Shown here: positions 1 through 48,489 of the stretch, in pieces
Layout of the letters: each line of letters starts with the position of its first letter
How positions within the stretch are numbered: position 1 is the stretch's first letter
Assembly (NCBI GenBank): GCA_947584375.1
Contig: CANPWL010000015.1
Span: 1-48,489, forward strand
DNA: 48,489 nt
Direction: 5' to 3'
Origin: an uncultured Clostridia bacterium
GTDB lineage: Bacteria; Bacillota; Clostridia; Oscillospirales; Ruminococcaceae
Translations under genes and position numbers: made by a program
The notes under the pieces: generated by a model
The model's input: only the letters and a program-made list of their open reading frames with translations
The model's database searches: none
What the model was told of the DNA's origin: nothing

Positions 1-87
1 TATGCAACTTATGAAGATAAGTACGGCAAACCTCAAAAAGTATATAGCAAGTGGGTCAAAAAGATTAGAAAAGTAAAAGTAAAATAA
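1..87 (+). CDS. C-terminal fragment of a probable secreted protein
   Basis: An open frame runs from the window edge to TAA at 85-87 and gives 28 residues ending in VYSKWVKKIRKVKVK. This basic tail after a YxTYEDxYGKPQKVYSKW stretch looks like the last strand of a fibronectin type III-like domain, as often found at the C-terminus of ruminococcal surface proteins. A hairpin terminator follows 30 bases later. The fragment is too short to name a function, and the domain assignment rests on recollection of similar tails. Confidence 0.45.
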   Translation, partial: YATYEDKYGKPQKVYSKWVKKIRKVKVK

Positions 88-117
88 GGTTTTACTCTAA
101 ATTTTATATATAATTGC

Positions 118-150
118 AAACCGTTCGGGCTTAGGTTACTCGGGCGGTTT
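118..150 (+). terminator. Hairpin terminator after the first fragment
   Basis: AAACCGTTCGGG (118-129) pairs with CTCGGGCGGTTT (139-150) over 12 bp, including G-T wobbles, with a 9-base loop. The following T-rich stretch (GTGTTGTTTG) is weak, so termination may be partial. It separates the truncated gene from the ruvC promoter. Confidence 0.6.
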
Positions 151-201
151 GTGTTGTTTGTGCGGCATGTTTTTTGTATGATAAAATAAATTTTTCCGTG
201 C

Positions 202-230
202 TTGCATTTTTTATATAATAATGATATAAT
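202..230 (+). promoter_or_regulatory. Promoter of the ruvCA operon
   Basis: -35 TTGCAT (202-207), 17-bp spacer, -10 TATAAT (225-230). It lies about 90 bases before ruvC and is the only good promoter ahead of the ruvC-ruvA-PLC-glmM run. Confidence 0.65.
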
Positions 231-319
231 TAATTATTAATATACTGAGAAGATATTGCTTGTTTTCAAACCATATTTTCATATGTTTTCTAAAAAAATA
301 AGGAGAATATTAGTGGATA

Positions 320-817
320 ATGAGAATAATCGGTATAGATCCCGGATATGCAATAGTAGGTTTTGGAGTTCTTGATTATATAGGAAATGATTTTCATGTT
401 ATAAATTTTGGTGCAATAACTACAAAGGCTCATGTTCCGTTTGATTTAAGACTAAAAACTATCTATGATGATATGTGCGAAGTTTTAGATACATATAAAC
501 CTGATGAAATGGGGATTGAAAAACTGTTTTTTAACACTAATCAAAAGACGGTAATAGATGTAGCTCAGGCGAGAGGAGTAATACTTTTGTCAGCTATTGA
601 GCGAGGAATAAAAGTTCGGGAATACACGCCTCTTCAGGTTAAGCAGGCGGTGGTCGGCTACGGAAGAGCTGAAAAAAAACAGGTTCAGGAGCTTACACGT
701 TCTATCTTAAAGCTAAAGGAAGTTCCAAAGCCGGACGATACCGCCGATGCTTTGGCTCTGGCAATTACGCATGGACATTCGTCCAATTCTAATTTGATAT
801 ATGGAGATAAAATATGA
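320..817 (+). CDS. ruvC: Crossover junction endodeoxyribonuclease RuvC
   Basis: Holliday junction resolvase that nicks the two opposing strands of four-way junctions brought by RuvAB. The 165-residue length is normal. The four acidic metal-binding residues are visible: D7 in GIDPG, E67 in IEKLFF, and D140 and D143 in DDTADALA. AAGGAG lies upstream, about 15 bases from the ATG, which is long but no better in-frame start is seen. The stop overlaps the ruvA start by 4 bases (ATGA), indicating translational coupling. RuvB, the third partner, is encoded 6.6 kb downstream inside another operon. Confidence 0.97.
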   Translation: MRIIGIDPGYAIVGFGVLDYIGNDFHVINFGAITTKAHVPFDLRLKTIYDDMCEVLDTYKPDEMGIEKLFFNTNQKTVIDVAQARGVILLSAIERGIKVREYTPLQVKQAVVGYGRAEKKQVQELTRSILKLKEVPKPDDTADALALAITHGHSSNSNLIYGDKI

Positions 818-1407
818 TTTACAGTGTTAAAGGAAAACTTATTCACTTCGGACAGGATTTTGCAGTCATAGAATGCGGCGGAGTTGGATATGCTTGTAAT
901 ACGACCTTGTCAACTATTGGTCGGATTCAGGGAATTCAAGGAGACGTAACCCTCTATACATCAATGATTGTCCGAGAAGACGATGTATCATTATACGGAT
1001 TTGCAACTCCGGATGAACTTCAGGCATTTAAGCTTCTTACATCTGTATCTGGAGTTGGACCTAAAGCAGGTCTTTCAATTCTGTCGGTATGCGATCCACA
1101 GTCGTTTGCACTTGCGGTTGCGTCGGGAGATTCCAAGATGTTTACCAAAGCAAAGGGCGTAGGTCCAAAGGTTGCACAAAGAATTGTATTAGAGCTTAAA
1201 GATAAGGTTTCTAAGGAAACAGCACTTATAGGAGATAACAGCAATATCGATTTTTCTGTAATGAGCACAGGAAATGCTTCAGAGGCAATATCTGCACTTA
1301 TTGTTCTTGGGTATTCTCAGTCGGACGCAGCAAAATTTATTTCAGGTTTGGATCCGGATACTCCTGTTGAGGAAATGATTAAGCAGGCACTCAGAGGACT
1401 TGCATAA
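814..1407 (+). CDS. ruvA: Holliday junction DNA helicase subunit RuvA
   Basis: RuvA forms the tetramer that binds the four-way junction and loads the RuvB motors. The protein has 197 residues, as usual. The N-terminal OB-fold begins MIYSVKGKLIHFGQDFAVIE. Two helix-hairpin-helix motifs follow, LLTSVSGVGPKAGLSIL at about residues 72-90 and KGVGPKVAQRIVLELKDK at about 115-131. The C-terminal three-helix domain that contacts RuvB includes ASEAISALIVLGYS. It overlaps ruvC by 4 bases, so the two are co-translated. Confidence 0.97.
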   Translation: MIYSVKGKLIHFGQDFAVIECGGVGYACNTTLSTIGRIQGIQGDVTLYTSMIVREDDVSLYGFATPDELQAFKLLTSVSGVGPKAGLSILSVCDPQSFALAVASGDSKMFTKAKGVGPKVAQRIVLELKDKVSKETALIGDNSNIDFSVMSTGNASEAISALIVLGYSQSDAAKFISGLDPDTPVEEMIKQALRGLA

Positions 1408-1439
1408 ATTTATAGATAAATTTTTAAAGGAGAAAAATT

Positions 1440-2141
1440 ATGCCAGGTGCAATTACGCATATTGCAATAGCCGATAAAATAATAGAACTTATCGGAGATA
1501 ATAAGTTTAATAATATATCTCTGTTTTATTGCGGGAGCATAGGTCCTGACGCTATACACGCAAGACCTGGTTTTAACAGAGAAGATAAGAAAAGAACCCA
1601 TCTTAGGGATGGAATAAGGGACTGTGAGTTTTCAGAAGATAAAAATCAGGAGCTATTTCATAGCAGAGTAAGAGATTTTATCAATGATAGAATAACCGAT
1701 GGAAATAAATATAATGACTTTTTAAAGGGATATGTTGTTCATTTATTGACTGATGAGATTTTTATGAAGACCGTTCGCCAGGAATATATCATAGCAATGA
1801 AAGGCGAGGAGGACACAGAAACAGGGAAAGAATTTTTTGACGGTTTTATGTTTGATATGGACGATATAGATTACCGTCTTGCTAGGGAATATCCTTTCTC
1901 AAGAAATGTTCGTGAAGAGCTTTATAAGGAATGGGGATATTCAGTTGACGGGTTGCTTAAACATGAAGAGCTTTCAGGCAGCAAATGGTTCGTTTGCGAT
2001 AAGTTTTTTGATGCTAAAAGCAATCAATATAAGACGCCTAAATATATTACATACAGTAGAATACTTGAATTTATTGAAGAAAGTGCGATGAACATTGTGG
2101 TACAGCTTTCTGATGACAGAATTTACAGAAGTTTGTTTTAA
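1440..2141 (+). CDS. Zinc-dependent phospholipase C-like protein
   Basis: A 233-residue protein resembling the bacterial zinc-dependent phospholipase C / S1-P1 nuclease-like fold often found as an uncharacterised protein in clostridia. The N-terminus MPGAITHIAIADKI places a His close to the start. Further His/Asp candidates for metal binding occur in SIGPDAIHARPG, HLRDGIRD, LFHSRVRDF and VVHLLTDEIF. There is no signal peptide, so it is probably cytoplasmic, unlike secreted phospholipases. AAAGGAG lies 7 bases before the ATG. It lies 32 bases after ruvA and 70 before glmM, probably within one transcript. The substrate cannot be told from sequence. Confidence 0.75.
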   Translation: MPGAITHIAIADKIIELIGDNKFNNISLFYCGSIGPDAIHARPGFNREDKKRTHLRDGIRDCEFSEDKNQELFHSRVRDFINDRITDGNKYNDFLKGYVVHLLTDEIFMKTVRQEYIIAMKGEEDTETGKEFFDGFMFDMDDIDYRLAREYPFSRNVREELYKEWGYSVDGLLKHEELSGSKWFVCDKFFDAKSNQYKTPKYITYSRILEFIEESAMNIVVQLSDDRIYRSLF

Positions 2142-2153
2142 TTATGGAATTTC

Positions 2154-2171
2154 AGTCTTTATATAAAGACT
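2154..2171. promoter_or_regulatory. 18-bp perfect palindrome before glmM
   Basis: AGTCTTTATATAAAGACT is a perfect inverted repeat in the 69-base gap between the phospholipase-like gene and glmM. It has no T-run after it, so it is more likely an operator or an mRNA hairpin than a terminator. The role is unknown. Confidence 0.4.
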
Positions 2172-2210
2172 TTCAGATAAAAATATTTTACTTGTAAGGA
2201 GATAACGAAT

Positions 2211-3566
2211 ATGGGAAGATTATTTGGAACAGACGGGGCAAGAGGAATAGCCGTTACAGAGCTTACCTGTGAACTGGCTATGCAGATAGGAAGAGCTGCG
2301 GCTATTGTCCTTACTAAAGAGAAAAGACATAAGGCTAAAATCCTGATAGGAAAGGACACAAGGATTTCAAGCGATGTTTTGGAATCTGCTCTTATAGCAG
2401 GTATATGTTCTGTTGGGGCGGACGCTCATAAGCTGGGAGTTGTACCTACACCTGCTGTTGCAGTACTTGTAAATAAGTATAATGCAGATGCCGGCGTTAT
2501 GATTTCAGCTTCGCACAACTCTGTTGAATTTAACGGAATTAAGTTGTTTTCAGGAACAGGTTTTAAACTAGATGATAAAATACAGGATGAAATTGAGGAA
2601 TTGATTTTTGATACTCCTGAAAAAATAGAACTGTTAAATGGTACAAAAATCGGAAGAGTATATGAAGAAAAAAATGCTGAATGGGATTATGTAAGATACA
2701 TTATGAAAAGTGTTGACTGTGACTTTAAAGGCATAAAGGTTGCAATCGATTGTGCTAACGGCTCTGCATCATCATGTGCGGTAAAGCTTTTTAAGGGATT
2801 GGGAGCAAGCTGTTATTTTATTAATAACGATCCTGACGGAACAAATATCAATGATAATTGTGGTTCGACTCATATGGCGAGATTATGTAAACACGTTATA
2901 GAGAATAAGTGCCATGTAGGTCTTGCATTTGACGGGGACGCTGACAGATGTTTGGCTTGCGATGAAAATGGTAATGTAATAAACGGAGATAAGCTGTTAG
3001 CGGTGTTTTCTAAATATATGAAAATGCAGGGAACGCTTAATCATAACACCTGTGTTGTAACGGTAATGACAAATTTGGGATTTTTTAAATATGCTAAAAG
3101 GGATGGTATTATTGCTGCAACCACAAATGTAGGTGACAGATATGTTTTAGAGGAAATGCAAAAAGGGGGTTATAAATTAGGCGGAGAGCAGTCGGGTCAT
3201 ATAATTTTTTTGGATAATTCTAATACGGGCGACGGAGAACTTACGGGAGTTAAGTTTTTAGAGGTTATGGTCAATACAGGTGCAAAAGCGTCTGAGTTGG
3301 CGTCAATAATGGAGGAATATCCGCAAGTTTTAGAGAATGTTGCCATTGATGCAAAATATAAAGGAGTTTGGTCTCAGGAGCCTGAGGTGAACAGATTTAT
3401 TGAGGATTATAAGGAAAGACTCGGTGATGACGGTAGAATTTTGGTTCGCGAATCGGGTACAGAGCCTCTAATTCGTGTTATGATCGAGGGCAAGCACCTT
3501 GGACTTATTACTGATTATGCAAAGACAATAGCCAAGGCTTTAGAATTTAGATTCGGAGTAAAATAA
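2211..3566 (+). CDS. glmM: Phosphoglucosamine mutase
   Basis: Converts glucosamine-6-phosphate to glucosamine-1-phosphate, the step before GlmU in UDP-GlcNAc synthesis for peptidoglycan. The 451-residue protein has the phosphoserine loop VMISASHNS with S101, the metal loop DGDADR at 241-246 and the phosphate-binding motif RESGTEPLIRVM near the C-terminus. AAGGAG sits 9 bases before the ATG. In many Firmicutes glmM follows cdaA-cdaR. Here it sits in the ruvCA region, while cdaA-cdaR (20994-23122) ends in a terminator with no glmM behind it. Confidence 0.96.
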   Translation: MGRLFGTDGARGIAVTELTCELAMQIGRAAAIVLTKEKRHKAKILIGKDTRISSDVLESALIAGICSVGADAHKLGVVPTPAVAVLVNKYNADAGVMISASHNSVEFNGIKLFSGTGFKLDDKIQDEIEELIFDTPEKIELLNGTKIGRVYEEKNAEWDYVRYIMKSVDCDFKGIKVAIDCANGSASSCAVKLFKGLGASCYFINNDPDGTNINDNCGSTHMARLCKHVIENKCHVGLAFDGDADRCLACDENGNVINGDKLLAVFSKYMKMQGTLNHNTCVVTVMTNLGFFKYAKRDGIIAATTNVGDRYVLEEMQKGGYKLGGEQSGHIIFLDNSNTGDGELTGVKFLEVMVNTGAKASELASIMEEYPQVLENVAIDAKYKGVWSQEPEVNRFIEDYKERLGDDGRILVRESGTEPLIRVMIEGKHLGLITDYAKTIAKALEFRFGVK

Positions 3567-3597
3567 CCTATTTATCTATTATATAAGGATTATATCA

Positions 3598-4500
3598 ATG
3601 AGAATAGCAGATAAGTGGAAAGACTACAAAATAATAGATGCGTCAACAGGAGAAAAGCTGGAGAGTTGGGGAGAAAAAATACTTGTTCGCCCCGATCCCC
3701 AGATAATATGGAAGTCAAGACACAGGTCGGATTTGTGGAGCAAGGCTGACGCAGTTTATCACCGTTCAAGCAAGGGCGGCGGCGAATGGGAATACAGAGC
3801 AAAGCTCCCCGATTTATGGAATATTTCTTACGGTAACCTTACCTTTAACATACGTCCGACAGGCTTTAAACACACGGGTCTTTTCCCCGAACAGGCAGTC
3901 AACTGGGATTTTATGTCCAATAAGATAAGAAATGCTGGAAGGGAGATAAAGGTTCTCAATCTTTTTGCATACACAGGCGGAGCAACTCTTGCCTGTGCGG
4001 AGGCAGGAGCTTTGGTTTCTCACGTAGACGCATCAAAGGGAATGGTTCAATGGGCAAGAGAAAACGCTGCGGCTTCTAGCCTTTCAGATAAGCCTATACG
4101 CTGGTTTGTAGACGACTGCGAAAAGTTTGTACGCAGAGAAATAAGGCGGGGTAACCTTTATGACGCAGTTGTAATGGATCCTCCAAGCTACGGCAGAGGT
4201 CCCGGTGGCGAGGTCTGGAAGCTGGAGGACTCTATTTACGACCTTGTAAAGGTATGCTCGGAGGTTTTATCAGACAAACCCTTGTTCTTTCTTTTAAACA
4301 GTTACACGACGGGGCTTTCTCCGTCGGTTATGGCATACATCTTAAACGATATATTAGTAGAGAAACTCGGCGGAAAGGTAACAGCCGATGAGATTGGCTT
4401 GCCGGTTGAGGCGACCGGCGGTATTCTGCCTTGCGGTTCAACAGCAATCTGGCAGGGGCAAGCCCCTGCACGAGGTGCCGCCTTTGTGGAGTTTGCATAA
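3598..4500 (+). CDS. Class I SAM-dependent rRNA methyltransferase-like protein
   Basis: A 300-residue Rossmann methyltransferase of the RlmI/RlmK type, likely acting on 23S rRNA. The SAM-binding motif VLNLFAYTGGATLACAEAGA is at about residues 118-137 and the catalytic DPPSYGRGPGG at about 197-207. The C-terminal strand ILPCGSTAIW matches the usual family end. The last 13 residues (QAPARGAAFVEFA) are encoded by an inserted palindromic repeat at 4452-4524, which also supplies the stop codon. The gene is visibly richer in G and C than its neighbours, which may reflect transfer. AAGGAT precedes the ATG. Confidence 0.85.
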   Translation: MRIADKWKDYKIIDASTGEKLESWGEKILVRPDPQIIWKSRHRSDLWSKADAVYHRSSKGGGEWEYRAKLPDLWNISYGNLTFNIRPTGFKHTGLFPEQAVNWDFMSNKIRNAGREIKVLNLFAYTGGATLACAEAGALVSHVDASKGMVQWARENAAASSLSDKPIRWFVDDCEKFVRREIRRGNLYDAVVMDPPSYGRGPGGEVWKLEDSIYDLVKVCSEVLSDKPLFFLLNSYTTGLSPSVMAYILNDILVEKLGGKVTADEIGLPVEATGGILPCGSTAIWQGQAPARGAAFVEFA

Positions 4501-4524
4501 TGTACCGCTTTGTACAACGGCGGG
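4452..4524 (+). repeat. Two-hairpin repeat overlapping the methyltransferase stop
   Basis: Hairpin 1 is GCAGGGGC (4452-4459), AA, GCCCCTGC (4462-4469). Hairpin 2 has outer arms CCGCC (4478-4482) and GGCGG (4519-4523), with TTG/CAA continuing the stem. Spacing and sequence resemble the 74-bp module of the tandem array at 26393-26914. The arms there are CTGCC/GGCAG, so one base pair changes from T-A to C-G. The copy contains the TAA stop at 4498-4500. Confidence 0.6.
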
Positions 4525-4555
4525 TCGAATTTAATGTGAATAGGAGTGATATATT

Positions 4556-4966
4556 ATGATCTTCTGCGATATAACCGATTCTGACAGGGAGCTTATACAA
4601 ACGGCACTAAAAGTTTTGGCTGAGAATTTTGATGATAATATATATCACCATACTGTCGGTTGTGCGCTTAGATGCAAGAACGGCAAGGTATACAAAGGCG
4701 TAAACTGTGACGGGATTCACGGTTCTTGTGCTGAGTATATCACGATCGGTACTGCTATATCGGCAGGCGAACGGGAATTTGACACCATAGTTGCTGTTCA
4801 AGAGCACTCTGTAAATTCAGTAATTTCTCCTTGCGGAAACTGCCGTCAAATGTTGATTGAGTATTGTCCTGATATAAAAGTTATTATCAATGATGATGAC
4901 GGAAATCTTGTAAAGGTTTGCATAAAGGACTTGCTTCCGTTTGCGTGGAAGCATTTAGAATGTTGA
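4556..4966 (+). CDS. cdd: Cytidine deaminase family protein
   Basis: A 136-residue zinc enzyme of the cytidine/blasticidin deaminase fold, probably deaminating cytidine and deoxycytidine in pyrimidine salvage. The zinc site is seen as C58-A-E60 (GSCAEYITI) and P92-C-G-N-C-R97. The three Cys bind zinc and E60 is the proton shuttle. Having Cys rather than His in the CAE motif is typical of the small tetrameric class. TAGGAGTGAT gives a good ribosome binding site. The spacing of the two motifs (about 32 residues) also fits blasticidin S deaminase-like proteins, so the exact nucleoside is uncertain. Confidence 0.82.
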   Translation: MIFCDITDSDRELIQTALKVLAENFDDNIYHHTVGCALRCKNGKVYKGVNCDGIHGSCAEYITIGTAISAGEREFDTIVAVQEHSVNSVISPCGNCRQMLIEYCPDIKVIINDDDGNLVKVCIKDLLPFAWKHLEC

Positions 4967-5000
4967 TTATAGTATTAGTTAAAAGTTAAGGAGTAATAAA

Positions 5001-5423
5001 ATGTCAAAGACTAAAAAAATAGTTTTAATTATTCTGGCTTGTATTTTGATTATAGGAATAGCTTGCGTTACATTAACAAGGGCATATTTGAAAACATGGG
5101 AAGTTTCTTACGGCTTTAAGTTAGTCAAAAACATTGTTTTGGACGATCCTGATTATTATCTTTTGAAAAAAGGTTACTATTGCGGTGAAGGCGGTTCAAA
5201 CTGTAACCATTGGATTGGATATATTTATTACAATGATGATTTCACAGCCGAACAGGCAATGGAGAAAGCAGGGTATAAAGATATAGGACATACTTATACT
5301 TATGAAGGCAAAACTCAAACAGAATACTGTTCAGATGAATACGGAGAGCATACAATTATAGAAAATATATCTGATTTCTCTGGCGGACATTTGTTGGAGT
5401 ATCACGTTATAGGCGTTCTATAA
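5001..5423 (+). CDS. Small membrane-anchored protein of unknown function
   Basis: I do not recognise this 140-residue protein. It starts with a basic MSKTKK, then a single hydrophobic helix at about residues 7-27, which fits a membrane anchor with an extracellular domain. The outside part is rich in Tyr and Gly and has four Cys (CGEGGSNC around residues 61-68 and one near 113, plus one in the helix), so a disulfide is possible. AAGGAG is 7 bases upstream of the ATG. It lies 20-35 bases from both neighbours in the same direction and so is probably co-transcribed with the deaminase and ecfA1. Confidence 0.7.
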
Positions 5424-5454
5424 TAGAATACATATTAATATTTTGGAGACAAAT

Positions 5455-6309
5455 ATGAGTTTTTTATATGCTAGAAATATAACCTTTTCATATATAAATG
5501 ATTTTGATGAAAATGAGAGCGCTAAAAAAACAACGGTGTTCCGCAACTTGAACTTTGCCGTTGAGAGAGGCGAATTTGTTGCAGTGCTTGGTCATAACGG
5601 AAGCGGAAAATCTACTTTGGTAAAGTGCTTTAACGGCATAAACATTCCTGAGGAGGGAGACGTGATCGTCAACGGTTATAACACCAAAGACGAAGAGCAT
5701 TTGCTTGATATTCGACAGTCGGTGGGAATGGTTTTCCAGAACCCTGACAATCAGATAGTCGCCACGATCGTTGAGGAGGACGTTGCTTTTGCACTTGAGA
5801 ATATGGGAGTAGAGCCGAAGGAGATTAGAAGGCGTGTAGACGACGCTTTAAAAACAGTCGGTATGTATGAGTACCGTGAACACGCACCTCACAAGCTGTC
5901 TGGAGGGCAAAAGCAGAGGGTCGCAATAGCAGGAATACTCGCTATGCGCCCCAGTTGTATTTTACTGGACGAGCCTACCGCAATGCTTGACCCGAACGGA
6001 CGAAAAGAGGTTTTAAAGACGATTAAAATGCTCAATAAGGAGTTCGGCGTTACCATAGTTCTCATAACGCACTATATGGACGAAGCGGCACAGGCTGAGA
6101 GGGTAGTTGTTATGGACAGCGGAGAAATTGTTATGAACGACACTCCGAAAAAAGTATTTTCAAGAGTGGAGGAGCTTAAGAATATAGGTCTTGATGTTCC
6201 TCAGGTGACGGAGCTTACGCATATGCTTATTGACGAGGGAGTAAGCATTGATTCAGAGATAATTACAGAGGACGAATGTGTTGAGGCGATTAGAGCACTT
6301 TTTAATTAA
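5455..6309 (+). CDS. ecfA1: ECF transporter ATPase EcfA1
   Basis: One of two ABC ATPases that power the shared energy-coupling-factor module for vitamin or metal uptake. The 284-residue protein shows Walker [10 protein letters not shown] at 46-54, the Q-loop FQNPDNQI, signature LSGGQKQR, Walker [13 protein letters not shown] and the H-loop THYMDEA. The start is set at ATG 5455 because TTGGAG at 5443-5448, which reads in frame as an alternative TTG start, is its ribosome binding site. An unusual 214-bp palindrome-rich gap separates it from ecfA2, where these genes normally abut. Confidence 0.95.
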
Positions 6310-6327
6310 TTTAAAAGTTTTAGGTCA

Positions 6328-6480
6328 AGCCTTTTTCAAAAGGCTTGCGGGTCAATGGCTGAGCCCTGTCACTGACGAGCCGTCAGCGAAATACCCCTTA
6401 CGTAGTACACTCCGAAAGGGGTGAATTTTAAAACAGTCCGGCGGACTGTTTTTAAAGAGGGGAAGCCCTGCAAGAGAGGG
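6328..6480. repeat. Palindrome-packed non-coding block between ecfA1 and ecfA2
   Basis: At least four inverted repeats lie in series. They are CAAGCCTTTT/AAAAGGCTTG (6328-6349), CTGAC/GTCAG (6372-6386), ACCCCTT/AAGGGGT (6393-6422) and AAAACAGTCCG/CGGACTGTTTT (6430-6452). GGGGAAGCCC follows at 6460-6469. No reading frame of note is present. It looks like a short repetitive insertion (MITE or REP-like) in the ECF operon. The first hairpin lacks a good T-run, so read-through into ecfA2 is expected. Confidence 0.6.
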
Positions 6481-6523
6481 TTTCTCATAAAAAATCATAC
6501 AAATTAATTAGTATACAGGATCG

Positions 6524-7393
6524 GTGATTAAAATATCAATTATAAAAACAGAGAATTTAACATATGTCTACGGGGAAAAAACTCCTTTTGAGCATACTGC
6601 CGTAGACAATGTGAGTATAGATATAGATGAGGGCGAGTTTGTCGGAGTTATCGGGCATACCGGAAGCGGAAAGTCGACTTTGATACAGCACTTCAACGGT
6701 CTGCTCAAGGCGACCAGCGGAAGGATTTTTATAGATAACGAGGAACTGCTTTGGGAAGATAAGAAAAAGCTGAGAGAGATGAGATTTAAAGTAGGTTTAG
6801 TCTTTCAATATCCTGAATATCAGCTATTTGAGGAAACAGTTTATAAGGACATATCTTTCGGACCTAAGAATATGGGTCTTGATGACGATGAAATCGACAG
6901 AAGAATAAAAGAAACCGCAAGACTTGTCGGGTTAGACGAGAGTATTTTAGAAAAGTCGCCGTTTGAGCTTTCGGGAGGACAAAAGCGCAGGGTTGCGATT
7001 GCAGGAGTTATGGCAATGGAACCTAAGGTGCTTATTCTTGACGAGCCGACGGCAGGACTTGACCCAAAAGGCAGAGACAGGATATTAGGTCAGATAAAGG
7101 AGTATCACGAGGAAAAGAAAAATACGGTAATGCTTGTTTCTCACTCTATGGAGGACGTTGCAAAAAATGCAACAAAGATATTAGTTATGAACAATTCAAA
7201 GCTGTTTTGTTATGATACTCCGGTGAATGTTTTCAAAAGAGCAGAAGAGCTTGAAGGTATGGGACTTTCGGTTCCGCAGGTAACAAGGGTATTTAATCGC
7301 TTAAAGGCAATGGGATTACCATTTAATGACGATGTTTATACGGTCGAGTACGCAAAAAAGATTATTATGAAGATGCTTGACAAGCAGAAATAA
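6524..7393 (+). CDS. ecfA2: ECF transporter ATPase EcfA2
   Basis: Partner ATPase of EcfA1. The protein has 289 residues with Walker A GHTGSGKST, Q-loop FQYPEYQLF, signature LSGGQKRR, Walker B LILDEPTAGLDP and H-loop SHSMEDV. The GTG start at 6524 follows CAGGA by only 3 bases, so the ribosome binding site is tight. No better in-frame start is present before ENLTYVYG, where the family usually begins. Upstream sequence is the palindromic block that has replaced the usual short junction with ecfA1. ruvB follows 27 bases later. Confidence 0.94.
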   Translation: MIKISIIKTENLTYVYGEKTPFEHTAVDNVSIDIDEGEFVGVIGHTGSGKSTLIQHFNGLLKATSGRIFIDNEELLWEDKKKLREMRFKVGLVFQYPEYQLFEETVYKDISFGPKNMGLDDDEIDRRIKETARLVGLDESILEKSPFELSGGQKRRVAIAGVMAMEPKVLILDEPTAGLDPKGRDRILGQIKEYHEEKKNTVMLVSHSMEDVAKNATKILVMNNSKLFCYDTPVNVFKRAEELEGMGLSVPQVTRVFNRLKAMGLPFNDDVYTVEYAKKIIMKMLDKQK

Positions 7394-7420
7394 ATGCTCT
7401 TATAAAAGAAAGGAAAAGCT

Positions 7421-8461
7421 ATGATAGAGACAAATGACTTTGACCTTGAAAACAGAATAGTTGCCCCCGAGGTCATAAAGGCAGATACAACTGATGATGT
7501 TGATTTGAATTTAAGACCGAAAACGCTTGACGAGTATATAGGTCAGGAAAAGGCAAAGGAAAACTTAAAGATATATATTGAGGCGGCTAAAAAGCGCGGA
7601 GATACTTTAGATCATGTGCTTTTATACGGTCCTCCGGGGCTGGGAAAAACAACTCTCTCCGGGATAATCGCACACGAAATGGGAGTTAATTTCAGAGTTA
7701 CCTCAGGACCTGCCATTGAAAAGCCTGGTGATTTGGCAGCACTTCTGACTAATCTTCAGGAGGGTGATGTTCTTTTTATTGATGAAATTCACCGTCTTTC
7801 CAGAGCAATTGAGGAGGTTTTGTATCCTGCATTAGAAGATTATGCTCTTGATATAATTATCGGCAAGGGACCGAGTGCAAGAAGTATAAGACTTGATTTG
7901 AATAAATTTACACTGGTCGGTGCAACGACAAGGGCAGGACAGCTTACGTCTCCTCTTCGTGATAGATTTGGCGTTATTCAAAGGCTTGAATTATATTCAA
8001 AGGATGAGCTTTGCGATATTATAATGCGTTCGTCGGTTATTCTGGGAGTTGCCTGTGACAAGGATGGTGCATATGAGCTTGCAAGCCGATCAAGAGGTAC
8101 TCCTAGAATTGCAAACAGATTTCTAAAGCGAGTTCGTGATTATGCTGACGTAATGGGTAACGGAAAGGTCACAAAGGAAATAGTAAAAATCGCTCTTGAC
8201 AGAATGGAAGTAGACGATCTTGGGCTTGACGGTCTTGACAGGCGTTTGTTAACTATGATGATTAAAGGCTATAACGGAGGTCCTGTGGGTCTTGAAACCT
8301 TAGCTTCCGCCATCGGAGAAGAAGCAGTCACTATCGAGGACGTCTGTGAGCCTTATTTGATGCAGCTTGGATTTATATCCAGAACTCCTAGAGGAAGATG
8401 TGCAACAGACCTTGCATATAAGCATCTTGGATTGCTTAAGGACGGTCAGACAACATTGTAA
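7421..8461 (+). CDS. ruvB: Holliday junction branch migration ATPase RuvB
   Basis: AAA+ motor that drives branch migration with RuvA. The protein has 346 residues. Walker [10 protein letters not shown] is at 70-78, Walker B with DEIHR at 121-125, sensor-1 GATTRAG follows, and the C-terminal winged helix ends in [23 protein letters not shown] precedes the ATG. It is detached from ruvC-ruvA (320-1407) and lies between ecfA2 and ecfT, with gaps of 27 and 63 bases. It is therefore probably transcribed with transporter genes rather than with its partners. Confidence 0.97.
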
Positions 8462-8524
8462 TATGATAAGAGAAAATATAGATTTGAAGTATTTAGAAAA
8501 AAGCTTTATAAGAGGTGAAACAAT

Positions 8525-9331
8525 TTGATCAAGGATATTACAATAGGACAGTTTTTTCCGGGGAAATCAATTGTTCACCGATTAGATCCCAGAATGAAAA
8601 TCATATTAACGGGGATATATATTGTTCTTTTATTTTTGGCAAAATCAATATTTGCCTTGTTAGTAGGAATTATTTTTATGATTGGTGCATTTATTATATC
8701 TCAGATTCCTATAAGACTTATGTTGAAAAGCATAAAGCCTATTGTTCCTATCATAATTTTTACCGCAGTTCTAAATTTATTTTTTATAACAACAGGAGAA
8801 CTTCTTTTCCAATTTTGGATAATAAAAATAACAACAGACGGTGTTAAAACTTCAGTTTTTATGGTTGTAAGAATTATATGTCTTATAATAGGAACATCGC
8901 TTTTAACATATACTACATCTCCAATAGCACTAACCGACGCTATTGAAAGAATTCTATCTCCGCTGAAGAAAATAAGAGTTCCTGTACATGAGCTTTCTAT
9001 GATGATGACGATAGCCCTTAGATTTATACCTACTCTTATTGAGGAAACCGACAAAATAATGTCGGCTCAGAAAGCAAGGGGAGCTGATATGGAAACAGGC
9101 TCACTTATTAAGAGAGCAAAGGCTTTAATTCCCATATTGATTCCTTTGTTTGTATCAGCTTTTCGCCGTGCAGAGGAGCTTGCAATGGCAATGGAATGTC
9201 GTTGCTATCATGGAGGAGAAGGAAGAACAAGACTAAAACAGCTTTGTACCGCACCGAGAGATTTTGCTGCATTGTTTGTGACAGCTTTGTTTCTTATAGG
9301 TGTAATTATTATAAATAGGATTTTTAGTTAA
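8525..9331 (+). CDS. ecfT: ECF transporter transmembrane protein EcfT
   Basis: Integral membrane scaffold linking the EcfA1/A2 ATPases to exchangeable substrate-binding S components. The 268-residue protein has several hydrophobic helices in its first 130 residues and one at the C-terminus. Of the two coupling motifs, the first is AQKARGAD and the second appears as AMECRCYHGGEG, where the usual form has ARC or ARG. It starts with TTG at 8525, 6 bases after AGAGGTGA. truA begins one base after its stop. No S component is in the window, so the cargo is unknown. Confidence 0.92.
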   Translation: MIKDITIGQFFPGKSIVHRLDPRMKIILTGIYIVLLFLAKSIFALLVGIIFMIGAFIISQIPIRLMLKSIKPIVPIIIFTAVLNLFFITTGELLFQFWIIKITTDGVKTSVFMVVRIICLIIGTSLLTYTTSPIALTDAIERILSPLKKIRVPVHELSMMMTIALRFIPTLIEETDKIMSAQKARGADMETGSLIKRAKALIPILIPLFVSAFRRAEELAMAMECRCYHGGEGRTRLKQLCTAPRDFAALFVTALFLIGVIIINRIFS

Positions 9332-9332
9332 A

Positions 9333-10073
9333 ATGAGTAATTTTAAGGTTAAGATGGCATATGACGGAAGTTCATATCATGGATTTCAAAGACAGGATAA
9401 TGCCTTGACTGTTCAGGAGGTTGTTGAAGAAGCAATAAAAAAGCTTTTTTTGCAGGATATTACTATCTTTGGATGTTCAAGAACTGATACAGGTGTTCAT
9501 GCGAATGAGTATTATTTTTCGTTTCATTGCAATGATAAAATTCAGATTAATTCTAGGGGAATTGTGTTTGGGCTCAATTCAAAACTACCCGATGATATAG
9601 CAATACTTAGCTGTGAAGAGGTAGATGAAAGCTTTCATGCAAGATATAATTGTATTGGAAAAGAGTATAAGTATATTATTCACAACAGTGAGATAAAAGA
9701 TCCATTTTTGAGAACAAGAGTATATAAATATTGGTATCCTATTGATGAAAGGCTTCTCAATAAAGCAGCAAAGCATTTTGTGGGAACGCATGATTTCAGG
9801 AGTTTTTGCACAAATGCAGATGAAAAAGAAAACACCGTCAGGACAATACATCGATTTGATGTGGAGCGTTATGGAGATAAAATAATAATGATAGTTTCAG
9901 GAAATGGCTTTTTATATAATATGGTAAGAATAATGGTAGGAACGCTGTTATTTGTAAATGAGGGTAAAATAGATGAATCAGACATACCTGAAATTATAGA
10001 AAAGAAGGACAGAAAATTTGCTGGCAGAACTGCCGGTGCAAGCGGATTGTATTTGAATAAAGTGTATTATTAG
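9333..10073 (+). CDS. truA: tRNA pseudouridine synthase TruA
   Basis: Makes pseudouridine at tRNA positions 38-40 in the anticodon stem. The 246-residue protein shows the N-terminal KMAYDGSSYHGFQRQ and the catalytic Asp in CSRTDTGVHA. FRSFCTNAD and the C-terminal FLYNMVRIMVGTLLFV and FAGRTAGASGLYL blocks follow. ATG 9333 follows the ecfT stop by one base, so the two are coupled. The ecfA1-ecfA2-ecfT-truA order is standard in Firmicutes apart from the inserted ruvB. Confidence 0.96.
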   Translation: MSNFKVKMAYDGSSYHGFQRQDNALTVQEVVEEAIKKLFLQDITIFGCSRTDTGVHANEYYFSFHCNDKIQINSRGIVFGLNSKLPDDIAILSCEEVDESFHARYNCIGKEYKYIIHNSEIKDPFLRTRVYKYWYPIDERLLNKAAKHFVGTHDFRSFCTNADEKENTVRTIHRFDVERYGDKIIMIVSGNGFLYNMVRIMVGTLLFVNEGKIDESDIPEIIEKKDRKFAGRTAGASGLYLNKVYY

Positions 10074-10165
10074 ATTGCTATCAAGAACTGCTTGTCGGAG
10101 GCAAGAGGTAAGATACAAGAAACATTGCCACCGGAGGTTTGCCGGGAAAAGGAAGTGAAAGTGTT

Positions 10166-11353
10166 ATGGATTATGAACCGCAAAAGCCGTTTCAGACGGA
10201 TATAAGAAAAGAGAGAAGAAAGAAGAAGTTTATTCAGAATGCAAAGAAAATAGCCCTAGTTTGTGTGATTATAGTTCTGGCAACGGTAATATTCTTTACA
10301 AGAGGAATATGGTCGCCGTATGTTTACAATATAATTGAAAAGACTCAGGAAACGATTGTAAATGATGGGAAACTTGCAGGCGGTAACTTTCCTATAAGTT
10401 TGGGCGAAGGTTCTACTTCATCGACTTTTACCGAATGTGACGAGGATTTGGTTGTTGCGACAGATACCTATATAAGATTTTATAATGACAGTGCTAATGA
10501 GATAAATTCCATTCAACATACTTTGTCTAACCCTATGCTGTCTGCATCTTCAGATATGGTATTGGCATATGATTTAAACGGATACTCTTTTTCTGTGATG
10601 ACAAAAAAAGGCGAGGTTTTCAAAAAAACACTTGACAATGTAATTATAAGTGCTAAAATAAGCGAAAGCAACTATATTGCCGTAGTGACAGAAACCGACA
10701 AATACCCTGCTTATCTGACTGTATATGACAGTAAAGGTAAGGAATGTTTTAAATGGGCGAACGGTCAGAGAATTACTAGTATAGATTTTATTTCTTCCGG
10801 CGACGGAGCGATAGTTTCTACACTTAATGCAGAGAACGGTATGCAGGTAACAACTTTAAACGGAATAAGCTTTTATAATCAAGATAAGCAATTCACAAGC
10901 GATAAAATATATTCCATTGTTTACGGCGCACAGAAGATGAGCGATAACAGTATTTGGGCAGTATGTCAGGACAGATACTTAAAGCTTTCTAATGAGGGTA
11001 AAATAATAGAAGAGTATTTATACAAATCAGAGTTGATCTCTTTTGATTCAAATGAGGATAATTTATCTATTGCATTTAAAAGTATAAGCGATGACGGAAC
11101 ATCCAGACTTGTTTTAATAGAGTCTGACTCTGAGCCTGTTGAGATAGTTGTTGATGAAAAAATAAAGACTATAAAGACATATTTTGCTCACACATTTGTT
11201 TTATCTGACAAAACGATTTCAGCATATAATACAAGAGGAAAATCAATATCTACCGCAAATGTAAAAAACGATTATGTTGATTTTGTTTATATAGACGGTA
11301 ACATTTTCTTTATGGGTTACAGAGATATAAATATGATAGAATTTGATTATTAA
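10166..11353 (+). CDS. Membrane-anchored beta-propeller-like protein (DUF5711-like)
   Basis: A 395-residue protein with a basic cytoplasmic head (DIRKERRKKKFIQ), one membrane helix at about residues 29-45 and a large outside domain. That domain has repeating beta-strand patterns such as SSDMVLAYDLNGYSFSV, SNYIAVVTETDKYPAYLTV and NEDNLSIAFKSI, fitting a WD/PQQ-like propeller. It resembles the DUF5711 family, but I recall this rather than prove it. ATG 10166 is preferred over the in-frame TTG at 10139, which follows GGAGG by one base. AAGGA lies upstream of the ATG. A CvpA-like gene follows 42 bases on. Confidence 0.7.
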   Translation: MDYEPQKPFQTDIRKERRKKKFIQNAKKIALVCVIIVLATVIFFTRGIWSPYVYNIIEKTQETIVNDGKLAGGNFPISLGEGSTSSTFTECDEDLVVATDTYIRFYNDSANEINSIQHTLSNPMLSASSDMVLAYDLNGYSFSVMTKKGEVFKKTLDNVIISAKISESNYIAVVTETDKYPAYLTVYDSKGKECFKWANGQRITSIDFISSGDGAIVSTLNAENGMQVTTLNGISFYNQDKQFTSDKIYSIVYGAQKMSDNSIWAVCQDRYLKLSNEGKIIEEYLYKSELISFDSNEDNLSIAFKSISDDGTSRLVLIESDSEPVEIVVDEKIKTIKTYFAHTFVLSDKTISAYNTRGKSISTANVKNDYVDFVYIDGNIFFMGYRDINMIEFDY

Positions 11354-11395
11354 TATAATAGGTTTTCACAAATCTTAAAAACCGGAAAGGATTTA

Positions 11396-12286
11396 TTGAC
11401 ATTGGGACTTTTATATGACCTTATAATGCTTATAATTGTAATAATGTTCTGTATAACAGGTGCAAGACGTGGAATTATCAGAAGCATTGTTTTCTTTGTA
11501 ATATTGATTTTATCACTGTTGACAGGTTATATAGTGTCCGGGTTTATAACAGAACCTGTATATGATAATTACGTAAAGGATAAAGTTATAAACAATGTAA
11601 AAGGTCCGATAGAAAAATTTGATATTGCTGAATTTATAAATGAGAAATTCCTTGACAGCAAACTGGGCATAAAAGTAAGTGAAAGTGAAATTGAAAAGGC
11701 ATTGGGAAATGGCGAAAACATTTCTGAAAGCATTTCAAAGTATGCTAACTCAAAGGGCATACCGCTATCAAGTGAAGCAGTTTCTACAAAAATAGATTCC
11801 ATTATAAGCAGTGATACTTTTACAAGTGAAGCTGAAGGTTTTCTTCCTTCTTATTTTGTTCCTGTTTTTGAATCTGCTGTTTCAAATGACAAGGAATTGC
11901 TTGGAAATGTTATACAGTCCCTTGCAAACACAGATAAAACTGTGGCTGCTGAGGAGATAACAGATAAAGCTATAAAGCCGGTATTGCTGATAGCTTTAAG
12001 AACTATTTTATTTCTGTTAAGCTTTATTGCAGTATGGATCATACTTAGAATAATTGTTTCAATTGCAAAGATTGGCAAAAACAGCGAAAGAGGCGGTATC
12101 AATACTGTATTAGGAGGAATACTGGGTATTGTCAAAGGATTGATTGTTGTTTTATTGATAACAGCAATTGTCGGTATAATATCTCCTGTTATATCATTAA
12201 TTGATACTGACAGTTTTTTTGCTTTAAGTGAAGAGTCTGTCAATAACTCGATATTTTTAAGATTTATAAATGATATGTTAAACTGA
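11396..12286 (+). CDS. CvpA family membrane protein
   Basis: A 296-residue integral membrane protein. Two helices at the N-terminus (about residues 3-22 and 27-48, with the GARRGIIRSI motif between them) are typical of CvpA/colicin V production family proteins. A soluble insert of about 130 residues follows, then two more helices with the Gly-rich RGGINTVLGGILGIVKGLIV. It starts with TTG at 11396 behind GGAAAGGA. A second in-frame TTG at 11402 is possible. Function in Firmicutes is unsettled. Some members are linked to cell envelope integrity and peptidoglycan hydrolase control. Confidence 0.8.
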   Translation: MTLGLLYDLIMLIIVIMFCITGARRGIIRSIVFFVILILSLLTGYIVSGFITEPVYDNYVKDKVINNVKGPIEKFDIAEFINEKFLDSKLGIKVSESEIEKALGNGENISESISKYANSKGIPLSSEAVSTKIDSIISSDTFTSEAEGFLPSYFVPVFESAVSNDKELLGNVIQSLANTDKTVAAEEITDKAIKPVLLIALRTILFLLSFIAVWIILRIIVSIAKIGKNSERGGINTVLGGILGIVKGLIVVLLITAIVGIISPVISLIDTDSFFALSEESVNNSIFLRFINDMLN

Positions 12287-12376
12287 ATTTAATCGCGAGA
12301 GTTATTTAAGTCGATGATCACTTTTATAATGCTCTATTTAACATCATATAACACATAGAAAGGATGGCAAAAATCA

Positions 12377-14713
12377 ATGATGATGTGTACCAGATGCAAA
12401 AAAAGACCTGCTGTTGTATTTATTACCGCTATGCAGGGTAATGAGAAAAAAAACGAGGGATTATGCCTTGTTTGTGCTAAAGAAATAGGGATCACTCAGG
12501 TTGATGATTATATGAAATCAATGGGTATATCAGAAGAGGATCTTGAGAATTTTTCAGATCAGCTTATGGATATAAATGACGGTGAGGATTTTCAGTTAGG
12601 CGGAAGTGATATGCTTCCTAACTTTATTAATAATTTTTTTGGGAATGTTGATTCAAACGGAAATGCAGCTGCAAATAACGAAATTAATAATCCTGATGAT
12701 GACAGTTATACTGTTGAAGATATAAAAAGGAAAAAGAGACAAAACAGAGCCAAGGAAAAGGAAGATAAGAAAAAGAAGCTTAAATACCTTAACAATTACT
12801 GTACAAATCTTACTGAACGCGCAAGGAATAATGAGCTTGACAACATAATAGGCAGAGATAAGGAAATTGCCAGAGTAGTTCAGATTTTATCTAGACGTCA
12901 AAAGAACAATCCGTGTCTTATAGGTGAGCCTGGCGTAGGAAAGACAGCTATCGCTGAGGGCATTGCACAAAAAATAGTGTCCGGTGATGTTCCTTTTCAT
13001 GTACGTGATAAAGAGGTCTATCTTCTTGATTTGACTGCCCTTGTTGCAGGAACTCAGTTCAGAGGTCAGTTTGAGTCCAGATGCAAGGGATTGGTAGGAG
13101 AGGTAAAAGCTCAGGGTAATATAATTCTGTTCATAGATGAAATCCATAATCTTGTAGGAACAGGAGACAGCGAAGGTACAATGAATGCTGCTAACATTCT
13201 AAAACCTGCTCTATCAAGAGGCGAAATCCAAGTTATTGGTGCAACAACTTTTAAGGAGTACAGAAAGTATATTGAAAAGGATGCTGCATTGGAACGGCGT
13301 TTTCAGCCGGTAACGGTAAACGAGCCGACCCTTGCCGATTCTGTTGAGGTTTTAAGCGGTATCAGAAAGTATTATGAAAATCATCATAAAGTTAAGATCG
13401 ATGACAGAACTTTAAGAATGTGTGCAGTTTTAGCTGAGAGATATATAAATGACAGGTTTTTACCTGATAAGGCAATTGACCTTCTTGATGAGGCTTGTGC
13501 TTGCTGCAGTATAAGGAGTCCTGAAATTGAAGAATATGAGAAGATAAAGGATGAACTTAAAAAGCAAAAGGAAAAAGAGGAAGAGGCTGAAAAAGACGAA
13601 AACCCTGATTTTGAGGAAATTGCAAAGATAAAGGCTGATATAATAAGACTGGAAGAAAAGGAAAAAGCTTTAAAAGAAGAGGTTGACAAAGTAAGGGTTA
13701 CCGAAGAGGATTTGTCAAAGGTTATTGAACTTTGGACCGGAATACCTGCAAATAAAGTTGTAGAATCCGAATATACGAAGATAAGAAATCTGAAAAGTGA
13801 ACTTAAAAGAAGGATCATCGGACAGGATGAGGCTTGCGACTCAGTTGCAAGAGCAATCAAGAGAACGAGAATTCAGCTATCAAAGCGTCGCAGACCGGCT
13901 TCTTTTATATTTGTTGGACCTACCGGAGTAGGTAAGACCGAACTTGTAAAAGTTTTGGGAGAAACGCTTTTTGATGCAACTGAACCTATTATAAGGGTTG
14001 ATATGTCAGAATATATGGAGAAACATAGTGTTGCAAAGCTTATCGGTTCGCCTCCGGGATATGTAGGATATGATGAAGCAGGACAGCTTACTGAAAAGGT
14101 AAGACGCCGTCCTTATTCAGTGGTATTATTTGACGAAATTGAAAAAGCTCATCCTGATGTTATGAATATAATGCTTCAGCTTCTCGACGAGGGAAGAATT
14201 ACAGACGCACAGGGTAGAACAGTATCATTTGAAAATACAGTTATTGTTATGACCTCTAATGCAGGGTCTACCTCAAAGGACACGGGCGTAGGCTTTAACA
14301 AATCTGACTATCAAATATCAAAGGAAAAGGCTATGAAAGGTCTCAGAGATTTTTTAAGACCTGAATTTCTTGGAAGAGTAGATGAAATAGTAGTATTCAA
14401 TCCGCTTACTGAAGAAGATTATGCCGACATCGCAGCACTGATGCTTGATGAAATGAAAGAGCCTTTAAAAGAAAAAGGAATTGATTTCAGCTATGACAGA
14501 AAGGCTTGTGAATATATTGCTCATAAATCGTTTAATCAAAAGCTTGGCGCAAGAGATATCAGGAGAGTAATAAGAAAAGAGGTAGAGGATAAGATAGCCG
14601 AGCTTCTCATTGACGAGCTTAAGATTGAGACCACTCAAATAAAGCTGACAGTAAAGGCTTCAAAGTCAATCATTGGAGGTTCAGAGCTTATACTGAAGAC
14701 AAAACCGGAATAA
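12377..14713 (+). CDS. clpE: ClpE-type AAA+ unfoldase
   Basis: Hsp100 ATPase that unfolds proteins for ClpP. The 778-residue protein starts with a zinc finger C4-x2-C7...C30-x2-C33, as in ClpE and McsA, not the double Clp-N repeat of ClpC. A long acidic then very basic linker (about 45-140) follows. AAA domain 1 has Walker A GEPGVGKT at 183-190 and DEIH at 254-257. A short coiled coil spans about 384-440. AAA domain 2 has GPTGVGKT at 514-521, and V-G-F at 638-640 is the expected ClpP-docking loop. No CtsR operator is visible upstream. A strong terminator follows. Confidence 0.9.
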
Positions 14714-14744
14714 ATCAGAGAATATCAGTGTGCAGAAATAATTT

Positions 14745-14773
14745 AAGCGTTCGGAAAAATTCCGAACGCTTTT
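14745..14773. terminator. Strong bidirectional terminator after clpE
   Basis: Stem AGCGTTCGGAA (14746-14756) and TTCCGAACGCT (14760-14770) with loop AAA, then T4. It sits between convergent clpE and the GH27 gene. The 27 bases 14746-14772 are identical to 26972-26998 behind comM. Confidence 0.92.
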
Positions 14774-14833
14774 GCTGTTTTAAGATATTTTATTATGCGT
14801 TTTGACTATAACTTCTTAAAAAAATTTGCACTG

Positions 14834-16102
14834 TCAATTTTGTGTGTTTAATAAAAATGCTTTTGCCTCATGACTTTCAAGCTTAATTTTCAAACTTTCT
14901 TTTGCAGAAATTGCTTTTCCGCTCCAAAGCTCTGTTCCGTATACTTTATCATAAATCTCAATATCAGTAAGCGGTATTTCAATCTCACTGTCAGCACTGC
15001 CGGTATTAAATACAGCTATATATATACCGCCCTGTGAATTTGTTGCTGTCCATAGAATATGTTCAACACTGTCAATTTCCTTTCGCCATACCTGATGAGA
15101 GTGACGTGCGTTTTTATGCATTTCAAGGATTTTTTCATTGGTAACAAGATTCATTGTAAAATCATCAAAGCGAGTCATTTCGCCACCGATAATAAGCGGA
15201 GAACGGAGTATACTCCAAAGAGTCATCATTGTGATCTGCTCGTTACAGGTAAAGTTTGTGCGGATCGACTTGTCATAATCCTGCTTGATTGGACCAATAG
15301 GCAGCATATCTGCATCCGGCCAGTGACCTGCTCCTGCGTGTGTACACCATTTTTCTGCACGAGAGAACATATCGTAAAGCAGTTCCCAGTCGTCCCAGAA
15401 ATCATCAGTAATTCTCCACATATTTGACACCTGCTTGTAAAGCTCGGCTTTTTCAAGAAGTGCCGGACCCGGAGAGAGACTAAGTATCATATCCCGTCCG
15501 CAGTTGTGCAGACAATCGCTAAGCATTAAAAGTTCTTTCTCTTCGTGCGGAAGTTCACGTGCAATATCGTCGCATTTAATAAAGTCAACGCCCCATGAAG
15601 CATACAGTTCAAAGATGCTGTCATAATATTCCTTAGCACCGTCTTTAGACGGGTCAACTCCGTACATATCTGTGTTCCACGCACATATGCTTGCTGTTTT
15701 GGCGATCTGACGTGCAGTTTTGTCTGAACCTTTGATTTTTGTGTTTCTGTGAACAGCCTGACGTGGTATCCCTCTCATAATATGTATTCCGAATTTAAGA
15801 CCGAGAGAATGAATATACTCTGCTAATGGTGCAAAGCCTTTTCCCCCTTTAGAAGACGGAAAACGGTTTTCTGTGGGAATAAGTCTTGAATACTCGTCCA
15901 TACAAAGCTCTGTAAACTGATTATAACTATGTGTTTTAGCCTTTGGTTCAAACCATTGAGCGTCTATAACGATGTATTCCCAACCGTATTTTTTTAGATG
16001 CTTTGCCATAAAGTCTGCATTTTGTTTTACTATTTCTTCAGTAACCGAGGTGCCGTAACAGTCCCAGCTGTTCCAGCCCATAGGTGATGTTTTTGTAACC
16101 AT
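14834..16102 (-). CDS. GH27 alpha-galactosidase-like glycoside hydrolase
   Basis: A 422-residue TIM-barrel glycosidase of family GH27, probably removing alpha-galactosyl (or beta-L-arabinopyranosyl) ends from plant oligosaccharides. It shows the family start SPMGWNSWDCYG, the conserved IVIDAQW, the nucleophile region DFIKCDD with D178, and the acid/base region MWRITDDFWDDW with D234 in the expected R-x3-D spacing. There is no signal peptide, so it acts on imported sugars in the cytoplasm. The ATG at 16102 is chosen because AAAGGAG (16108-16114) lies 5 bases upstream, overlapping a longer TTG-start frame. It stands alone with its own consensus promoter. Confidence 0.88.
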   Translation of the reverse strand: MVTKTSPMGWNSWDCYGTSVTEEIVKQNADFMAKHLKKYGWEYIVIDAQWFEPKAKTHSYNQFTELCMDEYSRLIPTENRFPSSKGGKGFAPLAEYIHSLGLKFGIHIMRGIPRQAVHRNTKIKGSDKTARQIAKTASICAWNTDMYGVDPSKDGAKEYYDSIFELYASWGVDFIKCDDIARELPHEEKELLMLSDCLHNCGRDMILSLSPGPALLEKAELYKQVSNMWRITDDFWDDWELLYDMFSRAEKWCTHAGAGHWPDADMLPIGPIKQDYDKSIRTNFTCNEQITMMTLWSILRSPLIIGGEMTRFDDFTMNLVTNEKILEMHKNARHSHQVWRKEIDSVEHILWTATNSQGGIYIAVFNTGSADSEIEIPLTDIEIYDKVYGTELWSGKAISAKESLKIKLESHEAKAFLLNTQN

Positions 16103-16142
16103 TTTTTCTCCTTTCAAATGTGAAATATAAATTTATAATCTT

Positions 16143-16170
16143 ATTATAGTTGATTTTTTTTTGATGTCAA
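16143..16170 (-). promoter_or_regulatory. Consensus promoter of the GH27 gene
   Basis: On the minus strand TTGACA (16165-16170), 16-bp spacer, TATAAT (16143-16148). Both boxes match the sigma-A consensus exactly. The start codon lies 41 bases below the -10 box. Confidence 0.85.
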
Positions 16171-16178
16171 CAGAAAAT

Positions 16179-16194
16179 GTTAATTTTAATTAAC
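16179..16194. promoter_or_regulatory. Inverted repeat upstream of the GH27 promoter
   Basis: GTTAATT-TT-AATTAAC is a 7-bp perfect inverted repeat, 9 bases above the -35 box. The position suits an activator site, for example for sugar induction. The regulator is unknown. Confidence 0.45.
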
Positions 16195-16224
16195 ACTATT
16201 GCTGTTAAAATATTTTTTTGTTTT

Positions 16225-16257
16225 GTTGCACAAATATGTGCAACTTTTTTGTTTTTT
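16225..16257 (+). terminator. Plus-strand terminator with no gene in front
   Basis: GTTGCACA (16225-16232), loop AATA, TGTGCAAC (16237-16244), then T6-G-T6. It is a strong intrinsic terminator on the plus strand. No plus-strand gene lies between clpE, which has its own terminator, and here. It could end antisense RNA, a small RNA or an attenuated leader of the holin-like genes. Confidence 0.75.
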
Positions 16258-16361
16258 AAGATATGTATGAGAGAGGGTTGATTTAGAAAGGAGAAAATCC
16301 TGCGAATGATAAGAAAAGTAAATAAAAATACGTTCTTTCAGTCTAGGATCAAAAAGGAAAT

Positions 16362-16589
16362 ATGTCTAATGAAATTTTAATTGCTGTTTTGTCTCTTATA
16401 GGAACTGCTTTCGGTTCACTTACGGGAATATTTACAGCTAATAAACTATTGGCTTACAGAATTGATAAACTTGAAAAGAGCGTTGAAAAATTAAGTGAGG
16501 TTTATGTTAAGACTTCGCTTTTGGAAAAAGAGCAATCGGTGTTAAATCATCGTATTCTTGATTTAGAAAAATTAAATGTAAAAAGCTGA
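16362..16589 (+). CDS. XhlA-like phage lysis-module protein
   Basis: A 75-residue protein with one N-terminal membrane helix (about residues 4-24, Gly-rich) and then an amphipathic coiled coil (YRIDKLEKSVEKLSEVYVKTS...NHRILDLEK). This layout is typical of small proteins found beside holins in clostridial prophages, related to hemolysin XhlA. AAAAAGG is close to the ATG. A 24-codon frame with its own AAAGGAG site (ATG 16306) ends 19 bases inside this gene and could be a leader peptide. No endolysin or other phage gene is nearby. Confidence 0.7.
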   Translation: MSNEILIAVLSLIGTAFGSLTGIFTANKLLAYRIDKLEKSVEKLSEVYVKTSLLEKEQSVLNHRILDLEKLNVKS

Positions 16590-16725
16590 TAAAATTTTAT
16601 TCTGTTAACGATTCGTTTAATATTTGCATTTAATAGAATGAGAGTTAATTATAAAATTACTCTTGAACTGTTTATGCCAATTATAATTATATTAAACAAC
16701 AAACTAAAAAGAATGGAGAATTTGG

Positions 16726-17001
16726 ATGAAAGATGATAGAATTATTCATATTAAATGTACAAAGTCAACTATTATCAGAACAGTTCTTTTGATAGTTGCT
16801 TTAATAAATAATTGTCTTGTAATTTTTGATCACAGCGTCCTGCCGTTTGATAATGAAACAGTTGAGCAGGCGGTTTCGGCTATATTTACCGGTGTAACGT
16901 CTATGATGACATGGTGGAAAAATAACAGTTTTTCAGAAGCGGCTCATATGGCAGATAAACATTTAGAGGAAATCAAAAATTCAAAAAAGGATAATTCGTA
17001 A
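16726..17001 (+). CDS. SPP1-family holin-like protein
   Basis: A 91-residue protein fitting the SPP1 holin family. It has a membrane helix at about residues 15-32 (VLLIVALINNCLVIF), the acidic linker LPFDNETVEQAVSAIFTGVTSMMTWWKNNSFSEAA, and a charged tail. Holins make pores that let endolysin or other proteins cross the membrane. GGAG sits about 10 bases before the ATG. It lies 136 bases after the XhlA-like gene and has a terminator behind it. The pair forms a lysis-type cassette without an amidase, either a prophage remnant or a domesticated pore. Confidence 0.8.
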   Translation: MKDDRIIHIKCTKSTIIRTVLLIVALINNCLVIFDHSVLPFDNETVEQAVSAIFTGVTSMMTWWKNNSFSEAAHMADKHLEEIKNSKKDNS

Positions 17002-17016
17002 AATAATAAAAACAAT

Positions 17017-17050
17017 AAAGGTATTGAGAATTTATTTCCCAATACCTTTT
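17017..17050. terminator. Terminator between holin-like gene and pheA
   Basis: AAAGGTATTG (17017-17026) pairs with CAATACCTTT (17040-17049), followed by a T on the plus strand and preceded by an A-rich run. It serves the convergent genes in both directions. Confidence 0.8.
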
Positions 17051-17112
17051 GACTTTATAAGCAAAATTTCTATTTTTACTTGATTTTGGAACATTTGTTA
17101 ATAAATCAAAAA

Positions 17113-18225
17113 TCATATTTCCTCAAAATTTCCCAGAAACTTAAAATAGCTTAAATCAGATTTTAACTCAGCAATAAGCTTTGGAACATCATGATTTAAA
17201 ATTGAACCCTCAAAATCAAGATAAAATTGTACATCAAAATCTTTAGACGCAATAGGCTTGTTTTCAAGTCTTACAAGATTAAGACCGCAGACTGAAAACT
17301 TTGTCAAGAGTCTGTATAATGCGGAGTGTGCATGAGGAATTGTCAAAGTAACAGAAACAATATTTGCATTCTTTGATGAGTAAAGCTTATTTGAAACAAG
17401 AATAAAACGTGTATAGTTCTTATTTGCATTTGCAATGTTGGTATTTAAGATTTTCAAGCCGTGTTCCTTAGCACAGCTCTCAGAGCAAATGCAGGCTATT
17501 GGCTCGTCGCTTTTGCTTACCTGAAGAGCTGCAAGTGATGTATTAGGACATTCACGCTTGAATAAATTGTTTTCTTTGATAAACTCAGAGCATTGCATAA
17601 GTCCTTGCTCATGTGAAAATACCTTTGTTATTTCTGATAAGTCAGTTGATTTTTTGCAAGCAAGACAATGATTTACTTTAACCTTTGTAGAACATGCTAT
17701 ATACAGATTTTCTTTAGATAAAAGCTCATATGTAGCAGATACCGAACCTGCCGTAGAGTTCTGTATAGGAACGATCCCATATGGCATTTCACCCTTCCCG
17801 ACAGCTTCAAATACATCTTCAAAAGTTTCATAGTATTTAAGTTCAGCATTCTTTGAAATCTGATAAGCCGCTTGTTCACTGTAACTTCCCTCTATACCCG
17901 GACAAGCAATTTTCATGTTGTCGGATAGCTTGAATTCAGTATAATCTATATTGCAGTTGCCCGCAAAAAATTCGCTGAACTGCTTTGATTTGCCTATATC
18001 CATAATAGTAGTGAATAGAGTTTCAACCGAGTTTTCAAGACCGTTTGGCGCTTTGTTTCTTACTTTTTCTATGATCTCATTTTCTCTGGCTGATTGAAAT
18101 ACGTTCATTCCGTTTTCAATCTTGTATTGTGCTACATTATGAGTAATTTCCATTCTTTTTTCAAACAGTTTTAACAACTCGTCGTCTATTTCATCTATAT
18201 TTTTTCTAAGCTCTTCTAAGTTCAT
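17113..18225 (-). CDS. pheA: Bifunctional chorismate mutase / prephenate dehydratase
   Basis: Converts chorismate through prephenate to phenylpyruvate for phenylalanine synthesis. The 370-residue protein has an AroQ chorismate mutase (about 1-85, MNLEELRKNIDEIDDELLKLFEKRM). The prephenate dehydratase follows (about 100-275, with GIEGSYSEQAA and the NYTRF active-site Thr-Arg-Phe). The C-terminal ACT regulatory domain begins near 282 (HSALYRLLTKF). The usual ESRP Phe-binding motif reads ENKP, which may alter feedback inhibition. ATG 18225 is chosen because GGAGGAAGCT precedes it. The longer frame to 18276 lacks a site. Confidence 0.94.
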   Translation of the reverse strand: MNLEELRKNIDEIDDELLKLFEKRMEITHNVAQYKIENGMNVFQSARENEIIEKVRNKAPNGLENSVETLFTTIMDIGKSKQFSEFFAGNCNIDYTEFKLSDNMKIACPGIEGSYSEQAAYQISKNAELKYYETFEDVFEAVGKGEMPYGIVPIQNSTAGSVSATYELLSKENLYIACSTKVKVNHCLACKKSTDLSEITKVFSHEQGLMQCSEFIKENNLFKRECPNTSLAALQVSKSDEPIACICSESCAKEHGLKILNTNIANANKNYTRFILVSNKLYSSKNANIVSVTLTIPHAHSALYRLLTKFSVCGLNLVRLENKPIASKDFDVQFYLDFEGSILNHDVPKLIAELKSDLSYFKFLGNFEEI

Positions 18226-18241
18226 AGCTTCCTCCGAAAAG

Positions 18242-18272
18242 TGTTCCGTTATATCTGTTTTCAGGCGGAACA
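18242..18272 (-). promoter_or_regulatory. Hairpin in the pheA mRNA leader
   Basis: TGTTCCG (18242-18248) and CGGAACA (18266-18272) form a 7-bp stem between the pheA promoter and its ribosome binding site. There is no U-run, so it is not a terminator. It may stabilise the mRNA or tune translation. Confidence 0.4.
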
Positions 18273-18299
18273 GCATTAATATAATTAAACAATAAATTT

Positions 18300-18328
18300 A
18301 GTATATCACAACAAATATCTTTTTTCAA
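18300..18328 (-). promoter_or_regulatory. Promoter of pheA
   Basis: Minus strand TTGAAA (18323-18328), 17-bp spacer, TATACT (18300-18305). It is divergent from the esterase promoter at 18340-18368. Confidence 0.75.
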
Positions 18329-18339
18329 TATTTGAGTTA

Positions 18340-18375
18340 TTGAAATTGTGATAAGTTTATGATACTATATAGTAT
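18340..18375 (+). promoter_or_regulatory. Promoter and palindrome before the esterase gene
   Basis: TTGAAA (18340-18345), 17-bp spacer, TACTAT (18363-18368). The -10 box lies inside the 14-bp perfect palindrome ATACTATATAGTAT (18362-18375), a position where a repressor would block transcription. Confidence 0.6.
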
Positions 18376-18409
18376 ATACTTTATTTTTACTTAGGATATG
18401 GAGATAATT

Positions 18410-19255
18410 ATGATTTTTGAAACAATTGACATCAAGGTTGACTATGAAAAAGCAGGTCTTAGCGACGAATGCTGTAATCCGATTTTGACAAGCTACTGCA
18501 CATCTAAGTCTGAGGAGATAGGAAACAAGAGATTCCCTGCGCTGATAATATGTCCGGGAGGGGGATATGATTACGTTTCAGACAGAGAGAATGAGCCTGT
18601 CGCATTGAGATTTGCAGGACACGGGATAGCTTCATTTGTGCTTAAGTATTCATGTGTAAATAAAAAATTTCCGACAGCTGTATTAGAACTGGCAAGCGCC
18701 GTAAAATACGTAAGGGATAATTGTGAAAAATATCAGGTCGATAAAGATAAAATATTTGTTATGGGATTTTCTGCGGGCGGTCATTTGGCTGCGTCATTAT
18801 CTAATTTTTACGATAAGGATATTCTGACAAAAGCTTTAGAAGTCAAGCCTGATGACATTAAACCTAACGGATGCCTATTGTGCTATCCGGTTATAACGAG
18901 CGATAGTGAATATACCCACGAAACCAGTATTTTAAACCTGTTGGGTAATGACAAAACAAATGAAGAAGCGTTAAAGATCCGAAAGATGGTTTCACTGGAG
19001 AACAGAGTGTCAGAAACTACGCCTCCTACATTTCTTTGGCATACAGCAGATGATTCGGCTGTTCCTGTTGAAAATTCACTTCGTTATATGATGTCGTTGT
19101 CTAAATATAAAATTCCTTTTGAATCCCACATTTATGAGTGGGGAAATCATGGACTTTCCTTATGTAATTATCAGATTTCTACCGGAGAGCATCATATTAT
19201 GCCTGTGAATGAAAAGTGGGTTGAACATGCAATAGCTTGGATAAAAAGATTTTAA
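18410..19255 (+). CDS. Alpha/beta hydrolase (acetyl-esterase-like)
   Basis: A 281-residue alpha/beta hydrolase with the oxyanion-hole motif CPGGGYDYVS, the nucleophile elbow GFSAGGHLAAS, an Asp in HTADDSAVPVENS and the catalytic His in WGNHGLSL. It resembles the intracellular or secreted acetyl-xylan esterase-like group. There is no signal peptide. ATG 18410 is used because GGAG at 18400-18403 is 6 bases upstream. The in-frame ATG at 18398 lies too close to AGG. It is a single-gene unit with its own promoter and terminator. The physiological ester is unknown. Confidence 0.82.
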   Translation: MIFETIDIKVDYEKAGLSDECCNPILTSYCTSKSEEIGNKRFPALIICPGGGYDYVSDRENEPVALRFAGHGIASFVLKYSCVNKKFPTAVLELASAVKYVRDNCEKYQVDKDKIFVMGFSAGGHLAASLSNFYDKDILTKALEVKPDDIKPNGCLLCYPVITSDSEYTHETSILNLLGNDKTNEEALKIRKMVSLENRVSETTPPTFLWHTADDSAVPVENSLRYMMSLSKYKIPFESHIYEWGNHGLSLCNYQISTGEHHIMPVNEKWVEHAIAWIKRF

Positions 19256-19276
19256 GAAATTATTTTTATAAAATAT

Positions 19277-19317
19277 ACAGACGGATTTGTGATAGTGCAA
19301 TTCTGTCTGTTTTTTTT
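19277..19317 (+). terminator. Terminator after the esterase gene
   Basis: ACAGACGGA (19277-19285) pairs with TTCTGTCTGT (19301-19310), with one mismatch, followed by a run of T to 19317. Confidence 0.88.
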
Positions 19318-19338
19318 GTAAATACTGATCGGATTTTG

Positions 19339-19367
19339 TTCACGATTAAATGAATATGTCATATTAT
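19339..19367 (+). promoter_or_regulatory. Probable promoter of the DUF3343 gene
   Basis: TTCACG (19339-19344), 17-bp spacer, TATTAT (19362-19367). The match is moderate, and the start codon is 53 bases downstream. Confidence 0.45.
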
Positions 19368-19419
19368 ATTAATGCCCCTAATATTTATTGTCAAACGACA
19401 AAGGAGGATTTAATATACA

Positions 19420-19641
19420 ATGCAAAAAAGCCTGATAGCAGTTTCATCCATAACTTATGCCATGAAAGCAAAAAAGCTTCTCAATAATATGGGACTTTAC
19501 TGTGAGATCCAAAGAACACCTAAAAACTTAGGTTCCGGATGCGGTTATTCAATAAGAGTCCGAGACGATTTAAGATATATTTTTTCAATTCTTGATAAGG
19601 AAAACATTACCCATAAGGCATATCAGAATCTTCCTGAATAA
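19420..19641 (+). CDS. DUF3343 small protein (putative S/Se carrier)
   Basis: A 73-residue protein with the DUF3343 pattern. It opens with SLIAVSSITYAMKAKKLLNNMG, then the Cys motif GSGCGYSIRV that ends the family's conserved core. Members are suspected sulfur or selenium carriers whose Cys accepts a persulfide or selenide. The next gene (19777) is a PLP enzyme of the cysteine desulfurase-like family, and the two families often occur together. AAAGGAGG lies upstream of the ATG. It may share a transcript with its neighbour 135 bases on. Confidence 0.78.
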   Translation: MQKSLIAVSSITYAMKAKKLLNNMGLYCEIQRTPKNLGSGCGYSIRVRDDLRYIFSILDKENITHKAYQNLPE

Positions 19642-19740
19642 TTAATAAGAAGGGAAGGTTTTGTGCTTTTAGGTTTTTATCGAAATATTGCTTTTAAAAT
19701 TGAGTAAAAGCTTCATATTAGAAATTCTATAATATATAAA

Positions 19741-19779
19741 AAGGAGGTATGCTCTTAAAGGAGCATTGATATAAATATG
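19741..19779 (+). promoter_or_regulatory. Shine-Dalgarno with intervening hairpin (site A)
   Basis: AAGGAGG (19741-19747), then a hairpin ATGCTC (19749-19754), loop TTAAAG, GAGCAT (19761-19766), then 10 A/T-rich bases and the ATG at 19777. Without the hairpin the gap to the start is 29 bases. With the hairpin excised it is about 11. A second AAAGGAG inside the hairpin is 13 bases from the ATG and is a competing explanation. A near-copy precedes atpF at 47237-47275. Confidence 0.6.
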
Positions 19780-20916
19780 ATATATTTTGATAATTCTGCT
19801 ACAACCTTTCCTAAGCCTAAATCTGTATTCGACAGAGCTGATTATGCCGCAAGATATTTAGGCGGAAATCCCGGAAGAAGCGGACATAAAATGTCTGTCA
19901 GAGTGGCAGACGAGGTTTATAAGGTAAGAGAAAAAATAGCCGGATTTTTTAATGCTAAGCCTGAAAATGTTGTTTTTACGCTTAACTGTACTCATGCAGT
20001 TAATTTTGCAATGAAGGGAATTATGCAAAACGGCGGACATATAATCATATCTTCTCTTGAGCACAACGCTGTATCACGTCCTGCTTTTGCACTTATGAGT
20101 TCTCAAAGAAATATAAGTGTTTCTGTTGCAAAAGTTTCAGAATCAAGAGAAAAGACAATTTCAAATTTTAGATCGCTTATAAGACAAGATACAAAATGTG
20201 TTTGTATGATGGCGGCTTCCAATGTAACAGGAGAAATTCTTCCGTTTAATGAAATAGCTCGAATTTGTAAAAAAAGAGGAATATGCTTTATTCTTGACGC
20301 AGCTCAGGCAGCAGGTATTATCGATATAAAGCTTGGTGATGGAATCAATTTCATATGCTGTGCTGGTCATAAAGGTCTTTACGGTCTTTCAGGAACGGGC
20401 GTACTTATCTCGGACGGAAAGTATTCACTAAATACGATCATTGAAGGAGGAACCGGAGCAACTTCACTTGAACTTAAACAAACGGATTTTCTTCCTGAAC
20501 AGTTGGAAAGCGGAACGATAAATGTTCCCGGAATTATTTCACTGGGAGCAGGAATAGATTTTATCAGAAAAATAGGGATAGATAAGATAAAAAGAAAAGA
20601 GGATATGCTTTGTGATATGTTTGTATCTCAGGTTGAACGATTAGACAACTTTACAGTTATAAGAGATAATAGAAAAGAGTATGCTCCGCTTGTTTCTTTC
20701 AGTTATAAGAAAGCAAATTCGTTTGAGGTTACCGATTATTTAAGCAAGCGCGGATTTGCACTTAGAGGGGGATACCATTGTTCAGCGCTGGCTCATACAA
20801 CGCTTGGAACAAAGGAAGATGGACTTATAAGATTTTCGCCTTCGGTATTTAATAACCAATCAGAAGTAAGAAAATTAATAACAGAGCTAAAAAAAGTAAA
20901 TAATATTGGTATTTAG
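19777..20916 (+). CDS. Cysteine desulfurase-like aminotransferase class V (EF2568 family)
   Basis: A 379-residue PLP enzyme of fold type I. The family start MIYFDNSATTFPKP is clear. K199 in CAGHKGLYG should carry PLP, and C335 in GYHCSALAH is the catalytic Cys that would form the persulfide. It matches the EF2568-type cysteine desulfurase family rather than IscS or SufS. Together with the DUF3343 gene just upstream this suggests a sulfur or selenium mobilisation pair. Its ribosome binding site is separated from the ATG by a hairpin (19741-19779). Confidence 0.86.
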   Translation: MIYFDNSATTFPKPKSVFDRADYAARYLGGNPGRSGHKMSVRVADEVYKVREKIAGFFNAKPENVVFTLNCTHAVNFAMKGIMQNGGHIIISSLEHNAVSRPAFALMSSQRNISVSVAKVSESREKTISNFRSLIRQDTKCVCMMAASNVTGEILPFNEIARICKKRGICFILDAAQAAGIIDIKLGDGINFICCAGHKGLYGLSGTGVLISDGKYSLNTIIEGGTGATSLELKQTDFLPEQLESGTINVPGIISLGAGIDFIRKIGIDKIKRKEDMLCDMFVSQVERLDNFTVIRDNRKEYAPLVSFSYKKANSFEVTDYLSKRGFALRGGYHCSALAHTTLGTKEDGLIRFSPSVFNNQSEVRKLITELKKVNNIGI

Positions 20917-20919
20917 CCC

Positions 20920-20948
20920 TTGTTAAAATTGAATTGATATGTTATACT
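20920..20948 (+). promoter_or_regulatory. Promoter of cdaA-cdaR
   Basis: TTGTTA (20920-20925), 17-bp spacer, TATACT (20943-20948). Transcription would start near 20955, so the open frame extending to 20934 cannot be the translated start. Confidence 0.7.
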
Positions 20949-20993
20949 AATAATAACATTAATTGTAGGAATTTTAGAAGGGAAGTGAACATA

Positions 20994-21881
20994 TTGTCTG
21001 CAATATCTGAAATCTTACAGGCTTTTATAAGTCTTTTTAAATCAATAACAATTGTTGATATTATAGATATGCTTATTTTGTCATATTTGATTTTTAAGGG
21101 CACACAGATCGTAAGAGAAACAAGGGCAGGGCAGCTTATCAAAGGAATAATCATTATTCTGATAGGCTATTTGATAGCTTCACTTCTTGAATTAAAAACA
21201 TTGACATTTTTGTTTGAAAACTTCTTTAAATGGGGATTTGTTGCATTAATTATTGTTTTTCAGCCCGAACTCAGAAGAATTCTTGAAAAAATGGGACGAA
21301 CTACGGTGGCAAATCTGTCGTTTATAAATTCGGATAATGAAGATTTTCGCTCGGCGTGGACTGAGTGTATTGATTCGATTTGTGACGCTGCGTCTAATCT
21401 GTCAAAGACAAAAACCGGTGCGCTGATAGTATGTGAGAGAAAGACAAAACTCGGCGAACAGGTCGCAAACGGAACTATACTTAACTGCAATCCGAGCGAT
21501 TCTATTTTTGAAAACATATTCTTTCCGAATTCTCCTTTGCACGACGGAGCTGTGATTATCAGAGATGCAGAGATTCTAGCAGCAGGTTGTTTTCTTCCTA
21601 CTCCGCAGAAAGAAGAGCTTATTAATAAGCAGCTTGGTTCAAGACACAGAGCAGCAATAGGAATAAGCGAAGTTTCGGATGCAATTGTAATAGTCGTATC
21701 TGAAGAAACGGGAAATATTTCTGTTGCAGAGGAAGGGGAACTTACTCGGGGATTTTCTAAGGAAAGCTTAAAAAGGCTTTTGAAAAAACGCTTAATACCT
21801 GATATCTCTGAAAAGGAAAAAGGCGGATTTGCAAAGAGGGTGAAGAAGAAATGGAAAAGCGTACAGAAAGAAGAAAAATAG
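20994..21881 (+). CDS. cdaA: Diadenylate cyclase CdaA
   Basis: Joins two ATP into the essential messenger c-di-AMP, at the membrane. The 295-residue protein has three N-terminal helices and then the DAC domain with the catalytic D184-G-A186 (PLHDGAVII) and R217-H-R219 (GSRHRAAIGISE). TTG 20994 is taken as the start because AGGGAAGTGA matches the SD consensus 8 of 10 with 5 bases between. GTG 20985 is the alternative. It overlaps cdaR by 31 bases. Confidence 0.95.
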   Translation: MSAISEILQAFISLFKSITIVDIIDMLILSYLIFKGTQIVRETRAGQLIKGIIIILIGYLIASLLELKTLTFLFENFFKWGFVALIIVFQPELRRILEKMGRTTVANLSFINSDNEDFRSAWTECIDSICDAASNLSKTKTGALIVCERKTKLGEQVANGTILNCNPSDSIFENIFFPNSPLHDGAVIIRDAEILAAGCFLPTPQKEELINKQLGSRHRAAIGISEVSDAIVIVVSEETGNISVAEEGELTRGFSKESLKRLLKKRLIPDISEKEKGGFAKRVKKKWKSVQKEEK

Positions 21882-23122
21882 ATTTGGAGCATCTTTTTGA
21901 AAACAAGATGTTCTTAAGAATATTTTCTGTAATTATAGCCGTTATTATTTGGATAACTTTGTCGCTGACTCTTTATCCAACAATACACAAAACTGTTTCT
22001 AACATACCGCTTTCAGTTAATTTAACGGGTACAAAAGCAGAGCGTGAAGGTCTTTCGGTTGTAAAGTATGACGTTAATCTTGTCAGTGCAACCATTAACG
22101 GCATGAGATATGAAATCGGAAACTATTCGAATGATGATTTATATGCAACTGTTGACGCTTCAAAAATAAGCAAAGCCGGTGAATATAATCTTGATGTAAA
22201 AATTCAGTCTAAGACTGATGATGAATTTTCAGTTGAAAATGTAACTCCAAGCAATGTTACAGTAAAGCTCGATTATATAGAAACGGTTGAAAAAGATCTT
22301 TCTGTTGAAGCAAATGATGTCAGCGCTTCAGAGGGATTCACCCTTACAGAGACCTCTGTTTCTCCTGAAAAAATTCAGATTACAGGACCAAAGGATAAAA
22401 TAGAAGCAATTACTGATGTTAAGGTTAAATTTAATGAAAAGATGTCTTTGTCTGAATCATATACTGCTGAATCTTCAGAAATAGTTTTATACGAAAATAA
22501 TAAAGTAATAGATCAATCTGATATAACGCTGAGTCCTGAAACTTATTCGATCGATTTTGCCGTTTATCAGAAAAAAACTCTCCCTTTTGAAATTGATATA
22601 CAGGACGCACCGAAGAATTTTGATAAATCAGTTATTCAGTATTCATTTTCAGATAAAAGTATTGATATTCTGTCGCCGAACAAAAATATTCAAGATGTAA
22701 GTTCAAAGCATTTGGGATTTATTTCTCTAAAGGATATTCGTCCCGGAATGAAATTTGATATGGATGTTAAAACTGAAAGCGGTCAGATAAACGCTTCGGG
22801 AATAAGCACAGTAACTGTAAAGATAAACAAAGGTAATTTAAAGCGTAAGGTCATATCTCTTAATAAATCTCAGATCAGAGTTATAAATAAAGCTGAGGAT
22901 AACAAAATTTCTCAGAAAACTAATCAGATTTCTGACATAACAATATACGGATCCGCTGATGCTATTTCATCCGTAAATGATTCTGATTTTGTTGCAGAGC
23001 TTGATTTGAATGGTGAAATTCTGAAAAAAGGCTCATATACAAAATCAGTAACGATATATGCACCTGATAACGGAAAAGTATGGGCTTATGGTTCATATGA
23101 TATAACTATTGAGGTAAAGTAA
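21851..23122 (+). CDS. cdaR: YbbR-domain regulator CdaR
   Basis: Membrane-anchored regulator of CdaA. The 423-residue protein has a short cytoplasmic head, one membrane helix at about residues 19-42 (FLRIFSVIIAVIIWITLSLTL) and an outside region of repeated YbbR beta domains of about 80-90 residues each. Recurrent phrases include VSPEKIQITGPKDKIEAI and QISDITIYGSADAISSV. It overlaps cdaA and is co-translated. A terminator at 23170 ends the operon, so glmM, the common third gene, is absent. Confidence 0.92.
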   Translation: MEKRTERRKIDLEHLFENKMFLRIFSVIIAVIIWITLSLTLYPTIHKTVSNIPLSVNLTGTKAEREGLSVVKYDVNLVSATINGMRYEIGNYSNDDLYATVDASKISKAGEYNLDVKIQSKTDDEFSVENVTPSNVTVKLDYIETVEKDLSVEANDVSASEGFTLTETSVSPEKIQITGPKDKIEAITDVKVKFNEKMSLSESYTAESSEIVLYENNKVIDQSDITLSPETYSIDFAVYQKKTLPFEIDIQDAPKNFDKSVIQYSFSDKSIDILSPNKNIQDVSSKHLGFISLKDIRPGMKFDMDVKTESGQINASGISTVTVKINKGNLKRKVISLNKSQIRVINKAEDNKISQKTNQISDITIYGSADAISSVNDSDFVAELDLNGEILKKGSYTKSVTIYAPDNGKVWAYGSYDITIEVK

Positions 23123-23169
23123 TAGTTTAGAATCGTTTAATAAAAGGATTTTGTACTGGTTTGAATTTT

Positions 23170-23197
23170 GGGTGGCAGGATAATGTCACCCTTTTTT
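23170..23197 (+). terminator. Terminator of the cdaA-cdaR operon
   Basis: GGGTGGCA (23170-23177), loop GGATAA, TGTCACCC (23184-23191), then T6. Confidence 0.9.
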
Positions 23198-23236
23198 GTG
23201 ACAGAATTCCACTGTAAATTATAAGAAGGTGAGAAA

Positions 23237-24814
23237 ATGCCTGTGATTATTTCAGGGATAAAAATGCCTATTGAAGCTAAAAAAGATAGTATATATTCCA
23301 TGGCATTAAAAAGTGTGTCTCTTAAGAAAAGTGATGTCAGAAAAATTGAAATATATAAAACATCTGTTGACGCAAGGGACAGAAATAATATAAGATTTGT
23401 TCACTCGGTTTTTATAGAGCTTATAAATTCAAGCAATGAAAAAGAGCTGTGTAAAAGGTATAGTTTTGTAAATTTATGTGAGAGATTAGATTTTTCAACT
23501 CAACTTAAAAGGGGAAATGAGAAAAAGAAAATTGCCGTTATAGGTTTCGGACCGGCGGGCATGTTCTCAGCGCTTGTGTTGGCTGAAAACGGAATTAAGC
23601 CCATAGTTATTGAGAGAGGAGAGCCGATTGAAAAGCGAGTTATATCCGTTAATACCTTTATGAACGGTGGGGTTTTTAATGATTTATCCAATATTCAGTT
23701 CGGCGAGGGAGGAGCAGGTACTTTTTCAGACGGAAAACTTACTTCTCGCATTAAGGATAAGCTTTGCAGATATGTTCTTGAAAGATTTGTAGAGTTTGGA
23801 GCGCCTAGGGAAATACTTACAAAAGCGAAAGCCCATATAGGCACAGATAATCTTAGGAAAATTGTTAAAGCTATTAGGGAAAGGATATTATCATTAGGCG
23901 GCGAGATACATTTTGAAACAAGATTTGAGGACTTTTCAATAAAAAACGGCAGGATCAGCGAAATAAAAACAAACAGATTTTCCATGCAGGTCGACGATGT
24001 AATTTTGGCTGTTGGGCATTCTGCCAGAGATACATTTGAGCTTTTGGCTGAAAAAAATATTTTTCTTGAATCCAAGCCGTTTTCAGTCGGTGTAAGAATA
24101 GAACATCGGCAAAAAGATGTTGATTTCAGTCTTTACGGAATTCACGCTGATAACCCTCTTTTACCGAAAGGTGAGTATCAATTATCAAAACGCAACAGTG
24201 ATGGTAGAGGAGTTTATACATTTTGTATGTGTCCGGGAGGATATGTTGTTCCTGCGGCGAGTGAGGAAAAATCTGTTGTAACTAACGGAATGAGCGAATT
24301 TTCAAGAAACGGAGAGAATGCAAACTCTGCAATTGTTGTATCTGTATCGTCAAGGGATTTTGGAGATAAGCCGCTTGACGGAATGTATTTTCAACGAGAA
24401 ATCGAAACCCAAGCATATAAGTTGGCAGGTGAGGATTACTCGGCTCCTGCAACTACGGTTGAAGGATTTTTCAACAGAGAGCCAAGTGTAAGATCCAAAT
24501 TGTGCGGAACATATTCAAGAGGTATCAGAGCAGTTGAATTTAGAGAATTATTCCCTGTGTTTGTGACTGATATGTTGGAAACAGGGCTTGAAGATTTTTC
24601 TAAAAAAATGAAATGCTTTGGTGATAAAGGAGCAATACTTACGGCTCCGGAAACAAGAACTTCATCGCCTGTAAGAATAACAAGAACGGACTGTTATCAT
24701 TCACTTAACTGTGAAAACTTGTTCCCATGCGGAGAGGGTGCTGGCTATGCAGGAGGAATTATGAGTGCGGCAGTTGACGGGATAAAGGCAGCAATACAAA
24801 TAATCGAGAATTAG
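23237..24814 (+). CDS. FAD-dependent dehydrogenase (COG2509-like)
   Basis: A 525-residue flavoprotein. The first 95 residues are an extra N-terminal domain. The FAD dinucleotide fold follows with GFGPAGMFSAL at about residue 101 and the ribose-binding Glu in IVIERG. Then come GGVFNDLSNIQFGEGGAGTFSDGKL and the C-terminal FPCGEGAGYAGGIMSAAVDG. This matches the uncharacterised FAD-dependent dehydrogenases widespread in Firmicutes. The substrate is unknown. AGAAGGTGAG precedes the ATG. comM follows 54 bases on, so both may share a transcript. Confidence 0.88.
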   Translation: MPVIISGIKMPIEAKKDSIYSMALKSVSLKKSDVRKIEIYKTSVDARDRNNIRFVHSVFIELINSSNEKELCKRYSFVNLCERLDFSTQLKRGNEKKKIAVIGFGPAGMFSALVLAENGIKPIVIERGEPIEKRVISVNTFMNGGVFNDLSNIQFGEGGAGTFSDGKLTSRIKDKLCRYVLERFVEFGAPREILTKAKAHIGTDNLRKIVKAIRERILSLGGEIHFETRFEDFSIKNGRISEIKTNRFSMQVDDVILAVGHSARDTFELLAEKNIFLESKPFSVGVRIEHRQKDVDFSLYGIHADNPLLPKGEYQLSKRNSDGRGVYTFCMCPGGYVVPAASEEKSVVTNGMSEFSRNGENANSAIVVSVSSRDFGDKPLDGMYFQREIETQAYKLAGEDYSAPATTVEGFFNREPSVRSKLCGTYSRGIRAVEFRELFPVFVTDMLETGLEDFSKKMKCFGDKGAILTAPETRTSSPVRITRTDCYHSLNCENLFPCGEGAGYAGGIMSAAVDGIKAAIQIIEN

Positions 24815-24868
24815 TAATAGAAATATTATTAAAGGATTTTCATACTTCAAGAAAGGAAGATTGACATA

Positions 24869-26395
24869 ATGTTTGCTAAAATTGACAGCATAGGTCTTTT
24901 AGGTATGAACTCATTCGGTGTTAAAGTTGAGATTGAAGCTTCTAACGGCTTACCTAAATTTGATATTGTAGGACAGGCTGACACAGTTGTAAGAGAAAGC
25001 CGTGACAGAATTAAAAGTGCATTTCGTTCAAGCAATATTCCTTTTCCGGAGCATTCTGTTACAGTAAATCTTGCTCCTGCGGATATTAGAAAAACACAGT
25101 CGTCATTTGATTTGGCTATTTCTGTTGCGTTGCTTGTTGTATCAGGTTTTTTTCAAGAGTCGGCAACAATGGGAAAGGCTTTTATTGGTGAGGTTTCATT
25201 GGGAGGAGAAATAAGAGAGGTAAACGGAGTTTTACCAATGGTTTTATATGCAAAGAAAGCCGGAATAAAAGAAATATTCGTGCCAAAGAAAAATGCTTTT
25301 GAAGCGTCGGTCGTTGAAGGTATAACAGTTTACGGAGTAAGCAATCTTAAAGAACTTTTATCGCATTTTGTTTCATCTAAGATAGCTCCTGCAAAGAAGT
25401 ATATACCCAAGGAAGCGGATTATTTCGATAAGCTCGATTTTTCCGATGTAAAGGGTCAGGCGGGAGCTAAAAAAGCTCTTGAGATCGCAGCTTGCGGGGG
25501 TCATAATGTTATAATGATAGGTTCACCGGGCAGCGGAAAGAGTATGCTTGCTAAAAGACTTCCAACTATATTGCCTAAAATGACATTCGAGGAATCAATA
25601 GAAGCGACCAATTTGTATTCGGTAGCAGGTATTTTAAATCCAGATACTCCACTTGTCACAAGGCGTCCGTTTAGAAGTCCGCATCATACGATTTCACAAG
25701 CAGGGCTGACAGGAGGAGGGACAATTCCAAGACCGGGAGAAATATCCCTTGCGCATAATGGTCTTTTGTTTTTAGACGAGCTTGCTGAATTTGACAGAAG
25801 AACACTGGAAGCTCTTCGTCAGCCGTTGGAAGACGGAGTTGTGACTATTTCAAGAGCATGGGGGAACATTACATATCCATGCTCGGTTATGCTGGTTGCC
25901 GCAATGAATCCTTGTCCGTGCGGATATTATGGACACCCCACAAGAAGGTGTATATGCTCTAAGAGCCAGGTTGCCAGATATTTGTCAAAGATTTCAGGAC
26001 CGTTAATAGATAGATTTGATATTCACCTGGAGGTTGCTCCTGTTGAATATGAAAGTATTTCATCAAGCGAAAAGTCTGAGACTTCAGCTCAGATAAGAGA
26101 GCGTGTTTTTGAGGCAAGAGAAATTCAAAACAGGAGATTTAATGGTACAAAGATAACTTGCAATGCAAATATTACATCTGATATACTTCACGAGGTATGT
26201 CCTATGACCGACGAAGCTAACACAATTCTTAAAAATGTATTTGAGAAGCTGGGACTTTCCGCACGTGCCTATGACAAAATAGTAAAGATTGCGCGAACAA
26301 TTGCTGATATGGATAAAAGTGATGTGATTCAAAAAGCACATATTGCACAGGCTGTTCAGTATAGAAGCTTAGATAGAAAGTACTGGCATCAGTGA
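24869..26395 (+). CDS. comM: YifB/ComM family AAA+ ATPase
   Basis: A 508-residue magnesium chelatase-like AAA+ protein. In competent species ComM is a branch-migration helicase that extends recombination after DNA uptake. The N-terminal Lon-like domain (LLGMNSFGVKVEIEASNGLP) spans about 1-170. Walker A GSPGSGKS is at 218-225, Walker B lies in LLFLDELAEF, and a Cys-rich zinc site MNPCPCGYYGHPTRRCICS follows near 350-368. AGAAAGGAAG precedes the ATG. Its TGA stop is the first three bases of the tandem repeat at 26393. Confidence 0.93.
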   Translation: MFAKIDSIGLLGMNSFGVKVEIEASNGLPKFDIVGQADTVVRESRDRIKSAFRSSNIPFPEHSVTVNLAPADIRKTQSSFDLAISVALLVVSGFFQESATMGKAFIGEVSLGGEIREVNGVLPMVLYAKKAGIKEIFVPKKNAFEASVVEGITVYGVSNLKELLSHFVSSKIAPAKKYIPKEADYFDKLDFSDVKGQAGAKKALEIAACGGHNVIMIGSPGSGKSMLAKRLPTILPKMTFEESIEATNLYSVAGILNPDTPLVTRRPFRSPHHTISQAGLTGGGTIPRPGEISLAHNGLLFLDELAEFDRRTLEALRQPLEDGVVTISRAWGNITYPCSVMLVAAMNPCPCGYYGHPTRRCICSKSQVARYLSKISGPLIDRFDIHLEVAPVEYESISSSEKSETSAQIRERVFEAREIQNRRFNGTKITCNANITSDILHEVCPMTDEANTILKNVFEKLGLSARAYDKIVKIARTIADMDKSDVIQKAHIAQAVQYRSLDRKYWHQ

Positions 26396-26914
26396 CCGGC
26401 GAGCCGCCGGTTGCTCTGCTGCCTTTGGAAAGCTTTTAGAGCGTATTTACTTTGCACAACGGCAGGCTGGTACTTTATTGAAAAAGGAAAGAAAGTTTTT
26501 ATTGTGAGCGCCGAGCCGCCGGTTGCTCTGCTGCCTTTGGAAAGCTTTTAGAACGTATTTACTTTGCACAACGGCAGGTTGGTACTTTATTGAAAAGGAA
26601 AAGAAAGTTTTTATGGTGACCGCCAAGCCGCCGGTTGCTCTGCTGCCTTTGGAAAGCTTTTAGAACGTATTTACTTTGCACAACGGCAGGTTGTTACTGT
26701 ATTGAAAAAAGAAAGAAAGTTTTTATGGTGACCGGCGAGCCGCCAGTTGCTCTGCTGCTTTTGGAAAGCTTTTAGAGCGTATTTACTTTGCACAACGGCA
26801 GGCTGGTACTTTATTGAAAAAGAAAAGAAAGTTTTTATGGTGATCGCCGAGCCGCCGGTTGCTCTGCTACCTTTGAAAAGCTTTTAGAGCGTAATTACTT
26901 TGCACAACGGCAGG
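26393..26914 (+). repeat. 112-bp tandem repeat, four full units plus a 74-bp partial
   Basis: Units start at 26393, 26505, 26617, 26729 and 26841, spaced exactly 112 bases. The last stops after 74. Each has a GC-rich part around CGAGCCGCCGGTTGCTCTG. Next comes an imperfect hairpin with arms CTGCC and GGCAG about 47 bases apart, extended by TTG/CAA. A 38-base A-rich part (TTTATTGAAAAAGGAAAG) follows. Sequence differences between units are few. No frame is kept. A single diverged copy lies at 4452-4524. Confidence 0.95.
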
Positions 26915-26971
26915 ATTATAAACGCTATAATTGATTGACGCTGGGATGAAAATAATTATATAAAAAACAAG

Positions 26972-26998
26972 AGCGTTCGGAAAAATTCCGAACGCTTT
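26972..26998. terminator. Bidirectional terminator between comM repeats and cimA
   Basis: Stem AGCGTTCGGAA / TTCCGAACGCT with loop AAA, identical over 27 bases to the one at 14746-14772. Minus-strand transcripts get CTTGTTTTTT after the stem, plus-strand ones TTTCG. It suits the cimA end best. Confidence 0.88.
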
Positions 26999-27084
26999 CG
27001 TATTATCTGGTCTATGTTTTATATTAGCTGTTGAACATGATTAAACAATAATCAAATTTTAACAGGCGGCAATGCGTCAAGTGG

Positions 27085-28656
27085 TCATCCCTGTTCTTGT
27101 ACTTTCATCAGTTTATATTCAATACTGTCAACCAGAGCCTTAACTGATGCGTTTATAATATCGGTTGAAGCTCCTACTGTTGTCCATACGTTTTGACCGT
27201 CGGTCGATTCTATTAAAACCCTTACAGCTGCAGCCGTAGCGGATGCTGTGTCAACAACTCTAACTTTATAATCTATAAGATTTATACGTGAGAGCACATC
27301 GGGATAGTATTCTGCAAGAGCATTTCTTATAGCCTTATCAAGTGCATTGACAGGACCATTACCTTCATCAGCAGCCATTTTGCACTTGTCTGATACTTTT
27401 ACCTTGACCATTGCACAGGCAGGTGATTCACGTTCAAACTCAGGTTCTGTTATAACCTTGAAGTATTCAATATGAAAAAATGGTTTTATAAGACCTAAAA
27501 ATCTTTTTACCAAAAGTTCAAAAGAAGCGTCTGCCGCTTCATATTGAAAGCCCTTCTGCTCCTGAATTTTAAGCATTTCAAGTACATCAGCCAAAATAGG
27601 TGAGCCTTTTTCAATGTCAGGCATAAATGACTTTATTTTTGAGAGTATTGCGGTTCGCCCTGATACCTCGCTTAAAAGAAACTGGCGTTCATTCCCGACT
27701 TCGGATGGATCAATATGTTCAAATGATTTTGATAATTTAGACACCCCGTCAATGTGCATTCCGCCCTTGTGTGCGAATGCCGATTTGCCGACATATGACA
27801 ATCCGTCAGAAAGGGTAATGTTAGAGAGCTCTGCTATGTATCTTGCATAAGATGTAAGTTTTTTCATAGAAGATTCAGGTATAACATCATAACCAAGCTT
27901 TAGCTGAAGATTAGGAATAACAGTTGAAAGGCAAGTATTTCCACATCGTTCTCCAATGCCGATAAATGTACCCTGAACGCTTGATGCACCGCCGATAACA
28001 GCAGAAACGGTATTTGCAACAGCACATCCTGAATCGTTGTGACAGTGAATTCCCACCTCACAGGACACAGCCTTGCAGACTTCTTTTACAATCGCCTCAA
28101 TCTCATGAGGAAAACAGCCGCCGTTTGTATCGCAAAGTGCTATTGATTTAGCACCTGCCTTTTCTGCAGTTTTAATTGTTTCAATTGCATATTGTGGATT
28201 GTTTTTATAACCGTCAAAGAAATGTTCTGCGTCAAAGAAAACATATTTACCCTTATCAGTCAAATATTTTACCGTGTCATAGATCATATTCAGATTTTCT
28301 TCTAAAGTTGTGTTCAAAATTTTAGTTGCGTGAAGATCCCAGCTTTTCCCGAAAATCGCTACATAATCGCATGGAACCTCAGCCATTACATTAACTGATT
28401 TGTCCTCGCTCACATTTGCACCAACTCTTCTTGTAGAGCCGAATGCAACTATTTTAGAATGTGAAAGCTCAAGGCTTTTGCTTGCCTCAAAAAACTCCTT
28501 GTCCTTTGGATTTGAAAAAGGATTTCCTGCCTCAATAAAATCAATTCCGATTTCATCAAGCGCCTTGGTAATTGCAATTTTATCCTGAACCGAGAAGTTC
28601 ATATTTTCACCCTGAGCGCCGTCTCTAAGGGTTGAATCGTACATAGAAACTCTCAT
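27085..28656 (-). CDS. cimA: (R)-citramalate synthase
   Basis: Condenses pyruvate and acetyl-CoA to citramalate, starting the threonine-independent route to 2-oxobutyrate and isoleucine. The 523-residue protein has the HMGL-like TIM barrel with DSTLRDGAQGENMNF at the N-terminus, metal-binding GIHCHNDSGCAVANTV and GERCGN. A C-terminal allosteric LeuA-type dimer domain spans about 390-515. The length and motifs fit the CimA-type group rather than LeuA. It lies 35 bases behind ilvB, with GGAGG upstream, and should be transcribed with it under the Ile T-box. Confidence 0.9.
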   Translation of the reverse strand: MRVSMYDSTLRDGAQGENMNFSVQDKIAITKALDEIGIDFIEAGNPFSNPKDKEFFEASKSLELSHSKIVAFGSTRRVGANVSEDKSVNVMAEVPCDYVAIFGKSWDLHATKILNTTLEENLNMIYDTVKYLTDKGKYVFFDAEHFFDGYKNNPQYAIETIKTAEKAGAKSIALCDTNGGCFPHEIEAIVKEVCKAVSCEVGIHCHNDSGCAVANTVSAVIGGASSVQGTFIGIGERCGNTCLSTVIPNLQLKLGYDVIPESSMKKLTSYARYIAELSNITLSDGLSYVGKSAFAHKGGMHIDGVSKLSKSFEHIDPSEVGNERQFLLSEVSGRTAILSKIKSFMPDIEKGSPILADVLEMLKIQEQKGFQYEAADASFELLVKRFLGLIKPFFHIEYFKVITEPEFERESPACAMVKVKVSDKCKMAADEGNGPVNALDKAIRNALAEYYPDVLSRINLIDYKVRVVDTASATAAAVRVLIESTDGQNVWTTVGASTDIINASVKALVDSIEYKLMKVQEQG

Positions 28657-28691
28657 ATATATCCTCCAATCGTAGATAGTTTTATATATTA

Positions 28692-30380
28692 TCAGTCATC
28701 TATTTTAATTTCCATTATCTGATCGTTTATATCAGCTCCGGCAGGAACCATAGGAAGAACATTTATATCCTTATGAATTATACAGTCGATCAGACAAGGC
28801 TTGCCTAATTTAAGAGCTTTTTCAAGAACCGGTTCAATATCTGATTTTTTTGAAATAATATAACCTTCAATTCCAAATGCGTCTGCAAGCTTCATATAGT
28901 CGGTGTTTCTGTTAATATCGGTTTCAGAAAAATGCTTTTTATAGAAAAGTCTTTGCCATTGGCGGACCATTCCCAGAACATTATTATCGAAAACGATTTC
29001 AATCACAGGTATATTATGTTTTTTAAGCGTTGACAATTCGTTAAGGTTCATAAAGAAACTTCCGTCGCCGGCTATATTAATTACCGGTTTATCAGGATTA
29101 CCAATTTTCGAGCCAATCGACGCTCCAAGTCCGTAGCCCATTGTGCCTAGACCTCCGCTGGAGGCAAACTGTCTGGCAGTTTTGAAGTTATAGAACTGTG
29201 CTGCCCACATTTGGTGCTGACCAACTTCGGTAGTTATTATTGCTTTGCCGTCAGTTAACCTGTCAAGTGTTGTAATTACATCGCTTGGAAGAACCTCACT
29301 GCTTTTCTTGAATGGCTTCATATATAGAGGATATTCATTTTTCCACGTTAAAATTTCATCGATCCAAGAGCTGTGGTTCTGCTGTGAAATAAGACTGTTA
29401 AGTTTGCTTATTATGTACTTCACATCTCCGTTTACTGATAGATATGCATCAACGTTCTTTCCTATTTCTGCCGGGTCAATATCAATGTGTATAATCTTTT
29501 TATCTTTTGCAAAAGTATCTGCATTGCACAAAACTCTGTCTGAAAATCTTGAACCGAACACGATAAACAAGTCGCAGTTTTGAAGAGCCAAAGCGCTTGT
29601 CTTTGTTCCATGCATACCAAGCATACCTGTGTAAAGCTCATTTGTATTGTCAAAAGCACACTGTCCCATAAGAGAAAGTGAAACAGGAGCATTAATCTTC
29701 TTTACAAGAACCTCAAACTCATCTTTAACATCAGCTGAAACAACTCCTCCACCTGCATAAATAAATGGTTTTTTACTTTCTTTGATAAGTTCAACAACTT
29801 TTTCACACTGCTCATTAATATTATCGGGGTTGTGATAAACCGGTTTTACAGGAACTGTCTTTTTGTATTCACAGACAGCGGCGGTAATATCTTTAGGAAT
29901 ATCGATAAGTACAGGACCTTTTCTTCCTTCGTTTGCAATATAAAAAGCTTCTCTTATCGTGTCTGCGAGTTTGTTTATATCCTTCACAATATAGTTATGT
30001 TTTGTAACAGGCATAGTTATTCCGCAGATGTCAACCTCCTGAAAAGAGTCAAGTCCAAGCAGGGAAGTGCCTACATTTCCTGTTATTGCTACAAGCGGTA
30101 TTGAGTCCATATGAGCTGTTGCAATTCCCGTTACAAGATTTGTTGCACCCGGACCTGATGTAGCAATTACCACACCTGTTTTGCCTGTTGTTCTTGAATA
30201 TCCGTCAGCCGCATGGCAAGCGCCCTGCTCATGGGCAGTGATAATGTGCCTGATTTTTTTCTTGTACTTGTAAAGTGCGTCGTAAATGTTTAAAACTGCA
30301 CCCCCCGGATAACCGAATACTGTGTCTACTCCTTGCTCTAATAGACATTCGATGATAATGTCAGAACCGTTTAATTTCAT
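28692..30380 (-). CDS. ilvB: Acetolactate synthase large subunit
   Basis: TPP enzyme joining pyruvate with 2-oxobutyrate or pyruvate in isoleucine and valine synthesis. The 562-residue protein has the N-terminal TPP domain with FGYPGGAVLNIYDAL and the catalytic Glu in HEQGACHAADGY. The central FAD-type domain follows, then the C-terminal GDGSFFMNLNELSTL Mg-TPP motif. ATG 30380 is used since GAGG is 6 bases before it. The in-frame ATG 30392 overlaps that site. No ilvN regulatory subunit is adjacent. A T-box leader precedes it and cimA follows. Confidence 0.94.
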   Translation of the reverse strand: MKLNGSDIIIECLLEQGVDTVFGYPGGAVLNIYDALYKYKKKIRHIITAHEQGACHAADGYSRTTGKTGVVIATSGPGATNLVTGIATAHMDSIPLVAITGNVGTSLLGLDSFQEVDICGITMPVTKHNYIVKDINKLADTIREAFYIANEGRKGPVLIDIPKDITAAVCEYKKTVPVKPVYHNPDNINEQCEKVVELIKESKKPFIYAGGGVVSADVKDEFEVLVKKINAPVSLSLMGQCAFDNTNELYTGMLGMHGTKTSALALQNCDLFIVFGSRFSDRVLCNADTFAKDKKIIHIDIDPAEIGKNVDAYLSVNGDVKYIISKLNSLISQQNHSSWIDEILTWKNEYPLYMKPFKKSSEVLPSDVITTLDRLTDGKAIITTEVGQHQMWAAQFYNFKTARQFASSGGLGTMGYGLGASIGSKIGNPDKPVINIAGDGSFFMNLNELSTLKKHNIPVIEIVFDNNVLGMVRQWQRLFYKKHFSETDINRNTDYMKLADAFGIEGYIISKKSDIEPVLEKALKLGKPCLIDCIIHKDINVLPMVPAGADINDQIMEIKIDD

Positions 30381-30451
30381 ATTGATCCTCATTCCTGCGT
30401 TATAATTACGCTTATTTTCTAACTAATTATTTTAATATTACAACCGGCAAC

Positions 30452-30729
30452 AAAAAACGCCTCACTCAAAAAGCATAAGCTTTAAGAGACGAAGCGAAAA
30501 CCGTTCGTGTTACCACTCTTATTCGGTAATGGTTTTATGTATATCCATTACCCTCTTAAGCATCTGACAATGCTTTACTCTATAACGGGAGTTCCCGAAC
30601 TAGCTTACTGAAAATTTCAGCCGTCAGCTCAGAGGTGATAAAATCATGGCAAAGTCTTACTGGCTCGCATCAACCGTCAGCTTTCTTAAAAAGACAAAAA
30701 CCGATTCGTCCTCGTCACAGCTTTTACTA
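30452..30729 (-). promoter_or_regulatory. T-box riboswitch, probably isoleucine-specific
   Basis: On the minus strand the T-box core AAGAGTGGTAACACGAACGG runs 30520 to 30501. The antiterminator pairs AAGAG with CTCTT and CGAA with TTCG around the UGGUAACA bulge that binds the uncharged tRNA end. The competing terminator has arms at 30458-30474 and 30479-30496, then U6. Stem I pairs GAGG with CCTC and AATC with GATT, leaving the loop UUAUCA. Its AUC (30639-30637) followed by A is in specifier position and codes Ile. The distal-loop GATGCGAGCC is also present. Confidence 0.9.
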
Positions 30730-30735
30730 AAGCAT

Positions 30736-30764
30736 ATTATAAACAATTAAAAAGCATTTGTCAA
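30736..30764 (-). promoter_or_regulatory. Consensus promoter of the ilvB-cimA T-box leader
   Basis: Minus strand TTGACA (30759-30764), 17-bp spacer, TATAAT (30736-30741), a perfect sigma-A match. Confidence 0.92.
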
Positions 30765-30787
30765 GAGTTTTTATAAAGTTAATTATA

Positions 30788-30817
30788 AGACCTGACAAAA
30801 TAAACAGAGTCAGGTCT
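30788..30817 (-). terminator. Terminator after rnpB
   Basis: Inverted repeat AGACCTGAC (30788-30796) and GTCAGGTCT (30809-30817). On the minus strand it is followed by TATAATT, only a modest U-run. Confidence 0.7.
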
Positions 30818-30824
30818 TTATTTA

Positions 30825-31175
30825 ATATGCGACTAAGCCGATAAGCCGAGTTTTGTCGTGTGCGGTAATCTATCTGGTCCTTATGTCGCCATAAGGCTCA
30901 AGCCCCCTATAAGCTAAAGTCTGACGAGCAGCCATTGACTTTGAACTTACCATTGGAGTTGCATCGGATAGGGTTTACATGGCAATACGGTCTCCCGCAT
31001 TCCGGTGAGCTCTTACCTCGCCATTCCAACCTTACCTTAGAATTTATAAGGCGGTATATTTCTGTTGCACTAGCCCTAAGGTCGCCCTCGGCTGCCGTTA
31101 GCAGCTATCCTGCTCTGCGATGCTCGGACTTTCCTCTGAACGTAACGCCGTCCAGCTACCGCATAGCTTACTCGC
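30825..31175 (-). ncRNA. rnpB: RNase P RNA
   Basis: Catalytic RNA that trims the 5' leader of tRNA precursors. The minus strand carries the universal core GAGGAAAGTCC (31136-31126), the conserved ACAGAAA stretch (31065-31059) and GGTAAG segments. The 3' part returns in GGCTTATCGGC near 30838-30848. The total of about 350 bases is normal. The 5' end is set from the promoter and the 3' end by the terminator, so both are good to about 10 bases. The open frame of 88 codons on the other strand here is spurious. Confidence 0.95.
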
Positions 31176-31181
31176 AAGGGA

Positions 31182-31210
31182 AGTATATCATATTTTTTTA
31201 GCGTTGTCAA
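31182..31210 (-). promoter_or_regulatory. Promoter of rnpB
   Basis: Minus strand TTGACA (31205-31210), 17-bp spacer, TATACT (31182-31187). Confidence 0.9.
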
Positions 31211-31307
31211 ACAAGATTTAATATTGGTTATTACTAATTACTGCTAATAATTTTATTATTTTCTATCATTTATCTCTTGACTTTTTATCTAATGCCTTTA
31301 GACGCAT

Positions 31308-31337
31308 AAAAAGAGACCTCATACGAGATCCCTTTTT
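31308..31337 (-). terminator. Terminator after the surface protein gene
   Basis: On the minus strand AAAAAGGGATCTC pairs with GAGGTCTCTTTTT (13 bp with two wobbles, loop GTAT), and its T-run is built into the stem. Confidence 0.85.
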
Positions 31338-31354
31338 ATATATAAGTAATTATA

Positions 31355-32173
31355 TTACTTTCTCTTCTTTGTAAGAACGATTGCACCGCCTGCAAGAGCA
31401 AGACCTACAAGAGCAAGACCAGTTTCTGCACCGGTATTTGTATTAGAAGAAGTATTAGCAGCAGATGTGTCTGCACCGCCGCCTACTGCAGCAGTTGTAG
31501 CAGCAACCTGTGCTGTGTCATTGTTTGAAGCAGCTTTTGTTTCAGTTTCACCGCTGCCAAGTCCTGAGATACTAAATGTAACTTCAAGGCTCTTAGCCCA
31601 TGCTACTGAAAGAGGATCGATAGGTGGGTCATTCTTTGTGTCACCATACTCATTATAAATTTCAATTCTATAATTTGTGTTATTGTCTTCAATGTCACCG
31701 TAAATGATCTTGCTTGCGTCAAATTTAAGCTCTTTGCCGTCCTGCTTAATGCTCTTTAACTTGCACTTAATATCCTTTTCAGAAAAAGTACCGTTTTTAG
31801 TAACACCGTTTTTCTTTTCTTCAGATGCCTTGAACTCTTTTGTCTTTAAGATACCTGTAATATCAACACAGAAAACAACTGTACCGTTTGCATTCGGAGT
31901 ACCCATTATTCCTTGAGGGTTATCACCGTTTTCATTCTTTACAACAGAATCGCTTGTTATAGATACAGTATATGTACCGTCTTTTGTGATTTCTGCATCA
32001 ATACCATATCCGCTGCCGCCTGCCTGTGCAGCCATACTTTGCCATAACCACTGACTATCAGCAAACATCAAAAATGCATTATAGCTATCAGCAGCAGAAG
32101 CTGAGAAGCTTGCACAAGTTGAAACTGCCAATGCGGTTGCAGCAACACCTGCAATGATTTTTTTAAGTTTCAT
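31355..32173 (-). CDS. Secreted cell-surface protein, unknown beta-rich domain
   Basis: A 272-residue exported protein with a clear signal peptide (MKLKKIIAGVAATALAVSTC..., cleavage after ASA near residue 27). A beta-rich domain of about 190 residues begins with DSQWLWQSMAAQAGGSGYG and contains DGTYTVSIT. A low-complexity Thr/Ala/Asn linker follows, then ETGLALVGLALAGGAIVLT and KKRK. The end has the layout of a cell-wall sorting signal, but no LPXTG is visible and NTGAETG stands in its place. The function is unknown. It may bind polysaccharide, by analogy with similar ruminococcal proteins. Confidence 0.75.
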   Translation of the reverse strand: MKLKKIIAGVAATALAVSTCASFSASAADSYNAFLMFADSQWLWQSMAAQAGGSGYGIDAEITKDGTYTVSITSDSVVKNENGDNPQGIMGTPNANGTVVFCVDITGILKTKEFKASEEKKNGVTKNGTFSEKDIKCKLKSIKQDGKELKFDASKIIYGDIEDNNTNYRIEIYNEYGDTKNDPPIDPLSVAWAKSLEVTFSISGLGSGETETKAASNNDTAQVAATTAAVGGGADTSAANTSSNTNTGAETGLALVGLALAGGAIVLTKKRK

Positions 32174-32203
32174 ATTTGAAAACTCCTTTTCTTATTATTT
32201 TAC

Positions 32204-32231
32204 ATTATATATTCTACTATAAGTGTTTCAA
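32204..32231 (-). promoter_or_regulatory. Promoter of the surface protein gene
   Basis: Minus strand TTGAAA (32226-32231), 16-bp spacer, TATAAT (32204-32209). AAGGAG precedes the start codon. Confidence 0.75.
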
Positions 32232-32325
32232 TTATGCAATGTGCTAAATAGCCAAAAATAGTAATAGAATATTATATAATTTTCACAATTGCTTATTGTA
32301 TCATTTGCACTTCAAATTTAATGAT

Positions 32326-33084
32326 TTATTGCTTCTTTTTCTGAATGCGTTTAGTTATTTCTAACAGAGAGCGTGTAGGGATAAATCTTGACGCACAAGC
32401 TGAGAGTTTTATTCCTGCCGATGGAACAATAATCATCTTACGGTTTTCAAACATATTATAAAGCGCATATTTAGCACAATACTTTTTGTCTATTCCTTTC
32501 ATCTCAAACTTAACGTCAGCGACTTCGCTGAATTCAGTATCGACCGGTCCCGGACACAGTGCTCCGATATAAACATTACTGCCCATATCTTCAAGCTCTG
32601 TGTTAATAGCTCTTGTTAAATCAACCACATATGATTTTGTTGCGTAGTATGTTGCCATAAGCGGACCTCCTGCCATCAGTCCTGCGGATGAAGCAACATT
32701 CAGAATATAACCATCATCTTTCTTAATAAAATCCTTTAAAAACAGCTTTGTAAGAATATGCACAGCTTTTATATTTACATTTATCATTGAAAGTTCTTTT
32801 TCTAAATCTGTATCTTTGAAATTACCGCAAAGCCCGAAACCCGCATTATTGATAAGCACAGAGATATCCTTTTCCTTGACCCTTTTATAAAGTTCTTTAC
32901 ATTCTTCCTCTTTGGACAAATCACAAAGCATAATTTCAGAGTGTGTTTCAAGCAGCTTTTGAAGCTCCAGAAGTCTGCTTTCCCGCCGTGCAACCAATAT
33001 AAGCTCATATCCCAGATGGCTTAAAATTCTTGACATTTCATAACCTATTCCGGAACTTGCTCCTGTTACTAGTGCTGTTTTCAT
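32326..33084 (-). CDS. Short-chain dehydrogenase/reductase
   Basis: A 252-residue classical SDR. It has the cofactor motif TGASSGIGYE at about 7-16, NNAG at about 80-83, the catalytic Ser in NVASSAG, and YYATK with catalytic Tyr and Lys. Arg residues in VARRESR suggest NADPH. The C-terminal segment IPTRSLLEITKRIQKKKQ is basic. The substrate is unknown. It resembles the YqjQ/DltE-like group of oxidoreductases. It is a single gene with no clear operon partner. GAAAGAGGAA lies upstream of the ATG. Confidence 0.85.
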   Translation of the reverse strand: MKTALVTGASSGIGYEMSRILSHLGYELILVARRESRLLELQKLLETHSEIMLCDLSKEEECKELYKRVKEKDISVLINNAGFGLCGNFKDTDLEKELSMINVNIKAVHILTKLFLKDFIKKDDGYILNVASSAGLMAGGPLMATYYATKSYVVDLTRAINTELEDMGSNVYIGALCPGPVDTEFSEVADVKFEMKGIDKKYCAKYALYNMFENRKMIIVPSAGIKLSACASRFIPTRSLLEITKRIQKKKQ

Positions 33085-33181
33085 ATAAATTCCTCTTTCC
33101 AGTTTAATAGTAATTATAAAAGTATTATAACCAAAAAAGCTTATTTTTACAAGAGAGATTCAAATAAAATTGCAATAAAAC

Positions 33182-33218
33182 AAAAAGGGAGTCTATATAA
33201 AAATTATAAATCTCCCTT
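33182..33218 (-). terminator. Terminator after the GDSL lipoprotein gene
   Basis: Minus strand AAGGGAG (33218-33212) pairs with CTCCCTT (33191-33185), then TTTTTG, with an A/T-rich 20-base loop. Confidence 0.75.
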
Positions 33219-33247
33219 AGTTGTTATTAACTTAGATTTAATTAGTC

Positions 33248-34462
33248 TCAGCCAAGTAACTTTTTGTATTTTTCCACAAAGGCTTCTGCTACGATTTTCC
33301 CGCCTTCTCCGTTTGGGTGACCGCCGTAAATAGCTTTTGAAGGATCATCATCATTGCTTAAATATGATGCAAAGTCAAAGTATTCTGCACCGTATTCTTC
33401 ACAGGTTTTTTTACAAAGCTCGTTATATTTGAGTCTGGTGTTCTCAAGCTCTTCATTGTAGTCCTGAGGAGGAGCATTGAATACTATTATTCTGCATCCG
33501 GCTTTCTTTAGAACATCAAGGACACTTTTAAGATATGTGTTGATTTCATCAGCAGTGTTGCCTTTATCAGCGTTGTATTCTCCCGATATAATATCGTTTG
33601 TCCCGAAAGCTACTATAACTGTTTCAGCAGATTTAGCACGTACAAGCCAGTTTCCGTTCAGTGATGCGTCGCTTGTTCTGGACCAGCCAAGACCGCAGTT
33701 GTAGAATCCATAATCGTTGCCCAGCAAGCTTGATATTCTCGCAGCCCAGAATTCATACTTCATAAACTCTGTTTGACATCCCTGCGTGATAGAATCGCCG
33801 ATTGCAGCGATGTTGTGTTTAACATCACGCTTTGCACCGATCATCTGAGGAAGAGGTATTTGATCGCAGAATGAAAAATTTCCTTCTCCGTATAGATCCG
33901 CAGTAGTTGATGTTAGTGTTGACATTTGTATGCAAGGAATATTTGTTCCTGTGAGCGTCCATTCCCAAACAAGATAGTGACCTTCATCAACATTAAATTC
34001 AAGGCTGTCGCTCCAGAATACTTCATTTTCAGAAACGCTCTTTGATTTTTGACCGTTAAATGTAACTTCTGTTCTGTTTTTTATTTCATCATCAGGACCG
34101 GTCCCTCCGTCAGCTATATAAGCGCTTTCAATTGTGTATTTACCTCCCGGCTGACCTGCGTGCGCCTTAGTTCCGCTGTCATAAGTGGAATCAACAGTAT
34201 TGGAAAAGTAGAAACAATATTCAAGTTTGCCGTATTCCTCAACAGGAAAATAAGCACGGTATACCGCCTTGTCAGCTTCCTCTACAATGTAGTTGTTTCC
34301 GGTTGCAACAAAAGTATTTGATATGTATTTATCAAAATTGCTGTCTTCGTTTTTTACTTTTACAGGTTGGCTGTTTGATGAGGAGCTGTCCGAATTTCCT
34401 TTGCAGGAGCAAATGGAAAGCGCCATTGCCATAGCAAGCAGAATTGAAACTATTTTTTTCAT
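33248..34462 (-). CDS. SGNH/GDSL esterase lipoprotein
   Basis: A 404-residue exported esterase. The signal MKKIVSILLAMAMALSICSC ends in a lipobox-like ICSC, so C20 would be lipidated, followed by a Ser/Asn linker. A beta-sandwich occupies about residues 45-205. The SGNH domain shows GDSITQG (nucleophile Ser), GTNDI (Asn block) and GGHPNGEGG (catalytic His). The two-domain layout recalls CE2 carbohydrate esterases, so deacetylation of plant polysaccharide is plausible. It is monocistronic with its own promoter and terminator. Confidence 0.84.
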   Translation of the reverse strand: MKKIVSILLAMAMALSICSCKGNSDSSSSNSQPVKVKNEDSNFDKYISNTFVATGNNYIVEEADKAVYRAYFPVEEYGKLEYCFYFSNTVDSTYDSGTKAHAGQPGGKYTIESAYIADGGTGPDDEIKNRTEVTFNGQKSKSVSENEVFWSDSLEFNVDEGHYLVWEWTLTGTNIPCIQMSTLTSTTADLYGEGNFSFCDQIPLPQMIGAKRDVKHNIAAIGDSITQGCQTEFMKYEFWAARISSLLGNDYGFYNCGLGWSRTSDASLNGNWLVRAKSAETVIVAFGTNDIISGEYNADKGNTADEINTYLKSVLDVLKKAGCRIIVFNAPPQDYNEELENTRLKYNELCKKTCEEYGAEYFDFASYLSNDDDPSKAIYGGHPNGEGGKIVAEAFVEKYKKLLG

Positions 34463-34497
34463 AGAGCATAATCCTTTCTGTTTTAATTTGTGATTTT

Positions 34498-34526
34498 AGT
34501 ATATCATATCAAAAACTACCGGTCAA
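34498..34526 (-). promoter_or_regulatory. Promoter of the GDSL lipoprotein gene
   Basis: Minus strand TTGACC (34521-34526), 17-bp spacer, TATACT (34498-34503). Confidence 0.82.
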
Positions 34527-34561
34527 TAAAAAAGTATAATAATACATTAATATTCAGATCG

Positions 34562-34590
34562 TTTACATTTCTGTCTATAAAGTATATAAT
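34562..34590 (+). promoter_or_regulatory. Promoter of the C_GCAxxG_C_C gene
   Basis: TTTACA (34562-34567), 17-bp spacer, TATAAT (34585-34590). Confidence 0.82.
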
Positions 34591-34674
34591 GTATATAGCA
34601 GAAAGCAGGAAATCCACTTCACAATAAGAATAAAATATATATGTACATAAATCAATTTGAAAGGAGATTTTTTT

Positions 34675-35124
34675 GTGGATCATTCTAAAAAGGCTGTTGA
34701 GCTTTTCAAAAGCGGGTATAATTGTTCTCAGGCGGTTTTTGGAGCATATGCTGAGGAGCTTGGACTTGATTTGGATACTGCACTTAAGATATCGTCATCA
34801 TTCGGAGGCGGCATGGGAAGAATGAGAGAGGTATGCGGTGCATTAACAGGATCGTTTATGGTTCTTGGAATGTTAGAAGGCGGTTACGACGCAAGAGATA
34901 ACAAAGCTAAGGCAGAGCATTATAAAAACATTCAGGAGCTTGCAGACAGGTTCAGGCAGCAAAACGGTTCTATTATATGCCGTGAGCTTTTGGGACTTTC
35001 TCAAAAGGGAACGGACAGTCCTGTTCCCGAGTTGAGGACTGACAGTTATTATAAAAAAAGACCTTGCGTTGAGTTAGTAGAATTAGCCGCAAAAAATTTG
35101 GATGAAAAGTATTTCAGCGATTAG
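34675..35124 (+). CDS. C_GCAxxG_C_C family redox protein
   Basis: A 149-residue protein of the C_GCAxxG_C_C family, with Cys in GYNCSQAVFGAY, the signature MREVCGALTGSF, and further Cys in IICRELLG and RPCVELVE. The spaced Cys probably bind a metal or an iron-sulfur centre, but the family's function is unproven. GTG 34675 is the start, 8 bases after AAAGGAG. A longer TTG frame begins before that site. It has its own promoter and ends at a large inverted repeat. Confidence 0.9.
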   Translation: MDHSKKAVELFKSGYNCSQAVFGAYAEELGLDLDTALKISSSFGGGMGRMREVCGALTGSFMVLGMLEGGYDARDNKAKAEHYKNIQELADRFRQQNGSIICRELLGLSQKGTDSPVPELRTDSYYKKRPCVELVELAAKNLDEKYFSD

Positions 35125-35145
35125 AGTAAAGAGACAATAAGCCAT

Positions 35146-35208
35146 AGGCAAGAAGCAAGTTATTACTATCTGAACTTAGTGGAAAAGATATGTTTTTGCT
35201 TCTTGCCT
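35146..35208. terminator. 13-bp inverted repeat with long loop
   Basis: AGGCAAGAAGCAA (35146-35158) and TTGCTTCTTGCCT (35196-35208) are perfectly complementary across a 37-base loop, followed by TTGATTTTT. It lies between two convergent genes and probably ends transcription both ways, although the loop is unusually long. Confidence 0.6.
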
Positions 35209-35227
35209 TTGATTTTTACTTCTAGCA

Positions 35228-36079
35228 TTAGTAGTTATTCATTCTAAGCTTGTAGCCTTCACCGTAAATCTCATTTGCTGATGTGACTATCATAAACGAA
35301 TCATGGTCGGTTTGCAATATATACTCTTGAAGCTGAGGAAGGTCACGCTTTTTTATTGCACACATAACAGTCTGACGTTTTTCTCCCGAATAAGCGCCTT
35401 GACAGTCAAGCAAGGTACATCCTATATCAAGCTTTTTTAATATATAGTCGCTTATTTCTTTTTCTTTTTTAGTGATTATATAAACAAGTCTAGCCTCATC
35501 GCTTCCGTATAGAACTATGTCCAGTACAACACTTGATGTAACAAGCGACAGCAATGCATAAAGCGCATAATCTGGATTTTGAAAAACTATTCCTGAAAAT
35601 ATTGAGATAACACCGTCAACGGCGATGAATATGATGCCCGTTTTCAAGTGCTTGTGCCTAAGTTTAATAAGCCTAACCACTATATCAGTTCCGCCTGTTG
35701 TGTATCCTGCTTTGAATATTAGTCCTATTGCCACAGCAAGCGATACTCCTCCTCCCAAAGCGGAAAGCATTGTGTTATTTGTAAGCGGAGGTAGCTTTGC
35801 AAATAGGTCAGTTAGTATGGAAGATAGAAGAATAGTGACCATTGTTCCTAAGAAAAAGCTTTTTCCCAACTTGATTAGTCCGATTATCAGCAGCGGAATA
35901 TTAATAAGGAACAAAAATACGCCTACTCCTATACCGGTCAAGTGATTTGCCATAATTGATATACCAGAAACTCCTCCCGGAGCAATTTTATTCGGTGTAA
36001 GGAACAGACTCAATGCAAAAGCGTACATTGCTGATCCTATAATAATTAACAATATATTTTTTAATAATCTCTTTTTCAT
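35228..36079 (-). CDS. YitT family membrane protein
   Basis: A 283-residue protein with five or so membrane helices in the first 195 residues (YitT domain with TPNKIAPGGVSGISI and GYTTGGTDIVVRLI). A C-terminal DUF2179 domain follows (LDIGCTLLDCQGAYSGEKRQTVMCAI). Function is unproven, possibly transport or sensing. ATG 36079 is preferred, with GGTGA 5 bases before it. The in-frame ATG at 36091 would overlap that site. Confidence 0.88.
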   Translation of the reverse strand: MKKRLLKNILLIIIGSAMYAFALSLFLTPNKIAPGGVSGISIMANHLTGIGVGVFLFLINIPLLIIGLIKLGKSFFLGTMVTILLSSILTDLFAKLPPLTNNTMLSALGGGVSLAVAIGLIFKAGYTTGGTDIVVRLIKLRHKHLKTGIIFIAVDGVISIFSGIVFQNPDYALYALLSLVTSSVVLDIVLYGSDEARLVYIITKKEKEISDYILKKLDIGCTLLDCQGAYSGEKRQTVMCAIKKRDLPQLQEYILQTDHDSFMIVTSANEIYGEGYKLRMNNY

Positions 36080-36264
36080 AAAAATCACCATACCTTTTTC
36101 AGAAAGTTTGTTGCATATTTATTTTACTGTAAAGCTTAAAATAATTATGAAGTAATTTTAGGCTTACTTCTTAATAAATACTTAACTTTACGATTATTTT
36201 ATGAAGTTATAAAATAATTTATAATAATATGGTCCGTAAAACATTCAATTTAGGTTTGAATAAT

Positions 36265-39200
36265 TTACTGCTGTTTTTTTTCTTTGAAATACTTATTAGG
36301 TTTTGCCTCAGGGGATTTAGTTGTCTGAATTACTTCATCAGGTTTTAAATTACCATTCATTACATCAATCACTTCTTTCATCAGCTCGGAAGATTTTTGC
36401 TTTTTCGGCTTTTGTATAAGACTGACTTTTATATGAGGCTTTTTTACATCTTCAAAATCAACTCTTTTTTTATAAGCCTGTCTGAGATTAGTTATCTGTT
36501 CAATAGTGGGTGATTTAATGTAAAAATAAATCCAATCACCTTTTTGAGTGATTTCGGTTATACCAAGTTTTGACGCTTTATTACGCATAAGTGCAACATC
36601 TATAAGTCCTGAAACGGCGGCAGGAGGTTTACCGTATCTGTCAGTAAGCTCGTCTAAAACATCATTGCTGTCGTCATTGTTTTGAATTGAAGCAATTTTT
36701 CTGTATGCATCAATTCTTTGAGAAAGACTTTCAATGTATTTTTCGGGAATATAAGCGTCAATAGCGATATCAACAAGACAGTCTTCAGGCGAGGCAGGAA
36801 GAGTTTCCCCCTTTTGCTCTGAAATAGCTTCGTTCAAAAGTCTTATATACATATCGTATCCGACAGCCTCCATATGTCCGTGTTGTTTACCTGATAGAAT
36901 AGAACCTGCGCCTCTTATTTCAAGATCACGAAGAGCTATTCTGAATCCCGAACCGAACTGGGTGAACTCTCTTATCGCATTTAATCTTTTAGAAGCTATT
37001 TCGGTGAGAACTTTTCCTCTTCTGAATGTGAAATAAGCAAACGCCCGGCGGCTGCTTCTTCCTACTCTTCCTCTGAGCTGATAAAGCTGTGAAAGACCAA
37101 GTCTGTCTGCGTCCTCAATAATAAGAGTATTTACATTCGGAACATCAACGCCTGTTTCAATAAGCGTTGTACAAACTAATATGTCGATTTCTTTATCTAT
37201 AAGCTTTCTCCATATTTCCGAAAGTTCATTTTCTCCGATTTGACCGTGAGCTACACCTATTCGGGCATCCGGAAGAAGATTTTTAAGCTTTAAAACACAG
37301 CGGTCAATAGTTTCAATTCGGTTATGAATATAGTAAACCTGACCGCCGCGTCTTAGTTCTTTTGATATTGCATTTGTGACAACTCCGTCATTGTGTTCAA
37401 TAACATAGGTTTGAACAGGATATCTGTCCTGAGGCGGTTCTTCAATGACTGACATATCTCTTATACCACTCATAGCCATGTTAAGTGTTCTTGGAATAGG
37501 CGTTGCCGAAAGGGTTAGAATATCGATCCCTGAAAACAATTCCTTAAAGCGTTCCTTGTGTGCAACTCCGAATCTTTGTTCCTCATCAATAACTGCCAGA
37601 CCGAGATTTTTAAATTCAACGTCTTTTTGAACAAGCCTGTGAGTACCGATCACCATATCAATAACTCCACGCTTTAATTCCTTTATAATTTCTCTTTGCT
37701 GTTTTGGTGTTCTGAATCGCGAAAGAAGCTCAATTTTAACAGGGAAGTGTTCAAAGCGTTTTATGGCGGTCTGGTAATGCTGCCATGCAAGCACAGTCGT
37801 CGGTGCAAGAATAACGCACTGCTTTGAATCAAGTATACACTTAAAGCAGGCTCTGAGTGCGACCTCGGTTTTGCCAAAGCCAACATCCCCGCATAGAAGT
37901 CTGTCCATAGGAACAGCCTTTTGCATATCCTCTTTGATCTCGTTTATTGAGCGAAGCTGATCGTCAGTTTCCTGATACTCAAAGCGCTCCTCAAAATCTG
38001 ACTGCCAGTCATTATCAGGAGAAAACGCAAATCCCTTTGACATTTGTCTTTTTGCATAAAGCTTTATCAGCTCGTCAGCCATATCCTTAACTGCGGTTTT
38101 AACACGTTTTCTTGTTTTTTGCCATTCTAATGAATTAAGCTTGTTAAGCTTGATATTAGCGTCGTCACGCGGACCTATATACCGAGACACTAAATCAAGC
38201 TGGGTAACGGGAACATATAGTATATCAGTACCTGCATAGTTGATTTTTATATAGTCTTTGGCGACACCGTTGGTTTCAATCTTTTGTATGCCGGAAAACC
38301 TGCCTATGCCATAGAGCGAATGAACAACTAGATCACCGTTTGATATATCAGACAGATTTTTGATTTCTTCACCTTTTTTGTATTTTCTCTTAGATTTCTT
38401 TTTGGGAGCGCTGATTTTTTGTCCTGTTATCATTGCACACTTAATGTCAGGATATTCAAAGCCTCCACTTGTACTTCCGTAGGTTACATAAACAAGTCCT
38501 TGATTTATTTCTGAATTATCAGTTAGTATTTCAGCAGGGATATTGCTGTCGTGCAAATCATTGACAAGAATAGGCAGAGTTTTCTCACTTCCTGCAAAAA
38601 CAATTACACAGTAATTCTGATTGCAGTATGATGTTAAATCCTCAATAAGATGTCTTATATCTCCGCTCCAGTTAGATGTCTGAAGAGGATTTGCATTTAT
38701 AAGATTTTTGAGGTTGTAATCATCTACGCCGCGCATAAAGGTGTCTAGATAAACAAGTGATGTTTTTTCTGCTTTCGATATTAGTTCTGAATACTCACAG
38801 TAAAAGCCTTCAAGCGGTTTGAACAGGATACCGTCCTCATAGAGCATTTTTATATCCTCAGAAAGCTGAGCTGAAATTGCCTTAGAATGTTCCTTGCAGT
38901 TAGAGTTTTCCGAGATAATAACTATATCGTCCTTAAAATAATCAATAACCGAGCAGAATTCATCATAAGCAAGAGAGTAGTATTTATCTAAATTATTCAG
39001 GGAAATTCCTGAATGGAGTATTTCTAAATCGGCAGATAGCTTTTCTTTGATTTTATCTGCTTTCTTACCTCTCGGCTTTTTAGAAATCTCTTGGATCTTT
39101 TCAGCAAGTATATCGACAGATGGGAATATAACTTCCAGAGCAGGGGAAACTGTAAAGGAACTTATTTTTTCAATTCTTCTTTGAGATTCAACTTCAAACA

Positions 39201-39813
39201 TATGGATGCTGTCGACCGTATCACCCCAAAGTTCAACTCTGTACGGCTGTGAGGAATGAACAGGGAAGATATCTGCTATTCCGCCTCTTATTGAAAACTG
39301 TGCCTGTCCTTCTACTTGTTCACACTCAGTGTATCCCGCTGAAATAAGAAGTGAAGTAAGCTTTGATAAATTTATATCTTCATTTGTCTTTATATCAAAG
39401 GAGTGTTCCTCAAGTTTAGAAGGAGGAATAGTACCCTGCATACAAGCCTCAACTGTTGTGACGATTATTCTTGACGTGCCATTTCTTATCTTAGAAAGTG
39501 CCTCTATTCTTTTATGCTCATATTCTCTTGAAAAGCTGTCGACATATGCAAAGTTGAAATCCTTAGCAGGAAAAAGACAAGCTGTTTCATGATGGGAAAG
39601 GGAGTTTATGTCTTCGCATATACGTCTTGCCGAGGTTTCTGTGTCACAGATAATACAGCAAGGCTTCAGCTCACAGAGAGCCAAAGCCAGATGTGCTTTA
39701 TGAACGGAGGAAACTCCCGTCAGGGATAGGGGAGTTTTACCGACTTTTATTGACCTTTCAATTTCCTGATAGAAATTGAGTTTCTTACAAATTTCGTTAA
39801 AGATGTTTTTCAT
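36265..39813 (-). CDS. mfd: Transcription-repair coupling factor Mfd
   Basis: Removes RNA polymerase stalled at DNA damage and recruits UvrA. The 1182-residue protein has the UvrB-like N-terminal region (GVSSVHKAHLALAL, then FSIRGGIADIFP). The RNA polymerase-interacting CarD-like domain starts near residue 490 (DLVVHSLYGIGRFSGI). The RecG-type translocase has Walker A CGDVGFGKTE near 640 and DEEQRFG near 742. The TRG region and the C-terminal D7 domain follow. Walker A is degenerate at the N-terminal module, as is normal. It is the last gene of glmU-pth-mfd. Confidence 0.97.
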   Translation of the reverse strand: MKNIFNEICKKLNFYQEIERSIKVGKTPLSLTGVSSVHKAHLALALCELKPCCIICDTETSARRICEDINSLSHHETACLFPAKDFNFAYVDSFSREYEHKRIEALSKIRNGTSRIIVTTVEACMQGTIPPSKLEEHSFDIKTNEDINLSKLTSLLISAGYTECEQVEGQAQFSIRGGIADIFPVHSSQPYRVELWGDTVDSIHMFEVESQRRIEKISSFTVSPALEVIFPSVDILAEKIQEISKKPRGKKADKIKEKLSADLEILHSGISLNNLDKYYSLAYDEFCSVIDYFKDDIVIISENSNCKEHSKAISAQLSEDIKMLYEDGILFKPLEGFYCEYSELISKAEKTSLVYLDTFMRGVDDYNLKNLINANPLQTSNWSGDIRHLIEDLTSYCNQNYCVIVFAGSEKTLPILVNDLHDSNIPAEILTDNSEINQGLVYVTYGSTSGGFEYPDIKCAMITGQKISAPKKKSKRKYKKGEEIKNLSDISNGDLVVHSLYGIGRFSGIQKIETNGVAKDYIKINYAGTDILYVPVTQLDLVSRYIGPRDDANIKLNKLNSLEWQKTRKRVKTAVKDMADELIKLYAKRQMSKGFAFSPDNDWQSDFEERFEYQETDDQLRSINEIKEDMQKAVPMDRLLCGDVGFGKTEVALRACFKCILDSKQCVILAPTTVLAWQHYQTAIKRFEHFPVKIELLSRFRTPKQQREIIKELKRGVIDMVIGTHRLVQKDVEFKNLGLAVIDEEQRFGVAHKERFKELFSGIDILTLSATPIPRTLNMAMSGIRDMSVIEEPPQDRYPVQTYVIEHNDGVVTNAISKELRRGGQVYYIHNRIETIDRCVLKLKNLLPDARIGVAHGQIGENELSEIWRKLIDKEIDILVCTTLIETGVDVPNVNTLIIEDADRLGLSQLYQLRGRVGRSSRRAFAYFTFRRGKVLTEIASKRLNAIREFTQFGSGFRIALRDLEIRGAGSILSGKQHGHMEAVGYDMYIRLLNEAISEQKGETLPASPEDCLVDIAIDAYIPEKYIESLSQRIDAYRKIASIQNNDDSNDVLDELTDRYGKPPAAVSGLIDVALMRNKASKLGITEITQKGDWIYFYIKSPTIEQITNLRQAYKKRVDFEDVKKPHIKVSLIQKPKKQKSSELMKEVIDVMNGNLKPDEVIQTTKSPEAKPNKYFKEKKQQ

Positions 39814-39845
39814 AATATACCCATTAATATTTGATTATGGAATAA

Positions 39846-40469
39846 CTAATTATACAAATTCATAGCTTTATCTATATTTCCATCTACAATAAGGCTAAGA
39901 GAATCTACTGCATTTTCCAAAGCAGGTTCAAGTGCCTTCATATCTTCTTCGCTGAATTTAGACAGCACCCAATCGGCAAGATTGTATTTAGGGTTAGGCT
40001 TTTTTCCTACTCCTATTTTTATTCTTGGGAATTCGTCGCTGCCGGTAAGAGCAATAATGCTCTTTATACCGTTATGGCCACCGTCTGAACCCTTTCTGCG
40101 TATGCGCAGCTTTCCCGGCTCAAGAGAAATATCATCGTAAATCACAATGACGTTTTCAATAGGGATTTTGTAAAAGTTCATAGCTTCAGCAACGGCTTCA
40201 CCGCTGTTGTTCATATATGTCGTAGGTTTGAGTACAAGACACCTCTTGCCATTAATAAGCGTTTCACCTGTTTTTGATTTGAATTTTACCTTGCTAATAT
40301 CAAATCCGTTTTTTTGAACAAGTCTGTCTATTGCCATAAAGCCGGCGTTGTGCCTTGTTTTATCATACTCCAATCCGAAATTCCCCAAACCGACTATAAT
40401 ATATTCAATTTTTCCTTTGGAAAAGTTGTTTCCGTTTTCTATTTTTTTGAATATGTCCCATATGCTCAT
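39846..40469 (-). CDS. pth: Peptidyl-tRNA hydrolase
   Basis: Frees tRNA from dropped-off peptidyl-tRNA. The 207-residue protein has the catalytic His at H40 in DKTRHNAGF, the Asp in IVIYDDISLEPG and the Asn loop GSDGGHNGIKS. It has about 20 extra N-terminal residues compared with the E. coli enzyme, supported by AGGAG 8 bases before the ATG. The usual G-N-P-G near the N-terminus reads GNFG. The gene lies between glmU and mfd, a common Firmicutes order. Confidence 0.95.
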   Translation of the reverse strand: MSIWDIFKKIENGNNFSKGKIEYIIVGLGNFGLEYDKTRHNAGFMAIDRLVQKNGFDISKVKFKSKTGETLINGKRCLVLKPTTYMNNSGEAVAEAMNFYKIPIENVIVIYDDISLEPGKLRIRRKGSDGGHNGIKSIIALTGSDEFPRIKIGVGKKPNPKYNLADWVLSKFSEEDMKALEPALENAVDSLSLIVDGNIDKAMNLYN

Positions 40470-40503
40470 ATTTATTTCTCCTAAAAATAAGTTTATACAT
40501 CAC

Positions 40504-40534
40504 TTTACCCCCGTTCCTTTCAGGACAGGGGGTA
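40504..40534. promoter_or_regulatory. GC-rich hairpin between glmU and pth
   Basis: TTACCCCC and GGGGGTAA form an 8-bp stem with a 15-base loop. There is no T-run on either side. It may be an mRNA processing or stability hairpin between the two genes. Confidence 0.4.
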
Positions 40535-40593
40535 AATCGCTTTGTTTAATTGACAATTTACAGTGGATAATTGATAATGAAAGTGATCTGTTT

Positions 40594-42021
40594 TTAATTC
40601 TGGTTATCGTCATCAGCAGCCCGCTGGGCTTTTTCCATTGCGATTTTTTCATTTCTGTGTTTGAGCATTCTGTCAGCATAACCTTCTTTAATAACACCCT
40701 GACCGCGTTCTATCATAAGTGCACCGTTGGGAACATCCTTTGTTACCGTAGAGCCGGCTGCCGTATATGCATTTTTACCGATTTTTACAGGTGCGATAAG
40801 GTTTGTGTTGCAGCCGATAAACGAGTTGTCGCCTATGGTCGTTCTAAATTTTTTATCGCCGTTGTAATTTACTGTAACAACACCGCATCCAAAATTAACA
40901 TTCTCACCGACATCGCTGTCACCGACATATGTAAGATGTGCAACAGCCGTACCTTCGCCAATATTTGAATTCTTTATCTCTACAAAGTCGCCGATTTTAG
41001 CTCCGTTTGCAATATGTGTGTTAGGACGAAGCTGAACCCAAGGACCAATGGTTACTCCGTTTCCTATCACGCTTTCGTTGGCAACGACATTATTGAGCTT
41101 TGTATCTCTTCCGACCTTTGTATCATTTAAACATGTGTTTGGACCAATTTCACAGCCGTTACCGATCTCTGTATTTCCTTTTAAAATAACTCCTGCGTGA
41201 ATAACTGTTCCTGCACCTATCTTAACACTGTTTGAAATGCTTACGCCGTCGGTGCAGGTGAACTCAATGCCGTTATCAAGGTGCTTGTTTATGATTTGAC
41301 GCCTTGCAACATCGTTTAAGCGGAGAAGCCCCCGTCTGTCATTTGCACCGAGCGATACATTTTCGTTTTCTGATAAATATGCACCTGCCGATTTACCGTT
41401 TTTAATAAGAAGCGAAATGCAGTCGGTAAGATAATATTCACCTTGTGCGTTGTCAGGGTTTATACTGAATAAAACATTTAGCAGGTCTTTTGTTTTGAAC
41501 CAGAAACAGCCGGAATTGATCTCCTTGATTTTTTTCTGCTCTTCGGTGCAGTCACGTTCTTCAACAATACCGGATATGCCGTTTTCGGTTCGGATAATTC
41601 TTCCGTATCCGTAAGGATCGTCAACAACAGATGTAACAACTGTGACCGACAGTTCATTTTCCTCATGCAGTTTAAGGGCGTTTTTTATGGTCTTGCTGTC
41701 GATAAAAGGTGCGTCTCCGCATAGGATAAGAGTGTTGCCGTCAGAGTTCTCACGCAGAAAGTTTACCGCCTGCATAACTGCGTGACCTGTTCCTAAGCGG
41801 TCAGCCTGAAGTACAGTTTGGTATTTTCCGTTTAAAAAGCTGTCGATATATTCTCCTGCAAAGCCTTTAACTATGCATATGTTTTTTAGATCAGCATCCT
41901 CACAGGCTTCAATAACCCATTGAAGCATAGGCTTTCCCAGTACTTCGCATAGTACTTTGGGCATATCAGTTTTCATACGTTTGCCTTGTCCGCCTGCTAA
42001 AATAACAACAGAATTTTTCAT
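40594..42021 (-). CDS. glmU: Bifunctional GlmU uridyltransferase/acetyltransferase
   Basis: Acetylates glucosamine-1-phosphate and couples it to UTP, giving UDP-GlcNAc. The 475-residue protein has the N-terminal nucleotidyltransferase motif LAGGQGKRMKTDMPKVL and NSGCFWFK. The C-terminal left-handed beta-helix has many hexapeptide repeats. The catalytic His is in TAVAHLTYVGD and the acetyl-CoA region in CGVVTVNYNGDKK. A charged tail ends the protein. It works downstream of GlmM (2211-3566). A TTGTAA/TATAAT promoter lies upstream. Confidence 0.97.
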   Translation of the reverse strand: MKNSVVILAGGQGKRMKTDMPKVLCEVLGKPMLQWVIEACEDADLKNICIVKGFAGEYIDSFLNGKYQTVLQADRLGTGHAVMQAVNFLRENSDGNTLILCGDAPFIDSKTIKNALKLHEENELSVTVVTSVVDDPYGYGRIIRTENGISGIVEERDCTEEQKKIKEINSGCFWFKTKDLLNVLFSINPDNAQGEYYLTDCISLLIKNGKSAGAYLSENENVSLGANDRRGLLRLNDVARRQIINKHLDNGIEFTCTDGVSISNSVKIGAGTVIHAGVILKGNTEIGNGCEIGPNTCLNDTKVGRDTKLNNVVANESVIGNGVTIGPWVQLRPNTHIANGAKIGDFVEIKNSNIGEGTAVAHLTYVGDSDVGENVNFGCGVVTVNYNGDKKFRTTIGDNSFIGCNTNLIAPVKIGKNAYTAAGSTVTKDVPNGALMIERGQGVIKEGYADRMLKHRNEKIAMEKAQRAADDDNQN

Positions 42022-42065
42022 AAATATGTCTCCGTTTCAATATTTTTTCATTATATGTTTTTATA

Positions 42066-42094
42066 ATTATACTATATTATTCTGTCGTTTACAA
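42066..42094 (-). promoter_or_regulatory. Promoter of glmU-pth-mfd
   Basis: Minus strand TTGTAA (42089-42094), 17-bp spacer, TATAAT (42066-42071). Confidence 0.75.
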
Positions 42095-42199
42095 CACCAT
42101 TTGTGCCAATTTTATATATAAGTAACAAAATTGTTAATAAAAATTTCCCGCTTTTTTGCATTAAATTTTCCAAAAAGGCTAGCAATTTGAAAATAAATC

Positions 42200-42208
42200 T
42201 GCTATAAT
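42200..42208 (+). promoter_or_regulatory. Extended -10 promoter of ppdK
   Basis: TGCTATAAT is an extended -10 element with a consensus hexamer. The -35 region (TAGCAA) is poor. A GC-rich leader with small hairpins (GGC/GCC and CCG/CGG around 42230-42253) follows before GGAGG and the ATG. Confidence 0.6.
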
Positions 42209-42287
42209 TGTCATATGTCCGTTGGGATAAGGCGGTGTGCCGGTCCTGATCGGAAGAATTATAAATTATTTATGGAGGTAAATACCA

Positions 42288-44915
42288 ATGAGCAAAAAAT
42301 GGGTTTATTTGTTCTCAGAGGGCGACGCTACTATGAGAGAACTTCTCGGCGGTAAGGGTGCTAACCTTGCTGAAATGACAAAACTCGGACTTCCTGTTCC
42401 GCAGGGTTTTACTATTTCTACTGAGGCTTGTACTCAGTATTATGAGGACGGAAGACAGATCAATGATGAGATTCAGGCTCAGATTATGGAGTATATCGGA
42501 AAGATGGAGGAAATCACCGGTAAGAAATTCGGTGATGACGAAAATCCGCTTCTCGTTTCAGTACGTTCAGGAGCTCGTGCTTCAATGCCGGGTATGATGG
42601 ATACAATCTTAAATCTTGGTCTTAACGAAAAGGTTGTTGAGGTTATGGCTAAGAAATCAGGCAATCCTCGTTGGGCTTGGGACTGTTACAGAAGATTTAT
42701 TCAGATGTATTCAGACGTAGTTATGGAAGTCGGCAAGAAGTATTTTGAAGAGCTTATCGATGAAATGAAGGCAAAGAAGGGCGTTACTCAGGACGTTGAG
42801 CTTACCGCTGACGATTTAAAGGAGCTTGCTTCACAGTTTAAAGCAGAGTATAAGGAAAAAATCGGTGAGGACTTCCCGACAGATCCTGTTGATCAGCTTA
42901 TGGGAGCAGTTAAGGCTGTATTCCGTTCATGGGATAACCCACGTGCTAACGTATACCGCCGTGATAATGATATTCCGTATTCATGGGGTACTGCTGTAAA
43001 TGTTCAGATGATGGCATTCGGTAATATGGGCGAAACATCTGGTACAGGTGTTGCATTTACACGTGACCCTGCTACCGGTGAAAAGCATCTCATGGGTGAG
43101 TTTTTGATGAACGCTCAGGGTGAGGATGTTGTTGCCGGTGTAAGAACGCCGCAGCCTATCTCACAGTTGAAAGAGGTTATGCCTGAGGTTTATGATCAAT
43201 TTGTCAATATATGCAACACTCTCGAGAATCATTACAGAGATATGCAGGATATGGAGTTTACTATTGAGGACAGAAAGCTCTATATGCTTCAGACAAGAAA
43301 CGGTAAGAGAACAGCACCTGCCGCTTTGAAAATTGCCTGCGACCTTGTTGACGAGGGTATGATTTCAGAGGAAAAGGCTGTTTTGATGATCGATCCTAGA
43401 AACCTTGATACACTTCTCCACCCGCAGTTTGACGCTAAGGAGTTAAAGGCTGCTACACCTATCGGAAAGGGACTTGGTGCTTCGCCTGGAGCTGCTTGCG
43501 GTAAGATAGTATTCACAGCAGAGGATGCTGAAAACTGGAATGCTAAGGGTGAAAAGGTTGTTCTTGTACGTCTTGAAACATCGCCTGAGGATATCACAGG
43601 TATGAAGGCTTCACAGGGTATTCTCACAGTTCGCGGAGGTATGACATCTCACGCTGCTGTTGTTGCACGTGGTATGGGTACTTGCTGTGTATCAGGATGC
43701 TCTGATATAGTTATGGACGAAGAAAACAAAAAGTTCACACTTGCAGGAAAGACATTCAACGAGGGTGATTACATTTCAATAGACGGTTCAACAGGTAATA
43801 TTTACGACGGAATTATTCCAACTGTTGACGCTACAATTGCTGGTGAGTTTGGCAGAATTATGGGCTGGGCTGATAAGTACAGAACTCTTAAAGTTAGAAC
43901 AAATGCCGACACTCCTGCTGACGCTAAGAAGGCAAGAGAGCTTGGAGCTGAGGGTATCGGACTTTGCCGTACAGAGCATATGTTCTTTGAGGTTGACAGA
44001 ATAGCAGCATTTAGAGAGATGATTTGTTCTGACACAGTTGAGGAAAGAGAAGCAGCTTTAGCTAAGATTCTTCCTATGCAGCAGGCAGACTTTGAGGCTC
44101 TTTACGAGGCACTTGAAGGTAACCCTGTAACAATCAGATTCCTTGATCCACCACTGCATGAGTTTGTTCCTACGGAAGAAGCTGATATTGAGGCTTTAGC
44201 AAAAGCTCAGGGCAAGAGCGTTGAAGAAATCAAGGCGATCATTGCTTCACTTCATGAGTTCAACCCAATGATGGGTCACCGCGGATGCCGTCTTGCTGTA
44301 ACTTATCCTGAAATTGCAAAGATGCAGACAAGTGCCGTTATCCGTGCTGCAATTAATGTTAAAAAGGCACATCCTGACTGGGATATTGTTCCAGAGATTA
44401 TGATCCCGCTTGTTGGTGATATTAAAGAGCTTAAATGCGTTAAGAAGATAGTTGTCGAAACTGCTGACGCAGAAATTGCTGCTGCCAATGCTGACTTAAA
44501 GTATGAGGTTGGTACAATGATCGAGATTCCGAGAGCTGCTCTTACAGCTGACGAAATCGCAACAGAGGCTGACTTCTTTTGCTTCGGTACTAACGACCTT
44601 ACACAGATGACATTCGGCTTCTCAAGAGACGACGCAGGTAAATTCCTTGACGCTTACTATGATGCTAAGATATTTGAATCTGATCCTTTTGCAAGACTTG
44701 ATCAGAGCGGTGTTGGTAAGCTTATGGACATGGCTATCAAGCTTGGTAAACCTGTTAATCCAAATCTTCACATCGGTATCTGCGGAGAGCACGGCGGAGA
44801 TCCTACATCAGTTGAGTTCTGCCACAACATTGGTCTCAACTATGTTTCTTGCTCACCGTTCCGTGTGCCAATTGCAAGACTTGCTGCTGCACAGGCTGCT
44901 ATCAAAAGCAAGTAG
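42288..44915 (+). CDS. ppdK: Pyruvate, phosphate dikinase
   Basis: Interconverts pyruvate, ATP and phosphate with phosphoenolpyruvate, AMP and pyrophosphate. In anaerobes it often replaces pyruvate kinase. The 875-residue protein has the ATP-grasp N-terminal domain (GGKGANLAEMTKLGLPVPQG), the swivelling phosphohistidine H455 in GGMTSHAAVVARG, and the C-terminal PEP barrel with FGTNDLTQMTFGFSRDD and C832 in GICGEHGGDP. GGAGG lies 8 bases before the ATG. Codons look biased for high expression. It is a single-gene unit closed by the terminator at 45069. Confidence 0.97.
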   Translation: MSKKWVYLFSEGDATMRELLGGKGANLAEMTKLGLPVPQGFTISTEACTQYYEDGRQINDEIQAQIMEYIGKMEEITGKKFGDDENPLLVSVRSGARASMPGMMDTILNLGLNEKVVEVMAKKSGNPRWAWDCYRRFIQMYSDVVMEVGKKYFEELIDEMKAKKGVTQDVELTADDLKELASQFKAEYKEKIGEDFPTDPVDQLMGAVKAVFRSWDNPRANVYRRDNDIPYSWGTAVNVQMMAFGNMGETSGTGVAFTRDPATGEKHLMGEFLMNAQGEDVVAGVRTPQPISQLKEVMPEVYDQFVNICNTLENHYRDMQDMEFTIEDRKLYMLQTRNGKRTAPAALKIACDLVDEGMISEEKAVLMIDPRNLDTLLHPQFDAKELKAATPIGKGLGASPGAACGKIVFTAEDAENWNAKGEKVVLVRLETSPEDITGMKASQGILTVRGGMTSHAAVVARGMGTCCVSGCSDIVMDEENKKFTLAGKTFNEGDYISIDGSTGNIYDGIIPTVDATIAGEFGRIMGWADKYRTLKVRTNADTPADAKKARELGAEGIGLCRTEHMFFEVDRIAAFREMICSDTVEEREAALAKILPMQQADFEALYEALEGNPVTIRFLDPPLHEFVPTEEADIEALAKAQGKSVEEIKAIIASLHEFNPMMGHRGCRLAVTYPEIAKMQTSAVIRAAINVKKAHPDWDIVPEIMIPLVGDIKELKCVKKIVVETADAEIAAANADLKYEVGTMIEIPRAALTADEIATEADFFCFGTNDLTQMTFGFSRDDAGKFLDAYYDAKIFESDPFARLDQSGVGKLMDMAIKLGKPVNPNLHIGICGEHGGDPTSVEFCHNIGLNYVSCSPFRVPIARLAAAQAAIKSK

Positions 44916-45068
44916 TAAGTTTAGCATGTACTACAAATTACGAACAGGCAGAAGTTTTACATCAGGATAATTTAATTATCTGTATTGCGGTTAATTTGTT
45001 TGTTAAAACATATAGCAGGTTCGTAATAGCAGTTTTTAATCTTTCATATATAATTATGTATGTATATT

Positions 45069-45101
45069 AAATCACGCCCTGTTCAAAACAAGGCGTGATT
45101 T
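45069..45101. terminator. Bidirectional terminator after ppdK
   Basis: AAATCACGCC (45070 onward) pairs with GGCGTGATTT (45092-45101) with inner TGTT/AACA. The flanks are A/T-rich on both sides. It separates convergent ppdK and the 59-codon gene. The 150 bases between the ppdK stop and here show nothing else. Confidence 0.88.
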
Positions 45102-45123
45102 ATATATTATAAGGTTTATTGTT

Positions 45124-45303
45124 TTATTTACAGCAGCTTTCAATTTGATTTTGGCAGATTTCTCTTTTAACAGACATCGTTTCAAGAGTATCGCCAAGCT
45201 GAACCAATATTGCTCCCAAAAGTGCTACCTCATTATCATTGAGCTTTTCAAATATAACATTTGCAATTGCTGTTACAGCCGCTGAAATTTCACAAGCATT
45301 CAT
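45124..45303 (-). CDS. 59-residue Cys-containing protein (DUF6774-like)
   Basis: A short minus-strand gene, ATG at 45303, TAA at 45126-45124, with AAGGA 8 bases before the start. The product begins MNACEISAAVTAIANVIFEK, continues with DNEVALLGAILVQLGDTLETM and ends in CCK. It looks like an all-helical protein. It recalls small clostridial proteins of the DUF6774 type that share NACEIS and LxQLGDTL, but I cannot confirm that. Four Cys (one N-terminal, three C-terminal) could bind metal. The good ribosome site and nearby terminator argue that it is real. Confidence 0.7.
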   Translation of the reverse strand: MNACEISAAVTAIANVIFEKLNDNEVALLGAILVQLGDTLETMSVKREICQNQIESCCK

Positions 45304-45467
45304 ATAATCATTCCTTATTGCCGAATATTAATATTATATGGTCTTTAATTAATAAATGTGCTGTTGTTTTTTTATCAGTGATAGTCAATAATCTTTATTA
45401 ATATTTGCGATTTGTCACTTTGCACAAAATATCAGGATAATGTTATTGATTTTTTATATATTTGATG

Positions 45468-45496
45468 TTGACAATTATAATCAGATTTGCTAAAAT
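45468..45496 (+). promoter_or_regulatory. Consensus promoter P1 ahead of the atp operon
   Basis: TTGACA (45468-45473), 17-bp spacer, TAAAAT (45491-45496). The transcript would start near 45503, only about 18 bases before the terminator hairpin. Confidence 0.85.
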
Positions 45497-45520
45497 TTAA
45501 ACATAAAGTATCCGTACAGA

Positions 45521-45560
45521 AAACACAGTGTCGTGCAGTTGTTACGATACTGTGTTTTTT
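45521..45560 (+). terminator. Terminator directly behind P1 (attenuator or small-RNA end)
   Basis: AAACACAGT (45521-45529) pairs with ACTGTGTTT (45549-45557), with inner GTCGT/ACGAT extending it to 14 bp, followed by T to 45560. RNA from P1 would be about 58 bases long unless termination is bypassed. Confidence 0.85.
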
Positions 45561-45620
45561 CACATTATGACCAGGTTAATAATTTTTTCAGATACTTTTT
45601 TAAATATTAAAACAATGTTA

Positions 45621-45649
45621 TTATAAATTTATATTTAAGGCGATATAAT
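45621..45649 (+). promoter_or_regulatory. Possible promoter P2 of the atp operon
   Basis: TTATAA (45621-45626), 17-bp spacer, TATAAT (45644-45649). It lies after the P1 terminator and 55 bases before atpI. The -10 is perfect and the -35 weak. Confidence 0.55.
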
Positions 45650-45703
45650 ACTTGTATGTAAATATTAGATAAAATACCTGATTGTCCCGACAGGAGCATG
45701 AAA

Positions 45704-46117
45704 ATGATAAAACCAAACAGTAATCCGCTTATGAGTATGTTGCGGGAAATAATTCCCGGATTAGTTTTATTAACTGTTACAGCTTATTTGATTTCTCTGC
45801 TTTTTGGGTTTAAGCTGTCAGTTTTATTAGGCTTTGTTCTTGGATTGATTTATGTTGTTTTGTCTTATTATTATTTATCTGAGACTGTTTATCGTGCGGT
45901 AAATCAAAGCAAAGAAAAAGCTCAGCGAATGATATTTATTTGTTATCTGTTAAGGTATCTTATACTTTTTATACTGTGTCTTACAGCAGTGATAACAAAA
46001 GTAATTAATGTTTTTGCTTTGCTTATACCTCAGTTGTTTCCAAAGCCGGTACTAATGTTTAATAATTACAAAGAAGGGAAGGCAGTTAAGAATGATAAGT
46101 CCTCAGCTGATAAATAG
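45704..46117 (+). CDS. atpI: ATP synthase subunit I-like protein
   Basis: A 137-residue membrane protein with four hydrophobic helices (about 15-33, 36-53, 75-95 and 97-113) and a polar C-terminal tail. It lies first in the atp operon, where AtpI, a c-ring assembly helper, normally sits. ATG 45704 is chosen because AGGAG is 7 bases before it. The in-frame ATG at 45698 is one base from that site. It overlaps atpB by 26 bases. Sequence identity to known AtpI is not obvious, so the name rests mainly on position and layout. Confidence 0.75.
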   Translation: MIKPNSNPLMSMLREIIPGLVLLTVTAYLISLLFGFKLSVLLGFVLGLIYVVLSYYYLSETVYRAVNQSKEKAQRMIFICYLLRYLILFILCLTAVITKVINVFALLIPQLFPKPVLMFNNYKEGKAVKNDKSSADK

Positions 46118-46844
46118 CGCATTGGATATTCACGGACCTAAGGTTGTCTTTACCATTCCTTTTATAAATGTTGATATAACCGAATCAGTTGTTGTGGGAT
46201 GGCTTTTAATAGTTGTTGTTGCGATTTTTTGCAAGTATCTTACTTATAATTTGAAGGTCAAGCCCGAAACAAAAAGACAGGTCATCGCAGAGTATGCAGT
46301 GGAGTTTGTAAATAAAAGCGTGCGTGATTCTATGGGCGAGAGATTTATGTGCTATGCACCGTATATTGCAACTCTGTTGGTTTATGCAGCACTGGGAAGC
46401 CTTGTAAGCATAATAGGACTTCGATCTATTACGGCAGATGTAAACGTAACGATTTCATGGGCGCTTATTACATTTGTGATGATCGTCTACACTAGGTTTA
46501 AGTATAAAGGCTTTTTTGGATTTTTTAAAACCTTTGCAGAGCCGGTTCCGGTCATAACCCCAATAAATATAATAAGCGAATTTGCAACTCCTGTTTCAAT
46601 GGCTTTCCGTTTATTTGGAAATGTCGCAGGGGGAATGGTTATTACAGGAATACTCTATATGGCTTTAGGAAGCTTATCGGAGCTTTTGCATTTGAGTTTC
46701 ACTATCGGCGGATTTACTATTAACATAGCCTCAATAGGAATTCCGGGAATATTGTCTATATATTTTGATTTATTTGTAGGCTGTATTCAGGCGTATATTT
46801 TTGCAACGCTTACAATGGTCAATGTTGCAGGAGCTGCTGATTAG
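46092..46844 (+). CDS. atpB: ATP synthase F0 subunit a
   Basis: Stator channel subunit that passes ions to the c-ring. The 250-residue protein has five or six membrane helices. The essential Arg is in the helix TPVSMAFRLFGNVAGGMVI, and the C-terminal helix has LFVGCIQAYIFATLTMV with the conserved Gln. The upstream AGGGAAGG lies inside atpI, with which it overlaps. Ion choice is set mainly by subunit c (see atpE). Confidence 0.95.
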   Translation: MISPQLINSALDIHGPKVVFTIPFINVDITESVVVGWLLIVVVAIFCKYLTYNLKVKPETKRQVIAEYAVEFVNKSVRDSMGERFMCYAPYIATLLVYAALGSLVSIIGLRSITADVNVTISWALITFVMIVYTRFKYKGFFGFFKTFAEPVPVITPINIISEFATPVSMAFRLFGNVAGGMVITGILYMALGSLSELLHLSFTIGGFTINIASIGIPGILSIYFDLFVGCIQAYIFATLTMVNVAGAAD

Positions 46845-46891
46845 ATATTTATTATTTGATATTTGTTTTTTATAATGAACTTGTTAAAAAT

Positions 46892-47220
<329 letters not shown>

Positions 47221-47236
47221 TTTAAAATCTGCAAAT

Positions 47237-47275
47237 AGGAGGGTATGCTCTTAATCGGGCATAGTAATAAAAATG
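47237..47275 (+). promoter_or_regulatory. Shine-Dalgarno with intervening hairpin (site B)
   Basis: AGGAGGG (47237-47243), hairpin TATGCTC (47244-47250), loop TTAATC, GGGCATA (47257-47263), then 9 A/T-rich bases and the ATG at 47273. The hairpin folds away 20 bases, giving normal spacing. No other ribosome binding site is present. It is a near-copy of the site at 19741-19779. Confidence 0.72.
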
Positions 47276-47782
47276 ATTTATGCCAGAGTAACTGATTTTT
47301 TCTCAATTGATTTGGGAACCATTATCCCTACATTGCTGAATACTTTAATTATGTTTTTGGTATTGAAGCACTTTTTCTTCAAGCCTGTCAATGCGATCTT
47401 GGACAAAAGAAAAGCTGAAGTTCAGAAAACGTATGACGATGCTGATAAGGCTAACCGGGCAGCAGAAGAATATAAAGCCGAGTATACTCAAAAGCTTTCG
47501 GGCGCTAAAGAGGAATCGGCAAAAATCATAGATATAGCAACCAAGAGGGCAAATTCCCGCTCTGATGAAATCATCACTGAGGCAAAGGCGGAGGCAAAGC
47601 ATATCGTTGCCAATGCTCACAGCGAGATTGAAAAGGAAAAGAAAATTGCCGTTAATGAGATCAAGGACGAAATCACAGGAATGGTATTTGAAGTTGCGGG
47701 TAAGGTTGTAAATAAGGAGCTTAATACCAACGATAATGAAAAGCTTATTGAAGAGTTTATTGAAAATGTAGGTGAACTGTAA
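47273..47782 (+). CDS. atpF: ATP synthase F0 subunit b
   Basis: Peripheral stalk subunit. The 169-residue protein has one N-terminal membrane helix at about residues 16-33 (IIPTLLNTLIMFLVLKHFFF) followed by FKPVNAILDKRK. A long charged coiled coil rich in Ala, Glu and Lys runs from about 40 to 140. It binds delta at its C-terminus. The start is fixed by frame, with an SD-hairpin arrangement upstream. Its TAA overlaps the atpH ATG by one base. Confidence 0.95.
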   Translation: MIYARVTDFFSIDLGTIIPTLLNTLIMFLVLKHFFFKPVNAILDKRKAEVQKTYDDADKANRAAEEYKAEYTQKLSGAKEESAKIIDIATKRANSRSDEIITEAKAEAKHIVANAHSEIEKEKKIAVNEIKDEITGMVFEVAGKVVNKELNTNDNEKLIEEFIENVGEL

Positions 47783-48324
47783 TGAAGGGTTCATTAGAAG
47801 CTAATTATGCTGAGGCATTGTTTGAGTTATGCAAAGAACGTGATAGCCTTGACGAGGTACATTCAGAATTATTATGGCTGAATGAAATTATAGAAAATAA
47901 TAGTGAGCTTGTTAAATTCTTAAATGCACCTATGATTGAGCCAATAGATAAGAAAAATGTTTTAAAAAATGTGTTTGAAAACGAGCTTTCAAAGACCTCA
48001 TTTGACTTTCTATGTGTTGTTTCAGATAAAAAGAGAATAAAGTATATCAGTAAAATTATTGAGAGATTTAACGATTTATACAACGATGAAAATAACATTT
48101 TAGAGGTAACCGCAATAACTACATTGCCTTTGTCTGCGGCACTTAGAGAAAAGCTTATAAAAAAACTTGAGAGTGTTTCAAAAAAGACTATTGTATTATC
48201 AGAGAAAATTGACAAGTCTATAATCGGCGGAATAGTGCTTGAATATAACAACACTCAAATTCAGGGAAGCATAAAACACAGACTTGATGAGCTGCGTGAC
48301 AGAATTAATTCTGTTATTGCATAA
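47782..48324 (+). CDS. atpH: ATP synthase F1 subunit delta
   Basis: Links the b stalk to the alpha/beta head. The 180-residue protein shows the N-terminal ANYAEALFELC helix bundle and the C-terminal signature KIDKSIIGGIVLEYNNTQIQGSIKHRLDELR. It starts inside the atpF stop codon (TAATG), so the genes are coupled. About 120 bases of A/T-rich sequence without an evident promoter separate it from atpA. Confidence 0.95.
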   Translation: MKGSLEANYAEALFELCKERDSLDEVHSELLWLNEIIENNSELVKFLNAPMIEPIDKKNVLKNVFENELSKTSFDFLCVVSDKKRIKYISKIIERFNDLYNDENNILEVTAITTLPLSAALREKLIKKLESVSKKTIVLSEKIDKSIIGGIVLEYNNTQIQGSIKHRLDELRDRINSVIA

Positions 48325-48447
48325 TTTTATATGTATTTGTATATAAGTCTTACTTATTTTCTGTTTTTTCTTTGACGGAAAATAAATAGTTGTATCGTTT
48401 TATTTATTATGATATAGCAGGTTTTCAGAAAGGTATGGTATTTGATT

Positions 48448-48489
48448 ATGAAGTTACGTCCTGATGAGATTACAAGTATAATCAAAGAA
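48448..48489 (+). CDS. atpA: ATP synthase subunit alpha, first 14 codons
   Basis: The window ends inside this gene. The visible residues MKLRPDEITSIIKE match the usual start of the F1 alpha subunit, and the place after atpH is right. AAAGG at 48429-48433 is 14 bases from this ATG but 8 from an in-frame TTG at 48442, so the true start may be two codons earlier. Confidence 0.85.
   Translation, partial: MKLRPDEITSIIKE

Follow-up and report, generated by a model that had tools for sequence, protein, structure and literature searches.

A hairpin between the Shine-Dalgarno sequence and the start codon of many unrelated genes in one uncultured clade of Clostridia: a probable split ribosome-binding site

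In the window (the whole 48,489-nucleotide stretch of DNA analysed, from the uncultured Clostridia genome G000) and in close relatives of its genome, a perfect Shine-Dalgarno (SD) sequence lies far upstream of the start codon and a short hairpin stands between the two. This architecture occurs more often than in shuffled sequences, is concentrated in one clade, and is conserved with compensatory changes in the hairpin arms. We consider it probable, though well short of certain, that the element is a split ribosome-binding site of the kind described for phage T4 genes 25 and 38, multiplied here over unrelated genes. Specifically, the 30S subunit would pair with the perfect AGGAGG, from which the start, about 29 nt away, would be too distant for initiation; the short hairpin directly after the SD would stay folded and cut this distance to roughly 12 nt (range 5-16 in 33 elements), so that the ribosome could use the ATG. 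On the ribosome, the folded hairpin would thus help or tune initiation at the predicted start. The architecture would have multiplied in one clade of uncultured Clostridia, where selection on pairing would keep it.

The two elements from which the analysis started, site A and site B, each consist of a perfect SD, a 7-bp hairpin, an A/T-rich tail and a start codon, in that order (Table 1), with a gap of 1 nt between SD and hairpin at both; the site B stem has six Watson-Crick pairs and one G-U pair. The first-pass annotation had described a near-identical element before two unrelated genes, with 28 bases from the hairpin ATG to the start ATG in both cases and no inner SD at site B, and the sequence agrees on each point, only GGGC being present within site B. 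Scanning the window with a pattern allowing up to 3 mismatches gave 3 matches against 0.53 expected, the third at 7835. Folded as isolated 40-mers, site B reaches -8.8 kcal/mol (z = -3.34) and site A -7.8 kcal/mol (z = -2.25). With 131 nt of context, neither site differs notably from shuffles (z = -0.30 for site B, z = +1.48 for site A), and the minimum-energy fold favours other pairings at both sites. The two sites alone are therefore unconvincing, because their fold in context is no better than that of shuffles. As a separate observation, in G000 alone the 3' arm of site B has a second possible partner, TATGCC at the beginning of the atpF coding region (window 47257-47284), where the nine other carriers defined below have TACGC.

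Table 1. Positions of the features of both sites and of related loci in three non-carrier genomes
Feature	Position	Strand	Basis
Site B SD, AGGAGG	47237..47242	+	sequence; 30 nt 5' of atpF start; GGAGG in 10/10 carrier orthologues
Site B hairpin, TATGCTC, loop TTAATC, GGGCATA	47244..47263	+	sequence, folding, orthologues
Site B arms	TATGCTC 47244-47250; GGGCATA 47257-47263	+	sequence
Site B A/T-rich tail, GTAATAAAA, 9 nt, hairpin to start	47264..47272	+	sequence
atpF, F0F1 ATP synthase subunit B; ATG at 47273	47273..47782	+	TIGR01144 100.3 bits, cut-off 65.5
Site A SD, AGGAGG	19742..19747	+	sequence; GGAGG in 10/10 carrier orthologues
Site A hairpin, ATGCTCT, loop TAAA, GGAGCAT	19749..19766	+	sequence, folding, orthologues
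Site A arms	ATGCTCT 19749-19755; GGAGCAT 19760-19766	+	sequence
Site A A/T-rich tail, 10 nt	19767..19776	+	sequence
Site A gene, cysteine-desulfurase family protein; ATG at 19777	19777..20916	+	TIGR01977 372.7 bits, just below cut-off 377
MFEIKK-protein hairpin loci in non-carriers	L055:1501-1707; L056:1419-1625; L060:1501-1713		

The search for further copies that the annotation had proposed, and whose failure would have counted as a refutation, was productive. Within the own genome, the pattern with up to 3 mismatches hits 15 places, against 5 for a backwards control, and 5 of the 15 are new copies with the same anatomy before other genes. A covariance model built from four elements (R1) gives at least 48 matches at E<=10 when 150 of 450 candidates are scored, 3 of them antisense repeats of a listed element. 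Each of the best 30 matches has an SD-like sequence on one side and a start codon on the other, the hairpin falling wholly within the interval as a split site implies, and the starts that follow are ATG in 28 cases, TTG in one and GTG in one. Covariation in the model-made alignment of 50 elements (A6) is weak: 96.0 % of cells are paired against 95.3 % in shuffles, of which 26/500 reach 96.0 %, and two pairs are changed on both sides, which 7/500 shuffles equal. Since the letters of this alignment are nearly uniform and the alignment is itself fitted, we relied on orthologues instead. One own-genome copy (L030:1501-2796) precedes the large terminase subunit of a PBSX-type phage, apparently a prophage gene, with a GTG start. 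A second hairpin type, in which AAGGAG is followed by the arms CCTTTGC and GCAAAGG around a loop of any three bases, occupies the same position in G000 (contigs C1 and C2) and in G004 (contig C1; loci L074-L105); it precedes what we take from its first residues to be a SecA-like start, and others.

Across the genus, model R1 at E<=1 finds 23-38 matches in 10 of 15 genomes, hereafter the carriers, and 1-3 in the other five, compared with 0-5 in 16 genomes of other genera. A further model, R2, at E<=0.2 gives 15-35 matches in the same ten and 0, 0, 0, 0 and 1 in the five non-carriers, and the exact pattern AGGAGG-N1-3-TGCTC-N4-8-GAGCA has 110 matches in the carriers, 1 in the non-carriers and 0 when reversed. 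All of these models and patterns favour the GCTC type of hairpin. The AtpF protein of the window is 95-99 % identical to that of the nine other carriers and 60-62 % identical to that of the five non-carriers; the ten carriers therefore form a close clade.

This evidence comes from orthologues of atpF and of the site A gene, which were found by protein and hence independently of the hairpin. At atpF, all ten carriers (7 distinct elements) have GGAGG; their best-scoring stems measure 7-9 bp and contain 0 mismatches and 8 G-U pairs, and the two arms vary together (TATGCTC/GAGCATA, TTGCTCC/GGGGCAA, TTGTCCC/GGGGCAA and TTGTTCG/CGGGCAA). The pairing is thus kept in ten species despite changed arms, which argues for selection on pairing. 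At the site A gene, the same scoring gives a stem of at least 5 bp in 10/10 carriers, one of them (G012) with 1 mismatch in the chosen form; a stricter energy test retains the hairpin in 8/10, and the failures, G002 and G012, count against bridging. None of the five non-carriers has such a hairpin at either gene, and all five have an SD-like sequence near the start. In one orthologue tally, the hairpin is present at 135/164 carrier starts and 0/14 others, a count that includes a few internal ATGs and is biased because the queries were chosen for having a hairpin. The element stands at the orthologous place in all ten carriers at both loci followed, so these loci lend no support to the annotation's word "portable" in the sense of mobility. 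Its readings of the element as a hairpin bridge and as a translation-control module both fit the evidence of many unrelated genes in ten species, orthologous positions, compensatory arm changes and, as described next, a reading frame that varies.

The orthologues also bear on two alternatives. The first is that the hairpin is a near-neutral mutational product, in which short inverted SD duplications arise, the ribosome copes and no function is selected. The arms do look like direct or inverted copies of the SD, and two losses suggest deletion between direct repeats of GGAG: a presumably ruvC-like gene has the hairpin in G003, while its G004 counterpart resembles such a deletion, leaving 11 nt, and the G000 orthologue of a gene whose protein begins MEKDLLV lacks the hairpin present in its relatives but keeps SD and tail, with the SD 13 nt from the start, a natural near-deletion. 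That pairing at atpF survives in ten species although the arms have changed speaks against this alternative, and we regard it as very unlikely. The second is a conserved upstream open reading frame (uORF), or an N-terminal extension, beginning at the hairpin NTG. Although an ATG stands at the stem base in many copies, at atpF the triplet is ATG or TTG, its frame relative to the gene is 0, 1 or 2 in the nine orthologues measured (all carriers but G002), and GGAGG is only 1-2 nt from the NTG, too close for a usual SD, which makes this alternative extremely improbable. The annotation had likewise argued against a conserved uORF from the upstream ATG frame, said to stop after six codons at site A but not at site B. 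Its statement is right for six codons, but the site B frame also ends, after 16 codons. A regulatory uORF or leader peptide, for which a conserved start and frame would be expected, was rejected on the same frames.

To put a rate on the architecture, we counted genes with a far SD (GGAGG or AAGGAG, 18-44 nt away), a simple spacer hairpin of -4 kcal/mol or below and an ATG in unselected stretches, where genes are open reading frames of at least 80 codons called on metagenome assemblies and starts are likewise those of the calls. In 388 kb of G000, 16 of 326 genes qualify, whereas 100 shuffles of the spacers average 1.17 and never exceed 4; in G004 the count is 17 of 264 (shuffled mean 1.03, at most 4 in 100). 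Among distant genus members that are non-carriers, G005 has 0/213 (shuffled 0.30) and G001 and G010 together 2/198 (shuffled 0.44); in other genera, G026 has 1/185 and G616 2/257 (shuffled 0.94). Similarly, the spacers of far AGGAGG sequences match or exceed the best-folding 5 % of their own shuffles in 13/26 cases in G000 and 11/23 in G004, compared with 1/16 in the non-carrier G005. If the reading as a split site is true, about 5 to 6 % of the sampled genes of these two carriers would be involved. A start finder that seeks an SD only near the start would miss such elements.

The spacing is as a split site predicts. Ordinary SD-to-start distances peak at 6-8 nt (range searched 3-11 nt), whereas in 33 carrier elements the strong SD lies well beyond, at a raw mean of 28.6 nt; removing the hairpin leaves a workable mean of 11.7 nt (range 5-16), or 8-10 nt at atpF, to be compared with 11 and 5 nt in the two T4 genes. 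In these elements the gap is 2.0 nt, the tail averages 9.7 nt and the loop is mostly 3-6 nt. Spacing alone is no proof of bridging, because the raw distance varies no more (standard deviation 2.5) than the distance without the hairpin (2.6). In the context from -60 to +33, the SD of the 33 hairpin genes is just marginally freer than that of 101 ordinary genes (probability of being unpaired 0.49 vs 0.40) and the AUG is no freer (0.50 vs 0.53), which speaks against bridging but does not decide the matter.

Further features count against bridging. The core letters GCTC/GAGC are common to the elements beyond structural need, although detection favours them; an SD-like 4-mer lies in the loop or 3' arm of 22/33 elements; and the pyrimidine-richer arm comes first in 33/33. 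Among distinct GGAGG elements, a set partly chosen by motif, the purine-richer arm is second in 108/113. Pure bridging would take either arm orientation, so it leaves the 33/33 bias unexplained, and likewise the complementarity of the pyrimidine-rich 5' arm to the SD. We also considered that the orientation guards the SD from mispairing; in an in-silico arm swap the SD is unpaired with a probability of 0.93 vs 0.89 for the natural arms, and since swapped arms leave the SD no less free, these folds do not support SD protection as the reason for the orientation.

The arm order and the inner 4-mers speak for the main rival to bridging, an SD/anti-SD/SD switch or a standby site, which we judge unlikely. 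In this reading, the 5' arm would be an anti-SD with two alternative partners: pairing with the upstream SD would shut that SD, and pairing with the SD-like 3' arm would free it; the ribosome would dock on the outer SD and use the inner one once the hairpin melts. Moreover, transcripts cut after the 5' arm pair at least 3 SD bases in 30/33 elements, whereas 200 arm shuffles average 22.5 and reach 29 at most; the arms of the second hairpin type (CCTTTGC/GCAAAGG, 3' of AAGGAG) follow the same logic; and the SCIFF-maturase gene (L050-L052) has an inner GGAG 8 nt from the start, which is a usual distance. However, 11 of the 33 elements, site B included, lack an inner SD-like 4-mer, the inner G-run at atpF stands 10-14 nt before the start codon, farther off than the usual 6-8, and the full element is far more stable on average than the SD-closed form (-8.5 vs -2.4 kcal/mol). 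Judged from the 22 elements with such a 4-mer inside, an inner SD may be used at some of them. An extended form of the idea, in which SD, anti-SD and second SD stand in series in each leader throughout the lineage, spread as a portable module, so that initiation at tens of unrelated genes becomes a built-in, timed or factor-controlled switch, would have the nascent mRNA close the SD with the anti-SD arm until the SD-like 3' arm displaces the SD; we hold this to be unlikely.

The common core letters, together with multiplication in one clade, could alternatively mark a sequence-specific operator, with an RNA-binding protein reading GCTC-loop-GAGC between SD and start and governing a regulon, or, the element being a palindrome, with a DNA-binding dimer in its place. 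Against an operator, loop length varies from 3 to 11 nt and the downstream genes show no visible common pathway: 25 of 30 scanned downstream proteins match at least one NCBIfam family at E<=1e-8. Those above the curated cut-off are murG, plsX, farnesyl diphosphate synthase, ysxC, dxr, SCIFF maturase, pyrF, phage terminase, a purine-synthesis formyltransferase, uvrB, RNase J, guanylate kinase and atpF; TrkH-, GalU-, SleB- and SpoVAC-like proteins and others fall below it. The DNA version is further opposed by atpF, where the letters become TTGTCCC or TTGTTCG without loss of pairing and 8 of the pairs are G-U. We regard an operator of either sort as improbable.

Returning to the split ribosome-binding site, the mechanism has precedents. 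SD-sequestering hairpins, as in RNA thermometers and translational riboswitches, pair an anti-SD-like arm with an SD-like arm; the present elements resemble them in this pairing, yet unlike them carry a perfect SD outside the hairpin. A thermometer or riboswitch of that kind, with the functional SD inside the stem, was rejected on the outside position of the SD at both sites. T4 genes 25 and 38 are reported to have an enhancing hairpin between SD and AUG that shortens the distance from 27 to 11 nt and from 22 to 5 nt, respectively, the gene 25 form being kept only among close relatives (PMC3014915). The elements here likewise combine a far SD with an intervening hairpin, at a hairpin-removed distance near that of gene 25; in contrast to the single phage genes of T4, they number tens of copies per cellular genome before unrelated genes, and they have a common core and at least two hairpin types, with enhancement putative. 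The split site of E. coli thrS and the standby model are also similar, in that the hairpin there is said to be accommodated without unfolding, but thrS has large structured standby modules at one gene, compared with short SD-start hairpins repeated genome-wide (PMC3936740). For 58 E. coli genes without a usual site, another study reports no convincing fold-made site (PMC1805508). In the open-licence literature, judged from titles, abstract openings and passages of PMC3014915, PMC4631060, PMC3936740 and PMC1805508, a genome-wide class of this sort in a bacterium is unreported, and an Rfam search with sites A and B returned no family at gathering score. The annotation's suggestion that the module was not described before is accordingly too broad in mechanism, known in kind from the T4 genes (PMC3014915); the new part would, by our analysis, be the spread over many unrelated cellular genes. 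If this is true, an architecture known from single phage genes belongs to a cellular genome as a regular and evolving component. The ten species, with their natural hairpin variants and some orthologues that lack the hairpin, offer a ready means of testing how much structure between SD and start the ribosome tolerates.

Beyond the genus, matches thin out. At family level, 27 of 396 genomes have a match. Of these, 5 belong to the genus; the 22 from outside it contribute 30 matches, compared with 4 reversed, and three of the 11 places inspected among the 30 lie clearly before a gene start (L312, L314, L318). In the rest of the order, 10 of 393 other genomes have a match (11 matches vs 3 reversed), and none of the ten contexts inspected among these eleven is convincing as SD-hairpin-start; the order-wide covariance-model search used stricter filters, with 25 candidates scored per genome, and gave at least 1/295. 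A scan of named genomes yielded 45 stretches, 35 of which, counted by eye, lie directly 5' of a start. Of these, 29 come from metagenome-assembled genomes (MAGs) of "uncultured Clostridia" whose isolate names contain "Lapin", and the other six from MAGs of Ruminococcus and Lachnospiraceae. The genome of one such stretch (G313, L118) has 11 R2 matches at E<=0.5. These scans indicate a high density of the architecture in one clade and sporadic occurrence outside it. Reading the French "Lapin" as rabbit, which is our assumption, the record names suggest that the carrier clade is probably one of uncultured Clostridia of the rabbit gut. A single such hairpin occurs in each of three non-carriers (G013, G007 and G010), in every case ahead of the same protein of 58-60 aa, which begins MFEIKK (Table 1). 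Two stretches lie on viral contigs, and three Lachnospiraceae MAGs (L136, L155 and L162) have one common copy before a protein starting MLRIIMHGCNGRMGQ, presumably dapB-like.
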